NCBI GenBank assembly: GCA_902510965.1
Contig: CABXDM010000007.1
Span: 1-38,600 of the forward strand
Reading direction: 5' to 3'
DNA length: 38,600 bases
Origin: an uncultured Candidatus Actinomarina sp.
GTDB lineage: Bacteria > Actinomycetota > Acidimicrobiia > Actinomarinales > Actinomarinaceae
The first letter of the stretch is position 1, and every line of letters starts with the position of its first letter. Below, one piece after another: positions 1 through 38,600 of this stretch. The notes beneath the pieces were generated by a model. That model had not been told where the DNA came from, did not search any database, and saw only the letters and a program-made list of their open reading frames with translations. Position numbers and translations under genes: made by a program.

Positions 1-131
1 CCACCAGCCCATGATTGTAAAACTTCTTCAACAGTATTTCCAGATGCTTCAGCTCTTGCTTCAGCTGATCGCTGAACCAATGTTTCTGGAGCTCCTAGTA
101 TCTCTGCTACTTTGGCTAATAATTCACTCAT
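1..131 (-). CDS. Truncated gene with N-terminal RSAEARA motif (start only; runs off the left edge)
   Basis: Only the first ~43 codons are in the window. The start overlaps the end of the upstream CcoN-like gene by 8 nt. Two ATG codons are adjacent (134 and 131); an AGGAG sits 3 nt before the first and 6 nt before the second, so 131 is preferred. The visible protein begins with a short helix-like segment, then PETLVQRSAEARAEASG and TVEEVLQSWAGG. This matches residues 5-33 of the bc-complex subunit IV encoded at 3513-4397 at 17 of 29 positions. There the motif is followed by an Ala/Pro/Glu linker and a membrane domain, so this gene probably has a similar tethered architecture. The product cannot be named from the visible part; a respiratory partner of the CcoN-like protein is a guess from context. 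Confidence 0.7.
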   Translation of the reverse strand, partial: MSELLAKVAEILGAPETLVQRSAEARAEASGNTVEEVLQSWAG

Positions 132-1527
132 CATTATCTCCTGATATCTCTGACACAGTTTCAGACTCAGTAACGGATCCACCAATAATTGCTTTTAGTG
201 TTGAGAGAGTAAATAAGAATGTTGAAAGTAAAAATAATAATGATAGAAACAATATGAAAGTGTACGGAGTTGAAATTAATGACCATGTGATCAAGAAACC
301 TTCTCCATAAATCGTTGGATTACCTGCATTTGCACCAGCATTCCATGAAAATCCCGAATTAATTCCAATTAAGGTATTTAATGAAAGTGTTGCTATAACA
401 GAGGTTCCTAAAAGATAAGCATTTAAAGTCTCCAATCGACCATAGATGAATTCTCTTCCATATATTTTTGGCACTAGATGATAGACAAATGGAATCAAGA
501 TAAGAATGAGACTATACATATATCCGTAACGGACACTGTATTCAAAATTAGTAAGACTTACAATCGGCGTAACATTAGATATTGAACTAATAATTTGTAA
601 AACATTTGTTAATCCAAATACGACAAAAGCAAAACTTATCAGAACTGAAAAAACAGGCTCTTTATTTTCTTTTGTAGCAATGGTCTTTGAGTAATTAACT
701 ATTAATGCAAGGAGTGGAATTATCAGGCTAAGAGAGAGGTAAATTGAGACATTCTCAATCCAGTCAGGTAACGTAGTTCCGTAAAAATATTTAAAACCAG
801 TCCAAGGTAATAGGAATAAATAACCCCAAAAACTTATTGTCCCCAGTGTTTTACTGAATAAAGTTGCTTGCATACCTTTAGTTATCAAGAAGTAAAAAAT
901 TGATAAGAATACAAACGAACAACCAACGTATATATGTGTTGACAGGTACATAGAATTTATGAAGAAGTTATCAGACATAACTATATATTCGCTTCGGTAA
1001 ATTAGTAATGAAATTAGATAAAACACTACGGCTCCAAGTAGAAATTGACTACTCAAAAAGATTGAAGGTTCTTTTTTAGCTAAAAAGTTTAATAATATTA
1101 GTCCTAAGAAAGCTCCGACTAAGAGTATTTTGATTAATAAAAGAACAGATGTATTTCCAAGATCGAGCAACTGCTCAGGTGATATAAAAGCTAATACCAC
1201 ATCTATAAATTCAATGCCGATTAACCCAAGTCCGGTGAGGAAGAAAAGAGGAAATATAATTATTGATCTTCCTAATGACTTCGACAAAAGGTAGACAACT
1301 GTCACAACCAATATAAAAGAAAATAAAAAATTGAAACTGATTTGGTTCGACAGCTTATCTAAAAATCCATAATTAAGAACCTGGTTTCCAGGAAGAACAT
1401 TTGAGAAGGATCTAAAGGCATCTTTTAAAAAATTTATTGAAGCAGATAGCAAAACTACTAAAGGAAGTAGAAAAATAAAAACTTTAGATAAGTCTTGTTC
1501 ATTGTTTGGAATCAATTTTATTTTCAT
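124..1527 (-). CDS. CcoN-like (haem-copper oxidase subunit I fold) membrane protein lacking most metal ligands
   Basis: About 467 residues with roughly 12 hydrophobic segments and a short acidic tail. Two stretches resemble cbb3 oxidase subunit CcoN. The first has the pattern W-T-G-x8-T-L-P-D-W near residues 242-256, where CcoN has WAGPHHLHYTALPDW. The second ends in LVPKIYGRE near 351-359, where CcoN has LIPRLYGRE. By this hand alignment the CuB histidine pair is replaced by Lys246-Tyr247, and the two helix-X haem histidines by Ser331 and Arg333. The first low-spin haem histidine aligns with a Ser; only a histidine in STHIYVG (about 198) is kept. It is therefore probably not an oxygen-reducing subunit. 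A TTG lies one codon upstream (1530); ATG 1527 is preferred. A TAGTAT box lies 8 nt before the ATG. The gene is divergent from the bc operon and coupled to the truncated gene downstream. The family assignment rests on recalled CcoN sequence. Confidence 0.7.
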   Translation of the reverse strand: MKIKLIPNNEQDLSKVFIFLLPLVVLLSASINFLKDAFRSFSNVLPGNQVLNYGFLDKLSNQISFNFLFSFILVVTVVYLLSKSLGRSIIIFPLFFLTGLGLIGIEFIDVVLAFISPEQLLDLGNTSVLLLIKILLVGAFLGLILLNFLAKKEPSIFLSSQFLLGAVVFYLISLLIYRSEYIVMSDNFFINSMYLSTHIYVGCSFVFLSIFYFLITKGMQATLFSKTLGTISFWGYLFLLPWTGFKYFYGTTLPDWIENVSIYLSLSLIIPLLALIVNYSKTIATKENKEPVFSVLISFAFVVFGLTNVLQIISSISNVTPIVSLTNFEYSVRYGYMYSLILILIPFVYHLVPKIYGREFIYGRLETLNAYLLGTSVIATLSLNTLIGINSGFSWNAGANAGNPTIYGEGFLITWSLISTPYTFILFLSLLFLLSTFLFTLSTLKAIIGGSVTESETVSEISGDNDE

Positions 1528-1649
1528 CAATTTCTATACTAATTACTCAAACAAACTTTAGTAGTAAACATAATAAATACAGAGAAAAAACTTAATAAAT
1601 TAATAAAAAAACTTATTCATTCAATTTATAATATTGCGTGGTTTTGCGA

Positions 1650-1655
1650 TAAAAT
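1650..1655 (+). promoter_or_regulatory. Candidate -10 box for the cytochrome bc operon
   Basis: TAAAAT lies about 25 nt before the TTG start at 1681, which would give a leader of roughly 19 nt containing the AAGGA ribosome-binding site at 1670-1674. No convincing -35 is visible. The rest of the 153-bp gap between the divergent genes is almost pure A/T and includes another TATAAT at 1627-1632. Confidence 0.35.
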
Positions 1656-1680
1656 AGAATGTAAACATTAAGGAACTGCG

Positions 1681-2274
1681 TTGATAAATTTTGTATATAG
1701 AAACCGAGTAAAACTTGGTATACCAACTTTTTTTGCTGGCCTGGGTAGCTTGACGGGTGGAGTTATAGTTGCTCATTATGCAGGCTTTCCTCAAGGTGAA
1801 ATTGTAGATTACTTCAACTGGATACCACGAGGTTGGCTTCCACAGACCATTGGTCAGTTTATTGCCTTTAGTGGCAGCCAGTTAATTCTTATTGGATTAG
1901 TTCTTATGGCGTGGAGCGATAAACCACTTACCTGGAGTAAGGCAGCATATTTTTCTTTTTTAAGCTGGCTTCAACTTACACTAATTTTTGGAGTCCTTCC
2001 ATCAGAGTGGCTCAACCTAGCACAGGGTCCATTAGAGTGGACTAACCAAAGAGAGTTTATAAAATTTCCACCAATGTTATTTCTTGGTAATGAAGTCTCT
2101 ATGAGCTTTGGAGCTTTAAAAGATGTTATCCAATTAGGAATATCACAGGGTGCATTAATCGCTGTCTTTGTGCTTGGGTACATGGTTCAAGATATCAATA
2201 ACATGAAAGAAAAAGGCAAAGTTAAAATTTCTGACTACGGCAAAAAAGTCGTGAAAACAGGTACAGATGGCTAA
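1681..2274 (+). CDS. Membrane protein, first gene of the cytochrome bc operon
   Basis: 197 residues with about four hydrophobic segments (near 15-33, 56-78, 88-106 and 148-170) and a Lys-rich C-terminal tail. The start is TTG at 1681, supported by AAGGA six nt upstream; no ATG fits as well. The stop overlaps the ATG of the ferredoxin gene by 8 nt, so the two are translationally coupled and probably form one complex. I recognise no family. There are no paired histidines or Cys motifs that would suggest a redox cofactor, so a structural or quinone-site membrane subunit anchoring the ferredoxin is the simplest inference. Confidence 0.75.
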   Translation: MINFVYRNRVKLGIPTFFAGLGSLTGGVIVAHYAGFPQGEIVDYFNWIPRGWLPQTIGQFIAFSGSQLILIGLVLMAWSDKPLTWSKAAYFSFLSWLQLTLIFGVLPSEWLNLAQGPLEWTNQREFIKFPPMLFLGNEVSMSFGALKDVIQLGISQGALIAVFVLGYMVQDINNMKEKGKVKISDYGKKVVKTGTDG

Positions 2275-2716
2275 AAAATCTGAAGTACTAATAGAAATGC
2301 CAGAGTTTGAAAAAAAATACAATCTTGCAATGGTTGATGCACAAAAAGTGTCATCTAGAGTTCGTCCGAAACAATTTCTTCATATCGACGAAGCAGAATG
2401 TATTCTTTGTGAGGGTTGTGTAGATATTTGTCCATGGAAATGTATCCACTATCTATCTGTTGATGCCATCGATGACTCTGTAAATGTAGAGTCACCCAAT
2501 GCAGAAGAAGCTCCCGGCTTTTTCGTCGTTGACGAAGATGCTTGTACAAGATGTGCGCTTTGTGTTGACAGGTGTCCTACTGGAGTAATTTCTTTAGGTA
2601 AATTTGCTGGATCTTTAGCTGATGCAGCTGTTGAGAATGGTGTGTATACAGCACCTTGGGATGAAGACTCAGGGGAAAGAACTGACAGACACGGGTATAT
2701 ATATGGAAGGTTATAA
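2267..2716 (+). CDS. 2[4Fe-4S] ferredoxin-type subunit in the cytochrome bc operon
   Basis: 149 residues, no signal peptide or membrane segment, so probably cytoplasmic or peripheral on the cytoplasmic face. Two complete cluster motifs are present: C45-x2-C48-x2-C51-x3-C55-P and C93-x2-C96-x2-C99-x3-C103-P, joined by an acidic insert of about 35 residues. An extra Cys59 follows the first motif. An 8Fe-8S ferredoxin domain is certain; the role is inferred. Its position between a membrane protein and cytochrome b6 suggests that it delivers electrons to, or takes them from, the bc complex on the cytoplasmic side. The start ATG lies inside the previous gene. Confidence 0.9.
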   Translation: MAKKSEVLIEMPEFEKKYNLAMVDAQKVSSRVRPKQFLHIDEAECILCEGCVDICPWKCIHYLSVDAIDDSVNVESPNAEEAPGFFVVDEDACTRCALCVDRCPTGVISLGKFAGSLADAAVENGVYTAPWDEDSGERTDRHGYIYGRL

Positions 2717-2725
2717 AATAATATA

Positions 2726-3499
2726 ATGGCAAAATTAACCCTTAAAGAGAGATTTAAAAAAGTATCTGCCGGTTCCGGAGATGCCGCTAGAGCAAGCAAG
2801 TTTGCGACAAGTATTTTTCGTCCAGGCTCACCTTTTAGAAAAGGTTATTCTGATAGCCCGAGAAACAGATCATATGTAGTGATGAACAACGTTCTCTATC
2901 ACTTACATCCTGTAAAAGTGAAACGACATGGTGTGCGTTTGTCATACACACTTTGCCTAGGAGGAATGAGCTTCTTCCTATTTATAGTTTTGACTATTAC
3001 TGGTATTTGGTTGATGTTTTACTTTCGACCAACCGAGATGGCCTATGCAGATATTCAGGCCCTACAGACGAGCGTAGCATTTGGTTCCTTAGTAAGGAAT
3101 ATGCATAGGTGGGGAGCACACCTTATGGTTCTTGTAGTTTTTCTTCATATGTCACGAGTTTTTTATCATGGAGCCTACAAAGCACCTAGAGAATTTAACT
3201 GGGTCATAGGCGTTATTTTGTTATTTTTAACATTATTTCTGTCTTTTACTGGCTACCTTCTTCCTTGGGATCAGCTGGCTATTTGGGCTGTTACTGTTGG
3301 TGGCAACATGGCAAGCTACACGCCGGTGTTTGGCGCCCAAATTAAATTTGGGTTATTTGCTGGCTTAGAGGCAACAACAGCTACATTGCTCAGATTTTAT
3401 GTATTGCACGTTTTATTCTTCCCATTCATCATTGTTATCTTTATGGCAATTCACTTTTGGAGAGTTAGAAAAGATGGAGGTATCTCTGGACCGCTCTAG
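2726..3499 (+). CDS. petB: Cytochrome b6-type subunit of a quinol:cytochrome c reductase (bc complex)
   Basis: 257 residues: a basic N-terminal extension of about 45 residues, then a four-helix cytochrome b N-terminal domain. Haem ligands are His127 and His141 ([14 protein letters not shown]) and His228 and His243 (VLHVLF, AIHFWR). The second pair is separated by 14 residues, the b6/Firmicute spacing rather than the 13 of mitochondrial cytochrome b. PWDQ follows helix C and the protein ends in GGISGPL, like chloroplast b6. Cys77 in TLCLGG aligns with the b6 Cys35 that binds the extra haem cn (ci) covalently; the distance to the conserved RPT matches b6 exactly. Together with subunit IV it forms the split cytochrome b. 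It lies 9 nt after the ferredoxin gene. Confidence 0.95.
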
Positions 3500-3512
3500 A
3501 GAATTATAAAAC

Positions 3513-4397
3513 ATGGTTGATATCCCAGAACACTTACTTTTAAGATCCGCAGAAGCTAGAGCTAAAGCTTTAGGGATTACTGTTGAGCAAGCTCTTGCTG
3601 AAATGAAAGGTGAATCCGCACCGACTGTTGTCGATGATAAACCAGAAGTCATTGAAGTAGACTTACCCACACCAGTTGAAGCTGAAGCACCTGCTCCTGT
3701 AGAAACACCTAAAGTTGAAGCAGCACCTGCAAAAGCTGAAGCACCTGCTCCTGTAGAAACACCTAAAGTTGAAGAAGCACCTGCAAAAGCTGAAGCACCT
3801 GCTCCAGCAAAAGCAGCAACACCTGCTCCTCCAAAAGCAGATACTCCAGAAGAAGTAGATTTTGCTCCAGAAGTTAAAGTAACACAAAGATTATTAACTG
3901 TCGTTAAGGCAAAACCAATTCAAAAAGCGGCATCTGAGCCAGTTGATAAAGTTAACACTTGGCCACACCTCATGCTTCCAGAGTTTATTTCATTAATGGC
4001 AATGATGGCATTTTTAATTTTATTGAGTGCAATACTGCAGGCACCACTTCTAGAAGAGGCAAATCCAAATATTACTCCTAACCCAGCAAAAGCTCCTTGG
4101 TACTTTCTTGGTTTACAGGAGGCATTGTCTTATTGGGATCCGCAGATTGCTGGAGTTATGATTCCACTTGTTATTGGCTTAATTGGTTTTGCAGCTATTC
4201 CATATATAGATAGAAACAAGGAGAACAATCCGTCAAAGAGAAAATACGCAATCATGATGTATACATTTTTCCTAGCTGGAGCTGGAACACTTACGATAAT
4301 TGGAGTGTTGTTTAGAGGACCTGGTTGGAACTGGACGTATCCATGGATTGACGGCATATGGTTTGATGACTTATTAGATTGGATATATTTCGAATGA
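3513..4397 (+). CDS. petD: bc-complex subunit IV (cytochrome b C-terminal part) with N-terminal motif and Pro/Ala/Glu linker
   Basis: 294 residues in three parts. Residues 1-33 carry the motif PEHLLLRSAEARAKALG plus TVEQAL, also found in the truncated gene at 1-131. Residues 40-120 are an Ala/Pro/Glu/Lys linker containing an 18-residue repeat. Residues 145-294 are the membrane domain with three helices (about 158-177, 212-231 and 246-265). The quinol-oxidation loop reads NPAKAPWYFLGLQE, so the Glu of the classical PEWY is absent (A-P-W-Y, 194-197); I recall similar loops in other bacterial bc complexes. Chloroplast PetD is only about 160 residues, so nearly half of this protein is extra. The motif plus flexible linker recalls the tethered binding domains of 2-oxoacid dehydrogenases, but that is only an analogy. 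The stop overlaps the Rieske start (ATGA). Confidence 0.92.
   Translation: MVDIPEHLLLRSAEARAKALGITVEQALAEMKGESAPTVVDDKPEVIEVDLPTPVEAEAPAPVETPKVEAAPAKAEAPAPVETPKVEEAPAKAEAPAPAKAATPAPPKADTPEEVDFAPEVKVTQRLLTVVKAKPIQKAASEPVDKVNTWPHLMLPEFISLMAMMAFLILLSAILQAPLLEEANPNITPNPAKAPWYFLGLQEALSYWDPQIAGVMIPLVIGLIGFAAIPYIDRNKENNPSKRKYAIMMYTFFLAGAGTLTIIGVLFRGPGWNWTYPWIDGIWFDDLLDWIYFE
3681..3805 (+). repeat. In-frame 54-bp tandem repeat encoding the Pro/Ala linker
   Basis: Two near-identical 54-bp units (3681-3734 and 3735-3788), differing at one visible codon (GCA/GAA), are followed by the first 17 bp of a third. Each encodes 18 residues beginning AEAPAPVETPKVE. The near-identity suggests a recent duplication that changes linker length. 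Confidence 0.95.
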
Positions 4398-5287
4398 GCA
4401 TAGTTGAGCTATCTTTTATTGCCATTGGGGCAATAGGTTTATTAGGTGTTGTAGGAATTGTCGCAATTGTTAGCGGTAGAGGTCCTGGAAACATTGATTG
4501 GAAGAAAAACTTAGACAAACGAGCTGTAAAAGCTGAAAAGAGTAAAGAAAAGACAAGTTTTTTTGCACCCTCAAAACCAAAATCAGTTGAAGAAGTAAAT
4601 GTCGAAGAAGTTACAGCAGATGAAACTGAAGAAGTTATAGAAGAGACTGACGGCTCAATTAAAATTGAAGAAAAAGTAGTTTACGAAGAAATCTCTGAAG
4701 AAGAGAGATACATCACAAGAAAACAATTTTTAGGAAAAGCACTTGGAGGCACGTTTGGAGCTTTCATGGGAATTCAAGCGCTGGCATGGCTTGGGTTTCT
4801 GTGGCCAAAAGTATCAGGTGGTTTCGGTTCCAAGGTTGATGCTGGGAAAATTGAAGATCTGAAAAATCAAATTATACAAGCAGATGGTTCTGTCATACCT
4901 GCTTTCATTCCAGAGGCACGAGCATATGTTTTACCATTTAGCGATAGTACCGCAGGAGATTCACAATTTACTGACGGATCAACAATTGCTGATGGATTAG
5001 TCGCCGTTTACCAAAGGTGTGTCCATCTTGGTTGCAGGGTTCCATGGTGTAACTCATCTCAAGGTTTCGAATGTCCATGTCATGGTTCAAAATACAATAT
5101 GGTTGGGGAGTATTACGCAGGACCAGCACCTAGAAATTTAGATAGATTCGTAGTAAATGTGTCATCAGCAGGAAAGCTTATTATTGACACAGGTACAATT
5201 ATTGAATCCCCTAGAGCTCCAGGACTTTCTGTAAAATATCCTCAAGGTTTATCATGTATCGCTTTAGCTCCAACTGAAGAGTCTTAA
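4394..5287 (+). CDS. qcrA: Rieske [2Fe-2S] protein of the bc complex
   Basis: 297 residues from ATG 4394, which overlaps the previous stop as ATGA; a TTG at 4379 is open but less likely. There are two membrane segments (about 3-26 and 119-138), separated by a charged, Glu-rich cytoplasmic stretch. A Tat-like patch TRKQFLG precedes the second, with Arg-Lys rather than two Arg. The Rieske fold holds both boxes, CVHLGC and CPCHGS. Cluster ligands are Cys209, His211, Cys227 and His230, with Cys214-Cys229 the disulphide. The globular domain faces outward and passes electrons from quinol at the b6/subunit IV site to the cytochrome c encoded next. The extra N-terminal helix resembles multi-helix actinobacterial QcrA more than the single-anchor proteobacterial form. 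Confidence 0.95.
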   Translation: MSIVELSFIAIGAIGLLGVVGIVAIVSGRGPGNIDWKKNLDKRAVKAEKSKEKTSFFAPSKPKSVEEVNVEEVTADETEEVIEETDGSIKIEEKVVYEEISEEERYITRKQFLGKALGGTFGAFMGIQALAWLGFLWPKVSGGFGSKVDAGKIEDLKNQIIQADGSVIPAFIPEARAYVLPFSDSTAGDSQFTDGSTIADGLVAVYQRCVHLGCRVPWCNSSQGFECPCHGSKYNMVGEYYAGPAPRNLDRFVVNVSSAGKLIIDTGTIIESPRAPGLSVKYPQGLSCIALAPTEES

Positions 5288-6711
5288 TGAATAGTTCTAT
5301 TTTCATAACTCTTCTTTCCTTAGCTATTGTTGGTGCTTTGGCATACTTTGCTGCTGTTGGGTTTAGAGGTTCAGGAAAGAATGAAGAGCTACCTGCAAAC
5401 CTTACAAAATATAAATCTGATGATGAATTGGAAACCAAACACCTTGATAAGTCATTGTCATGGGCTGTACTTATTGCCTCCCTTTTAACTATTATGATTC
5501 CACTTTATTATCTCGGTGAAGACTCCCGACAAGAGAGTTTCGTTGAAGAGTTTGAAGATGTCTCCGTAGAAAGAGGACATCATTTATATGAAGAATTTGG
5601 CTGCGGTAATTGTCATGGTGTAGATGGTGGCGGTGGAGCTGCTTCCTATGTAGAAAAACGTAGTGGAGTGAAGGTAACGTGGGCAGCACCTGCAATTAAT
5701 AATGTTTTCTATAGATATGATGATTCGGAAGTTAAATACTGGCTTATTTATGGAAGAGCCAACTCACCTATGCCTGCTTGGGGTCTTGAAGGTGGAGGTC
5801 CAATGAATGATGGACAACTTGAAGATTTGATTGACTACCTACACTCATTTCAAGTAGAGCAGTCTTTTGAATTAGGAACTATTGAATCAAGTATCAACTC
5901 TTCTTTACTCAGACTTGAGAACTCAGCACTTCAAGTAGAAAACGAAATTATTAACCAGAAAATTTTAATTGAAGAAATAAAAGCTGGGCCAGCAAAATTA
6001 CCCGTCTTACAAGAAGCTGTTGATAAAATTTCAGCATTACTTGAAAAAGATAGCGGGATTGATTCGGATGAGGATGGCCTCTATGACTCGGTAGAAGTAG
6101 AGATTTCAGAATATAGTGCAACAATCGCAGACATTGTAGGTTTATCTGTTTTAAACCTAAACCCAGAAGAAGAAGAATCGACACCATCTAGAAAAGACGC
6201 TTCTGTCGCTAGAGGTTACCTATCACAACTCAACTCACAATTAATCAACACCGGGATATTAGTAGATGGTCAAGAAAAATTCTTGAACGAAGGTTTAGAT
6301 GGACTTAAATTCTTGGAAACAGCCTTAGAACAGAGACTATGGGAAGTTTCATTTGAGGATATCGCTGAATCTACATTTGGCGGCAACATCGATGAAGCTA
6401 AAAGAGCTGTTGGTCTCTTCAATGCTTACTGTGCACGATGCCACACTGCAGGTTACTCAGCTGGTGTAGCGTACACAAAAAAAATTGGATCTGGCGGATT
6501 AGGGCCGGCACTTAGAGGTGGTAGAGCGAATATACAATTTAAATCTAGAGATGATCTCATTGATTTTATTATCAATGGTTCTGTCAATGGTAAAGGGTAC
6601 GGAGTTAATGGTGTTGGCGGAGGTAAGATGCCAGGATTTGGAGCTGTATTACCTGAGTCTGACATTGCATTAGTGATAGACTATTTAAGAGGAATGGAGC
6701 CTGATGCGTGA
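5287..6711 (+). CDS. Membrane-anchored di-haem cytochrome c with central helical insert
   Basis: 474 residues. There are two N-terminal hydrophobic segments (4-25 and 58-76). The first class I cytochrome c domain has haem site CGNCH (106-110) and probable axial Met162 in MPAWG. A long insert (about 195-370) is mostly charged and helical; inside it is an Asp-rich loop D259-x-D261-x-D263-G-L-x3-D267, typical of calcium-binding loops. The second cytochrome c domain has CARCH (382-386) and Met448 in MPGFG. It probably accepts electrons from the Rieske cluster and passes them to a terminal oxidase. Di-haem cytochromes c are typical of actinobacterial QcrC, but there the two domains are adjacent; here they are ~270 residues apart. 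The start overlaps the previous stop by 1 nt (TAATG). Confidence 0.92.
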   Translation: MNSSIFITLLSLAIVGALAYFAAVGFRGSGKNEELPANLTKYKSDDELETKHLDKSLSWAVLIASLLTIMIPLYYLGEDSRQESFVEEFEDVSVERGHHLYEEFGCGNCHGVDGGGGAASYVEKRSGVKVTWAAPAINNVFYRYDDSEVKYWLIYGRANSPMPAWGLEGGGPMNDGQLEDLIDYLHSFQVEQSFELGTIESSINSSLLRLENSALQVENEIINQKILIEEIKAGPAKLPVLQEAVDKISALLEKDSGIDSDEDGLYDSVEVEISEYSATIADIVGLSVLNLNPEEEESTPSRKDASVARGYLSQLNSQLINTGILVDGQEKFLNEGLDGLKFLETALEQRLWEVSFEDIAESTFGGNIDEAKRAVGLFNAYCARCHTAGYSAGVAYTKKIGSGGLGPALRGGRANIQFKSRDDLIDFIINGSVNGKGYGVNGVGGGKMPGFGAVLPESDIALVIDYLRGMEPDA

Positions 6712-7072
6712 CATAATGAGATCTTTGCTTTCAGCAAATCTAACAATCACTGGAATAATTATGTTTATCGGCTCTCTTGTAACATTTTTTGGATCTACCT
6801 TTTTAATCAATGCAACTAACCTTGGTAAAAGATTAGGATTTTTAGTAGTTGGAGCAGGAACATTCGGTTGGTGTATTATAAATTCAATACTCTTTGTTCT
6901 TTACGCACCCCGAGGTCCAAAACCTGCAGAAATTGAAGGACTAAATGCTTTCGAAATTAGAATTTTACCTTTAACATTTCTCGCTGGTTCTACAATACTT
7001 TTTGTAATGTTTGTCCTTGCACTCAATAGGTACGAACAAGAGAAAACTGAAGCTGAAAACACTACTGATTAA
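6704..7072 (+). CDS. Small three-helix membrane protein, last gene of the bc operon
   Basis: 122 residues, hydrophobic at about 13-35, 44-66 and 88-109, with a charged C-terminal tail. The start overlaps the cytochrome c gene by 8 nt; an alternative ATG is at 6716. No family or cofactor motif is recognised. Tight coupling to the bc genes suggests a small accessory subunit of the complex, or of a bc-oxidase supercomplex. No clear terminator follows. Confidence 0.75.
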   Translation: MRDIMRSLLSANLTITGIIMFIGSLVTFFGSTFLINATNLGKRLGFLVVGAGTFGWCIINSILFVLYAPRGPKPAEIEGLNAFEIRILPLTFLAGSTILFVMFVLALNRYEQEKTEAENTTD

Positions 7073-7094
7073 AAAACTATAAACCTCTCTTCTG

Positions 7095-7100
7095 TATAAT
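7095..7100 (+). promoter_or_regulatory. Leaderless promoter -10 box (TATAAT) for the stomatin gene
   Basis: TATAAT ends exactly 6 nt before the ATG at 7107, placing the predicted transcript start on the A of the start codon. No ribosome-binding site is present. Confidence 0.7.
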
Positions 7101-7106
7101 TAAAAT

Positions 7107-8048
7107 ATGGAACAAATAGTAGATATTATCACAACAATCGTACAAGTAATTATCGTCGGTATAGTTATTTTCAGACTTTTCAGAATACTAAGACCCTTCG
7201 AGAGAGGTCTAATAGAGAGATTCGGAAAATACAACAGGGAAGCAAGTCCAGGTTTAAATATTGTTATTCCTTGGGTTGAACGTCTCATCATAGTTGACAT
7301 GAGAGAGCAAGTTATTGACGTACCTCCACAAGAAGTTATTACAAAAGATAACGTAAATATCACAGTTGATGCTGTCATATATTACGAACCAACAGATCCG
7401 AAGAAATTAGTTTATAACGTAGGAGACTTCATTACTGCTGCAACAAAACTAGCTCAAACTAACTTAAGAAATGTTGTTGGTGATTTGGAATTAGATGCAG
7501 CACTGACATCAAGAGAAAATATTAACACTCAATTAAAACTTATTCTTGATGAAGCAACTGATAAGTGGGGAACTCGAGTTGTAAGAGTTGAAATTCAAAG
7601 AGTAGATCCTCCTCAAGATGTTCAAGATGCAATGAACAAGGTCATGAAAGCTGAAAGAGACAGAAGAGCAGCAGTTACTGAAGCTGAGGGTGAGAAAAAA
7701 GCTGCAATCTTGACTGCTGAAGGTCAAAGACAGTCACAAATACTATCTGCACAAGGTGAAGCAGAAGCTCTTAAGGCTGTTGCGGATGCACAAAAATATG
7801 AAAAAATCGCAGTTGCTGAAGGTGAAGCAGATGCTATTGAACAAGTCTTTAATGCAATTCATAAAGGAAATCCATCAAATGATTTGATTGCTATTAAGTA
7901 TCTTGAATCATTAGAAAAAATTGCCGATGGAAATGCAACCAAGATATTCTTACCAGCTGAATTATCAGCGACGTTAGGAAGTATTGGGGCTATCTCTGAG
8001 TTATTTAAAGAAGATAAAGAAGAATCAGATAAACTTGCTGACGAATAG
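7107..8048 (+). CDS. SPFH/Band 7 (stomatin/paraslipin-like) membrane protein
   Basis: 313 residues: one N-terminal membrane segment (about 7-26), then the SPFH domain beginning PFERGLIERFGKY and continuing through the conserved PPQEVITKDNV and EIQRVDPP segments. An Ala/Glu-rich coiled coil follows (about 185-255, repeated AEGE/AQGEAEA) and a short tail. Such proteins form large oligomers that organise membrane microdomains and hold proteases or transporters. No NfeD or protease partner lies beside it. Its 3' end overlaps the convergent LysE-type gene by 24 nt. Confidence 0.9.
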   Translation: MEQIVDIITTIVQVIIVGIVIFRLFRILRPFERGLIERFGKYNREASPGLNIVIPWVERLIIVDMREQVIDVPPQEVITKDNVNITVDAVIYYEPTDPKKLVYNVGDFITAATKLAQTNLRNVVGDLELDAALTSRENINTQLKLILDEATDKWGTRVVRVEIQRVDPPQDVQDAMNKVMKAERDRRAAVTEAEGEKKAAILTAEGQRQSQILSAQGEAEALKAVADAQKYEKIAVAEGEADAIEQVFNAIHKGNPSNDLIAIKYLESLEKIADGNATKIFLPAELSATLGSIGAISELFKEDKEESDKLADE

Positions 8049-8630
8049 GTAGAGACCTATTAGTAGAAGTGAGATACCACTTACTTTATTTATTAGACTT
8101 TTTGTTTTGTCAGATGAATTCTTGAAGAAGTAATCACTAGTAAATGCATAGGTAATATCTGCAATAAAATTTATAACTAGAGTTATAAGACCAAGATAAA
8201 TTAAGCTCACAAAATAACTTGTTTCGTCTGACATGTAAATAGGTAACACAGTTAGATAAAAAACCCACATTTTAGGATTCAAGAGATTAACTTGAAAACC
8301 TGATAGAAAAGCTGAATTACCAGCTATTTCTTTTTGGGTGCTCGTATCTGATCTAATTGTTTGGTAGCCCTTAAAAATAATATAGATAGAGCCAATAAAG
8401 TAAATAATATTAATCATGACAGGTACAGTGTTAACTAAAAGACTTACAACTATTGCAGAAACTAAGGTTATTCCTATTGCTCCAACAGCAGCTCCTATAC
8501 CAACCTCAATACCCTTACGTCGTGAATTCTGGACAGATTGATTTACAACTAGAGCAATAATTAACCCAGGGCTAAAAGCAACGCTGAATTGGATTATTAA
8601 AAAAGGGAGTAAAACTGTAGAACTAATCAC
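8025..8630 (-). CDS. LysE/RhtB-family amino-acid exporter
   Basis: 201 residues with about six hydrophobic segments. It has the family's early FSPGL motif near residue 20, the glycine-rich VGIGAAVGAIG segment and the NLLNPKMWVFYL motif in the middle; length is typical. The family exports amino acids or homoserine-type metabolites; the substrate cannot be told. The start is GTG at 8630. It is the last gene of a minus-strand group with 8649-8927 and 8941-9450. Confidence 0.88.
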   Translation of the reverse strand: MISSTVLLPFLIIQFSVAFSPGLIIALVVNQSVQNSRRKGIEVGIGAAVGAIGITLVSAIVVSLLVNTVPVMINIIYFIGSIYIIFKGYQTIRSDTSTQKEIAGNSAFLSGFQVNLLNPKMWVFYLTVLPIYMSDETSYFVSLIYLGLITLVINFIADITYAFTSDYFFKNSSDKTKSLINKVSGISLLLIGLYLFVSKFI

Positions 8631-8648
8631 ACAAGTGCAGTGTTAGAT

Positions 8649-8927
8649 TCAAGCTTTACTTTTTTGAAGCTCAGGAACTCCAAGAACCATACTTATTTCA
8701 AGATCTTTATACTCTTCTGCTATCTGATTACCAATAATAATTAGTAGCTCAAGTGTTGCCTCTTTCTTTCCTTCATTAGCTCCAAAAGTACGGGGAGCAT
8801 CAGTGTATTGTTTTTTTAGATTACTAAATAGTTCAGTTGATTCTGTTTTATTGAAATTATCAGAAATCATTTTTTTAGTAATTGATTCAAAACTTTTTCT
8901 TTGTCTTCTTGGTAGGTTAAATTTCAT
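8649..8927 (-). CDS. Small soluble protein of unknown function
   Basis: 92 residues, no membrane segment, basic at the N-terminus (LPRRQRKSF). It is likely helical around 10-35 and 55-75. No family is recognised. An intact start, a precise TANNNT box 6 nt upstream and an in-line position between two real genes support that it is expressed. Confidence 0.65.
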   Translation of the reverse strand: MKFNLPRRQRKSFESITKKMISDNFNKTESTELFSNLKKQYTDAPRTFGANEGKKEATLELLIIIGNQIAEEYKDLEISMVLGVPELQKSKA

Positions 8928-8933
8928 ATAGAT

Positions 8934-8939
8934 ATACTA
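8934..8939 (-). promoter_or_regulatory. Leaderless promoter -10 box (TAGTAT, minus strand)
   Basis: TAGTAT lies 6 nt before the ATG at 8927, predicting transcription from the start codon. It would let the two downstream genes be transcribed apart from the GNAT gene. Confidence 0.6.
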
Positions 8940-8940
8940 A

Positions 8941-9450
8941 CTAGCTATTGATTCTTACTTGTAGAGAGACTTCATAATCTTCTGAGTGCTTAACTGTATC
9001 TAGTTCAGTAAAATCAAACTTTTCATGAAAACGAAATGATGGCGTATTTTTGCTGGGAAGTAAATTTATTTCAGCTGTTAAATATGAAATGCTATTCATT
9101 TCAGCAAAGTTAACAACTTCATTATAAAGTTTTGAACCTATAGACTTTTTCCTATAATTTTTATCAACAGCTATTCGATCAATATATAAAAAATCACTTT
9201 TTCGTTGGCTAATTTCGCTGAAATTTTTATGATCTATATCACCCATATAAGAGTTTGTTGTTTCTGTATCTTGGAAACAAATTACAAAACCAACAACTTC
9301 ATTATCCACAACTGCACATAAGTTATAATCTGAGTTATCTAAAGAATTTTGAAGCTCTTCTAATGTTACAGATCCAACCTCAGGGGTATTCTCTTGGTTA
9401 ATTCTGTGACACTCTACTAAGTTTTCACTGCTGATTTTGATTATTTTCAT
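8941..9450 (-). CDS. GNAT-family N-acetyltransferase
   Basis: 169 residues with the GNAT order: early helices with an acidic loop, the core strands, then FLYIDRIAVDKNYRKKSIG at about 105-123. In this segment R-x-x-x-I-G with the following SKLY is the acetyl-CoA pyrophosphate loop (motif A). A C-terminal RFHEKFDF matches motif B (usually FYEKxGF). The substrate is unknown. A TATAAT box lies 14 nt upstream of the ATG, so a very short leader is likely. It is divergent from the DDAH-like gene. Confidence 0.85.
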   Translation of the reverse strand: MKIIKISSENLVECHRINQENTPEVGSVTLEELQNSLDNSDYNLCAVVDNEVVGFVICFQDTETTNSYMGDIDHKNFSEISQRKSDFLYIDRIAVDKNYRKKSIGSKLYNEVVNFAEMNSISYLTAEINLLPSKNTPSFRFHEKFDFTELDTVKHSEDYEVSLQVRINS

Positions 9451-9489
9451 TTGATACTCGTAAAATTATACATTGTATGTATAAAATGC

Positions 9490-9495
9490 TAAATT
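9490..9495 (+). promoter_or_regulatory. Candidate leaderless promoter -10 box (TAAATT)
   Basis: TAAATT ends 6 nt before the ATG at 9502, the same geometry as other leaderless starts here. A second possible box, TATAAA, lies at 9480-9485. Confidence 0.5.
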
Positions 9496-9501
9496 GTTCA
9501 T

Positions 9502-10302
9502 ATGGGAAATACTACAGTATTAATGAGTTCACCGGAATACTTTAAAGTTGAATATTCTATCAACCCATGGATGGTTGAGGGTGTTAGCGTAAATCTTGAG
9601 CTAGCAAAACAGCAATGGGAAAATCTAAAAACAACAATTGAACAGGCAGGTGCTTCTGTTGAGATAGTGCCACCCCACGAACAGTATCCAGACCTAGTGT
9701 TTACTGCAAATTCAGGAATAATTAATGAAGATAAAGTTTTAATTGCAAATTTTAAATTCAAAGAGAGACAAGGTGAAGAGGAAATTTACTCTAATTGGTT
9801 CTCAGAAAATGGATATACAGTATCGAGAATTCCATCTGACTTTAAATTTGAGGGAAGAGGCGATGCATTTGTTTTGGGTGAATATCTTGTTGGCTCCTAC
9901 GGCATAAGAAGTGATAAAGAAGCCCTGTTATACATAGCTAGTGAGTTTGGACTTAAGCCAAAAATTGAAGAGTTAGCTGATCCAAAATTCTATCATTTAG
10001 ATACATGTTTTCAGCAACTACCAACAGAAAATAAAGATGCAATTTTCTATCCAAAAGCATTTAAGGATGAGACGTTATCTGAATTTGCTGACATCTTTAA
10101 CTTAATTCCAGTCTCTGAAGATGATGCTAACAAATTGGCATGTAATGCTGTAGTGATTAATGACACAGTAATTTTTCCATCAGAAGATATTGAAGTTATG
10201 GAAAAAGTCAGAGAACTTGGACTCAATGCTGTCTCTGCAAATGTTTCAGAGTTTCTTAAATCTGGCGGTGCGTGCCAGTGTCTTGTAATTACATTAAAGT
10301 AG
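9502..10302 (+). CDS. Dimethylarginine dimethylaminohydrolase/arginine deiminase-family amidinohydrolase
   Basis: 266 residues with all active-site signatures of the guanidino-group-modifying superfamily. These are DLVFTANSG (about 64-72), FEGRGDAF with Glu117 and Asp121, the catalytic histidine in YHLDTCF (His165), and the C-terminal cysteine loop SGGACQCL (Cys260 likely catalytic, Cys258 alternative). Length fits DDAH better than the ~400-residue arginine deiminase. It should hydrolyse an arginine derivative to citrulline or a similar product. Methylarginine and free arginine cannot be told apart from sequence alone. No citrulline- or carbamate-using genes are nearby. Confidence 0.85.
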   Translation: MGNTTVLMSSPEYFKVEYSINPWMVEGVSVNLELAKQQWENLKTTIEQAGASVEIVPPHEQYPDLVFTANSGIINEDKVLIANFKFKERQGEEEIYSNWFSENGYTVSRIPSDFKFEGRGDAFVLGEYLVGSYGIRSDKEALLYIASEFGLKPKIEELADPKFYHLDTCFQQLPTENKDAIFYPKAFKDETLSEFADIFNLIPVSEDDANKLACNAVVINDTVIFPSEDIEVMEKVRELGLNAVSANVSEFLKSGGACQCLVITLK

Positions 10303-10306
10303 GAAT

Positions 10307-10741
10307 ATGATTCTTAAAGCTATTTTTTGGCCAATTAAAAAGTTATTGCTCTTTCCAATAAAGATTCTTTTTTATGGAACACTCCTATTTATTGTTGGGA
10401 TTCTAGTTTTTCAATATAGAGCTGACTATGACGTAGATGTAAGTCCACTGAGTGTCGCTGAGTATGAAAATTGTATCAATGTTATTGATGACTATGATGT
10501 CACCATAAACCTACTATCACAGTATGTTGAAAAACTTGATAGTCAGCAACAATCTTTTCTATACAGCTATCTACCAGATTCATTTGGTATTTTAACAACG
10601 CCTCAAGAGATAAGTGAGGAAGACTTTCAAAATGTCAGAACATTTCTAAAGAACTACTTACAAGCTGGAAGGTTCCCGGGTATGGGAGGAAAAGCTCTAG
10701 CTCCTCAAGCTGCAAGTTTATGCAGAGATGGATTAAGTTAA
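10307..10741 (+). CDS. Single-pass membrane protein of unknown function
   Basis: 144 residues with one N-terminal membrane helix (about 12-33) preceded by lysines, so the C-terminal ~110 residues probably face the periplasm or outside. Two cysteines (41 and 139) could pair there. It starts 4 nt after the DDAH-like gene with AGGA in the junction, so it is probably co-transcribed. The 3' end overlaps the convergent YbaK-type gene by 9 nt. No family recognised. Confidence 0.7.
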   Translation: MILKAIFWPIKKLLLFPIKILFYGTLLFIVGILVFQYRADYDVDVSPLSVAEYENCINVIDDYDVTINLLSQYVEKLDSQQQSFLYSYLPDSFGILTTPQEISEEDFQNVRTFLKNYLQAGRFPGMGGKALAPQAASLCRDGLS

Positions 10742-11209
10742 ATCTTCAACACTTGCATTCGTTAACTTAACAAGTGTTTCAGGTGAAAGAAAAAACTTAC
10801 TAACTCGATTTCCACCACCTATAAAAACCTTCTCTCTATTCATGACATTTTTATCAACGTAAATTTTTATATTCTCTGGAAGGCCTAAGGGACTAATTCC
10901 TCCATATGTTTGTTCCGTCACTAGTTCAGCTTCTTCTCTTGAAGCAAAACTTAGTTTTTTAGAATTTAAGACAATCTTACCTTTATGGTTTACATCTAAT
11001 CTATCTACGCCAAGTACACAAAATAAAGCATAAAACTCTTCTGGTTTCTTAGACTTTATTAAAATTGCATTACACGAGTCTTCTATTTTGTATCCGTAGT
11101 GGTCACAAAAGCTCTGTGTATCTGAGAATTCGTCTTTACACTCAAAGATTTCTAGATTTTCTTGATTCTCACTATAAATGTTTTCTACTGTTTTATGAAT
11201 ATCTACCAT
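10733..11209 (-). CDS. YbaK/EbsC-type aminoacyl-tRNA deacylase
   Basis: 158 residues from ATG 11209. The frame stays open upstream to 11311, but that extension would run through the tnaA promoter and start. At 11209 the length fits the family and a TATCAT box lies 7 nt upstream. The C-terminal block TYGGISPLGLPENIKIYVD, a later VFIGGGNRVSKFF and LVKLTNASVEDL are the family signature. These proteins hydrolyse mischarged aminoacyl-tRNAs in trans (for example Cys-tRNA-Pro); which one cannot be said. It is divergent from tryptophanase with a 40-bp gap. Confidence 0.87.
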   Translation of the reverse strand: MVDIHKTVENIYSENQENLEIFECKDEFSDTQSFCDHYGYKIEDSCNAILIKSKKPEEFYALFCVLGVDRLDVNHKGKIVLNSKKLSFASREEAELVTEQTYGGISPLGLPENIKIYVDKNVMNREKVFIGGGNRVSKFFLSPETLVKLTNASVEDLT

Positions 11210-11216
11210 ATGAATA

Positions 11217-11222
11217 ATGATA
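11217..11222 (-). promoter_or_regulatory. Leaderless promoter -10 box (TATCAT) for the YbaK-type gene
   Basis: On the minus strand TATCAT lies 7 nt before the ATG at 11209. It lies within 16 bp of the plus-strand box for tnaA, so the two promoters must compete or be co-regulated. Confidence 0.55.
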
Positions 11223-11237
11223 TATGTTTTATTTATG

Positions 11238-11243
11238 TAGTAT
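11238..11243 (+). promoter_or_regulatory. Leaderless promoter -10 box (TAGTAT) for tnaA
   Basis: TAGTAT ends 6 nt before the ATG at 11250. Transcription would begin at the start codon, leaving no room for a tnaC-type leader peptide or attenuator. Confidence 0.6.
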
Positions 11244-11249
11244 TCCTTT

Positions 11250-12632
11250 ATGGAATTTAAAACAATCATCGAACCTTTTAAAATAAAATCTGTTGAACCA
11301 CTCGCAATCACTACTCCAGAAGAGAGAAAAGAGTACCTAGAAAGAGAACACTGGAATTTATTTGGTCTTCAGTCACAAGAGGTCACAATAGATCTATTAA
11401 CTGATTCTGGAACTGGTGCAATGTCATCCGAGCAATGGGCAGCAATTATGAGAGGCGATGAAGCTTATGCTGGTTCTCATTCTTGGCAAAGGTTTAATAA
11501 AGTATTAACTGAACTTACAGGGTACAAACATATCATTCCAACTCACCAAGGCAGAGCCAGTGAGAAAATTCTTGCAACAATAACCGTTAAAGAGGGTGAC
11601 ATCATCCCAAGCAACAGCCATTTCGATACAACAAGAGCTAACTTTGAGGCTGCTCTTGCAACACCAGTAGATTTACTTTGCAAAGAGGGATTAGATCTAT
11701 TAACTCCAGCACCATTTAAAGGAAATATAGATTTAGAAAAATTAGAAGCCCTACTAAATAGTGATGATATAGACAAAATTCCTTTTGTTTTAATGACAAT
11801 TACAAATAATACAGGTGGAGGACAACCTGTATCAATGGAGAATCTTAAAGCCGTAAAAGCTCTGTGTGAAAAATATAATAAGATGTTTCTTCTGGATGCT
11901 TGCAGATTTTCAGAAAATGCGTGGTTCGTATCACAAAGAGAAGACTCTTATAAAGATATTGAGATAAGAGAGATTGCCAAAGAGGCGTTTCGCTTAGCTG
12001 ATGGTTGCACCATTAGTTTAAAAAAAGATGGTTTCGGTAACATTGGAGGCGTTTTAGCTTTTAATGACGATGCTCTCGCAGAGGCAGCTAAAAATGTATT
12101 GATATTAACTGAAGGTTTTCCCACATACGGTGGACTTACAGGAAGAGATTTAGATGCATTAGCTCAAGGTTTAATCGAAATTACAGATAGAAACTATCTT
12201 GAATATCGTGCACGATCCATTTCGTATTTAGCAGAGAAAGCCCTTGAGTATGGAATACCAATCGTCCAACCTGCAGGTGGACATGCTCTTTATATAGATG
12301 CAAAAACATTTCTTCCTCACATTCCTCCACATCAATATCCAGGACATGCACTTGCATGTGAGATATATCTTATAGGTGGTGTTAGAGCTGTTGAGCTCGG
12401 AACATTAGCATTTGGGGTTGCTGGAGAAGATGGAAAAGATGATACTCCCGCAACACACGAGTTAGTTAGACTTGCTGCTCCCAGAAGGTCATATACACAA
12501 AGTCATTTTGACTATGTTGCTGAGGTTCTTGAAAAATTAGTAGAGACTAAAGATAAATTAAAAGGCTATGAGATTATAGAACAACCACAACTACTTAGGC
12601 ACTTTACCGCAAAGTTAAAGCCATTAGTTTAA
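11250..12632 (+). CDS. tnaA: Tryptophanase (L-tryptophan indole-lyase), PLP-dependent
   Basis: 460 residues, full length for the tryptophanase/tyrosine phenol-lyase family. It has the early LLTDSGTGAMS, GDEAYAGS and PTHQGRASEK blocks, TITNNTGGGQPVS, LLDACRF and the PLP lysine in SLKKDGFGNIGG (probably Lys259). The C-terminus is LLRHFTAKL. Tyrosine phenol-lyase carries an arginine in its R-S-M-E-R-G segment that binds the phenol; here the segment is RAVELG, as in tryptophanase (RAVEIG), so indole release is the better call. Products would be indole, pyruvate and ammonia. No tryptophan permease or leader peptide is next to it. Confidence 0.88.
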   Translation: MEFKTIIEPFKIKSVEPLAITTPEERKEYLEREHWNLFGLQSQEVTIDLLTDSGTGAMSSEQWAAIMRGDEAYAGSHSWQRFNKVLTELTGYKHIIPTHQGRASEKILATITVKEGDIIPSNSHFDTTRANFEAALATPVDLLCKEGLDLLTPAPFKGNIDLEKLEALLNSDDIDKIPFVLMTITNNTGGGQPVSMENLKAVKALCEKYNKMFLLDACRFSENAWFVSQREDSYKDIEIREIAKEAFRLADGCTISLKKDGFGNIGGVLAFNDDALAEAAKNVLILTEGFPTYGGLTGRDLDALAQGLIEITDRNYLEYRARSISYLAEKALEYGIPIVQPAGGHALYIDAKTFLPHIPPHQYPGHALACEIYLIGGVRAVELGTLAFGVAGEDGKDDTPATHELVRLAAPRRSYTQSHFDYVAEVLEKLVETKDKLKGYEIIEQPQLLRHFTAKLKPLV

Positions 12633-12685
12633 TTTTTTAAACCAAGAAAATGATATATTATTAATGCGGTTGAATGAGGTATTAG

Positions 12686-14425
12686 GTGATTAATAAAAAA
12701 TATTTAATTATTTTCCTTTTATTCCTTACCACCTGTTCTGAAAACTCATTACCTATTAATGAAACAACAACTACCTCAACTACATTAATTTTAAATGAAA
12801 TAAGTAATGAAGAAGAACCAGATATTTACGTTATGTTACTTTGGCATCAGCACCAACCATATTATCCAAAAGACGCAGATGGACACTTTACAAAACCGTG
12901 GGTAAGGTTGCATGCTACGAAAGATTATTTAGATATGGTTGAACTTGTCCAAAAGTATGAAGGTCTCAGAGTTACCTTTAACCTTACACCAACTCTTTTA
13001 AATCAATTAAGAGAACTGGAGAATGGCACAAAAGATATATATTGGGTACACACTGAGATTGAAGCACAAGAACTAGATGATGATCAAAAAACATTTATTA
13101 GAAATAGATTCTTTGATATAAGTTCAAGAACAATAAATAAATCTTCAAGATACTTAGAACTTAAGAATCTTAGACAATTTCCTGAAAAATGGACAGAAGC
13201 AGACTATCTAGATTTACAAGTTTTATTTAATCTTGGTTGGACTGATCCTAAGTATTTATTAGAAGAACCACTTAATTCTATTAATCGTAAAGAGTCAAAT
13301 TTTACAGAAAATGATAAAACCACTGTACTCGAAGTTCATATGGAAATAATTCAAAAAGTAATCCCCACACATCTAAAAGCTTATCAAGAAAATGATATTG
13401 AAATCATAACAACTCCGTATGCACACCCAATACTTCCACTTATTCATGATTCAAATCTTGGAAAAATTGGAGATACACAGTCTCCTTTTCCAGAAAACAA
13501 TTACAAATATCCTGAAGATGCACAAGTTCATGTAACAAAAGGAAAACAGGTCTTTGAAAACAATTTTGGATTTTCTCCTAATGGTATGTGGCCAGGAGAA
13601 GGTGCAGTTGCTCAGGATGTTTTAAAATATTTTAATAATGAGAATATATCTTGGATAGCTTCAGGAGAACAGCCTTTATCTAAATCATTAGATGTTAGAT
13701 TCCAACGCTGGGTTGGGGGAGTATCTTCAAAACCAGAATTACTTTACAGGCCTTGGAATACCAAACTAGATAATGGAGAATCCGTAGCAATATTTTTTAG
13801 AGATAATTATCTTTCGGATAACATGTTTAGCTACTCTAGCAAGAGATCAGATCTTGCAGTTGCTGAGTTTGAAAATACAATGCTGAAAATTCGTGAAAAA
13901 ACAACTGACTTAGATTTCACCCCAGTGGTTTCGATTATTGCTGATGGCGAGAATTTCTGGGAATCCTATTCCAATGACGGTATAGATTTTCTTAACGGAA
14001 TGTATGACGTTCTCACAAAATATGAATGGATTCAAACCGTTACTCCTTCCGAATATTTAGAAATGCATCAAAAAAATCTAGATGTCATTGAAAATCTTTA
14101 TCCTGCGTCTTGGTTTCAACCAAATTATGCCACCTGGATAGGAGAGGTTGACGAAAATGTAGCTTGGGATTATTTATATCAGGTAAGACAAGATTTTGAA
14201 ATAGCTAAAAACTCTAATAAGTACTCAAGTGACCAAATAAATGCTGCGTACGAATATATATTACTTGCCGAAGGATCTGATTGGTTTTGGTGGTATGGAG
14301 ATGATCAGGACTCTAGTGTAGATGAATACTTTGATAAAGCTTTTAGAACTCTACTATCAAACGTATATATTGAGCTAAATACAGAAATACCAGAATTTTT
14401 AGATGAACCCATTAACAACTATTAA
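12686..14425 (+). CDS. GH57-like glycoside hydrolase, predicted lipoprotein
   Basis: 579 residues starting at GTG 12686 with GAGG a few nt upstream. A signal sequence ends in the lipobox FLTTC, with Cys17 as the lipid site. A Thr/Ser-rich spacer follows, then the GH57 catalytic domain: [10 protein letters not shown] at 51-60, [25 protein letters not shown], a probable nucleophile in SGEQ, and [11 protein letters not shown] as the acid/base region. GH57 enzymes act on alpha-glucans (amylase, branching enzyme, 4-alpha-glucanotransferase) or galactosides. Most are cytoplasmic, so surface anchoring is unusual and suggests extracellular polysaccharide use. No transporter is adjacent; the nearest, 20368-22375, is of oligopeptide type. 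Confidence 0.85.
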
Positions 14426-14428
14426 GCT
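14423..14428 (+). promoter_or_regulatory. Candidate leaderless -10 box (TAAGCT)
   Basis: TAAGCT overlaps the stop codon of the GH57 gene and ends 6 nt before the ATG at 14435, the same spacing as other leaderless starts. Confidence 0.4.
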
Positions 14429-14434
14429 ATAAAT

Positions 14435-14614
14435 ATGAAAAAATGGAATTGGCCTCTTCTTGCAGTAATAACATGGCTCACAGCTTTTATTACTGGAGTG
14501 TGGGCAGATTTTGGTACTGATGTGGGGATTTTTACAATCACCAATCTTCTTACCGGATTGACAGCGTTAGGTTTTTTAATTTACTATTTAAATACTCGCA
14601 AGAAGTTAATTTAA
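14435..14614 (+). CDS. Small two-helix membrane protein
   Basis: 59 residues, beginning MKKWNWPLLAVITW and ending in NTRKKLI. There are two hydrophobic segments (about 5-23 and 31-51) with a short acidic turn (ADFGTD) between and basic residues at both ends, so both ends should face the cytoplasm. It follows the GH57 gene by 9 nt. No family recognised. Codon use, membrane topology and the upstream box support a real gene. Confidence 0.6.
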   Translation: MKKWNWPLLAVITWLTAFITGVWADFGTDVGIFTITNLLTGLTALGFLIYYLNTRKKLI

Positions 14615-14683
14615 ATTAAAAATACCTTACCCATTTAAAACATACAACTGTATTATCTATTTAGAAGCTGTCTTTTTAAGAAT

Positions 14684-14699
14684 TAGTGTTGCAACACTA
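14684..14699. repeat. Perfect 16-bp palindrome
   Basis: TAGTGTTGCAACACTA is its own reverse complement. It lies in the 342-bp gene-free stretch 14615-14956, between the 59-residue protein and the regulator operon. It could be an operator; it is not placed on an obvious promoter. Confidence 0.8.
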
Positions 14700-14716
14700 T
14701 AAGCTTCAAGCAGCAG

Positions 14717-14744
14717 AAGAGAGGACCTTTCATTCTCTCTTTTT
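14717..14744 (+). terminator. Weak candidate rho-independent terminator
   Basis: AAGAGAG and CTCTCTT pair to a 7-bp stem with an 11-nt loop, followed by TTTTT. The stem is weak (3 G-C pairs), so this is tentative. It would end transcripts from the GH57/59-residue unit. The rest of 14615-14956 up to the operators shows no gene. Confidence 0.4.
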
Positions 14745-14859
14745 CTGTTTCTGGGGTAAATAAACCAATTAATAATATAAAAACTAGATGATGAAACTAC
14801 CTTTTTTCCCAATATAAATGGCTTAGTTGTGAGATTTGAACAGTAGAGTATTTAATCAA

Positions 14860-14919
14860 TGTATTATAATATTTACATAATGTATGTTATACTATACACA
14901 ATGTATGTTATACTATACA
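14860..14919. promoter_or_regulatory. Triple operator array upstream of the XRE-regulator operon
   Basis: Two identical 18-bp imperfect palindromes, TGTATGTTATACTATACA, lie at 14881-14898 and 14902-14919. A degenerate third copy, TGTATTATAATATTTACA, lies at 14860-14877 and matches 12 of 18. All three start exactly 21 bp apart, two helical turns, so bound dimers would sit on the same face of the DNA. Embedded TATAAT/TATACT hexamers can serve as -10 boxes, so a bound regulator would block transcription. The likely ligand is the XRE protein encoded at 15444-15668. Confidence 0.75.
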
Positions 14920-14956
14920 TATAGAATAAATTACAAAAACATAATTAAGGAGAATA

Positions 14957-15007
14957 ATGAAAAATAAGTATTTGAAAGAGATCAGATTGAAAGTTATAGG
15001 GTTATAA
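14957..15007 (+). CDS. 16-codon leader ORF before the membrane protein/XRE pair
   Basis: MKNKYLKEIRLKVIGL, preceded by AAGGAG with a 4-nt spacer, the strongest ribosome-binding site in this stretch. Its stop lies 2 nt before the ATG at 15010, which has no good site of its own, so translation may be handed over from this peptide. It may be a coupling or leader peptide; it is too short to assign a function. Confidence 0.45.
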   Translation: MKNKYLKEIRLKVIGL

Positions 15008-15009
15008 GT

Positions 15010-15432
15010 ATGAACACAAAACTTATAGGAATATTAGCAGAGATAGGCGCAACATCACTAACGATGATTTGGACGTGGAGGAACTTAAGTGGATTCTCAA
15101 CAATGACTATAAAGTCAATTTCTAAAGTCCTTACACAGGGAATCGGGATCGTTATTGTGGCAGTTGTTTTGGTCTCAATATTTGTTTCTATTTTTTCAGC
15201 AGTTCAAAGTGGAGATCATAGTGGTGCAGGTCTTGAAGATGAAAGAGATAGAATGTATGAACTATATGCCACACAACTCAGCAGCGGTATATTTGGCTTG
15301 GCCATGGTAACAGTTCTTATTTTAATGGGCTGGTTTAATCTTTCCGTCAACGCAGGACTTATTGCTATTGTCTACTCAGGATTTACTGCAGTTGTTGCAA
15401 GCGGTATTTTAAAAATGTATCTTTATAGATAA
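15010..15432 (+). CDS. Four-helix membrane protein paired with an XRE regulator
   Basis: 140 residues with hydrophobic segments near 5-22, 44-67, 93-111 and 115-137, and a charged loop (about 70-90) rich in Asp/Glu/Arg. It resembles small DUF2178-type membrane proteins often encoded next to short XRE regulators, but no firm family call is possible. It lies 11 nt upstream of the regulator gene and downstream of the triple operator, so the pair is probably autoregulated. Function unknown; an envelope-sensing or immunity-like role is speculation. Confidence 0.7.
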   Translation: MNTKLIGILAEIGATSLTMIWTWRNLSGFSTMTIKSISKVLTQGIGIVIVAVVLVSIFVSIFSAVQSGDHSGAGLEDERDRMYELYATQLSSGIFGLAMVTVLILMGWFNLSVNAGLIAIVYSGFTAVVASGILKMYLYR

Positions 15433-15443
15433 TAAAGATAAAA

Positions 15444-15668
15444 ATGGCAAAAAAGAAAATCAAAATAGAGAACTCAGTTAGAAAACTAAGGTTTAACAAT
15501 AATGAGATGACACAACAAGAACTTTCTGATTTAGTAGGTGTTACTAGGCAAACAGTGGTGGCTATTGAAAAATACAAGTACACGCCATCACTAGAGTTAG
15601 CATTTAAAATTGCATTGGCATTCGATAAAGAGATACAGGAAGTATTTTACATTAAGGAGTACTCATAA
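15444..15668 (+). CDS. Short XRE-family (Cro/YozG-like) HTH regulator
   Basis: 74 residues, almost only a helix-turn-helix domain. MTQQELSDLVGVTRQTVVAI is the HTH (about 22-41), followed by EKYKYTPSLELAFKIALAF and EVFYIKEY, the signature of the small YozG-type subgroup. It probably binds as a dimer and represses its own operon through the 14860-14919 boxes. Effector unknown; the membrane protein before it is the likely functional partner. Confidence 0.9.
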   Translation: MAKKKIKIENSVRKLRFNNNEMTQQELSDLVGVTRQTVVAIEKYKYTPSLELAFKIALAFDKEIQEVFYIKEYS

Positions 15669-15681
15669 GGATTATGAAGAA

Positions 15682-15700
15682 GAGTAATGCACTATTACTC
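15682..15700 (+). repeat. Hairpin after the XRE gene
   Basis: GAGTAAT, loop GCACT, ATTACTC: a perfect 7-bp stem with a 5-nt loop. There is no T-run directly after it, so it is more likely an mRNA 3'-end stabiliser or a weak terminator than a classical one. Confidence 0.5.
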
Positions 15701-15753
15701 ATACTCAGTAAATAAGCTTTTACGGGTTAACATAATCAATCAATATATTTAAA

Positions 15754-15809
15754 TGTTGCTAATAGTTACATAAAAACTATAAGTGTGTATAATGTTACTA
15801 TCAGCAACA
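15754..15809 (+). promoter_or_regulatory. Promoter flanked by an 18-bp inverted-repeat operator
   Basis: TGTTGCTAATAGTTACAT (15754-15771) and ATGTTACTATCAGCAACA (15792-15809) are reverse complements at 16 of 18 positions. They flank a TATAAT -10 at 15788-15793: the left arm covers the -35 position and the right arm overlaps the -10 and start site. Bound protein would therefore repress. The probable binder is the HTH protein encoded at 15823, giving autoregulation. Confidence 0.75.
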
Positions 15810-15822
15810 TAAAGAAGAAAAA

Positions 15823-16266
15823 ATGAATTTAGTAGGATTAAAGGAATTAGCAGAACTATTAGATGTGCCTTATGACACATTAAAAGTTTGGAAAAACAGA
15901 GATAGGCTACCAGAACCGTTTGAAGTTATAAGTGGGACGCCGATCTGGGATTGGGACACATCAGAAGAAGATTTTAGATCTATTGAAAAAAATGAAAACT
16001 CAGGAAGACCCAAGAAGCCGAAAATTTCAATTGCTGGTGGATTAATTGAAATTGATGTACAGGGTAGTAGCAAAGATAAAGATGAAAATATTTCAATTAG
16101 GCTAAACGGAAAGACCTTTGTTGATGTCAAAGCAGAACCAGCCAATTCTAAAAATAAGTCTGATAGAAATTTGTCTATAAAAGTTTTAGGTAAAAAAGTT
16201 ATTGATATAAACACAGATGATGTCATTGAAGTTGATGGAGAGGATACAAACAGTGAAGACAGTTAA
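15823..16266 (+). CDS. HTH protein with a three-fold beta-strand repeat
   Basis: 147 residues. Residues 4-46 look like a winged helix-turn-helix of the phage-regulator/MerR-like kind: LKELAELLDVPYDTLKVWKN, then a wing ending SGTPIWDWD. After a basic linker (GRPKKPK) come three copies of a pattern I/L-S-I-x3-G-x3-I/V-D-I/V at 67-80, 89-104 and 116-131, predicted as short beta hairpins. An acidic tail follows. The repeat recalls beta-solenoid or DUF4097-like sheets but I cannot name the family. The start has a purine-rich upstream region (AAAGAAGAAAAA) and lies 13 nt after the right operator arm. It overlaps the small membrane protein downstream, which suggests a DNA-binding/membrane pair. Confidence 0.75.
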   Translation: MNLVGLKELAELLDVPYDTLKVWKNRDRLPEPFEVISGTPIWDWDTSEEDFRSIEKNENSGRPKKPKISIAGGLIEIDVQGSSKDKDENISIRLNGKTFVDVKAEPANSKNKSDRNLSIKVLGKKVIDINTDDVIEVDGEDTNSEDS

Positions 16267-16408
16267 GTTTGAAGTAGGAAGATTTACTGGTAGTGCTATA
16301 GCTTTATTATTGCTTGGCTTAGTTGCTACGGTCAGCATATTCATTCTTAAAGTAGCATTTACAATTGCCGCAATTGGTATATTAATCAAAATATTCTCAA
16401 GAAATTAA
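16253..16408 (+). CDS. Small membrane protein coupled to the HTH protein
   Basis: About 51 residues from GTG 16253, with GGAGAGG 9 nt upstream inside the previous gene; ATG 16235 or 16217 would add 6 or 12 residues. There is a short amphipathic N-terminus, then a hydrophobic stretch of ~38 residues (one or two helices) ending in a basic tail (IKIFSRN). It overlaps the HTH gene by 14 nt. No family recognised. Confidence 0.6.
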   Translation: MKTVKFEVGRFTGSAIALLLLGLVATVSIFILKVAFTIAAIGILIKIFSRN

Positions 16409-16462
16409 AGTAGTAGTTGTCCAATAAGTTATATATCTCTGCTTTTTCCAAGAAATATATTG

Positions 16463-16468
16463 TAAAAT
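16463..16468 (+). promoter_or_regulatory. Candidate -10 box (TAAAAT) for cytochrome b561
   Basis: TAAAAT ends 7 nt before the ATG at 16476, giving a transcript with at most one leader nucleotide. Confidence 0.45.
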
Positions 16469-16475
16469 ATTTAAG

Positions 16476-17042
16476 ATGAATTCTCATACTACGACATCAA
16501 AGTTTATTCACTGGACTTTTACAATTCTCTACGCCTATGGAATATTTAAACAAGTAGATGATTTAGAACAGCTAGAGGATGCTTCACTTCTTAACTTTGA
16601 AATTTTATTTGCTGTGGCATTTCTGGCAGTTGTCTTAATTAGATATTTCTATATGAAGGGAACACCAACGCTCCTAGGTGCACATGATGAAATGAGAAAA
16701 GGTCATCTACTTATTGCAAAAACTGTACACAGGCTTGTTTATTTCAGCTTGATCATGCTTCCCACCACAGGTTTGCTGATTGCTGCATTGATATCCTTTG
16801 ATATACCCGGCATGGGTATTGCTATAGCTTTACACGAACTCTCAGCCTCCCTTAGTTATATAGTTATTGCTATTCATATTGGAGCATCTTTATATTCACG
16901 GCTTAAAGGTGAAGGCATATGGAATGCAATGGTTCCTATCTGGAAAGAAAAAGGTAGGGTTAATTCAGATTTGTTGTCGAAACTAGAGATTTTAGAAGAG
17001 AAAACTTATGACAAGATAGAAGAGATATTTAGTTTAAAGTAA
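16476..17042 (+). CDS. Cytochrome b561-family membrane protein
   Basis: 188 residues with four main helices and the histidine pattern of prokaryotic b561/Ni-Fe hydrogenase-type cytochromes b. His12 is in KFIHW, His77 and His85 are in GHLLIAKTVHRL, His120 is in LHEL and His134 is in AIHIG. It would carry two b haems and move electrons between quinone and a periplasmic acceptor, or act as a superoxide:quinone oxidoreductase like CybB. Length is near the family's ~175 residues. The C-terminus is a charged helix (about 157-185). It is probably co-transcribed with the 53-residue protein 4 nt downstream. Confidence 0.87.
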   Translation: MNSHTTTSKFIHWTFTILYAYGIFKQVDDLEQLEDASLLNFEILFAVAFLAVVLIRYFYMKGTPTLLGAHDEMRKGHLLIAKTVHRLVYFSLIMLPTTGLLIAALISFDIPGMGIAIALHELSASLSYIVIAIHIGASLYSRLKGEGIWNAMVPIWKEKGRVNSDLLSKLEILEEKTYDKIEEIFSLK

Positions 17043-17046
17043 GAGT

Positions 17047-17208
17047 ATGGAAACACTTGAATATTTAGCTTATGCAGGGATTCTTTTTGGAATGCTTGTT
17101 AGTGCATTTACAATCGATTGGAAAGATAAAAAAACATACAGAAATTCTTTGATTATCCTGGCAGTCATTGCAGCTGGTACAGGATTCTTATTCCTCATTG
17201 ATTTTTAG
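17047..17208 (+). CDS. Small two-helix membrane protein after cytochrome b561
   Basis: 53 residues, METLEYLAYAG onward. Two hydrophobic helices (about 7-23 and 34-51) flank a charged loop, DWKDKKTYRN. It lies 4 nt after the b561 stop. A TAAAGT box also ends 6 nt before its ATG, so it may have its own leaderless start. No family recognised; it may be a small subunit of the b561 protein. Confidence 0.6.
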   Translation: METLEYLAYAGILFGMLVSAFTIDWKDKKTYRNSLIILAVIAAGTGFLFLIDF

Positions 17209-17211
17209 TCT

Positions 17212-18129
17212 TTATTTTTTCTTTACTCCAGGAAAAAAAAGATTCGTTTGTTTTTGATATTCTTTATATCCGGGTCTTTTTTTTACCGAGAAATACTCTG
17301 AAGGAATCGCACCAGTTGCATAGACAAGGGTGATATACATCATTCTCGAAACATAGATAAGGCCTCCCCCTACTAATAACCAAAAAATCTGATTCACTTG
17401 TGCATCCCTTAGAGCAAACCAAGAGGGAATTGTTGTAATAATTAAACCATTCCAAACCATCCATTCGGCAAAATAGTTAGGATGGCGGGTATATTTCCAT
17501 AAACCGACATTGCATACTTGATTGCGCAATCCTGTTTTTTTCATTTTTATGAGAAATCTTAGTTTTTGAAAATCAGCTACTGATTCGAAAACTAAAGCTA
17601 ATCCCCAAACCAACATGCCTATGGCTTCTATTATTTCAAAAGACTGGTTGATGTTTGAAGCCGTTATAAAAATTGGCAATGCAAGAAATGATGTATTAGC
17701 TAGGCCTTGTGAAATCGCATCTACTTGAAGAGCGAGATGAGTATTATCTTTACCACTCTTTTTCCAACGAATATGCTGATACTCATAACGAGGTAACTCT
17801 TTATCTAAGTGCCCCGATCTCCACATTTTTAAAGCACCGAAACCCATTCTGAGACCTACAAGAATTACCATTCCACTGATTAGTAATGACCTAAGCCAAT
17901 AGCCGTCACTAAATATATAACTAACAATACCTAAAAGAACGAGTCCCCACGGCCAAGCAATATCAACATAACTCATTCGGCCTGTTCTGGAGATTGGTAT
18001 GCATACTACAAAAGTAAACAATACTACCTGACCAATTGTGTTAAAGAATCCAACATTCCTGAACTCAGGGATTACAAGTATTAATGCTAATCCCATTAAA
18101 TAGGGTATAAGTGGACGAAAGTATTTCAC
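17212..18129 (-). CDS. DUF1295-family membrane protein (steroid-reductase/isoprenylcysteine methyltransferase-like)
   Basis: 305 residues with about eight hydrophobic segments. The C-terminal half carries the family signature LWKYTRHPNYFAEWMVW (about 209-225) and RPGYKEYQKQTNLFFPG at the end, as in DUF1295 and 3-oxo-5-alpha-steroid 4-dehydrogenase-like proteins. The His/Asn/Tyr/Glu cluster there binds NADPH or S-adenosylmethionine in relatives. The substrate is probably a lipid but unknown. The start is GTG 18129, one nt after the stop of the upstream 51-residue protein, so the two are translationally coupled. It ends 3 nt from the convergent 53-residue gene. Confidence 0.85.
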   Translation of the reverse strand: MKYFRPLIPYLMGLALILVIPEFRNVGFFNTIGQVVLFTFVVCIPISRTGRMSYVDIAWPWGLVLLGIVSYIFSDGYWLRSLLISGMVILVGLRMGFGALKMWRSGHLDKELPRYEYQHIRWKKSGKDNTHLALQVDAISQGLANTSFLALPIFITASNINQSFEIIEAIGMLVWGLALVFESVADFQKLRFLIKMKKTGLRNQVCNVGLWKYTRHPNYFAEWMVWNGLIITTIPSWFALRDAQVNQIFWLLVGGGLIYVSRMMYITLVYATGAIPSEYFSVKKRPGYKEYQKQTNLFFPGVKKK

Positions 18130-18130
18130 T

Positions 18131-18286
18131 TTATTCTTGGGGTGTTCTTTGTTTGATATACCAATAACAAAAACTCATTGCAATGAAAGATAACCCCATA
18201 GAGAGATAGTCATAATCAGTGAGTGCTGTGAGGAAAATTGTTACTAAAAATACTATAGAGATTATGAAGAATTTTTTATCATTCAT
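18131..18286 (-). CDS. Small two-helix membrane protein coupled to the DUF1295 gene
   Basis: 51 residues. Two hydrophobic segments (about 6-22 and 28-43) are separated by TDYDYL, and the tail IKQRTPQE is charged. Its stop is 1 nt before the GTG of the DUF1295 gene, and a TATCAT box lies 7 nt before its ATG, so it is likely the first gene of that operon. No family recognised. Confidence 0.6.
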   Translation of the reverse strand: MNDKKFFIISIVFLVTIFLTALTDYDYLSMGLSFIAMSFCYWYIKQRTPQE

Positions 18287-18293
18287 AGATTCA

Positions 18294-18303
18294 ATGATAC
18301 ACT
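18294..18303. promoter_or_regulatory. Overlapping divergent -10 boxes
   Basis: TATCAT on the minus strand (18294-18299) lies 7 nt from the ATG at 18286. TACACT on the plus strand (18298-18303) lies 7 nt from the ATG at 18311. The two boxes share two base pairs, so only one could be used at a time. Confidence 0.5.
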
Positions 18304-18310
18304 TTAAATT

Positions 18311-18391
18311 ATGAATGCAAAAAGAATACTACTGCTAGGGTTTCTACTACTCATACCACTTCTCTTTGGACTCATATCTCTTTCTTTATAA
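18311..18391 (+). CDS. 26-residue hydrophobic peptide
   Basis: It begins MNAKRILLLGF and continues as one leucine-rich membrane helix with no charged tail. It is preceded by a TACACT box with leaderless geometry and ends 7 nt from the convergent SRPBCC gene. It has the look of a small membrane peptide. Evidence beyond an intact frame and promoter-like box is lacking. Confidence 0.4.
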   Translation: MNAKRILLLGFLLLIPLLFGLISLSL

Positions 18392-18398
18392 GTTATTT

Positions 18399-18893
18399 TT
18401 AAGAAAACCACTTGTGTGTGCCAAAATGGTTTTTTGGTACAGGTTCTTTTTCAGTAAGGTAGTAATTAATTCCTCCCAGTACTGAAATTAAATAAGATGT
18501 TAACTTTGGTCTGAGCAATACTTTATAGGGTAGAAAGCTCAAAAATCTTGGCGCGTTTGCTAAGAAATGTGGGTAAATAGTTATTGACAGGAATGTATTA
18601 TTCTCTTCTGAAGATATCTCCCAGATAACTTTTGATTTCTTACCCTCTCTTCCTCCAATTTGTAAAGTGTAGCCCTTACCTTCATTCCAATTTGTAAAGT
18701 GTCTTTCATACCTAAGACCACTCAGATATATTAAAACATCATTTGATTCAACACCGGGCCATGAGATTACTGAATGACTTTTAGAAAAGGGATGTGTTAA
18801 TTCTAAGTGGCCGGGTTGACTTATGACATCCCATAGTTCTTCCTCTGTGGTATTAATTTGTTTAACGACACGAATAGACTGTTTGTACTTCAC
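18399..18893 (-). CDS. SRPBCC/START-like (polyketide cyclase-type) protein
   Basis: 164 residues beginning with the typical strand-helix, IRVVKQINTTEEELWDVISQPGHLELTHPF. Alternating strands follow (LSGLRYERHFTNW, YTLQIGG, KSKVIWEIS, NTFLSITIYPHF) and a long C-terminal helix, the fold of SRPBCC hydrophobic-ligand proteins. Ligand unknown. The start is GTG 18893, 9 nt after the hydrolase gene, so both are probably in one operon. Confidence 0.75.
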   Translation of the reverse strand: MKYKQSIRVVKQINTTEEELWDVISQPGHLELTHPFSKSHSVISWPGVESNDVLIYLSGLRYERHFTNWNEGKGYTLQIGGREGKKSKVIWEISSEENNTFLSITIYPHFLANAPRFLSFLPYKVLLRPKLTSYLISVLGGINYYLTEKEPVPKNHFGTHKWFS

Positions 18894-18902
18894 TTAAAGC
18901 TC

Positions 18903-20294
18903 TTATTGGTCAACAGAAACTAAGTATGGTGAATACTCCTCATTAGGGATCTCACCCTTTAAGGCTGAACCATTAAAATAATTATTAACATTTAACGAAT
19001 CTTCATAATTTATAGCACCTTTGAGAAAAGTATATTTTGTTAAAGAACTGATTGAACCAAAGGCAACAAAGTCATAATGCTTAGAATCTTTTAAGTAATA
19101 CCCATGAATTTCAACATCTTGTTTAGATAACAGAGTTCTATAAAGCTCAATCTCAGTTAACTCTTCAGAATCTGTATATCCATTGAACCAGTCCTCGCTG
19201 TATATAACATCTGTTTTATTTCTTAGCTGAATCTCTTTTCCTGCATCGACAAAAGGTGTTAAAAAAGGATCTTGTAGGATCATATTTTGACAAGTGTTTA
19301 CAGCACAGAACTCAACTACAGCCCCTGCTCCTGTAGAGTGTGCCATTGTAGAAATGTTAGTAAAATCTGCTGTTGCCCTAACAATATTTGTGATGGGTAA
19401 CTCCACACTGCTTAAGTTTATAAAATAATTCAAAGTGTCTTCAATATCATTCTTCATCTCATACATAACACTATGAATGTTGGATGAATTTTCTGTGGAA
19501 CCTGTATTAAAAATTATTCCAGATGGTAAATTTGTAAACATTGCTAAACCTGTATGGTCAATAGAGAAGATAACATAACCCTTGGAAGCTAAGTGTATTA
19601 GTTGATCTGAAGCAAATATTTTTTCACCTGCCCACCCATGAGAGTAAATAAGAACTGGGAACTTTTTATCCTCAACGGGCATAAGATTTTGTTGGACTTC
19701 AAACTGTGAAAGTTTTAAATGTTGGAGTATAAACTCTGGAAGACTAAGTCCCCATGTCCTATTTAAATATCTAACAATGTAGGTTCCCCAATTACCTTCT
19801 TTACTTCTAAAAATCTGATTTGAAGAAATCTCTTCATTACTTGGATAATAAACGTCCACTAACAATTCTCTTTTTGAATTTTCTTTGAGATTACTAAGTT
19901 CCACAAACTCAGTTGGATTATTTCTATCCTCAATTATTAAGAGTTCTTCACTATACCCAACTGAGTAAAGTGCATCTCCACCTGTCCCGAAAGTAGGAAC
20001 GGGAAAGATGTAAAGTAACCCAGCTGAAATAATTACGAATGAAATAGTTTTGATGGAGATTAGTGCTCTTATAAATTTCTTTGTACTTCTATATTCAAAT
20101 ACTGTAATTATTGATTTAGTAATAAAAAGCGCATAAATTAAGTAGTACTGCCATCTCACTCCAACAAAAATAATATGAGTGATGATTGTTATAAAAAAAG
20201 TGCTTAGGAGTATTCTCTGTGTCAGCAAGGAAAAACGTTGGAAAAATAGGGTTCCAGCTGATAAACCAATAATTACTATATCAAAAAAATCCAT
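18903..20294 (-). CDS. Membrane-anchored alpha/beta hydrolase (PAF-acetylhydrolase-like)
   Basis: About 463 residues from ATG 20294; GTG 20300 is an alternative two codons earlier. Four N-terminal membrane helices (within residues 5-100) precede an alpha/beta-hydrolase domain. Its order is that of bacterial PAF-AH/dienelactone-type esterases: oxyanion loop FPVLIYSHGWAGE, GYVIFSIDHTG, nucleophile serine in MAHSTGAGAV (about 320; A-H-S-T-G instead of G-H-S-x-G), LQDPF as possible acid site, and a late histidine in DSKHYDFVAFG. The hydrolase domain probably sits outside the membrane and cleaves an acyl ester or oxidised lipid. The neighbouring SRPBCC protein may handle the same lipid. Confidence 0.8.
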   Translation of the reverse strand: MDFFDIVIIGLSAGTLFFQRFSLLTQRILLSTFFITIITHIIFVGVRWQYYLIYALFITKSIITVFEYRSTKKFIRALISIKTISFVIISAGLLYIFPVPTFGTGGDALYSVGYSEELLIIEDRNNPTEFVELSNLKENSKRELLVDVYYPSNEEISSNQIFRSKEGNWGTYIVRYLNRTWGLSLPEFILQHLKLSQFEVQQNLMPVEDKKFPVLIYSHGWAGEKIFASDQLIHLASKGYVIFSIDHTGLAMFTNLPSGIIFNTGSTENSSNIHSVMYEMKNDIEDTLNYFINLSSVELPITNIVRATADFTNISTMAHSTGAGAVVEFCAVNTCQNMILQDPFLTPFVDAGKEIQLRNKTDVIYSEDWFNGYTDSEELTEIELYRTLLSKQDVEIHGYYLKDSKHYDFVAFGSISSLTKYTFLKGAINYEDSLNVNNYFNGSALKGEIPNEEYSPYLVSVDQ

Positions 20295-20355
20295 GACCAC
20301 TTATAGTACTTAAGTTATAAAACTGGGAGTTCTCTAACGAAATTTACTTCTGAAC

Positions 20356-20361
20356 TAAACT
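20356..20361 (+). promoter_or_regulatory. Leaderless promoter -10 box (TAAACT)
   Basis: TAAACT ends 6 nt before the ATG at 20368 of the first permease gene. Confidence 0.5.
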
Positions 20362-20367
20362 AATAAA

Positions 20368-21507
20368 ATGCTTAAATTTTTTCTTCGTAATTTATTTACC
20401 TCTCTTGTTTCGATATTTATATTTTTACTCATTATGTTTTATGGGATCAATATTTTAATTCCAGGTGATTTCTTGACGCCACTGAGGTTAATGATGTCTC
20501 AAGAGGAACTCGATGCTCTGCGTGAAACCTTAGGCGCAAACGACCCATTAATTCAACAATATTACAGGTGGATACAAAGTGTCTTCAGTGGTGAAATTAC
20601 TCCTGGTGGCTTTAGGCAGCGTTCAAGTAAGAGTGTTCTGGATACAGTATTTCCTACATTACATGTACTAATCCCATCTTTCATTATCTCGATTTACCTA
20701 TCAAGAATTCCAGCATTAAAAACAAGTGTAAAACGGTTGGGAAAGGAAAAAATCTTTAGTGACACTTTTGGGATTTTATTAATAAGTCTGTTTCCTCCAA
20801 TTATTTATTTCCTTATCGGCGAAAGACTTGAGAATACATTCAGAAGCTTATTTGACCGATTTGATATTACAGGAACCTCAAGTGAACTACTGCTTTTTAG
20901 CGAAATGAAACTTGGTTTGGGCTTTATTATTTTTATAGTCGCATGCTCATTTATTATTGTTAGTTTCTTTGAAGTTATTGCATTAATAAATATACCTTTG
21001 AAGAAATTCATAATTTCAGCCTCCTTGCTTATAATTATTTTTCTCTTTTTTGAGAGTCAGGAAGTTGTTGCTATGTTGTATTATTCAAAAAATGCATTTA
21101 TAACAATCGGCATACTCACCACCTTGCTTATTGGAGAGTTTATTTTATTCAACAATATTATTGTTCAAAATATTTCAAAAGAAGATCATATTATGACTGC
21201 AGCAGCGATTGGTTATTCAAATCATAAGATATTTAAAGATCACATTATAAGGAATTCTTTTTTCCCTTTTGCTACAAGGATTGCAATTAATCTTCCCTAC
21301 ACTATCGCATCTTTAGTAATTGTAGAATCCACTACAGGATGGGGCGGTATGGGTTCAATGTTATATAGAGTAATTATGAGCCAGGATTCAAATGCAGCAA
21401 TGGCTATTTTGTTTTTACTAGCAATTCTTACAGCCACATTACGCCTAATGATTACTTTCTCTCAAGTAGTGTTCAATCCACAACTGCGAGGTGCTCGTAA
21501 TGTTTAA
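20368..21507 (+). CDS. OppB/DppB-type ABC transporter permease
   Basis: 379 residues, longer than the usual 305-340. The N-terminus has the family's membrane helix, INILIPGDFLTPLR and the ELDALRETLGANDPLIQQYY segment. The C-terminal half has the EAA loop TAAAIGYSNHKIFKDHIIRN and VIVESTTGWGGMGSML, which matches the conserved tail of OppB. An additional ~60-residue region in the middle (about 135-200) is divergent. It imports peptides or similar solutes together with the next gene. No substrate-binding protein or ATPase gene is in the window. Confidence 0.87.
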   Translation: MLKFFLRNLFTSLVSIFIFLLIMFYGINILIPGDFLTPLRLMMSQEELDALRETLGANDPLIQQYYRWIQSVFSGEITPGGFRQRSSKSVLDTVFPTLHVLIPSFIISIYLSRIPALKTSVKRLGKEKIFSDTFGILLISLFPPIIYFLIGERLENTFRSLFDRFDITGTSSELLLFSEMKLGLGFIIFIVACSFIIVSFFEVIALINIPLKKFIISASLLIIIFLFFESQEVVAMLYYSKNAFITIGILTTLLIGEFILFNNIIVQNISKEDHIMTAAAIGYSNHKIFKDHIIRNSFFPFATRIAINLPYTIASLVIVESTTGWGGMGSMLYRVIMSQDSNAAMAILFLLAILTATLRLMITFSQVVFNPQLRGARNV

Positions 21508-22375
21508 ACTGATATTGCGAAGTACTTATAAAACCTACCATGGAAAATTAGGCTATCTATTTCTATTGTTACTAATGACAGGTTCCCTTGCTCATATACT
21601 TTTACTTAAAACTGTTTGGCCGGTGAATATTTACGATCCTATTGTTGGGTTCGATTTGTCTGTATTTCCTCATCCCGTTACACCTTCAGGAACACACTTA
21701 CTAGGAACAGATCCGCTCGGAAGAGATGTTCTGAGTATGTTTTTAGCTGGTTCAGAACCCTTAATTAAGCTCTCTATTATCTCATTTATAACCGGGCTAA
21801 TATCAAGCCTTATAGTTGGTACTTTTGTTCCATTTCTTTTCAAGCGATTTGATTTGTTATTAAGAGAATTCTCATCAGGCTTAGTACTGATATCACCTCC
21901 AATAGTTTTACTTATTCTTGGTACCGGTGATTTTTTAGAAAAGCTCAGTCCTGAAATGGTTGGTTTTATTTATGGATTACTGGGGGGATTAGGAGTTTGT
22001 TACTTAGTTATCAGTACAAGAGTTAAAGAACTTATAAATTCAGAGTTTTTAAATGCATCAAGAGTTATTGGAGCTAGTGAACTTCAAATTGCACTAAAAC
22101 ATATACTTCCTTTAATTATTCCCTACTCAGTTGCGCTTATGCTTTCTGTGACAACAAGTGGAATAGTTGCATATGGATTTGCTTCATTTTTTGGACAAGT
22201 TGGATGGACTCCTAACTGGGGGATGATGATCTACGATGCAATCACTTATGGAAGTTATTTAGGGGGTACCAATTTATGGAACCTTATGCCACCTACTTTT
22301 GGGTTCATACTTTGTTCAAGCTCTTTTTACTTAATTAGTATCAGTGTTAAAAAACAATTTGGAATCACGTTATAA
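21500..22375 (+). CDS. OppC/DppC-type ABC transporter permease
   Basis: 291 residues from ATG 21500, which overlaps the previous gene by 8 nt and has GAGGTG 6-8 nt upstream; GTG 21491 is open but less likely. It has the OppC signature HLLGTDPLGRDVLSMFLAG and the EAA loop LNASRVIGASELQIALKHIL. There are about six helices. It forms the permease heterodimer with the gene before it. Confidence 0.9.
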   Translation: MFKLILRSTYKTYHGKLGYLFLLLLMTGSLAHILLLKTVWPVNIYDPIVGFDLSVFPHPVTPSGTHLLGTDPLGRDVLSMFLAGSEPLIKLSIISFITGLISSLIVGTFVPFLFKRFDLLLREFSSGLVLISPPIVLLILGTGDFLEKLSPEMVGFIYGLLGGLGVCYLVISTRVKELINSEFLNASRVIGASELQIALKHILPLIIPYSVALMLSVTTSGIVAYGFASFFGQVGWTPNWGMMIYDAITYGSYLGGTNLWNLMPPTFGFILCSSSFYLISISVKKQFGITL

Positions 22376-22383
22376 ATCTTGAT

Positions 22384-22389
22384 TAAAAT
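22384..22389 (+). promoter_or_regulatory. Leaderless promoter -10 box (TAAAAT)
   Basis: TAAAAT ends 6 nt before the ATG at 22396. Confidence 0.55.
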
Positions 22390-22395
22390 AAAGGC

Positions 22396-22788
22396 ATGAG
22401 CACTTCATACAGTTTAGAAATATACAAGAAACCACTAGAGGCAATTCAAGCCGGTATAAAAAAAGTTGAAATTAGGACTAATAACTCTTACGAACAAATT
22501 AATTACAATAGATTACAAGTTGGCGATACCATTTCATTTCAAGTTATTTCAGGACCACCGTTTGTTGGATTAGATGTTATCGAGGCAGACGCGTTGATGG
22601 TTGAAGTCGTTAGTGTTATTAAATATAGAGATCCTAAAGAACTTCTCAAACAGGAGGGGCTTGAAGTGTTATCTTCTCTCGTAGCAAATATTGATGACGG
22701 TATAGAGCTACTTTATAGTTTTCACGAATATAAAGAAATGATTCCAGTTCATGGCATTTTTGCAATACATATACAACCAGTGACTTAG
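22396..22788 (+). CDS. ASCH-domain protein
   Basis: 130 residues. The N-terminal half has the ASCH pattern: EIYKKPLEAIQAGIKKVEIR, then LQVGDTISFQ and a following strand with VEVVSVIKY. ASCH/YqfB-like proteins bind RNA or hydrolyse modified cytidines (the N4-acetylcytidine amidohydrolase YqfB is one). The conserved Lys/Glu of that activity would be Lys21-Lys22/Glu24. Function remains a family-level guess. It has its own leaderless-type promoter. Confidence 0.78.
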   Translation: MSTSYSLEIYKKPLEAIQAGIKKVEIRTNNSYEQINYNRLQVGDTISFQVISGPPFVGLDVIEADALMVEVVSVIKYRDPKELLKQEGLEVLSSLVANIDDGIELLYSFHEYKEMIPVHGIFAIHIQPVT

Positions 22789-22798
22789 TACGATATTT

Positions 22799-23077
22799 TT
22801 ACAGTAACTTAGATTCCATATCTAATAATTCACGTTTACGTTCCATACCTCCATCAGCACTATATCCACCTAATGAACCATCAGATCTAACAACTCTGTG
22901 GCAGGGAACCGCAGGAGCATAAGGATTTTGTGCACAGGCATTAGCTACTGCTCTAGAACTATTTGGTTTTCCAATTGCTAGAGCAATTTCTTTATAAGTT
23001 CTTGTTTTACCAGCAGGAATTTTTAGAAGCTCTTTCCAGACAGCTATTTGAAAATCTGTTCCTTCTAATTTAATCAT
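22799..23077 (-). CDS. Alkylguanine-DNA alkyltransferase, C-terminal domain only (Ogt/MGMT-like)
   Basis: 92 residues covering just the DNA-binding and active-site domain. It has FQIAVWKELLKIPAGKTRTY, the arginine finger in SSRAVANA, and VPCHRVVRSDGSLGGY with acceptor Cys59. The N-terminal domain of full-length MGMT (about 160-180 residues) is absent, as in stand-alone Ogt-type or ATL proteins. ATL proteins replace this cysteine (usually with Trp); here it is kept, so alkyl transfer remains possible. A TAGAAT box 7 nt before the ATG suggests an independent leaderless transcript. Confidence 0.9.
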   Translation of the reverse strand: MIKLEGTDFQIAVWKELLKIPAGKTRTYKEIALAIGKPNSSRAVANACAQNPYAPAVPCHRVVRSDGSLGGYSADGGMERKRELLDMESKLL

Positions 23078-23084
23078 TTTCTAT

Positions 23085-23090
23085 ATTCTA
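23085..23090 (-). promoter_or_regulatory. Candidate leaderless -10 box (TAGAAT, minus strand)
   Basis: TAGAAT lies 7 nt before the ATG at 23077. The rest of the 111-bp divergent gap (23078-23188) shows nothing else recognisable. Confidence 0.45.
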
Positions 23091-23176
23091 CTGTTCACGT
23101 ATGCCTATTACCGCTTAATAGCCTCGGTTACCTAAAGGGCTGTCCTCTAAATTCTTCATACTCTGGATATAGTGGC

Positions 23177-23182
23177 TAATCT
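23177..23182 (+). promoter_or_regulatory. Leaderless promoter -10 box (TAATCT)
   Basis: TAATCT ends 6 nt before the ATG at 23189. Confidence 0.5.
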
Positions 23183-23188
23183 AAAAGT

Positions 23189-24133
23189 ATGAAAGTATTC
23201 CTACAGGCACGAGGAAGCTATGAGACCCTCCTTACATTATCTAAATGGTCAGAACAGAATGACATTGAAAGAATAGGTCTTCCAGATCACTATATAGTTG
23301 GTAAACAGCGACATGATAAAAATGAGCCAACGCCAGCTCTGGACTTACTAACTGCAAGTGCTGGCTTAGTTAGAGATACAGAAAAAATGGTGTACTCCAT
23401 ACTGGTATCGCCTATAACATTTAGACATCCCAGCGTATTAGTCAAGATGGCTTCAACAATAAATGATATGGCAAAGGGTAGATTTCGATTAGGTGTTGGA
23501 ACTGGATGGTTGGAAATTGAGCATGATCTTTATGGCATACCTTTCCCAGATTTAAAAACTCGTTTTGAAATGCTTGAGGAGTCACTCATTTATATTAGAG
23601 AAGCACTTTCAGGAAATAATTACGGCTTTCAGGGAGAGTATTACCAACTTGAGCAGTTTCCAGTTGAACCGGCCGCCTTACAAGATATTCCGATCATTAT
23701 TGGTGGTGGTGGAAAAGTTAAAACTCCGACTTTAGCTGGAAAATATTCGGAAGAATTCAATATATATGCAGGACCTAAGGAGATATTGGCCAAGAGTATC
23801 TCATTGTTCAAAGAAGTTGCATCTGATAACGGGAGAGATTTAAAGAAACTTGAAATTACCACGGCCTGTCCTCCAGTCGTTGGTTTAACTAAAGAGGGCG
23901 TTGGAGCATCATTAACTGCAGCAGCTAAGGCATTAGCTCAAACTGAAGATGAGATAGCTAGTACCTGGAGGGAAAAAAATTATCTATTTGGTACACCAGA
24001 TGAAGTCGCATCAACTTTATCTATGTGGCAGGAAGTTGGCATTGAAGCTGTCTATCTACAACTATTGTCTCTTAAACAAGATCAGCGTAATGAAACGATA
24101 GATGTTATCAATAAAGCAGTAGATTTAATTTAA
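23189..24133 (+). CDS. Luciferase-like monooxygenase family (F420- or FMN-dependent) oxidoreductase
   Basis: 314 residues with the TIM-barrel landmarks of the LLM family: ERIGLPDHYIVG, the non-prolyl-cis segment YSILVSPITFRHPSVLVKMA, GRFRLGVGTGWLEIEHDLYG, the FEMLEESLIYIREAL helix, IPIIIGGGGKVKTPTLAGKY and a C-terminal LFGTPDEVASTLSMW. The GTGW-x5-E/H pattern is common in the F420-dependent actinobacterial branch, but cofactor choice is uncertain. Substrate unknown. It stands alone with its own leaderless-type promoter. Confidence 0.85.
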   Translation: MKVFLQARGSYETLLTLSKWSEQNDIERIGLPDHYIVGKQRHDKNEPTPALDLLTASAGLVRDTEKMVYSILVSPITFRHPSVLVKMASTINDMAKGRFRLGVGTGWLEIEHDLYGIPFPDLKTRFEMLEESLIYIREALSGNNYGFQGEYYQLEQFPVEPAALQDIPIIIGGGGKVKTPTLAGKYSEEFNIYAGPKEILAKSISLFKEVASDNGRDLKKLEITTACPPVVGLTKEGVGASLTAAAKALAQTEDEIASTWREKNYLFGTPDEVASTLSMWQEVGIEAVYLQLLSLKQDQRNETIDVINKAVDLI

Positions 24134-24198
24134 TCATCTAAGAATTACCTTTATGAAAGAAAGATTTTCTGTCTTACCTCTTTGCAATAATTATCTTA

Positions 24199-24240
24199 GA
24201 GCATTGAATGGACCTAAATTAATTTAGTAATTTAATGCTC
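24199..24240. repeat. Long AT-rich hairpin in the convergent gap
   Basis: GAGCATTGAAT pairs with ATTTAATGCTC (11 bp with one G-U if transcribed). Inside the loop is a perfect 12-bp palindrome, TAAATTAATTTA. It may stop or protect transcripts from both convergent genes. Confidence 0.6.
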
Positions 24241-24256
24241 ACCAGTCACTAAAGAT

Positions 24257-24314
24257 GTTGGTTAAATGTAGGTACTGCTTACCCTGTGCATACCCTTGTA
24301 GTACCTACACCAAC
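24257..24314. repeat. Two-part inverted repeat in the convergent gap
   Basis: GTAGGTACT and AGTACCTAC form a perfect 9-bp stem around a 23-nt loop. GTTGG and CCAAC extend it across an asymmetric 6:1 internal loop. A third inverted repeat, AAGTATG-A-CATACTT, follows at 24324-24338. The 258-bp gap 24134-24391 contains no gene that I can support. Confidence 0.65.
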
Positions 24315-24391
24315 TCTTTATGCAAGTATGACATACTTAAAAAGTGAGAAAATATTAGATGATATTTATAACTCTAAGGTGAAGAGTCAGA

Positions 24392-25201
24392 CTAACTAAA
24401 TCTTTCTTTTAAATCAGGGTCTATGTTTGCAAGAACTAAAGACTTGAAATCTTCATAGATAGATTTATTTGAAGCAATCAATAAATTTGAAGATACTGTC
24501 GGAAATGATTGATGTTCATCAACAACGATTCCACCTGCCTCTTTAAGGATAAGACTTGCGCCTAAAATATCCCAAGGCTTCATAAAATATTCGAAGTATC
24601 CATCAAATTTATTATCGGCAACCCAGCAAACATCTAGTGCCGCTGATCCAAACCTTCTTACTCCACCCGTCGTTTTGAGAATAGAGAGGAAGGTCTGTAT
24701 GTATTGCTCTCCAAACTCCAACCTGTCGTATGGGAAACCTGTGGCAATAATAGCTTTCTGAAATGATGTATCTTTTGTAACCTGTAATTTTTCAGAGTTT
24801 TTATACGCACCCTTATCTGCATATCCTTCATATAAGTTTTCTTGAAAAATATCATACACATAAGTTTGTACAGGTACTTTATTGATAAGTAGAGTGAGTG
24901 TGATTGCAACTTGTGGAATATTATTAGCATAATTCACAGTTCCATCCAGGGGATCAATTAACCATGATCTGCCATTGGAAGAGAGGACTTCATCTGATTC
25001 TTCTGAAATAATTCCATCCTCTGGAAAATATTTAGTTATAGCCTCTATGAGGATCTCTTCAGACTTAAGGTCTGCATTTGTTACTAAGTCAACAACTGCA
25101 TCTTTTGAATCAACAGTAAAGTCATTACGCATATCTTTTATGGTTTTGGCAGCATCCATGACAGCATTATTTAATTCATATATATCGAAAGAAGTATTCA
25201 T
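24392..25201 (-). CDS. Inositol monophosphatase-family phosphatase
   Basis: 269 residues with the three metal-binding motifs: IISEESD (Glu67/68), WLIDPLDGTVNY (Asp83 and Asp86), and FMKPWDILGASLILKEAGG (Asp211). These bind two or three Mg ions. Members act on inositol monophosphate, 3'-phosphoadenosine 5'-phosphate, fructose-1,6-bisphosphate or histidinol phosphate. It starts 2 nt after the ADH::Gfo/Idh fusion gene, so a sugar- or inositol-phosphate is the likely substrate. Confidence 0.9.
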   Translation of the reverse strand: MNTSFDIYELNNAVMDAAKTIKDMRNDFTVDSKDAVVDLVTNADLKSEEILIEAITKYFPEDGIISEESDEVLSSNGRSWLIDPLDGTVNYANNIPQVAITLTLLINKVPVQTYVYDIFQENLYEGYADKGAYKNSEKLQVTKDTSFQKAIIATGFPYDRLEFGEQYIQTFLSILKTTGGVRRFGSAALDVCWVADNKFDGYFEYFMKPWDILGASLILKEAGGIVVDEHQSFPTVSSNLLIASNKSIYEDFKSLVLANIDPDLKERFS

Positions 25202-25203
25202 AT

Positions 25204-27321
25204 CTATGAAAAAATACTGTGTTGAGATCCAGAATTCATATAATTCTGAGAATATATAGCTGCCTTAGCAACAGATTTTAATTCCAGCCATGTATATGGA
25301 TTATTTGACTCACCTTTTACGTATGTAAGAAATGTCTGTATTGACTCCTTATGTCCTTTACCCCTTGAGAAAACCTTACTTTTATCATCTGACTGCTCTA
25401 AGTATCGAAGCATTTGGAAGTCTTCCATTATGTAAGAATTTCCACCGCCATGAATCTCTATTCTCTCTTTAGCCAGTGATTGATTTGTTTCACTGAAATA
25501 TTGGATTGCAGCATGGGAGCCATTAGCAAAGTTAATATTGATAAATACTTGGTTATCCAAAGCAACATCATTCTCTTTATCCAAAGGTGATGATGCTGAA
25601 ATACTTTGTGGAAGTGAATCAAAAAGATATGAAGCTAAATCAATTGCATGAACTGCTTCACCAACTATTCTTCCTCCTCCGATTTCTTTAATGTTTGTCC
25701 AGTGATCTTTGTCTAAAGCAGGAACACTAAAACGGAAATTAATGCTGTTAGCTGGGGTACTGTTAAGTTTTGATTTTACAAACTGAGTTGCTTCAGCAAA
25801 TCGTCTGTTAAAACCTACAAATATTTTTGCATTTTCTGCATTGTACATTGCTTCTTCGATCTCAACTAAAGACTCAACTTCTAAAGCTAAAGGTTTTTCA
25901 ACATACACTGCTTTACCGGCATTAACAGCTTTAATAACTAGCTCTGCATGATTATGATGCTGAGTCAAAATAAATACTGCATCAATCTCCTCAGAATCAA
26001 TAATCTCACTCTCAGTGGAATATTTGTTGTCAATCTTAAAATTTCTAGAGAGTACTTCTGCACTTAATCCACCTGAAGAAGCAACGCCAATAACTTCACA
26101 CTCTCGTTTTAGGTCACGTAGGATTGGGAGAATTGTTGTAGAAGCAAAATTACCTGCTCCTATAATTCCTAATTTAATTTTTCCATTAGACGATGGTGTA
26201 GATGTGTCTGTCTTTTCGAAATCAAGCTTTGGTTCATTAGTAAGTTCATACCTAAGAACAATTGATAATGGTTTTTCATCTGATTCAAATTTTTCATATA
26301 TAGAAGGTGCATCTATAAAATCTATTTCCTCAGTAATCATGTCTGATAATGAAATTTGATTTGTTTGTAAAAGTTGCAAGAAAGCTGAAAAATTCCTGTT
26401 TTCTGTCCATCGAACATGTTCTATGGGATAATCATTCCCGAGAACTTCATACTGCTTATCATATCTACCGGGTCCATATGACTTAGAGACAACTAGTTCT
26501 AGTTCTTTATAGTAAAAATCATTTCTTGAGATATTAAGTGGAATATCACCTACAACTACAATTTTTGCTTTATTCCTAGCAATACGTGTCGCCACCTCTA
26601 TTGGTTCGTTACTCGAGGAGGCTGCTGTGATAATGACAGCATCAACATTTTCTGAATTAATAGATTTATCATTTATTGCATCATCAATAGAGGTATAAAA
26701 GTTATTTCTATCAAGAGTTCTTTTTTCATCTGGATCAACTCCAATGACTTCACACCCTTGAGCTTCCGCTAGTCTGCAAACTAACTGTCCAACAATCCCA
26801 AGACCAATCACAACTATTTTAGATCCAAGTGTTGTCTCTGAAAGCCTTAAACCATGTAAGGCAATGCTACCAAGTACTGTAAAGGCAGCTTCCTTTTCAG
26901 AAGTATCGTCGGGGATTCGAGAGCATAAATTTTGATTGACTGCGACATATTCTGCATGACTACCATTTGAAACAACTTTATCTCCAACATGAAAGTCTTT
27001 CACATTTTTACCTGCTTGAATTACTTCTCCACAAGAGCTGTAGCCAAGCTGTAGCGGCAATACATTTTTTGGAAATACAGCCTCAATGACAGCACCTAAT
27101 CCCTCTTTTTTCAATAGGTCCAAACCTTTACTGATATTTGAAGAATCCTGAAGCTTATCAGTAACAGTTTTATTTGCAGACTCAATTGAAGCTAATTCAG
27201 TACCAGAAGATACAACAGAGTAATAATTTTTTATAAGAACTTCATTCGGTCCTGGCTGTGGAATTGGTGTATCCCAAATAACAGGAACCGGATTATTTCT
27301 TTCAACGACCAACTGTTTCAT
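25204..27321 (-). CDS. Fused zinc-type alcohol dehydrogenase and Gfo/Idh/MocA oxidoreductase
   Basis: 705 residues in two enzymes. Residues 1-355 are an MDR/alcohol-dehydrogenase-like domain: PGPNEVLIKNYYSVVSSGTE, YSSCGEVIQAG, VGDKV, NAD site VVIGLGIVGQLVCRLAEAQG. Classical catalytic zinc ligands are not obvious. After a Thr/Ser/Pro linker, residues ~377-705 are a Gfo/Idh/MocA domain: IGIIGAGNFASTTILP-like NAD site, AVYVEKPLALE with its conserved Lys-Pro, and GGGRIVGEAVHAIDLASYL with the catalytic His. This architecture is known in bacterial glycan and surface-sugar loci, where it probably oxidises and reduces a nucleotide sugar or glycoside. It has AAGGTGA 7-8 nt before its ATG and lies 26 nt after birA. 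Confidence 0.9.
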   Translation of the reverse strand: MKQLVVERNNPVPVIWDTPIPQPGPNEVLIKNYYSVVSSGTELASIESANKTVTDKLQDSSNISKGLDLLKKEGLGAVIEAVFPKNVLPLQLGYSSCGEVIQAGKNVKDFHVGDKVVSNGSHAEYVAVNQNLCSRIPDDTSEKEAAFTVLGSIALHGLRLSETTLGSKIVVIGLGIVGQLVCRLAEAQGCEVIGVDPDEKRTLDRNNFYTSIDDAINDKSINSENVDAVIITAASSSNEPIEVATRIARNKAKIVVVGDIPLNISRNDFYYKELELVVSKSYGPGRYDKQYEVLGNDYPIEHVRWTENRNFSAFLQLLQTNQISLSDMITEEIDFIDAPSIYEKFESDEKPLSIVLRYELTNEPKLDFEKTDTSTPSSNGKIKLGIIGAGNFASTTILPILRDLKRECEVIGVASSGGLSAEVLSRNFKIDNKYSTESEIIDSEEIDAVFILTQHHNHAELVIKAVNAGKAVYVEKPLALEVESLVEIEEAMYNAENAKIFVGFNRRFAEATQFVKSKLNSTPANSINFRFSVPALDKDHWTNIKEIGGGRIVGEAVHAIDLASYLFDSLPQSISASSPLDKENDVALDNQVFININFANGSHAAIQYFSETNQSLAKERIEIHGGGNSYIMEDFQMLRYLEQSDDKSKVFSRGKGHKESIQTFLTYVKGESNNPYTWLELKSVAKAAIYSQNYMNSGSQHSIFS

Positions 27322-27347
27322 TTAATAATCACCTTTAATAATGATAC

Positions 27348-28004
27348 TTACTTCACTTCTGATATTAAGGGTGAGGTCAAATTAATCATCTCACCTGAAA
27401 TGGTTTCAACAGATAAAGAACCATCAAAATTTACATCTCTTGCCCAGCCTCGACCTTCTGGATACTCTATAAGTTTTCCTAAGGTTGCGAGTTTTTTCTT
27501 GTACTCACTTAGGTCAAAACTGTTTTTTTGAATGGTATTTAGAGTTAGTTCTGCCCAATCTAGAGCATGATTATTCAAAATCTGACCATCAAGTTTTTCT
27601 GTATAAATTCCTGAAGCATTGGGTAATTTTGGATTCTCCCAAAAATAATTTATACCCATTCCAATACATATTTTACTATCTTTCTCCTCAACTAAAATAC
27701 CGCCAACTTTCGCATCATTGAATAAGATATCATTTGGCCATTTCAGATGTAGATCGATATTGCTTACTGTCTCCAGATATGAATAACCTGAAATAAGGGG
27801 AATTAATGTTTTTATAAAATCTTGAGGTACTTCATTAAAAACCAAAGAACAGGCAAGAGCTTGATCGGCATTTTCCCAATCTCTATTATCGGTACCTCTC
27901 CCTTTTTCTTGAAAATAACTAACTACAAGGAGAGGTTCTTGTTCGAAATTCTCTAGCGCGTAATCCTGCGTATTGTCTATAGAATCAAAAAAAACTGCTT
28001 TCAT
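27348..28004 (-). CDS. birA: Biotin-[acetyl-CoA carboxylase] ligase, catalytic type without HTH
   Basis: 218 residues consisting only of the ligase domain. It has SIDNTQDYA, QEKGRGTDNRDWENADQALA (biotinyl-AMP loop), and KWPNDILFNDAKVGGILVEE with the catalytic lysine. A short C-terminal SH3-like part is present. Without the N-terminal winged helix of E. coli BirA it cannot repress biotin genes. It is divergent from the carboxylase operon whose BCCP domain is its substrate. Confidence 0.92.
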   Translation of the reverse strand: MKAVFFDSIDNTQDYALENFEQEPLLVVSYFQEKGRGTDNRDWENADQALACSLVFNEVPQDFIKTLIPLISGYSYLETVSNIDLHLKWPNDILFNDAKVGGILVEEKDSKICIGMGINYFWENPKLPNASGIYTEKLDGQILNNHALDWAELTLNTIQKNSFDLSEYKKKLATLGKLIEYPEGRGWARDVNFDGSLSVETISGEMINLTSPLISEVK

Positions 28005-28069
28005 TGTGTTACTTCTTTACATATATATAGGTCAAATACTTACACTAACAATAAACAGGAAAGACTGGC

Positions 28070-29557
28070 ATGTCAGACGAAAATTTAGCTGAAATAAGGG
28101 ATGAACGAGCTAAAAAGGTTCAACACCCAAAGGGTAAATTAACAGCCTATGAAAGAATACATCTTGTACTAGACGAGAATTCTTTCAGTGAAATAGATGA
28201 GAACGTATCCTCTGAAGCAAATCCTAGTGGTGAAGCTGTTATTACTGGTTCTGGAACAATTCATGGAAGGCCTGTCTATATATATTCTGAAGATTTCTCC
28301 ATTATGGGAGGAAGCTTAGGTGAGATAGTAGCTAAAAAAATTCTTCGAGTTATGGATCTGGCTTTAGAAGCAAGAGCTCCAATTATTGGTATAAAAGATT
28401 CAGGTGGTGCACGTATCCAAGAAGGAATTTCTTCTCTGTATGGATATGCTCAGATATTTAAAAAGAATGTACAAGCTTCCGGAAAAATTCCACAGATTTC
28501 TGTCATTGTTGGACCTTCAGCCGGTGGAGCTGTCTACAGCCCCGCTCTTACTGATTTCATTTTTCAGGTAAAAGATATTGGTCAACTTTATGTAACAGGG
28601 CCAGCTGTTGTTAAAACAGTAACGGGTGAAGATGTAAGTTTTGAGGAACTTGGCGGAATAGAAGCCCATGGAACACTTTCAGGTGTAAGCCATCAAATTT
28701 GCGAAGACGAACAACAAGCATTTGATGAAGTACGATATCTTCTCAGTTTCTTACCTCAGTCTGCTGAACAAAAACCCCCAGTATTTATTACTGAAGATGA
28801 TACGGAAAAAAATGTTGATATCTTAGATTCTTTTATTCCTGAAAACAGAAATCAACCATATGACATGAATGACATCATTAATAATATTGTGGATGATGGT
28901 GAACAGTATCCAATTCACGCAAACTATGCATTAAATATCATCACAACACTGGCAAGAATGAATGGAAACACTATTGGAGTTATAGCCAATCAGCCATTAG
29001 AAGTTGCCGGAGTATTAGATATTGATTCGTCTGAGAAAGCTGCTCGATTTGTACGTTTTTGTGATGCTTTCAACATACCTCTGCTCACACTCGTAGACGT
29101 ACCAGGTTTTCTTCCAGGAGTAGAACAAGAACACGGAGGCATTATAAAAAGTGGTGCAAAATTATTATATGCATACTCAGAAGCAACAGTTGCACGAGTC
29201 TGTGTGGTTGTTAGAAAAGCATATGGTGGTGCTTATATTGTTATGGACTCCATGGGACTAGGAGCAGATAAGTTGTTTGCATGGCCAAGTGCTGAAATTG
29301 CTGTGATGGGAGCCGAGGGCGCTGTTGATATAATTCATAAAAAAGAAATCAAAGAAGCTGCTGATAAAGATGTCTTAAAAGAGCAGCTTGTAAATGAATA
29401 TAATGAAAAATTTAGCAACCCAGATATTGCTGCAAAACTTGGATTAGTAGATAAGATAATTAAACCAAGTGAAACGAGAAAAGTTGTTACTGAAGCTTTT
29501 AAAGAGCTTGTAAATAAAACTAACTTAGGAGATAAGCATGGAAACATTCCCCTCTAA
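28070..29557 (+). CDS. accD: Acyl-CoA carboxylase beta (carboxyltransferase) subunit, probably acetyl-CoA carboxylase
   Basis: 495 residues, shorter at the N-terminus than the ~520-530 of PccB/AccD5. KLTAYERIHLVLDENSF opens the crotonase-type N domain; GPSAGGAVYSPALTDF and YGGAYIVMDSMGLGADK give the oxyanion-hole loops. In this last motif position 390 is Ile. As I recall, acetyl-CoA-preferring subunits have Ile and propionyl-CoA-specific PccB has Asp here, so acetyl-CoA is favoured. It transfers CO2 from carboxybiotin (see 30081-31769) to make malonyl-CoA for the Fab genes downstream. AGGAAAG lies 6 nt before the ATG. Confidence 0.9.
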   Translation: MSDENLAEIRDERAKKVQHPKGKLTAYERIHLVLDENSFSEIDENVSSEANPSGEAVITGSGTIHGRPVYIYSEDFSIMGGSLGEIVAKKILRVMDLALEARAPIIGIKDSGGARIQEGISSLYGYAQIFKKNVQASGKIPQISVIVGPSAGGAVYSPALTDFIFQVKDIGQLYVTGPAVVKTVTGEDVSFEELGGIEAHGTLSGVSHQICEDEQQAFDEVRYLLSFLPQSAEQKPPVFITEDDTEKNVDILDSFIPENRNQPYDMNDIINNIVDDGEQYPIHANYALNIITTLARMNGNTIGVIANQPLEVAGVLDIDSSEKAARFVRFCDAFNIPLLTLVDVPGFLPGVEQEHGGIIKSGAKLLYAYSEATVARVCVVVRKAYGGAYIVMDSMGLGADKLFAWPSAEIAVMGAEGAVDIIHKKEIKEAADKDVLKEQLVNEYNEKFSNPDIAAKLGLVDKIIKPSETRKVVTEAFKELVNKTNLGDKHGNIPL

Positions 29558-30077
29558 AAATATTGCCATTACCTGGGTTGAAAAAGGCTCTCTTGCGAGA
29601 AACTTATTTCTATCTTTTGGTTTCGCAATAGTCACTGCACTTAGTGCACAAATCAGAATAGAGCTTCCCATTACACCTGTTCCAATCACAGCACAAACAT
29701 TTGTTGTTATTTTAGCTGGCCTATTACTAGGCAGTACGTTTGGCTCACTCAGTATGTTGATGTATCTATTTACAGGTTTAGCTGGTCTTCCGTTTTTTTC
29801 AGGTAGCGTTGCAGGTCTTGCAATCTTAAAAAGTCCAACGATTGGTTATATTATTGGCTTCTTTTTAGCTGCCCAAATCGTAGGTAGGCTATCACATACT
29901 CCTTTGCTTGCAATAGTTCTAGGAACCGGAATGATATATTTAAGTGGTGTTTTTGGTCTTACGCTCATATTAAATCTCTCATTTATTGAAGCTTTTACAA
30001 TTGGGGTTATCCCATTCCTAATAGGTGATTTGATAAAAGCATTTGCTGCAGTCTTGATTGCGTACAAAATAAAATAA
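29538..30077 (+). CDS. bioY: BioY biotin transporter (ECF S component)
   Basis: 179 residues with about six helices and the BioY signatures: AQIRIELPITPVPITAQTF (biotin site), LLLGSTFGSLSMLMYLFTG and GLAGLPFF, then PTIGYIIGFF. It imports biotin; no EcfA/EcfT genes are in view, so it either shares an ECF module encoded elsewhere or works alone. The start overlaps the carboxyltransferase gene by 20 nt with AGGAG 6 nt upstream. Placing biotin uptake between the two carboxylase subunits ties supply directly to demand. Confidence 0.95.
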   Translation: METFPSKNIAITWVEKGSLARNLFLSFGFAIVTALSAQIRIELPITPVPITAQTFVVILAGLLLGSTFGSLSMLMYLFTGLAGLPFFSGSVAGLAILKSPTIGYIIGFFLAAQIVGRLSHTPLLAIVLGTGMIYLSGVFGLTLILNLSFIEAFTIGVIPFLIGDLIKAFAAVLIAYKIK

Positions 30078-30080
30078 CTC

Positions 30081-31769
30081 ATGACACAGAAAAGACTTCT
30101 TATTGCAAACCGAGGTGAAATAGCTCTTCGTATAATCCGTTCTGCTAAAGAAATGGATTTACATACAATTGCTGTTTATTCAGATGTAGACACTGACTCA
30201 CTACATGTAAAGAGAGCAGACGAATCATATTATCTTGGTGGATCTCTCCCAGCAGAAAGCTACAGAAATATTAAGTCACTAATGAAGGCTATAGAGGAAA
30301 CCAACGCAGATTTAGTACATCCAGGATATGGATTTCTTGCTGAAAATGCTGATTTTGCAAAAGCAGTTCAAAAAAAAGGCGTCACATGGATAGGTCCCAA
30401 CGCAGAAACAATAAAATCAATGGGCGACAAAATCGAATCACGTAAATTGATTTCTAAAGCAGGATTACAACCAGTTCCAGGACAATTAAAACCATCCAGG
30501 ACTAAAAGAGAAGCATTAAAAGACGCTAATAAATTTGGCTATCCAGTCGCCTTAAAGGCGGCTCACGGTGGTGGTGGTAAAGGGTTACGAATTGTCAAGA
30601 ATGATGATGAGTTGGATGAAAACTTTGAAATTGTAAAAAGAGAGAGCGAAGCATATTTTGGTTCAGACCAGGTTTATGTTGAGAAATTTATTAAACCAGC
30701 AAGACATGTTGAAACTCAAATTCTCAGTGATAAATTTGGAAATCACATCTACTTAGGAGAGAGAGATTGCTCTCTGCAAAGAAGAAATCAAAAACTCATT
30801 GAAGAAAGCCCCCCAATTTGGCTTTCAGAGTATGGGCAGGAAAAACTCAGAGAAGCAACTATGAAAATTGCTAAAACTTCTAATTATATTAATGCTGGAA
30901 CGGTTGAGTTTTTGGCAGATGCAGATGAAAATTTTTACTTTCTTGAGATGAATACAAGATTACAAGTGGAGCATACCGTGACAGAAATGCGATATGGAAT
31001 TGATATCGTTAAAGAGCAAATAAAGATTGCTCTTGGTAACTCCCTCGAGGATTTTGTTGTTGAACCAAGAGGACACAGTATTGAATTTAGAATTAATGCG
31101 GAAGATCCAAATAATAATTTCTTACCCACTCCAGGAACCATTACTGAGTACAGAGAACCTATGGGTAATGGAGTACGTGTAGATGGATGGGTTAAAACGG
31201 GAACCGCAATCTCACACTTTTATGACAACTTAATTGCAAAATTGATTGTTTGGGGTGTTTCAAGAGAAGAGGCTTTATCTAAAGGACAACGTTGTTTAGA
31301 GGAATATATTGTCGGAGGAATACCTACAACAATCAATGTGTTGTCTGATGTCCTTAAAACTAAAGAATTTAAAGAGGGCAGAATACATGTTAAGTTTTTA
31401 GAGGAAAACTTTAAGATTAAAGAAATAGAGGAAGAGATTTCAACCGACAGACCAAGTAAAGTAAATATCTCCTTAGATGAGACAGGATCTCCAACTCTAG
31501 CTCCCCAACCACCCAAAAAAATAGGTATGGACCTCACGGGAAGTATCAAAAATCCTGGAATAGTAACGGCAGGAATGCAGGGTACAATCATGGACACTAT
31601 GACCAAAAAAGGGAAAAAAGTTAAAAAAGGAGACTCACTGTTTGTCTTAGAAGCAATGAAAATGGAAAATGTGATTACTGCCCCAATCAACGGAACTATT
31701 AAGGAATTTAATATAAAAAAAGGTCAGCCTGTAAATAAAGGTGACGTACTTGTTGAAATAGAGTTGTAA
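30081..31769 (+). CDS. Acyl-CoA carboxylase alpha subunit (biotin carboxylase-BCCP fusion)
   Basis: 562 residues. Residues 1-450 are biotin carboxylase: LLIANRGEIALRIIRSAKE, HPGYGFLAENADFA, the ATP glycine loop AAHGGGGKGLRIV, GERDCSLQRRNQKLIEESPP and EMNTRLQVEHTVTE. A linker rich in Ser/Pro follows, then a BCCP domain with FVLEAMKMENVITAP and biotin-accepting Lys527. This BC-BCCP fusion is the actinobacterial AccA3 type (usually ~590-660 residues; this one is short). It starts 3 nt after bioY and its stop overlaps acpS by 1 nt. Confidence 0.95.
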   Translation: MTQKRLLIANRGEIALRIIRSAKEMDLHTIAVYSDVDTDSLHVKRADESYYLGGSLPAESYRNIKSLMKAIEETNADLVHPGYGFLAENADFAKAVQKKGVTWIGPNAETIKSMGDKIESRKLISKAGLQPVPGQLKPSRTKREALKDANKFGYPVALKAAHGGGGKGLRIVKNDDELDENFEIVKRESEAYFGSDQVYVEKFIKPARHVETQILSDKFGNHIYLGERDCSLQRRNQKLIEESPPIWLSEYGQEKLREATMKIAKTSNYINAGTVEFLADADENFYFLEMNTRLQVEHTVTEMRYGIDIVKEQIKIALGNSLEDFVVEPRGHSIEFRINAEDPNNNFLPTPGTITEYREPMGNGVRVDGWVKTGTAISHFYDNLIAKLIVWGVSREEALSKGQRCLEEYIVGGIPTTINVLSDVLKTKEFKEGRIHVKFLEENFKIKEIEEEISTDRPSKVNISLDETGSPTLAPQPPKKIGMDLTGSIKNPGIVTAGMQGTIMDTMTKKGKKVKKGDSLFVLEAMKMENVITAPINGTIKEFNIKKGQPVNKGDVLVEIEL

Positions 31770-32146
31770 TGACAAGTATTTATGGTGTCGGTGTAGACCA
31801 AGTTAATCTCGACAGGGTCAGAAAACTATTAAGTAAAAATAAATCTAAATTCGAAACTAGATGTTTTACAAAGAATGAAATACTTTATGCAAATAGATTT
31901 AATGATCCATCAAAAAGGTTAGGTGCAAGATTTGCAGGTAAAGAAGCTGTAATGAAATCATTAGGAAAAGGGTGGCGACAACTGAATTGGAAAGAAATAG
32001 AAATTACTGGTGGGGGGAAACCCACTGTAATTCTTCATGGGAAAGCAGCCGAACTTGCATCAAATCAGAATATAAAAGATGTACACATCTCACTGTCCCA
32101 CGAACAAGAAATGGCTATTGCTTTTGCAGTCTCCGAGGTAGCGTAA
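31769..32146 (+). CDS. acpS: Holo-[acyl-carrier-protein] synthase
   Basis: 125 residues, typical for AcpS. YGVGVDQVNLDRV carries the Mg-binding Asp, LGARFAGKEAVMKSLG the second acidic metal site and catalytic region, and VHISLSHEQEMAIAFAV the conserved tail. It moves 4'-phosphopantetheine from CoA to the ACP encoded three genes later. It overlaps the carboxylase (TAATG) and fabD (TAATG) by 1 nt each. Confidence 0.95.
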   Translation: MTSIYGVGVDQVNLDRVRKLLSKNKSKFETRCFTKNEILYANRFNDPSKRLGARFAGKEAVMKSLGKGWRQLNWKEIEITGGGKPTVILHGKAAELASNQNIKDVHISLSHEQEMAIAFAVSEVA

Positions 32147-33054
32147 TGGGTTGGATTGGTATGTTTCCTGGTCAGGGTTCTCAAGAACCTGGAATGGGCA
32201 AAGAGCTACTAGAAAAGTATCCAGAACTATTAATCGATATTTTTGATGAATCTCTTGGATGGTCTCTTAAGGACGTAATCAATGAAGGCGATTCTGACTT
32301 GATTAGAAAAACTAATATTGCCCAACCTTATATATTCGCTATTTCTTATTGCTACGGACTAGAAGCTATTAAGAAGTTTGGCAATGCAGATGCTTTAATT
32401 GGCCACTCCCTTGGAGAGTATACAGCTCTAGCTATTAGCGGATTTTTTGATTACGTAGATGCGTTAAAAATTATCTCTGTGCGGGGAGAGGCAATGCAGG
32501 AATCTGTTAAGAATTCTGACACAGGAATGGCAGCAGTATTAACTACAGACTTAGATGCTACGTTAAAAGAAATTGAGGTTTTAAACTCTCAAGATATTGA
32601 AGTATGGATATCAAATTACAATGATGCTTCGCAAATAGTCATTAGTTCAAGTAATGAAAATCTCGAGTACCTTAGGTCTAACTCTAAAGCATTAAGTGCA
32701 AGAAGAGTGATTCCACTTGAAGTTGCTGGTGCATTTCATACAAAAATTGTTTCCCCGGCAAAACCAAAACTTGCTGAAGCCCTTGAACAGGTTGAGTTAA
32801 AAGAGGGAACAATACCGGTTTATATGAATGTTGATGCAGATCTTGCAAACATAGATACCTTAAAGATTCGTTTAGTTAATCAAATAGATAATTCTGTCTT
32901 ATTTTACGACCAAATACTTAAGATAGAATCTGAAATTAAACCCGATGAATGGACACATATTGGCCCTGGCAATGTAACTGCAGGAATGGTTAAGAAGTCT
33001 ATATCTAGTAAAGAAATTAGAGTAATTAACTCACTAGAGTCTTTAAGTAAATAG
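32146..33054 (+). CDS. fabD: Malonyl-CoA:ACP transacylase
   Basis: 302 residues from ATG 32146. The frame is open further upstream, but that part is antiphase with acpS and meaningless. FPGQGSQEPGMG opens the protein, catalytic Ser88 lies in GHSLGEYTALA and His198 in GAFHTKIV. It loads the malonyl group on ACP. TAATG overlap with acpS. Confidence 0.95.
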   Translation: MGWIGMFPGQGSQEPGMGKELLEKYPELLIDIFDESLGWSLKDVINEGDSDLIRKTNIAQPYIFAISYCYGLEAIKKFGNADALIGHSLGEYTALAISGFFDYVDALKIISVRGEAMQESVKNSDTGMAAVLTTDLDATLKEIEVLNSQDIEVWISNYNDASQIVISSSNENLEYLRSNSKALSARRVIPLEVAGAFHTKIVSPAKPKLAEALEQVELKEGTIPVYMNVDADLANIDTLKIRLVNQIDNSVLFYDQILKIESEIKPDEWTHIGPGNVTAGMVKKSISSKEIRVINSLESLSK

Positions 33055-33066
33055 TTGGGAGAAATT

Positions 33067-34161
33067 TTGAAGTCAACAATAACAGGTTGGGGTAAGTGCG
33101 TCCCAGATAATGTAGTAACAAATGATGACATGGCTACATTCATTGATACTTCTGATGAATGGATCCAACAACGAACCGGTATTAAAGAAAGAAGATTTTC
33201 ACACGTCAACAACTCAGATATGGCATCGGTCGCAGGACTTAGAGCAATTGCTACAGCTGGATTACAGCCTGAAGATATAGATGTTGTAATTCTTGCTACA
33301 TGTACACCAGATAGCATTGTTCCATCTGCAGCATCGCACGTACAGAAGAAAATGGGTTGTGTAAATGCAATTGTCTATGATGTAAATGCAGCTTGCGCTG
33401 GGTTTCTTTATGCAATGCAACAAGCAAAAGCTTTTATCGAGAGTGGCATTTATAAGAATGCCGTAGTCATTGGCTCGGAACACATAACATGGCTTCTTGA
33501 TTGGTCAGATCGTAATACAGCTGTTCTTTTTGGTGATGGAGCAGGCGCAATGGTTGTGCAAGAAAGTAATGATGAATCTGAAGGAGAAATTTATTCATTC
33601 AAAAATGGTTTGAGTTCTGACAAACTAGCAATTCTAGAAGTTCCTAATTTTGGATCAGCTATGAATAGGTTCACCCCCTATGCTGCAGCTGAGACCACCT
33701 GGACATTTGATGGTCAGGAAATATTTAAAAATGGTATACGTGCAATGGGGAATGCGTCTGAGGAAGCTATTGCGGCTTCAGGACTCACTAAAGAAGATAT
33801 AGATCTTCTAATTCCTCATCAAGCAAATTTAAGAATAGTTGAAGGCTTAGAAAGAAATCTAAAACTCCCTAATGCTAAAACTTTAAAATATGTTCATAAG
33901 TACGGAAATACTTCAGCTGCTTCTATCCCTACAGCTTTTGTTGACGGCATTGAAGATGGTTCAATAAAGGGTGGAGAAACAATGGTTATTACAGCTGTTG
34001 GAGCTGGACTTGCATGGGGTGCCGCTGCAATTAAATTAGGTCAACGTGTAACTCCTTTAGGTGAAACAGATGCAGCCCTACCAGAATTTGATGGAACGGG
34101 TGTAGATGTGATACAAGAATCTATAGATTATTTTGTTCATGGAAAAAAAGAAATTCAATAA
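33067..34161 (+). CDS. fabH: 3-oxoacyl-ACP synthase III (KAS III)
   Basis: 364 residues from TTG 33067, supported by GGGAGA about 5 nt upstream; a TTG at 33055 is also in frame but lacks a site. Catalytic triad: Cys110 in DVNAACAGFLYA, His251 in LIPHQANLRIVEG and Asn281 in KYGNTSAASIP. The C-terminus extends ~40 residues past the usual end (about 317-330 in E. coli and M. tuberculosis), finishing YFVHGKKEIQ. It condenses acyl-CoA with malonyl-ACP to start chains. It overlaps fabG by 1 nt. Confidence 0.95.
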   Translation: MKSTITGWGKCVPDNVVTNDDMATFIDTSDEWIQQRTGIKERRFSHVNNSDMASVAGLRAIATAGLQPEDIDVVILATCTPDSIVPSAASHVQKKMGCVNAIVYDVNAACAGFLYAMQQAKAFIESGIYKNAVVIGSEHITWLLDWSDRNTAVLFGDGAGAMVVQESNDESEGEIYSFKNGLSSDKLAILEVPNFGSAMNRFTPYAAAETTWTFDGQEIFKNGIRAMGNASEEAIAASGLTKEDIDLLIPHQANLRIVEGLERNLKLPNAKTLKYVHKYGNTSAASIPTAFVDGIEDGSIKGGETMVITAVGAGLAWGAAAIKLGQRVTPLGETDAALPEFDGTGVDVIQESIDYFVHGKKEIQ

Positions 34162-34889
34162 TGAAAACAGCTCTAGTAACAGGTGGTTCAAGGGGCATTG
34201 GCAAAGCCATTGCCCAAAAACTTGCTGAAACCTCCAATGTGGCTGTTGGGTACTCGAACTCCAAGGAACAGGCAGTTGAAGTAGTTAACTCTATTCAAGC
34301 CAGTGGTGGTAATGCTATAGCCGTTCAGATTGATGTCACAGATAATCAGTCAGTCGAGAAATGTTTTGAACTGGTTGAAAAAGAGCTCTCATCAGTTGAG
34401 ATCTTGGTAAACAATGCAGGAATAACAAAAGATAATATTTTTCCAAGATTGAAACAAGATGACTGGGATTCAGTTATCGATACAAACTTAACGGGATCTT
34501 TTCGAGTCTCGCAAAGAGCTATAAAAGGTATGATGAAAAATAAATGGGGACGAATAGTTTTTATTTCATCTGTTGCTGGAATTAGTGGAAACACGGGACA
34601 ATCAAATTATGCTGCATCTAAAGCCGGCATGATAGGTTTAGCAAAAACAATAAGCAAAGAACTCGGTTCAAGAAATATAACGTCTAATGTCATAGCACCT
34701 GGGTATATCGATACTGATATGACATCATTTTTAAATGATGAACAAAAGGAAGATATTATAGGCCAACTTTCAATAAAGAGAGTCGGTAAACCAGAAGATA
34801 TTGCAAATATGGTATCGTTTTTGTGTTCAGATGAGTCAGAATATATAACAGGACAAGTTTTTCCAGTTGATGGAGGACTTACTACGTAA
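34161..34889 (+). CDS. fabG: 3-oxoacyl-ACP reductase
   Basis: 242 residues, classical short-chain dehydrogenase. TGGSRGIG is the NADP site, NNAG at 84-87, and the catalytic residues are Ser137 (ISSVAG), Tyr150 and Lys154 (YAASK). The C-terminus ITGQVFPVDGGLTT is typical of FabG. It reduces 3-ketoacyl-ACP. The start overlaps fabH as TAATG. Confidence 0.95.
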   Translation: MKTALVTGGSRGIGKAIAQKLAETSNVAVGYSNSKEQAVEVVNSIQASGGNAIAVQIDVTDNQSVEKCFELVEKELSSVEILVNNAGITKDNIFPRLKQDDWDSVIDTNLTGSFRVSQRAIKGMMKNKWGRIVFISSVAGISGNTGQSNYAASKAGMIGLAKTISKELGSRNITSNVIAPGYIDTDMTSFLNDEQKEDIIGQLSIKRVGKPEDIANMVSFLCSDESEYITGQVFPVDGGLTT

Positions 34890-34905
34890 GTAAAAGGGGA
34901 TGACC

Positions 34906-35145
34906 ATGGAAGTAAACGAAGTTTTTGAAAAAGTAAAAAATTTATTTGTCGATGAACTTGGTATCGATGCCGAAAAAGTCACCATGGAGGCAAAACTTGA
35001 AGAGGATTTAGATATTGACTCTCTAGGTATTGTTGAAGTAGTAATGGCATTTGAAGATGAGTTTGAAATAGAAATCGATGATGAAGAACTCACAGATGTT
35101 GGTACAGTCGGTCAGGCCGTAAACTTACTACACTCTAAGCTCTAA
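34906..35145 (+). CDS. acpP: Acyl carrier protein
   Basis: 79 residues from ATG 34906, with AAAAGGGG 6 nt upstream; the ATG at 34900 directly abuts this site and is less likely. Very acidic, with the phosphopantetheine serine in DIDSLGIVE (Ser39 from this start) followed by the helix VMAFEDEFEIEI. It is the substrate carrier of all Fab enzymes here. DSLG is the common form of the usual DSL motif. Confidence 0.97.
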   Translation: MEVNEVFEKVKNLFVDELGIDAEKVTMEAKLEEDLDIDSLGIVEVVMAFEDEFEIEIDDEELTDVGTVGQAVNLLHSKL

Positions 35146-35151
35146 AGAATC

Positions 35152-36390
35152 ATGTCTAAAAGACGTGTTGTAATCACTGGCTTAGGGACAATAAATCCAT
35201 TAGCTAATAATGTTCCCGATACTTGGAACAGCTTGATTAATGGTGAATCAGGTATCGACACAATAACTGCTTTCGATACAAGCGAACTTCCAGTTTCTTT
35301 TGCTGGAGAAGTAAAGAACTTTGACGCAAATGAGTACATGGGCAAACAACAAGCTCGTAAATTGGATAAATCTTCACAGCTCTCAATATTTGCAACTGAG
35401 GAAGCTCTAAAAGATGCAAATTTAAATACTGATGAACGCTTGGGTCCCAATGTAGGTATTGTTTTTGGAACGGGTATTGGTGGGATTGGTTCTACAGAAC
35501 AAGCAGTTAGAACTTTTGATGAACGAGGGGCTTCAAGAATAAATCCTCTAGCAATAACACAACTTATGCCTAACTCTAGTACTGGCCAGGTAGCCATAAA
35601 ATTTGGAATTGAAGGTCCATCATTAACTATTACTACTGCATGTGCAGCGTCTGCAAATGCTGTTGGTGAGGCAAAGAATATGATTCAAAATGGAATAGTA
35701 GATATGGTAATAACTGGAGGAACTGAATCTGGAACTACGGCAATGACAATAGGAGCATTTGCTCAGATTAGGGCACTCTCAACAAATAATGAAAATCCAA
35801 CAGGAGCTTGTAAACCCTTTGATAAAGATAGAGATGGTTTTGTGATGGGAGAAGGATCAACAGTTCTAGTCATGGAAAGTGAAGAGTCTGCAATTAAAAG
35901 AGGTGCTGATATATACGGTTACGTTGCAGGTTATGGAGCTACTACTGATGCATTTCACATCACTGCTCCAGCAGAAGGTGGTAAAGGCGCTGTAGTTGCT
36001 ATGCAAAAAGCAATTGATGATGCTGGCTTAGTAATTGATGATATTGACTACATTAATGCTCATGGCACCTCAACACCAGCAAATGATAAAAATGAAACTG
36101 CAGCAATAAAAACTGTCTTTGGAGAGCAGGCTTATAAAGTAGATATTTCATCTACAAAATCTATGACTGGTCATTTACTAGGTGGAGGAGGAGCATTTGA
36201 ATCTATGGTGTCTATTTTGGCACTTAAAAATGGAATAATTCCCCCTACTATTAATTTGCACAATCCAGATGAAGAATGTGACTTAAATTACACTCCAAAT
36301 ACTGCAATAAAAAAAGAATTATCTACCGCAATGTCCAATTCTTTTGGATTTGGTGGGCACAATGGAGTTCTTGTCTTTAAAAAAAATTAA
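35152..36390 (+). CDS. fabF: 3-oxoacyl-ACP synthase II (KAS II)
   Basis: 412 residues, full length. Catalytic Cys164 in TTACAASANAVGEA, His304 in NAHGTSTPANDKNE, His341 in MTGHLLGGGGAFE, and the C-terminal NSFGFGGHNGVLVF. It elongates acyl-ACP with malonyl-ACP. It is 6 nt after acpP. Its stop codon overlaps the stop of the convergent fabI (4 bp shared). Confidence 0.97.
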   Translation: MSKRRVVITGLGTINPLANNVPDTWNSLINGESGIDTITAFDTSELPVSFAGEVKNFDANEYMGKQQARKLDKSSQLSIFATEEALKDANLNTDERLGPNVGIVFGTGIGGIGSTEQAVRTFDERGASRINPLAITQLMPNSSTGQVAIKFGIEGPSLTITTACAASANAVGEAKNMIQNGIVDMVITGGTESGTTAMTIGAFAQIRALSTNNENPTGACKPFDKDRDGFVMGEGSTVLVMESEESAIKRGADIYGYVAGYGATTDAFHITAPAEGGKGAVVAMQKAIDDAGLVIDDIDYINAHGTSTPANDKNETAAIKTVFGEQAYKVDISSTKSMTGHLLGGGGAFESMVSILALKNGIIPPTINLHNPDEECDLNYTPNTAIKKELSTAMSNSFGFGGHNGVLVFKKN

Positions 36391-37163
36391 GGCAGCATAG
36401 TTCCACCAACAGAGTGCGCTCCTCCGTCAGCATGAATTATTTCTCCAGATACTGCCTCTGAAAATTCTGAAAGTAAAAAGTTAACCACTTTAGCAACTGG
36501 TATGGCATCCTTTGAATCCCAACCTAGTGGTGCTCTCTGGTTCCACTCATCATCCATATCTGCAAATCCTGGAATATTCTTTGCTGCTGTAGTAGCAAGG
36601 GGACCGGCTGCCACTGCATTTACTCTTATACCTTCTTTACCCATGTAAAAAGCTAAGTAGCGAACAATAGATTGAAGACTTGATTTAGCAACTCCCTGCC
36701 AATCATAACCTGGCCAAGCTTGTGAGTTATCAAAATCTAATGCGACGATTGATCCAGGCTTATTGAGTATTGGAGCGAAATGTTGAGTTAGAGTTTTTAA
36801 AGAGAAAGCAGAAACCTCGAAAGAAGTAGTGGCATCTTCAATAGTTGTATTCATAAAATTACCACCCATTGCCTCTGTCGGAGAAAAAGCAATTGCATGA
36901 AGTATGCCATCAAGATTCCCAAAATTTTCTTCAATACTTTTTACAGTATTAGAAACCTGGTCTTCATTTTGGATATCCATTTCATACACCTGAATATCAC
37001 CAGACAATCTTTTTACTGCTCTCTCTGTGATGCGTAAACCTTTTCCAAAACCTGTTGCTACAACTTGAGCACCATTCTCAATAGCTACTTGTGCAGTTGC
37101 GTAAGCAATACTTTTATCAGTGAGTATTCCAGTAATGAGTATTTTTTTATCTTTTAAAATCAT
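36387..37163 (-). CDS. fabI: Enoyl-ACP reductase (InhA/FabI type)
   Basis: 258 residues. The N-terminal NAD site ILITGILTDKSIAYATAQ, ILHAIAFSP and Tyr153-x6-Lys160 in GYDWQGVAKSSLQ are the FabI/InhA pattern. VNAVAAGPLATTAAKNIPGF is the substrate-loop region and the end is HADGGAHSVGG. This completes the FAS II reduction step. Residues around the site resemble InhA more than E. coli FabI. It has its own TAGGAT leaderless box. Confidence 0.95.
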   Translation of the reverse strand: MILKDKKILITGILTDKSIAYATAQVAIENGAQVVATGFGKGLRITERAVKRLSGDIQVYEMDIQNEDQVSNTVKSIEENFGNLDGILHAIAFSPTEAMGGNFMNTTIEDATTSFEVSAFSLKTLTQHFAPILNKPGSIVALDFDNSQAWPGYDWQGVAKSSLQSIVRYLAFYMGKEGIRVNAVAAGPLATTAAKNIPGFADMDDEWNQRAPLGWDSKDAIPVAKVVNFLLSEFSEAVSGEIIHADGGAHSVGGTMLP

Positions 37164-37169
37164 ATTTGT

Positions 37170-37175
37170 ATCCTA
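37170..37175 (-). promoter_or_regulatory. Leaderless promoter -10 box (TAGGAT) for fabI
   Basis: TAGGAT on the minus strand lies 6 nt before the ATG at 37163, so fabI can be transcribed apart from ppdK. Confidence 0.55.
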
Positions 37176-37221
37176 CTAATTAAGACTCTAAAAGTTCTCT
37201 GTTCGTATCAAGAAAATATAA

Positions 37222-38600
37222 TTATTTAAGAATTTCAGCCTGTGCAGCCGCTAAACGAGCAGTAGGAATTCTAAACGGTGAGCAAGAAATATAGTCTATG
37301 CCTAAAGAATTAAGAAAGTGAATGGAACTTGCTTCACCAGCATGTTCTCCACAGACTCCAATCTTTATACCACTATTTTGTTTTTGCCCATCTTGTACTG
37401 AAATATCAACAAGTTTCCCTACTGTTTCAACATCAATAGAAACAAACGGATCAATAGAGAAAATATCTCTATCTATGTACTCATTTAAAAATTTGGATGC
37501 ATCATCTCTTGAGAGTCCTAGGGTAGTTTGAGTCAAGTCATTCGTTCCATATGAAAAGAAATCTGCATGTTTAGCAATTGAACCCGAATTTAGAGCTGCA
37601 CTAGGAAGCTCAATCATAGTTCCAATGGTGTACGAGAATTCATATTTTAATTTCTTTTCTAATTTTGAAACTTTATGAAGTAGAATTTCCTTCATCTGTT
37701 TTAGTTCAGACGCATTCATGACAAGCGGAATCATTATTTCAGGTGTTATAGTTAGCCCCTCATTCTTATGTAAATTATGAGCTGCTTTTAAGATTGCCTC
37801 TACTTGCATCTCGTAAATTTCTGGATAACTTAATCCAAGCCTGACTCCACGATGTCCCAACATAGGATTACTCTCTGAGAGTCTTAGGAGCATCTCTCTT
37901 ACATAAGTTGGAGTAACACCTATAACATTTGCTAAATCTGTCATTTCAATATCACTTTTTGGAAGAAATTCATGCATAGGAGGATCTAGAAGTCGGACTG
38001 TAATAGGTTTCTCTTTGAGTAATTTAAAAATTGATTCAAAGTCTGAGATCTGATACTTAATCAATTTTCTTAAAGCTCTTTTTCTACCTTGCGTGCTATC
38101 GGACATTATCATTTCACGCATTGGTGTAATTCTTTCACCCTCGAAAAACATATGTTCCGTTCTACAAAGACCTATTCCTTCAGCTCCAAACTCTAATGCT
38201 TTGGTTGTATCCATAGTTGTCTCAGCGTTGGCCCTGACCTTCATTCTTCTAAATTCATCAGACCACTCCATGAGTGTATTGAATTCTTCAGATGGCTTAG
38301 GTGGCTCAGATTTTAGTTCTCCTATATAAACTTCACCGAGTGTTCCGTCTAATGAAATTAGATCTCCTTCTTCTAATTCAACATCACCATTAGTTACTGT
38401 CTTTTCTTCTAAATTTATTGTTAGATTTTCTGCACCAACAACGCATGGTTTGCCCATACCTCGCGCAACCACCGCAGCATGACTAGTCATGCCTCCTTTC
38501 GTTGTAAGAATTCCAACTGAAGAATGCATTCCATGAATATCTTCTGGACTAGTTTCGTCCCTAACTAAAATAACATCTCTTCCTTTAAGAGCCTCTTCCT
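37222..38600 (-). CDS. ppdK: Pyruvate, phosphate dikinase, C-terminal part (5' end beyond the window)
   Basis: 459 codons are visible; the frame continues past 38600, and the methionine at 38529 is internal. It shows VILVRDETSPEDIHGMHSS, the phospho-histidine domain GGMTSHAAVVARGMGKPCVV, the PEP/pyruvate-binding barrel beginning RANAETTMDTTKALEFGAEG and GLCRTEHMFF, and the C-terminal GVCGEHAGEASSIHFL with the catalytic Cys. PpdK interconverts pyruvate and PEP using ATP and phosphate. About half of the ~880-residue enzyme (the ATP-grasp half) lies outside. It sits 59 nt upstream of fabI's far side and in the same direction... its stop is followed downstream by other sequence toward the window interior. 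Confidence 0.93.
   Translation of the reverse strand, partial: EEALKGRDVILVRDETSPEDIHGMHSSVGILTTKGGMTSHAAVVARGMGKPCVVGAENLTINLEEKTVTNGDVELEEGDLISLDGTLGEVYIGELKSEPPKPSEEFNTLMEWSDEFRRMKVRANAETTMDTTKALEFGAEGIGLCRTEHMFFEGERITPMREMIMSDSTQGRKRALRKLIKYQISDFESIFKLLKEKPITVRLLDPPMHEFLPKSDIEMTDLANVIGVTPTYVREMLLRLSESNPMLGHRGVRLGLSYPEIYEMQVEAILKAAHNLHKNEGLTITPEIMIPLVMNASELKQMKEILLHKVSKLEKKLKYEFSYTIGTMIELPSAALNSGSIAKHADFFSYGTNDLTQTTLGLSRDDASKFLNEYIDRDIFSIDPFVSIDVETVGKLVDISVQDGQKQNSGIKIGVCGEHAGEASSIHFLNSLGIDYISCSPFRIPTARLAAAQAEILK

Follow-up and report, generated by a model that had tools for sequence, protein, structure and literature searches.

SdpR of Bacillus subtilis is an ArsR-type repressor, and SdpI, encoded with it, is a larger polytopic protein. 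SdpR is an autorepressor, which SdpI, the other product of the sdpRI operon, sequesters at the membrane (PMC1626106). The regulator BldC is a stand-alone winged helix-turn-helix protein of 68 residues whose binding sites are direct repeats in head-to-tail order (PMC5859096). The classical, dimeric regulators of the MerR superfamily combine a winged helix-turn-helix (HTH) with palindromic DNA sites, and the genomes of Candidatus Actinomarina, in which the genes described below are found, are highly streamlined. A study of Actinomarinales genomes described the order as being without identifiable toxin-antitoxin systems, two-component systems and mobile elements (PMC7771536).

The stretch of DNA analysed in the present study (the window, 38.6 kb) is an entire contig of a Candidatus Actinomarina genome (810 kb, 67% complete). 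It includes two overlapping genes, P1 and P2, which encode a putative DNA-binding protein and a putative membrane peptide and are preceded by a predicted promoter with paired operators (Table 1). Judging by sequence comparison, most of this cassette is covered by no known family. The interpretation preferred here, with confidence about evenly balanced, is that P1/P2 constitute a horizontally moving, self-regulated (autorepressed) two-gene cassette with P2 as a membrane effector.

Table 1. Predicted features of the P1/P2 cassette, in coordinates of the window
Feature	Position	Strand	Description
Operator O1 (predicted)	15753..15771	.	imperfect 19-bp palindrome ATGTTGCTA-A-TAGTTACAT; covers -35
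-35-like hexamer GTTACA	15765..15770	+	consensus match only
-10-like hexamer TATAAT	15788..15793	+	consensus match only
Operator O2 (predicted)	15792..15810	.	imperfect 19-bp palindrome ATGTTACTA-T-CAGCAACAT; overlaps -10 edge and expected start site
P1, 147 aa	15823..16266	+	winged HTH ~1-55, GRPKKPK linker, beta-hairpin-like repeats 66-130, variable acidic tail 131-147
Repeat unit 1	16024..16059	+	ISIAGGLIEIDV, residues 68-79; one residue shorter than units 2 and 3
Repeat unit 2	16090..16128	+	ISIRLNGKTFVDV, residues 90-102
Repeat unit 3	16171..16209	+	LSIKVLGKKVIDI, residues 117-129
P2, 51 aa	16253..16408	+	GTG start; RBS GGAGAGG at ~16237-16243; 14-nt overlap with P1

Distribution and genomic context

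The genome set used for comparison contained one genome per species, and the genus was represented by 42 Candidatus Actinomarina genomes. P1 and P2 were found together in four of them, namely the window genome (G000), G025, G027 and G033, so that the comparisons below are based on four sequences, all from incomplete genomes. The named relatives of P1 belong to Candidatus Actinomarina (AG-333-E10) and Acidimicrobiaceae bacterium AH-558-F08, and no good match to P2 was found without P1. The cassette occupies two unrelated loci. It is located upstream of a cytochrome b561 gene in G000 and G025 and downstream of uppS in G027 and G033, an M48-type protease gene coming next in G033 (the names uppS and M48 were assigned by eye from the translations). 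Genomes G019 and G032 match the flank in G033 with 95% and 92% identity, but their intergene measures 46 bp, compared with about 750 bp in G033. The search for phage or plasmid carriers of the cassette in the collections examined was negative, and neither a tRNA-anchored island nor a known RNA element was found.

The stretch following uppS, where G033 and G027 hold P1/P2, is an insertion hot spot (L042, L044, L053, L062-L064). Cytochrome b561 is found there in G015, G034 and G031, and a class V aminotransferase-like gene (identified by eye) in G004, G003 and G016.

A second small cassette is located directly upstream of P1/P2 in the window (14770-15730). It contains genes for a 140-aa probable membrane protein (15010-15432), which has no Pfam match and is absent from the other 41 genomes of the genus, and for a 74-aa HTH protein of the Cro/C1 type (15444-15668). 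G025 lacks this cassette, though its flanks match. Inspection by eye showed that ATGTATGTTATACTATACA is perfectly repeated in direct orientation at 14880-14919, upstream of the second HTH/membrane cassette. The two 19-nt copies lie 21 nt apart; each has TGTAT...ATACA symmetry, and the pair may be the doubled operator of that cassette. Further upstream, a gene of glycoside hydrolase family 57 (12686-14425) has a tryptophanase-like gene on one side and a 59-aa membrane ORF on the other. In G025 and G038 the tryptophanase-like gene adjoins the 59-aa ORF, without the glycoside hydrolase gene.

The putative regulator P1

The N-terminus of P1 resembles MerR/excisionase-like winged HTH domains, and the HTH proposed in the first-pass annotation is borne out by weak matches. 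The Pfam scores lie below the cut-offs (MerR_1, 14.3 bits against 21.6; MerR, 12.2 bits against 28.2), and the PHROG matches include a DNA-binding family (E 1e-4) and the excisionase-type PHROG 66 (E 0.0036). Arthrobacter phage DNA-binding and excisionase proteins are 30-44% identical to the P1 HTH over up to 63 residues. The linker NSGRPKKPK that follows the HTH is conserved in the four copies apart from a single K-to-R change and looks, by eye, like an AT-hook core. An antisense open frame of 118 aa is located inside P1 (15870-16226, minus strand), with similar frames in the other copies, and is probably a by-product of codon use.

The excisionase-type and phage matches would also suit a remnant of a phage or integrative element, in which P1 would once have been an excisionase-type regulator that happened to be retained, next to an incidental small gene, P2. 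This explanation is quite improbable: both genes are under purifying selection, the predicted promoter and operators are intact, the neighbouring genes that were examined included no integrase, the window contains no tRNA, and the repeat domain of P1 occurs in none of the viral, phage and plasmid collections searched.

The remainder of P1 had been described as three beta repeats, and this description holds in part. The pattern I-S-I-x3-G-x3-V-D-V fits all three units, and at least two units were obtained in none of 200,000 shuffles, in a test with a pattern chosen post hoc, when the sequence had already been seen. Units 2 and 3 are significantly alike (alignment score 45, 0 of 5000 shuffles), but unit 1 is shorter and weak, having one residue fewer before the G and no significant alignment to the other units. 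In a first, ungapped three-window test the best triple, which took in the acidic tail and not the three units, was not significant, being reached by 13 of 150 shuffles. A lack of conservation in this region, which the first-pass annotation had named as refuting its proposal, was not what the four copies showed: within P1, conservation is highest in units 1 and 3, with 12 of 13 and 15 of 16 residues kept, versus 5 of 17 in the acidic tail.

AlphaFold2 modelling with the four sequences yielded winged-HTH-like and hairpin-like secondary structure with pLDDT of 39 and 46, values too low to establish the fold of P1. These low-confidence models (pLDDT below 50) show strands in the C-terminal region and no long helix. 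The repeat domain was not found outside the four carriers in 395 genomes of the class and 396 genomes of the phylum (overlapping samples). Pfam and PDB matches to the repeat region (viral coat P2_N, CBM_X2, sodium channel beta-4) had E of at least 0.01 and were treated as chance.

Promoter and operators

The region upstream of P1 contains an inverted repeat with 19-nt arms (O1 and O2 in Table 1), which are complementary at 17 of 19 positions and separated by a spacer of 20 nt. None of 200 random upstream regions generated with a first-order Markov model reached 17/19, and the top value, 16/19, was obtained once. In the window both arms are also imperfect 19-bp palindromes with 7 of 9 pairs each, and the candidate sites of the four carriers have 6-8 of 9 pairs. 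Since each arm is itself palindromic, the repeat is better described as two operators than as one long operator; a single long inverted repeat (cruciform or terminator) was rejected for this reason and because of the constant spacing. The inverted repeat that had been noticed around TATAAT is accordingly real and beyond chance, but consists of two palindromic operators, over the -35 and over the -10 edge and start.

The promoter is sigma-70-like (GTTACA-17-TATAAT), with 10 of 12 consensus positions matched and a 17-nt spacer. Given the positions of the hexamers, the -35 falls within the left arm, and the right arm shares the final two bases of the -10 and also includes the expected start site. 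This predicted placement of O1 and O2 is a repressor-type layout.

The operator pair, two tandem imperfect palindromes of 19 bp (ATGTTACTANTAGTAACAT) on the promoter of P1 itself, is kept in all four carriers at a distance of exactly 39 bp, with the sites 69-71 and 30-32 bases upstream of the start codon. The half-site, derived from 16 half-sites of four genomes, is ATGTTaCTA. The spacer between the operators is less conserved than the sites: compared with G025, the window is 95% identical in O1, 84% in O2 and 80% in the spacer, and compared with G027/G033, 89%, 68-79% and 55%, respectively. No further ATGTTACTANTAGTAACAT site with up to two mismatches was found in the four carrier genomes, and a regulon beyond the own promoter was rejected on this ground. 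A looser pattern gave one site with two mismatches (G000:C22:5750), and the reversed control pattern also matched. The conservation of the site pair in four genomes and its exclusiveness to the own promoter strongly support the self-operator suggested by the first-pass annotation. From the linkage of gene and sites we infer that P1 is the operator-binding protein, though the operators could be those of another regulator.

The membrane peptide P2

The start of P2 is common to all four copies, where GTG or ATG stands behind GGAGAGG or AGGAGG. The products have 51-58 aa and are mostly hydrophobic, with a lysine conserved in the middle of the protein, and P2 probably has two short membrane-spanning stretches flanking K33. 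The overlapping small membrane gene had been predicted with a start at 16217. The overlap and the membrane peptide were retained, but that start is not conserved and was rejected in favour of 16253, which gives a product of 51 aa. A search of Pfam and NCBIfam with the 63-aa reading of P2 gave no match up to E = 1. The earlier failure to match the locus to a known system is thereby corroborated by database searches for the repeat domain and the membrane peptide. As far as can be read from its sequence, P2 may be a toxin, an exclusion or immunity factor, or a P1-recruiting receptor like SdpI.

The first of these roles corresponds to a type II-like toxin-antitoxin pair, with P1 as both antitoxin and autorepressor and P2 as a toxin that disrupts the membrane. 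This narrower variant of the preferred interpretation is advanced only tentatively (the confidences given to the competing explanations overlap). The DNA-binding gene comes first and is followed by a small second gene with a 14-nt overlap and a conserved RBS, and the paired operators on the promoter, the sporadic occurrence and the mobility point in the same direction. However, no toxin-antitoxin family match to P1 or P2 was obtained in four libraries, and only P1 was exchanged, with the precision of a gene (see below). The reported absence of identifiable toxin-antitoxin systems from the order (PMC7771536) counts against this variant and against the preferred interpretation as well.

Selection and exchange of P1

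Where dN/dS was computable, it was 0.11-0.33 for P1 and 0.13-0.21 for P2, and both genes are under purifying selection. Together with their joint presence at two unrelated loci, this supports the initial view of the DNA binder and its membrane partner as one unit. Between the window genome and G033, identity is 93% for P1 but only 76% for UppS and 74% for the b561 proteins, which indicates that P1 moved horizontally.

The mosaic structure was studied at informative sites, defined as those with one base shared by G027 and G033 and another in G025. Within the coding region of P1, from 15850 to about 16250, the window matches G027/G033 at all informative sites but one, while in the promoter/operator region and in P2 most informative sites match G025. 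The dS values between the window and the other carriers are 0.10-0.19 to G027/G033 and 1.3 to G025 for P1, and 0.68 to G025 and saturated to G027/G033 for P2. These data indicate that the coding region of P1 was exchanged almost exactly from the start codon to the overlap. P1 stands beside P2 alleles that are only 56% identical to each other. The exchange implies that both types of P1 recognise the same operators and function beside these divergent alleles, which makes a very specific contact between P1 and P2 less likely.

The latter point bears on a membrane-sequestered one-component sensor similar to SdpR/SdpI, in which P2 would sense a signal, either in the membrane or across it, and pull P1 off the operators, raising expression of the cassette. 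The operon logic of an autorepressor and a membrane protein is that of sdpRI (PMC1626106), operators at the own promoter only, as observed in the four genomes, are expected for a self-contained immunity loop, and the C-terminal domain of P1 is conserved. Nevertheless, a P2 of 51 aa leaves little room for a receptor domain, SdpI being polytopic, and P1 alleles have been swapped between divergent P2 alleles; such a sensor is possible but unlikely. The first-pass annotation also proposed a sensor, and an accessory or selfish module fits the sporadic occurrence and horizontal movement at least as well.

Proposed mechanism and comparison with known systems

It is most likely that P1/P2 form an accessory self-controlled module with the membrane peptide as its working part. 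In the preferred interpretation of an autorepressed mobile cassette, P1 probably binds the two palindromic operators as symmetric dimers and, sitting on the -35 and -10/start sites, probably represses its own operon. Palindromic sites are not accounted for by a MerR-like winged HTH alone, and for this reason the conserved beta-hairpin domain is probably the dimer interface, or else contacts P2. P2 would be translated with P1 and insert into the membrane as an effector of growth inhibition, exclusion or immunity, its level being kept low by P1. Repression, dimerisation, the effector role of P2 and any contact between P1 and P2 are what we infer from the arrangement described.

A more far-reaching version is doubtful. 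According to it, P1/P2 would be a new mobile addiction/immunity module, with a MerR-like winged HTH that dimerises via undescribed beta-hairpin repeats, controls itself from paired palindromic operators and has a two-span membrane peptide coupled to it. It would be spreading in streamlined marine actinobacteria said to be without toxin-antitoxin systems and mobile elements, its regulator gene being exchanged alone at exact boundaries.

A tiny module with a promoter, operators and membrane peptide of its own, occurring at unrelated loci and with a regulator exchanged between lineages, represents gene traffic missed by family-based annotation. With two ATGTTACTANTAGTAACAT sites at a distance of 39 bp, the operator prediction is precise enough for direct testing, and it raises the question of how a palindrome is bound by a MerR-like winged HTH without a recognised dimerisation helix.

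With the MerR superfamily, P1 shares an N-terminal winged HTH and palindromic, here predicted, DNA sites. It differs in scoring below the Pfam cut-offs and probably in having hairpin-like repeats in place of the coiled coil, and MerR operators are located in a promoter spacer of 19-20 bp, whereas here the spacer has 17 nt and the predicted operators lie over the -35 and the -10/start. Membership of P1 in this superfamily fails, as far as these comparisons go, on score and operator position. Proteins of the excisionase/AlpA type and BldC have no recognisable coiled-coil dimerisation region, a trait that P1 may share, and the excisionase-type families provide the closest matches to the P1 HTH. 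Unlike BldC, however, P1 has 147 aa with a conserved extra domain, and its candidate sites are palindromes and not direct repeats, so that an assignment to the BldC type fails on size and predicted site symmetry.

Type II toxin-antitoxin systems share with P1/P2 the overlapping small genes, the DNA binder in first position, the paired operator sites on the own promoter, the sporadic occurrence and the mobility; they differ in that P1/P2 match none of their families and P2 is a membrane peptide. SdpR/SdpI have the same layout, an autorepressor and a membrane protein in one operon, and no sequence relation to P1/P2 was seen. With membership established in neither, the cassette may be likened in its logic to toxin-antitoxin systems or to SdpR/SdpI.
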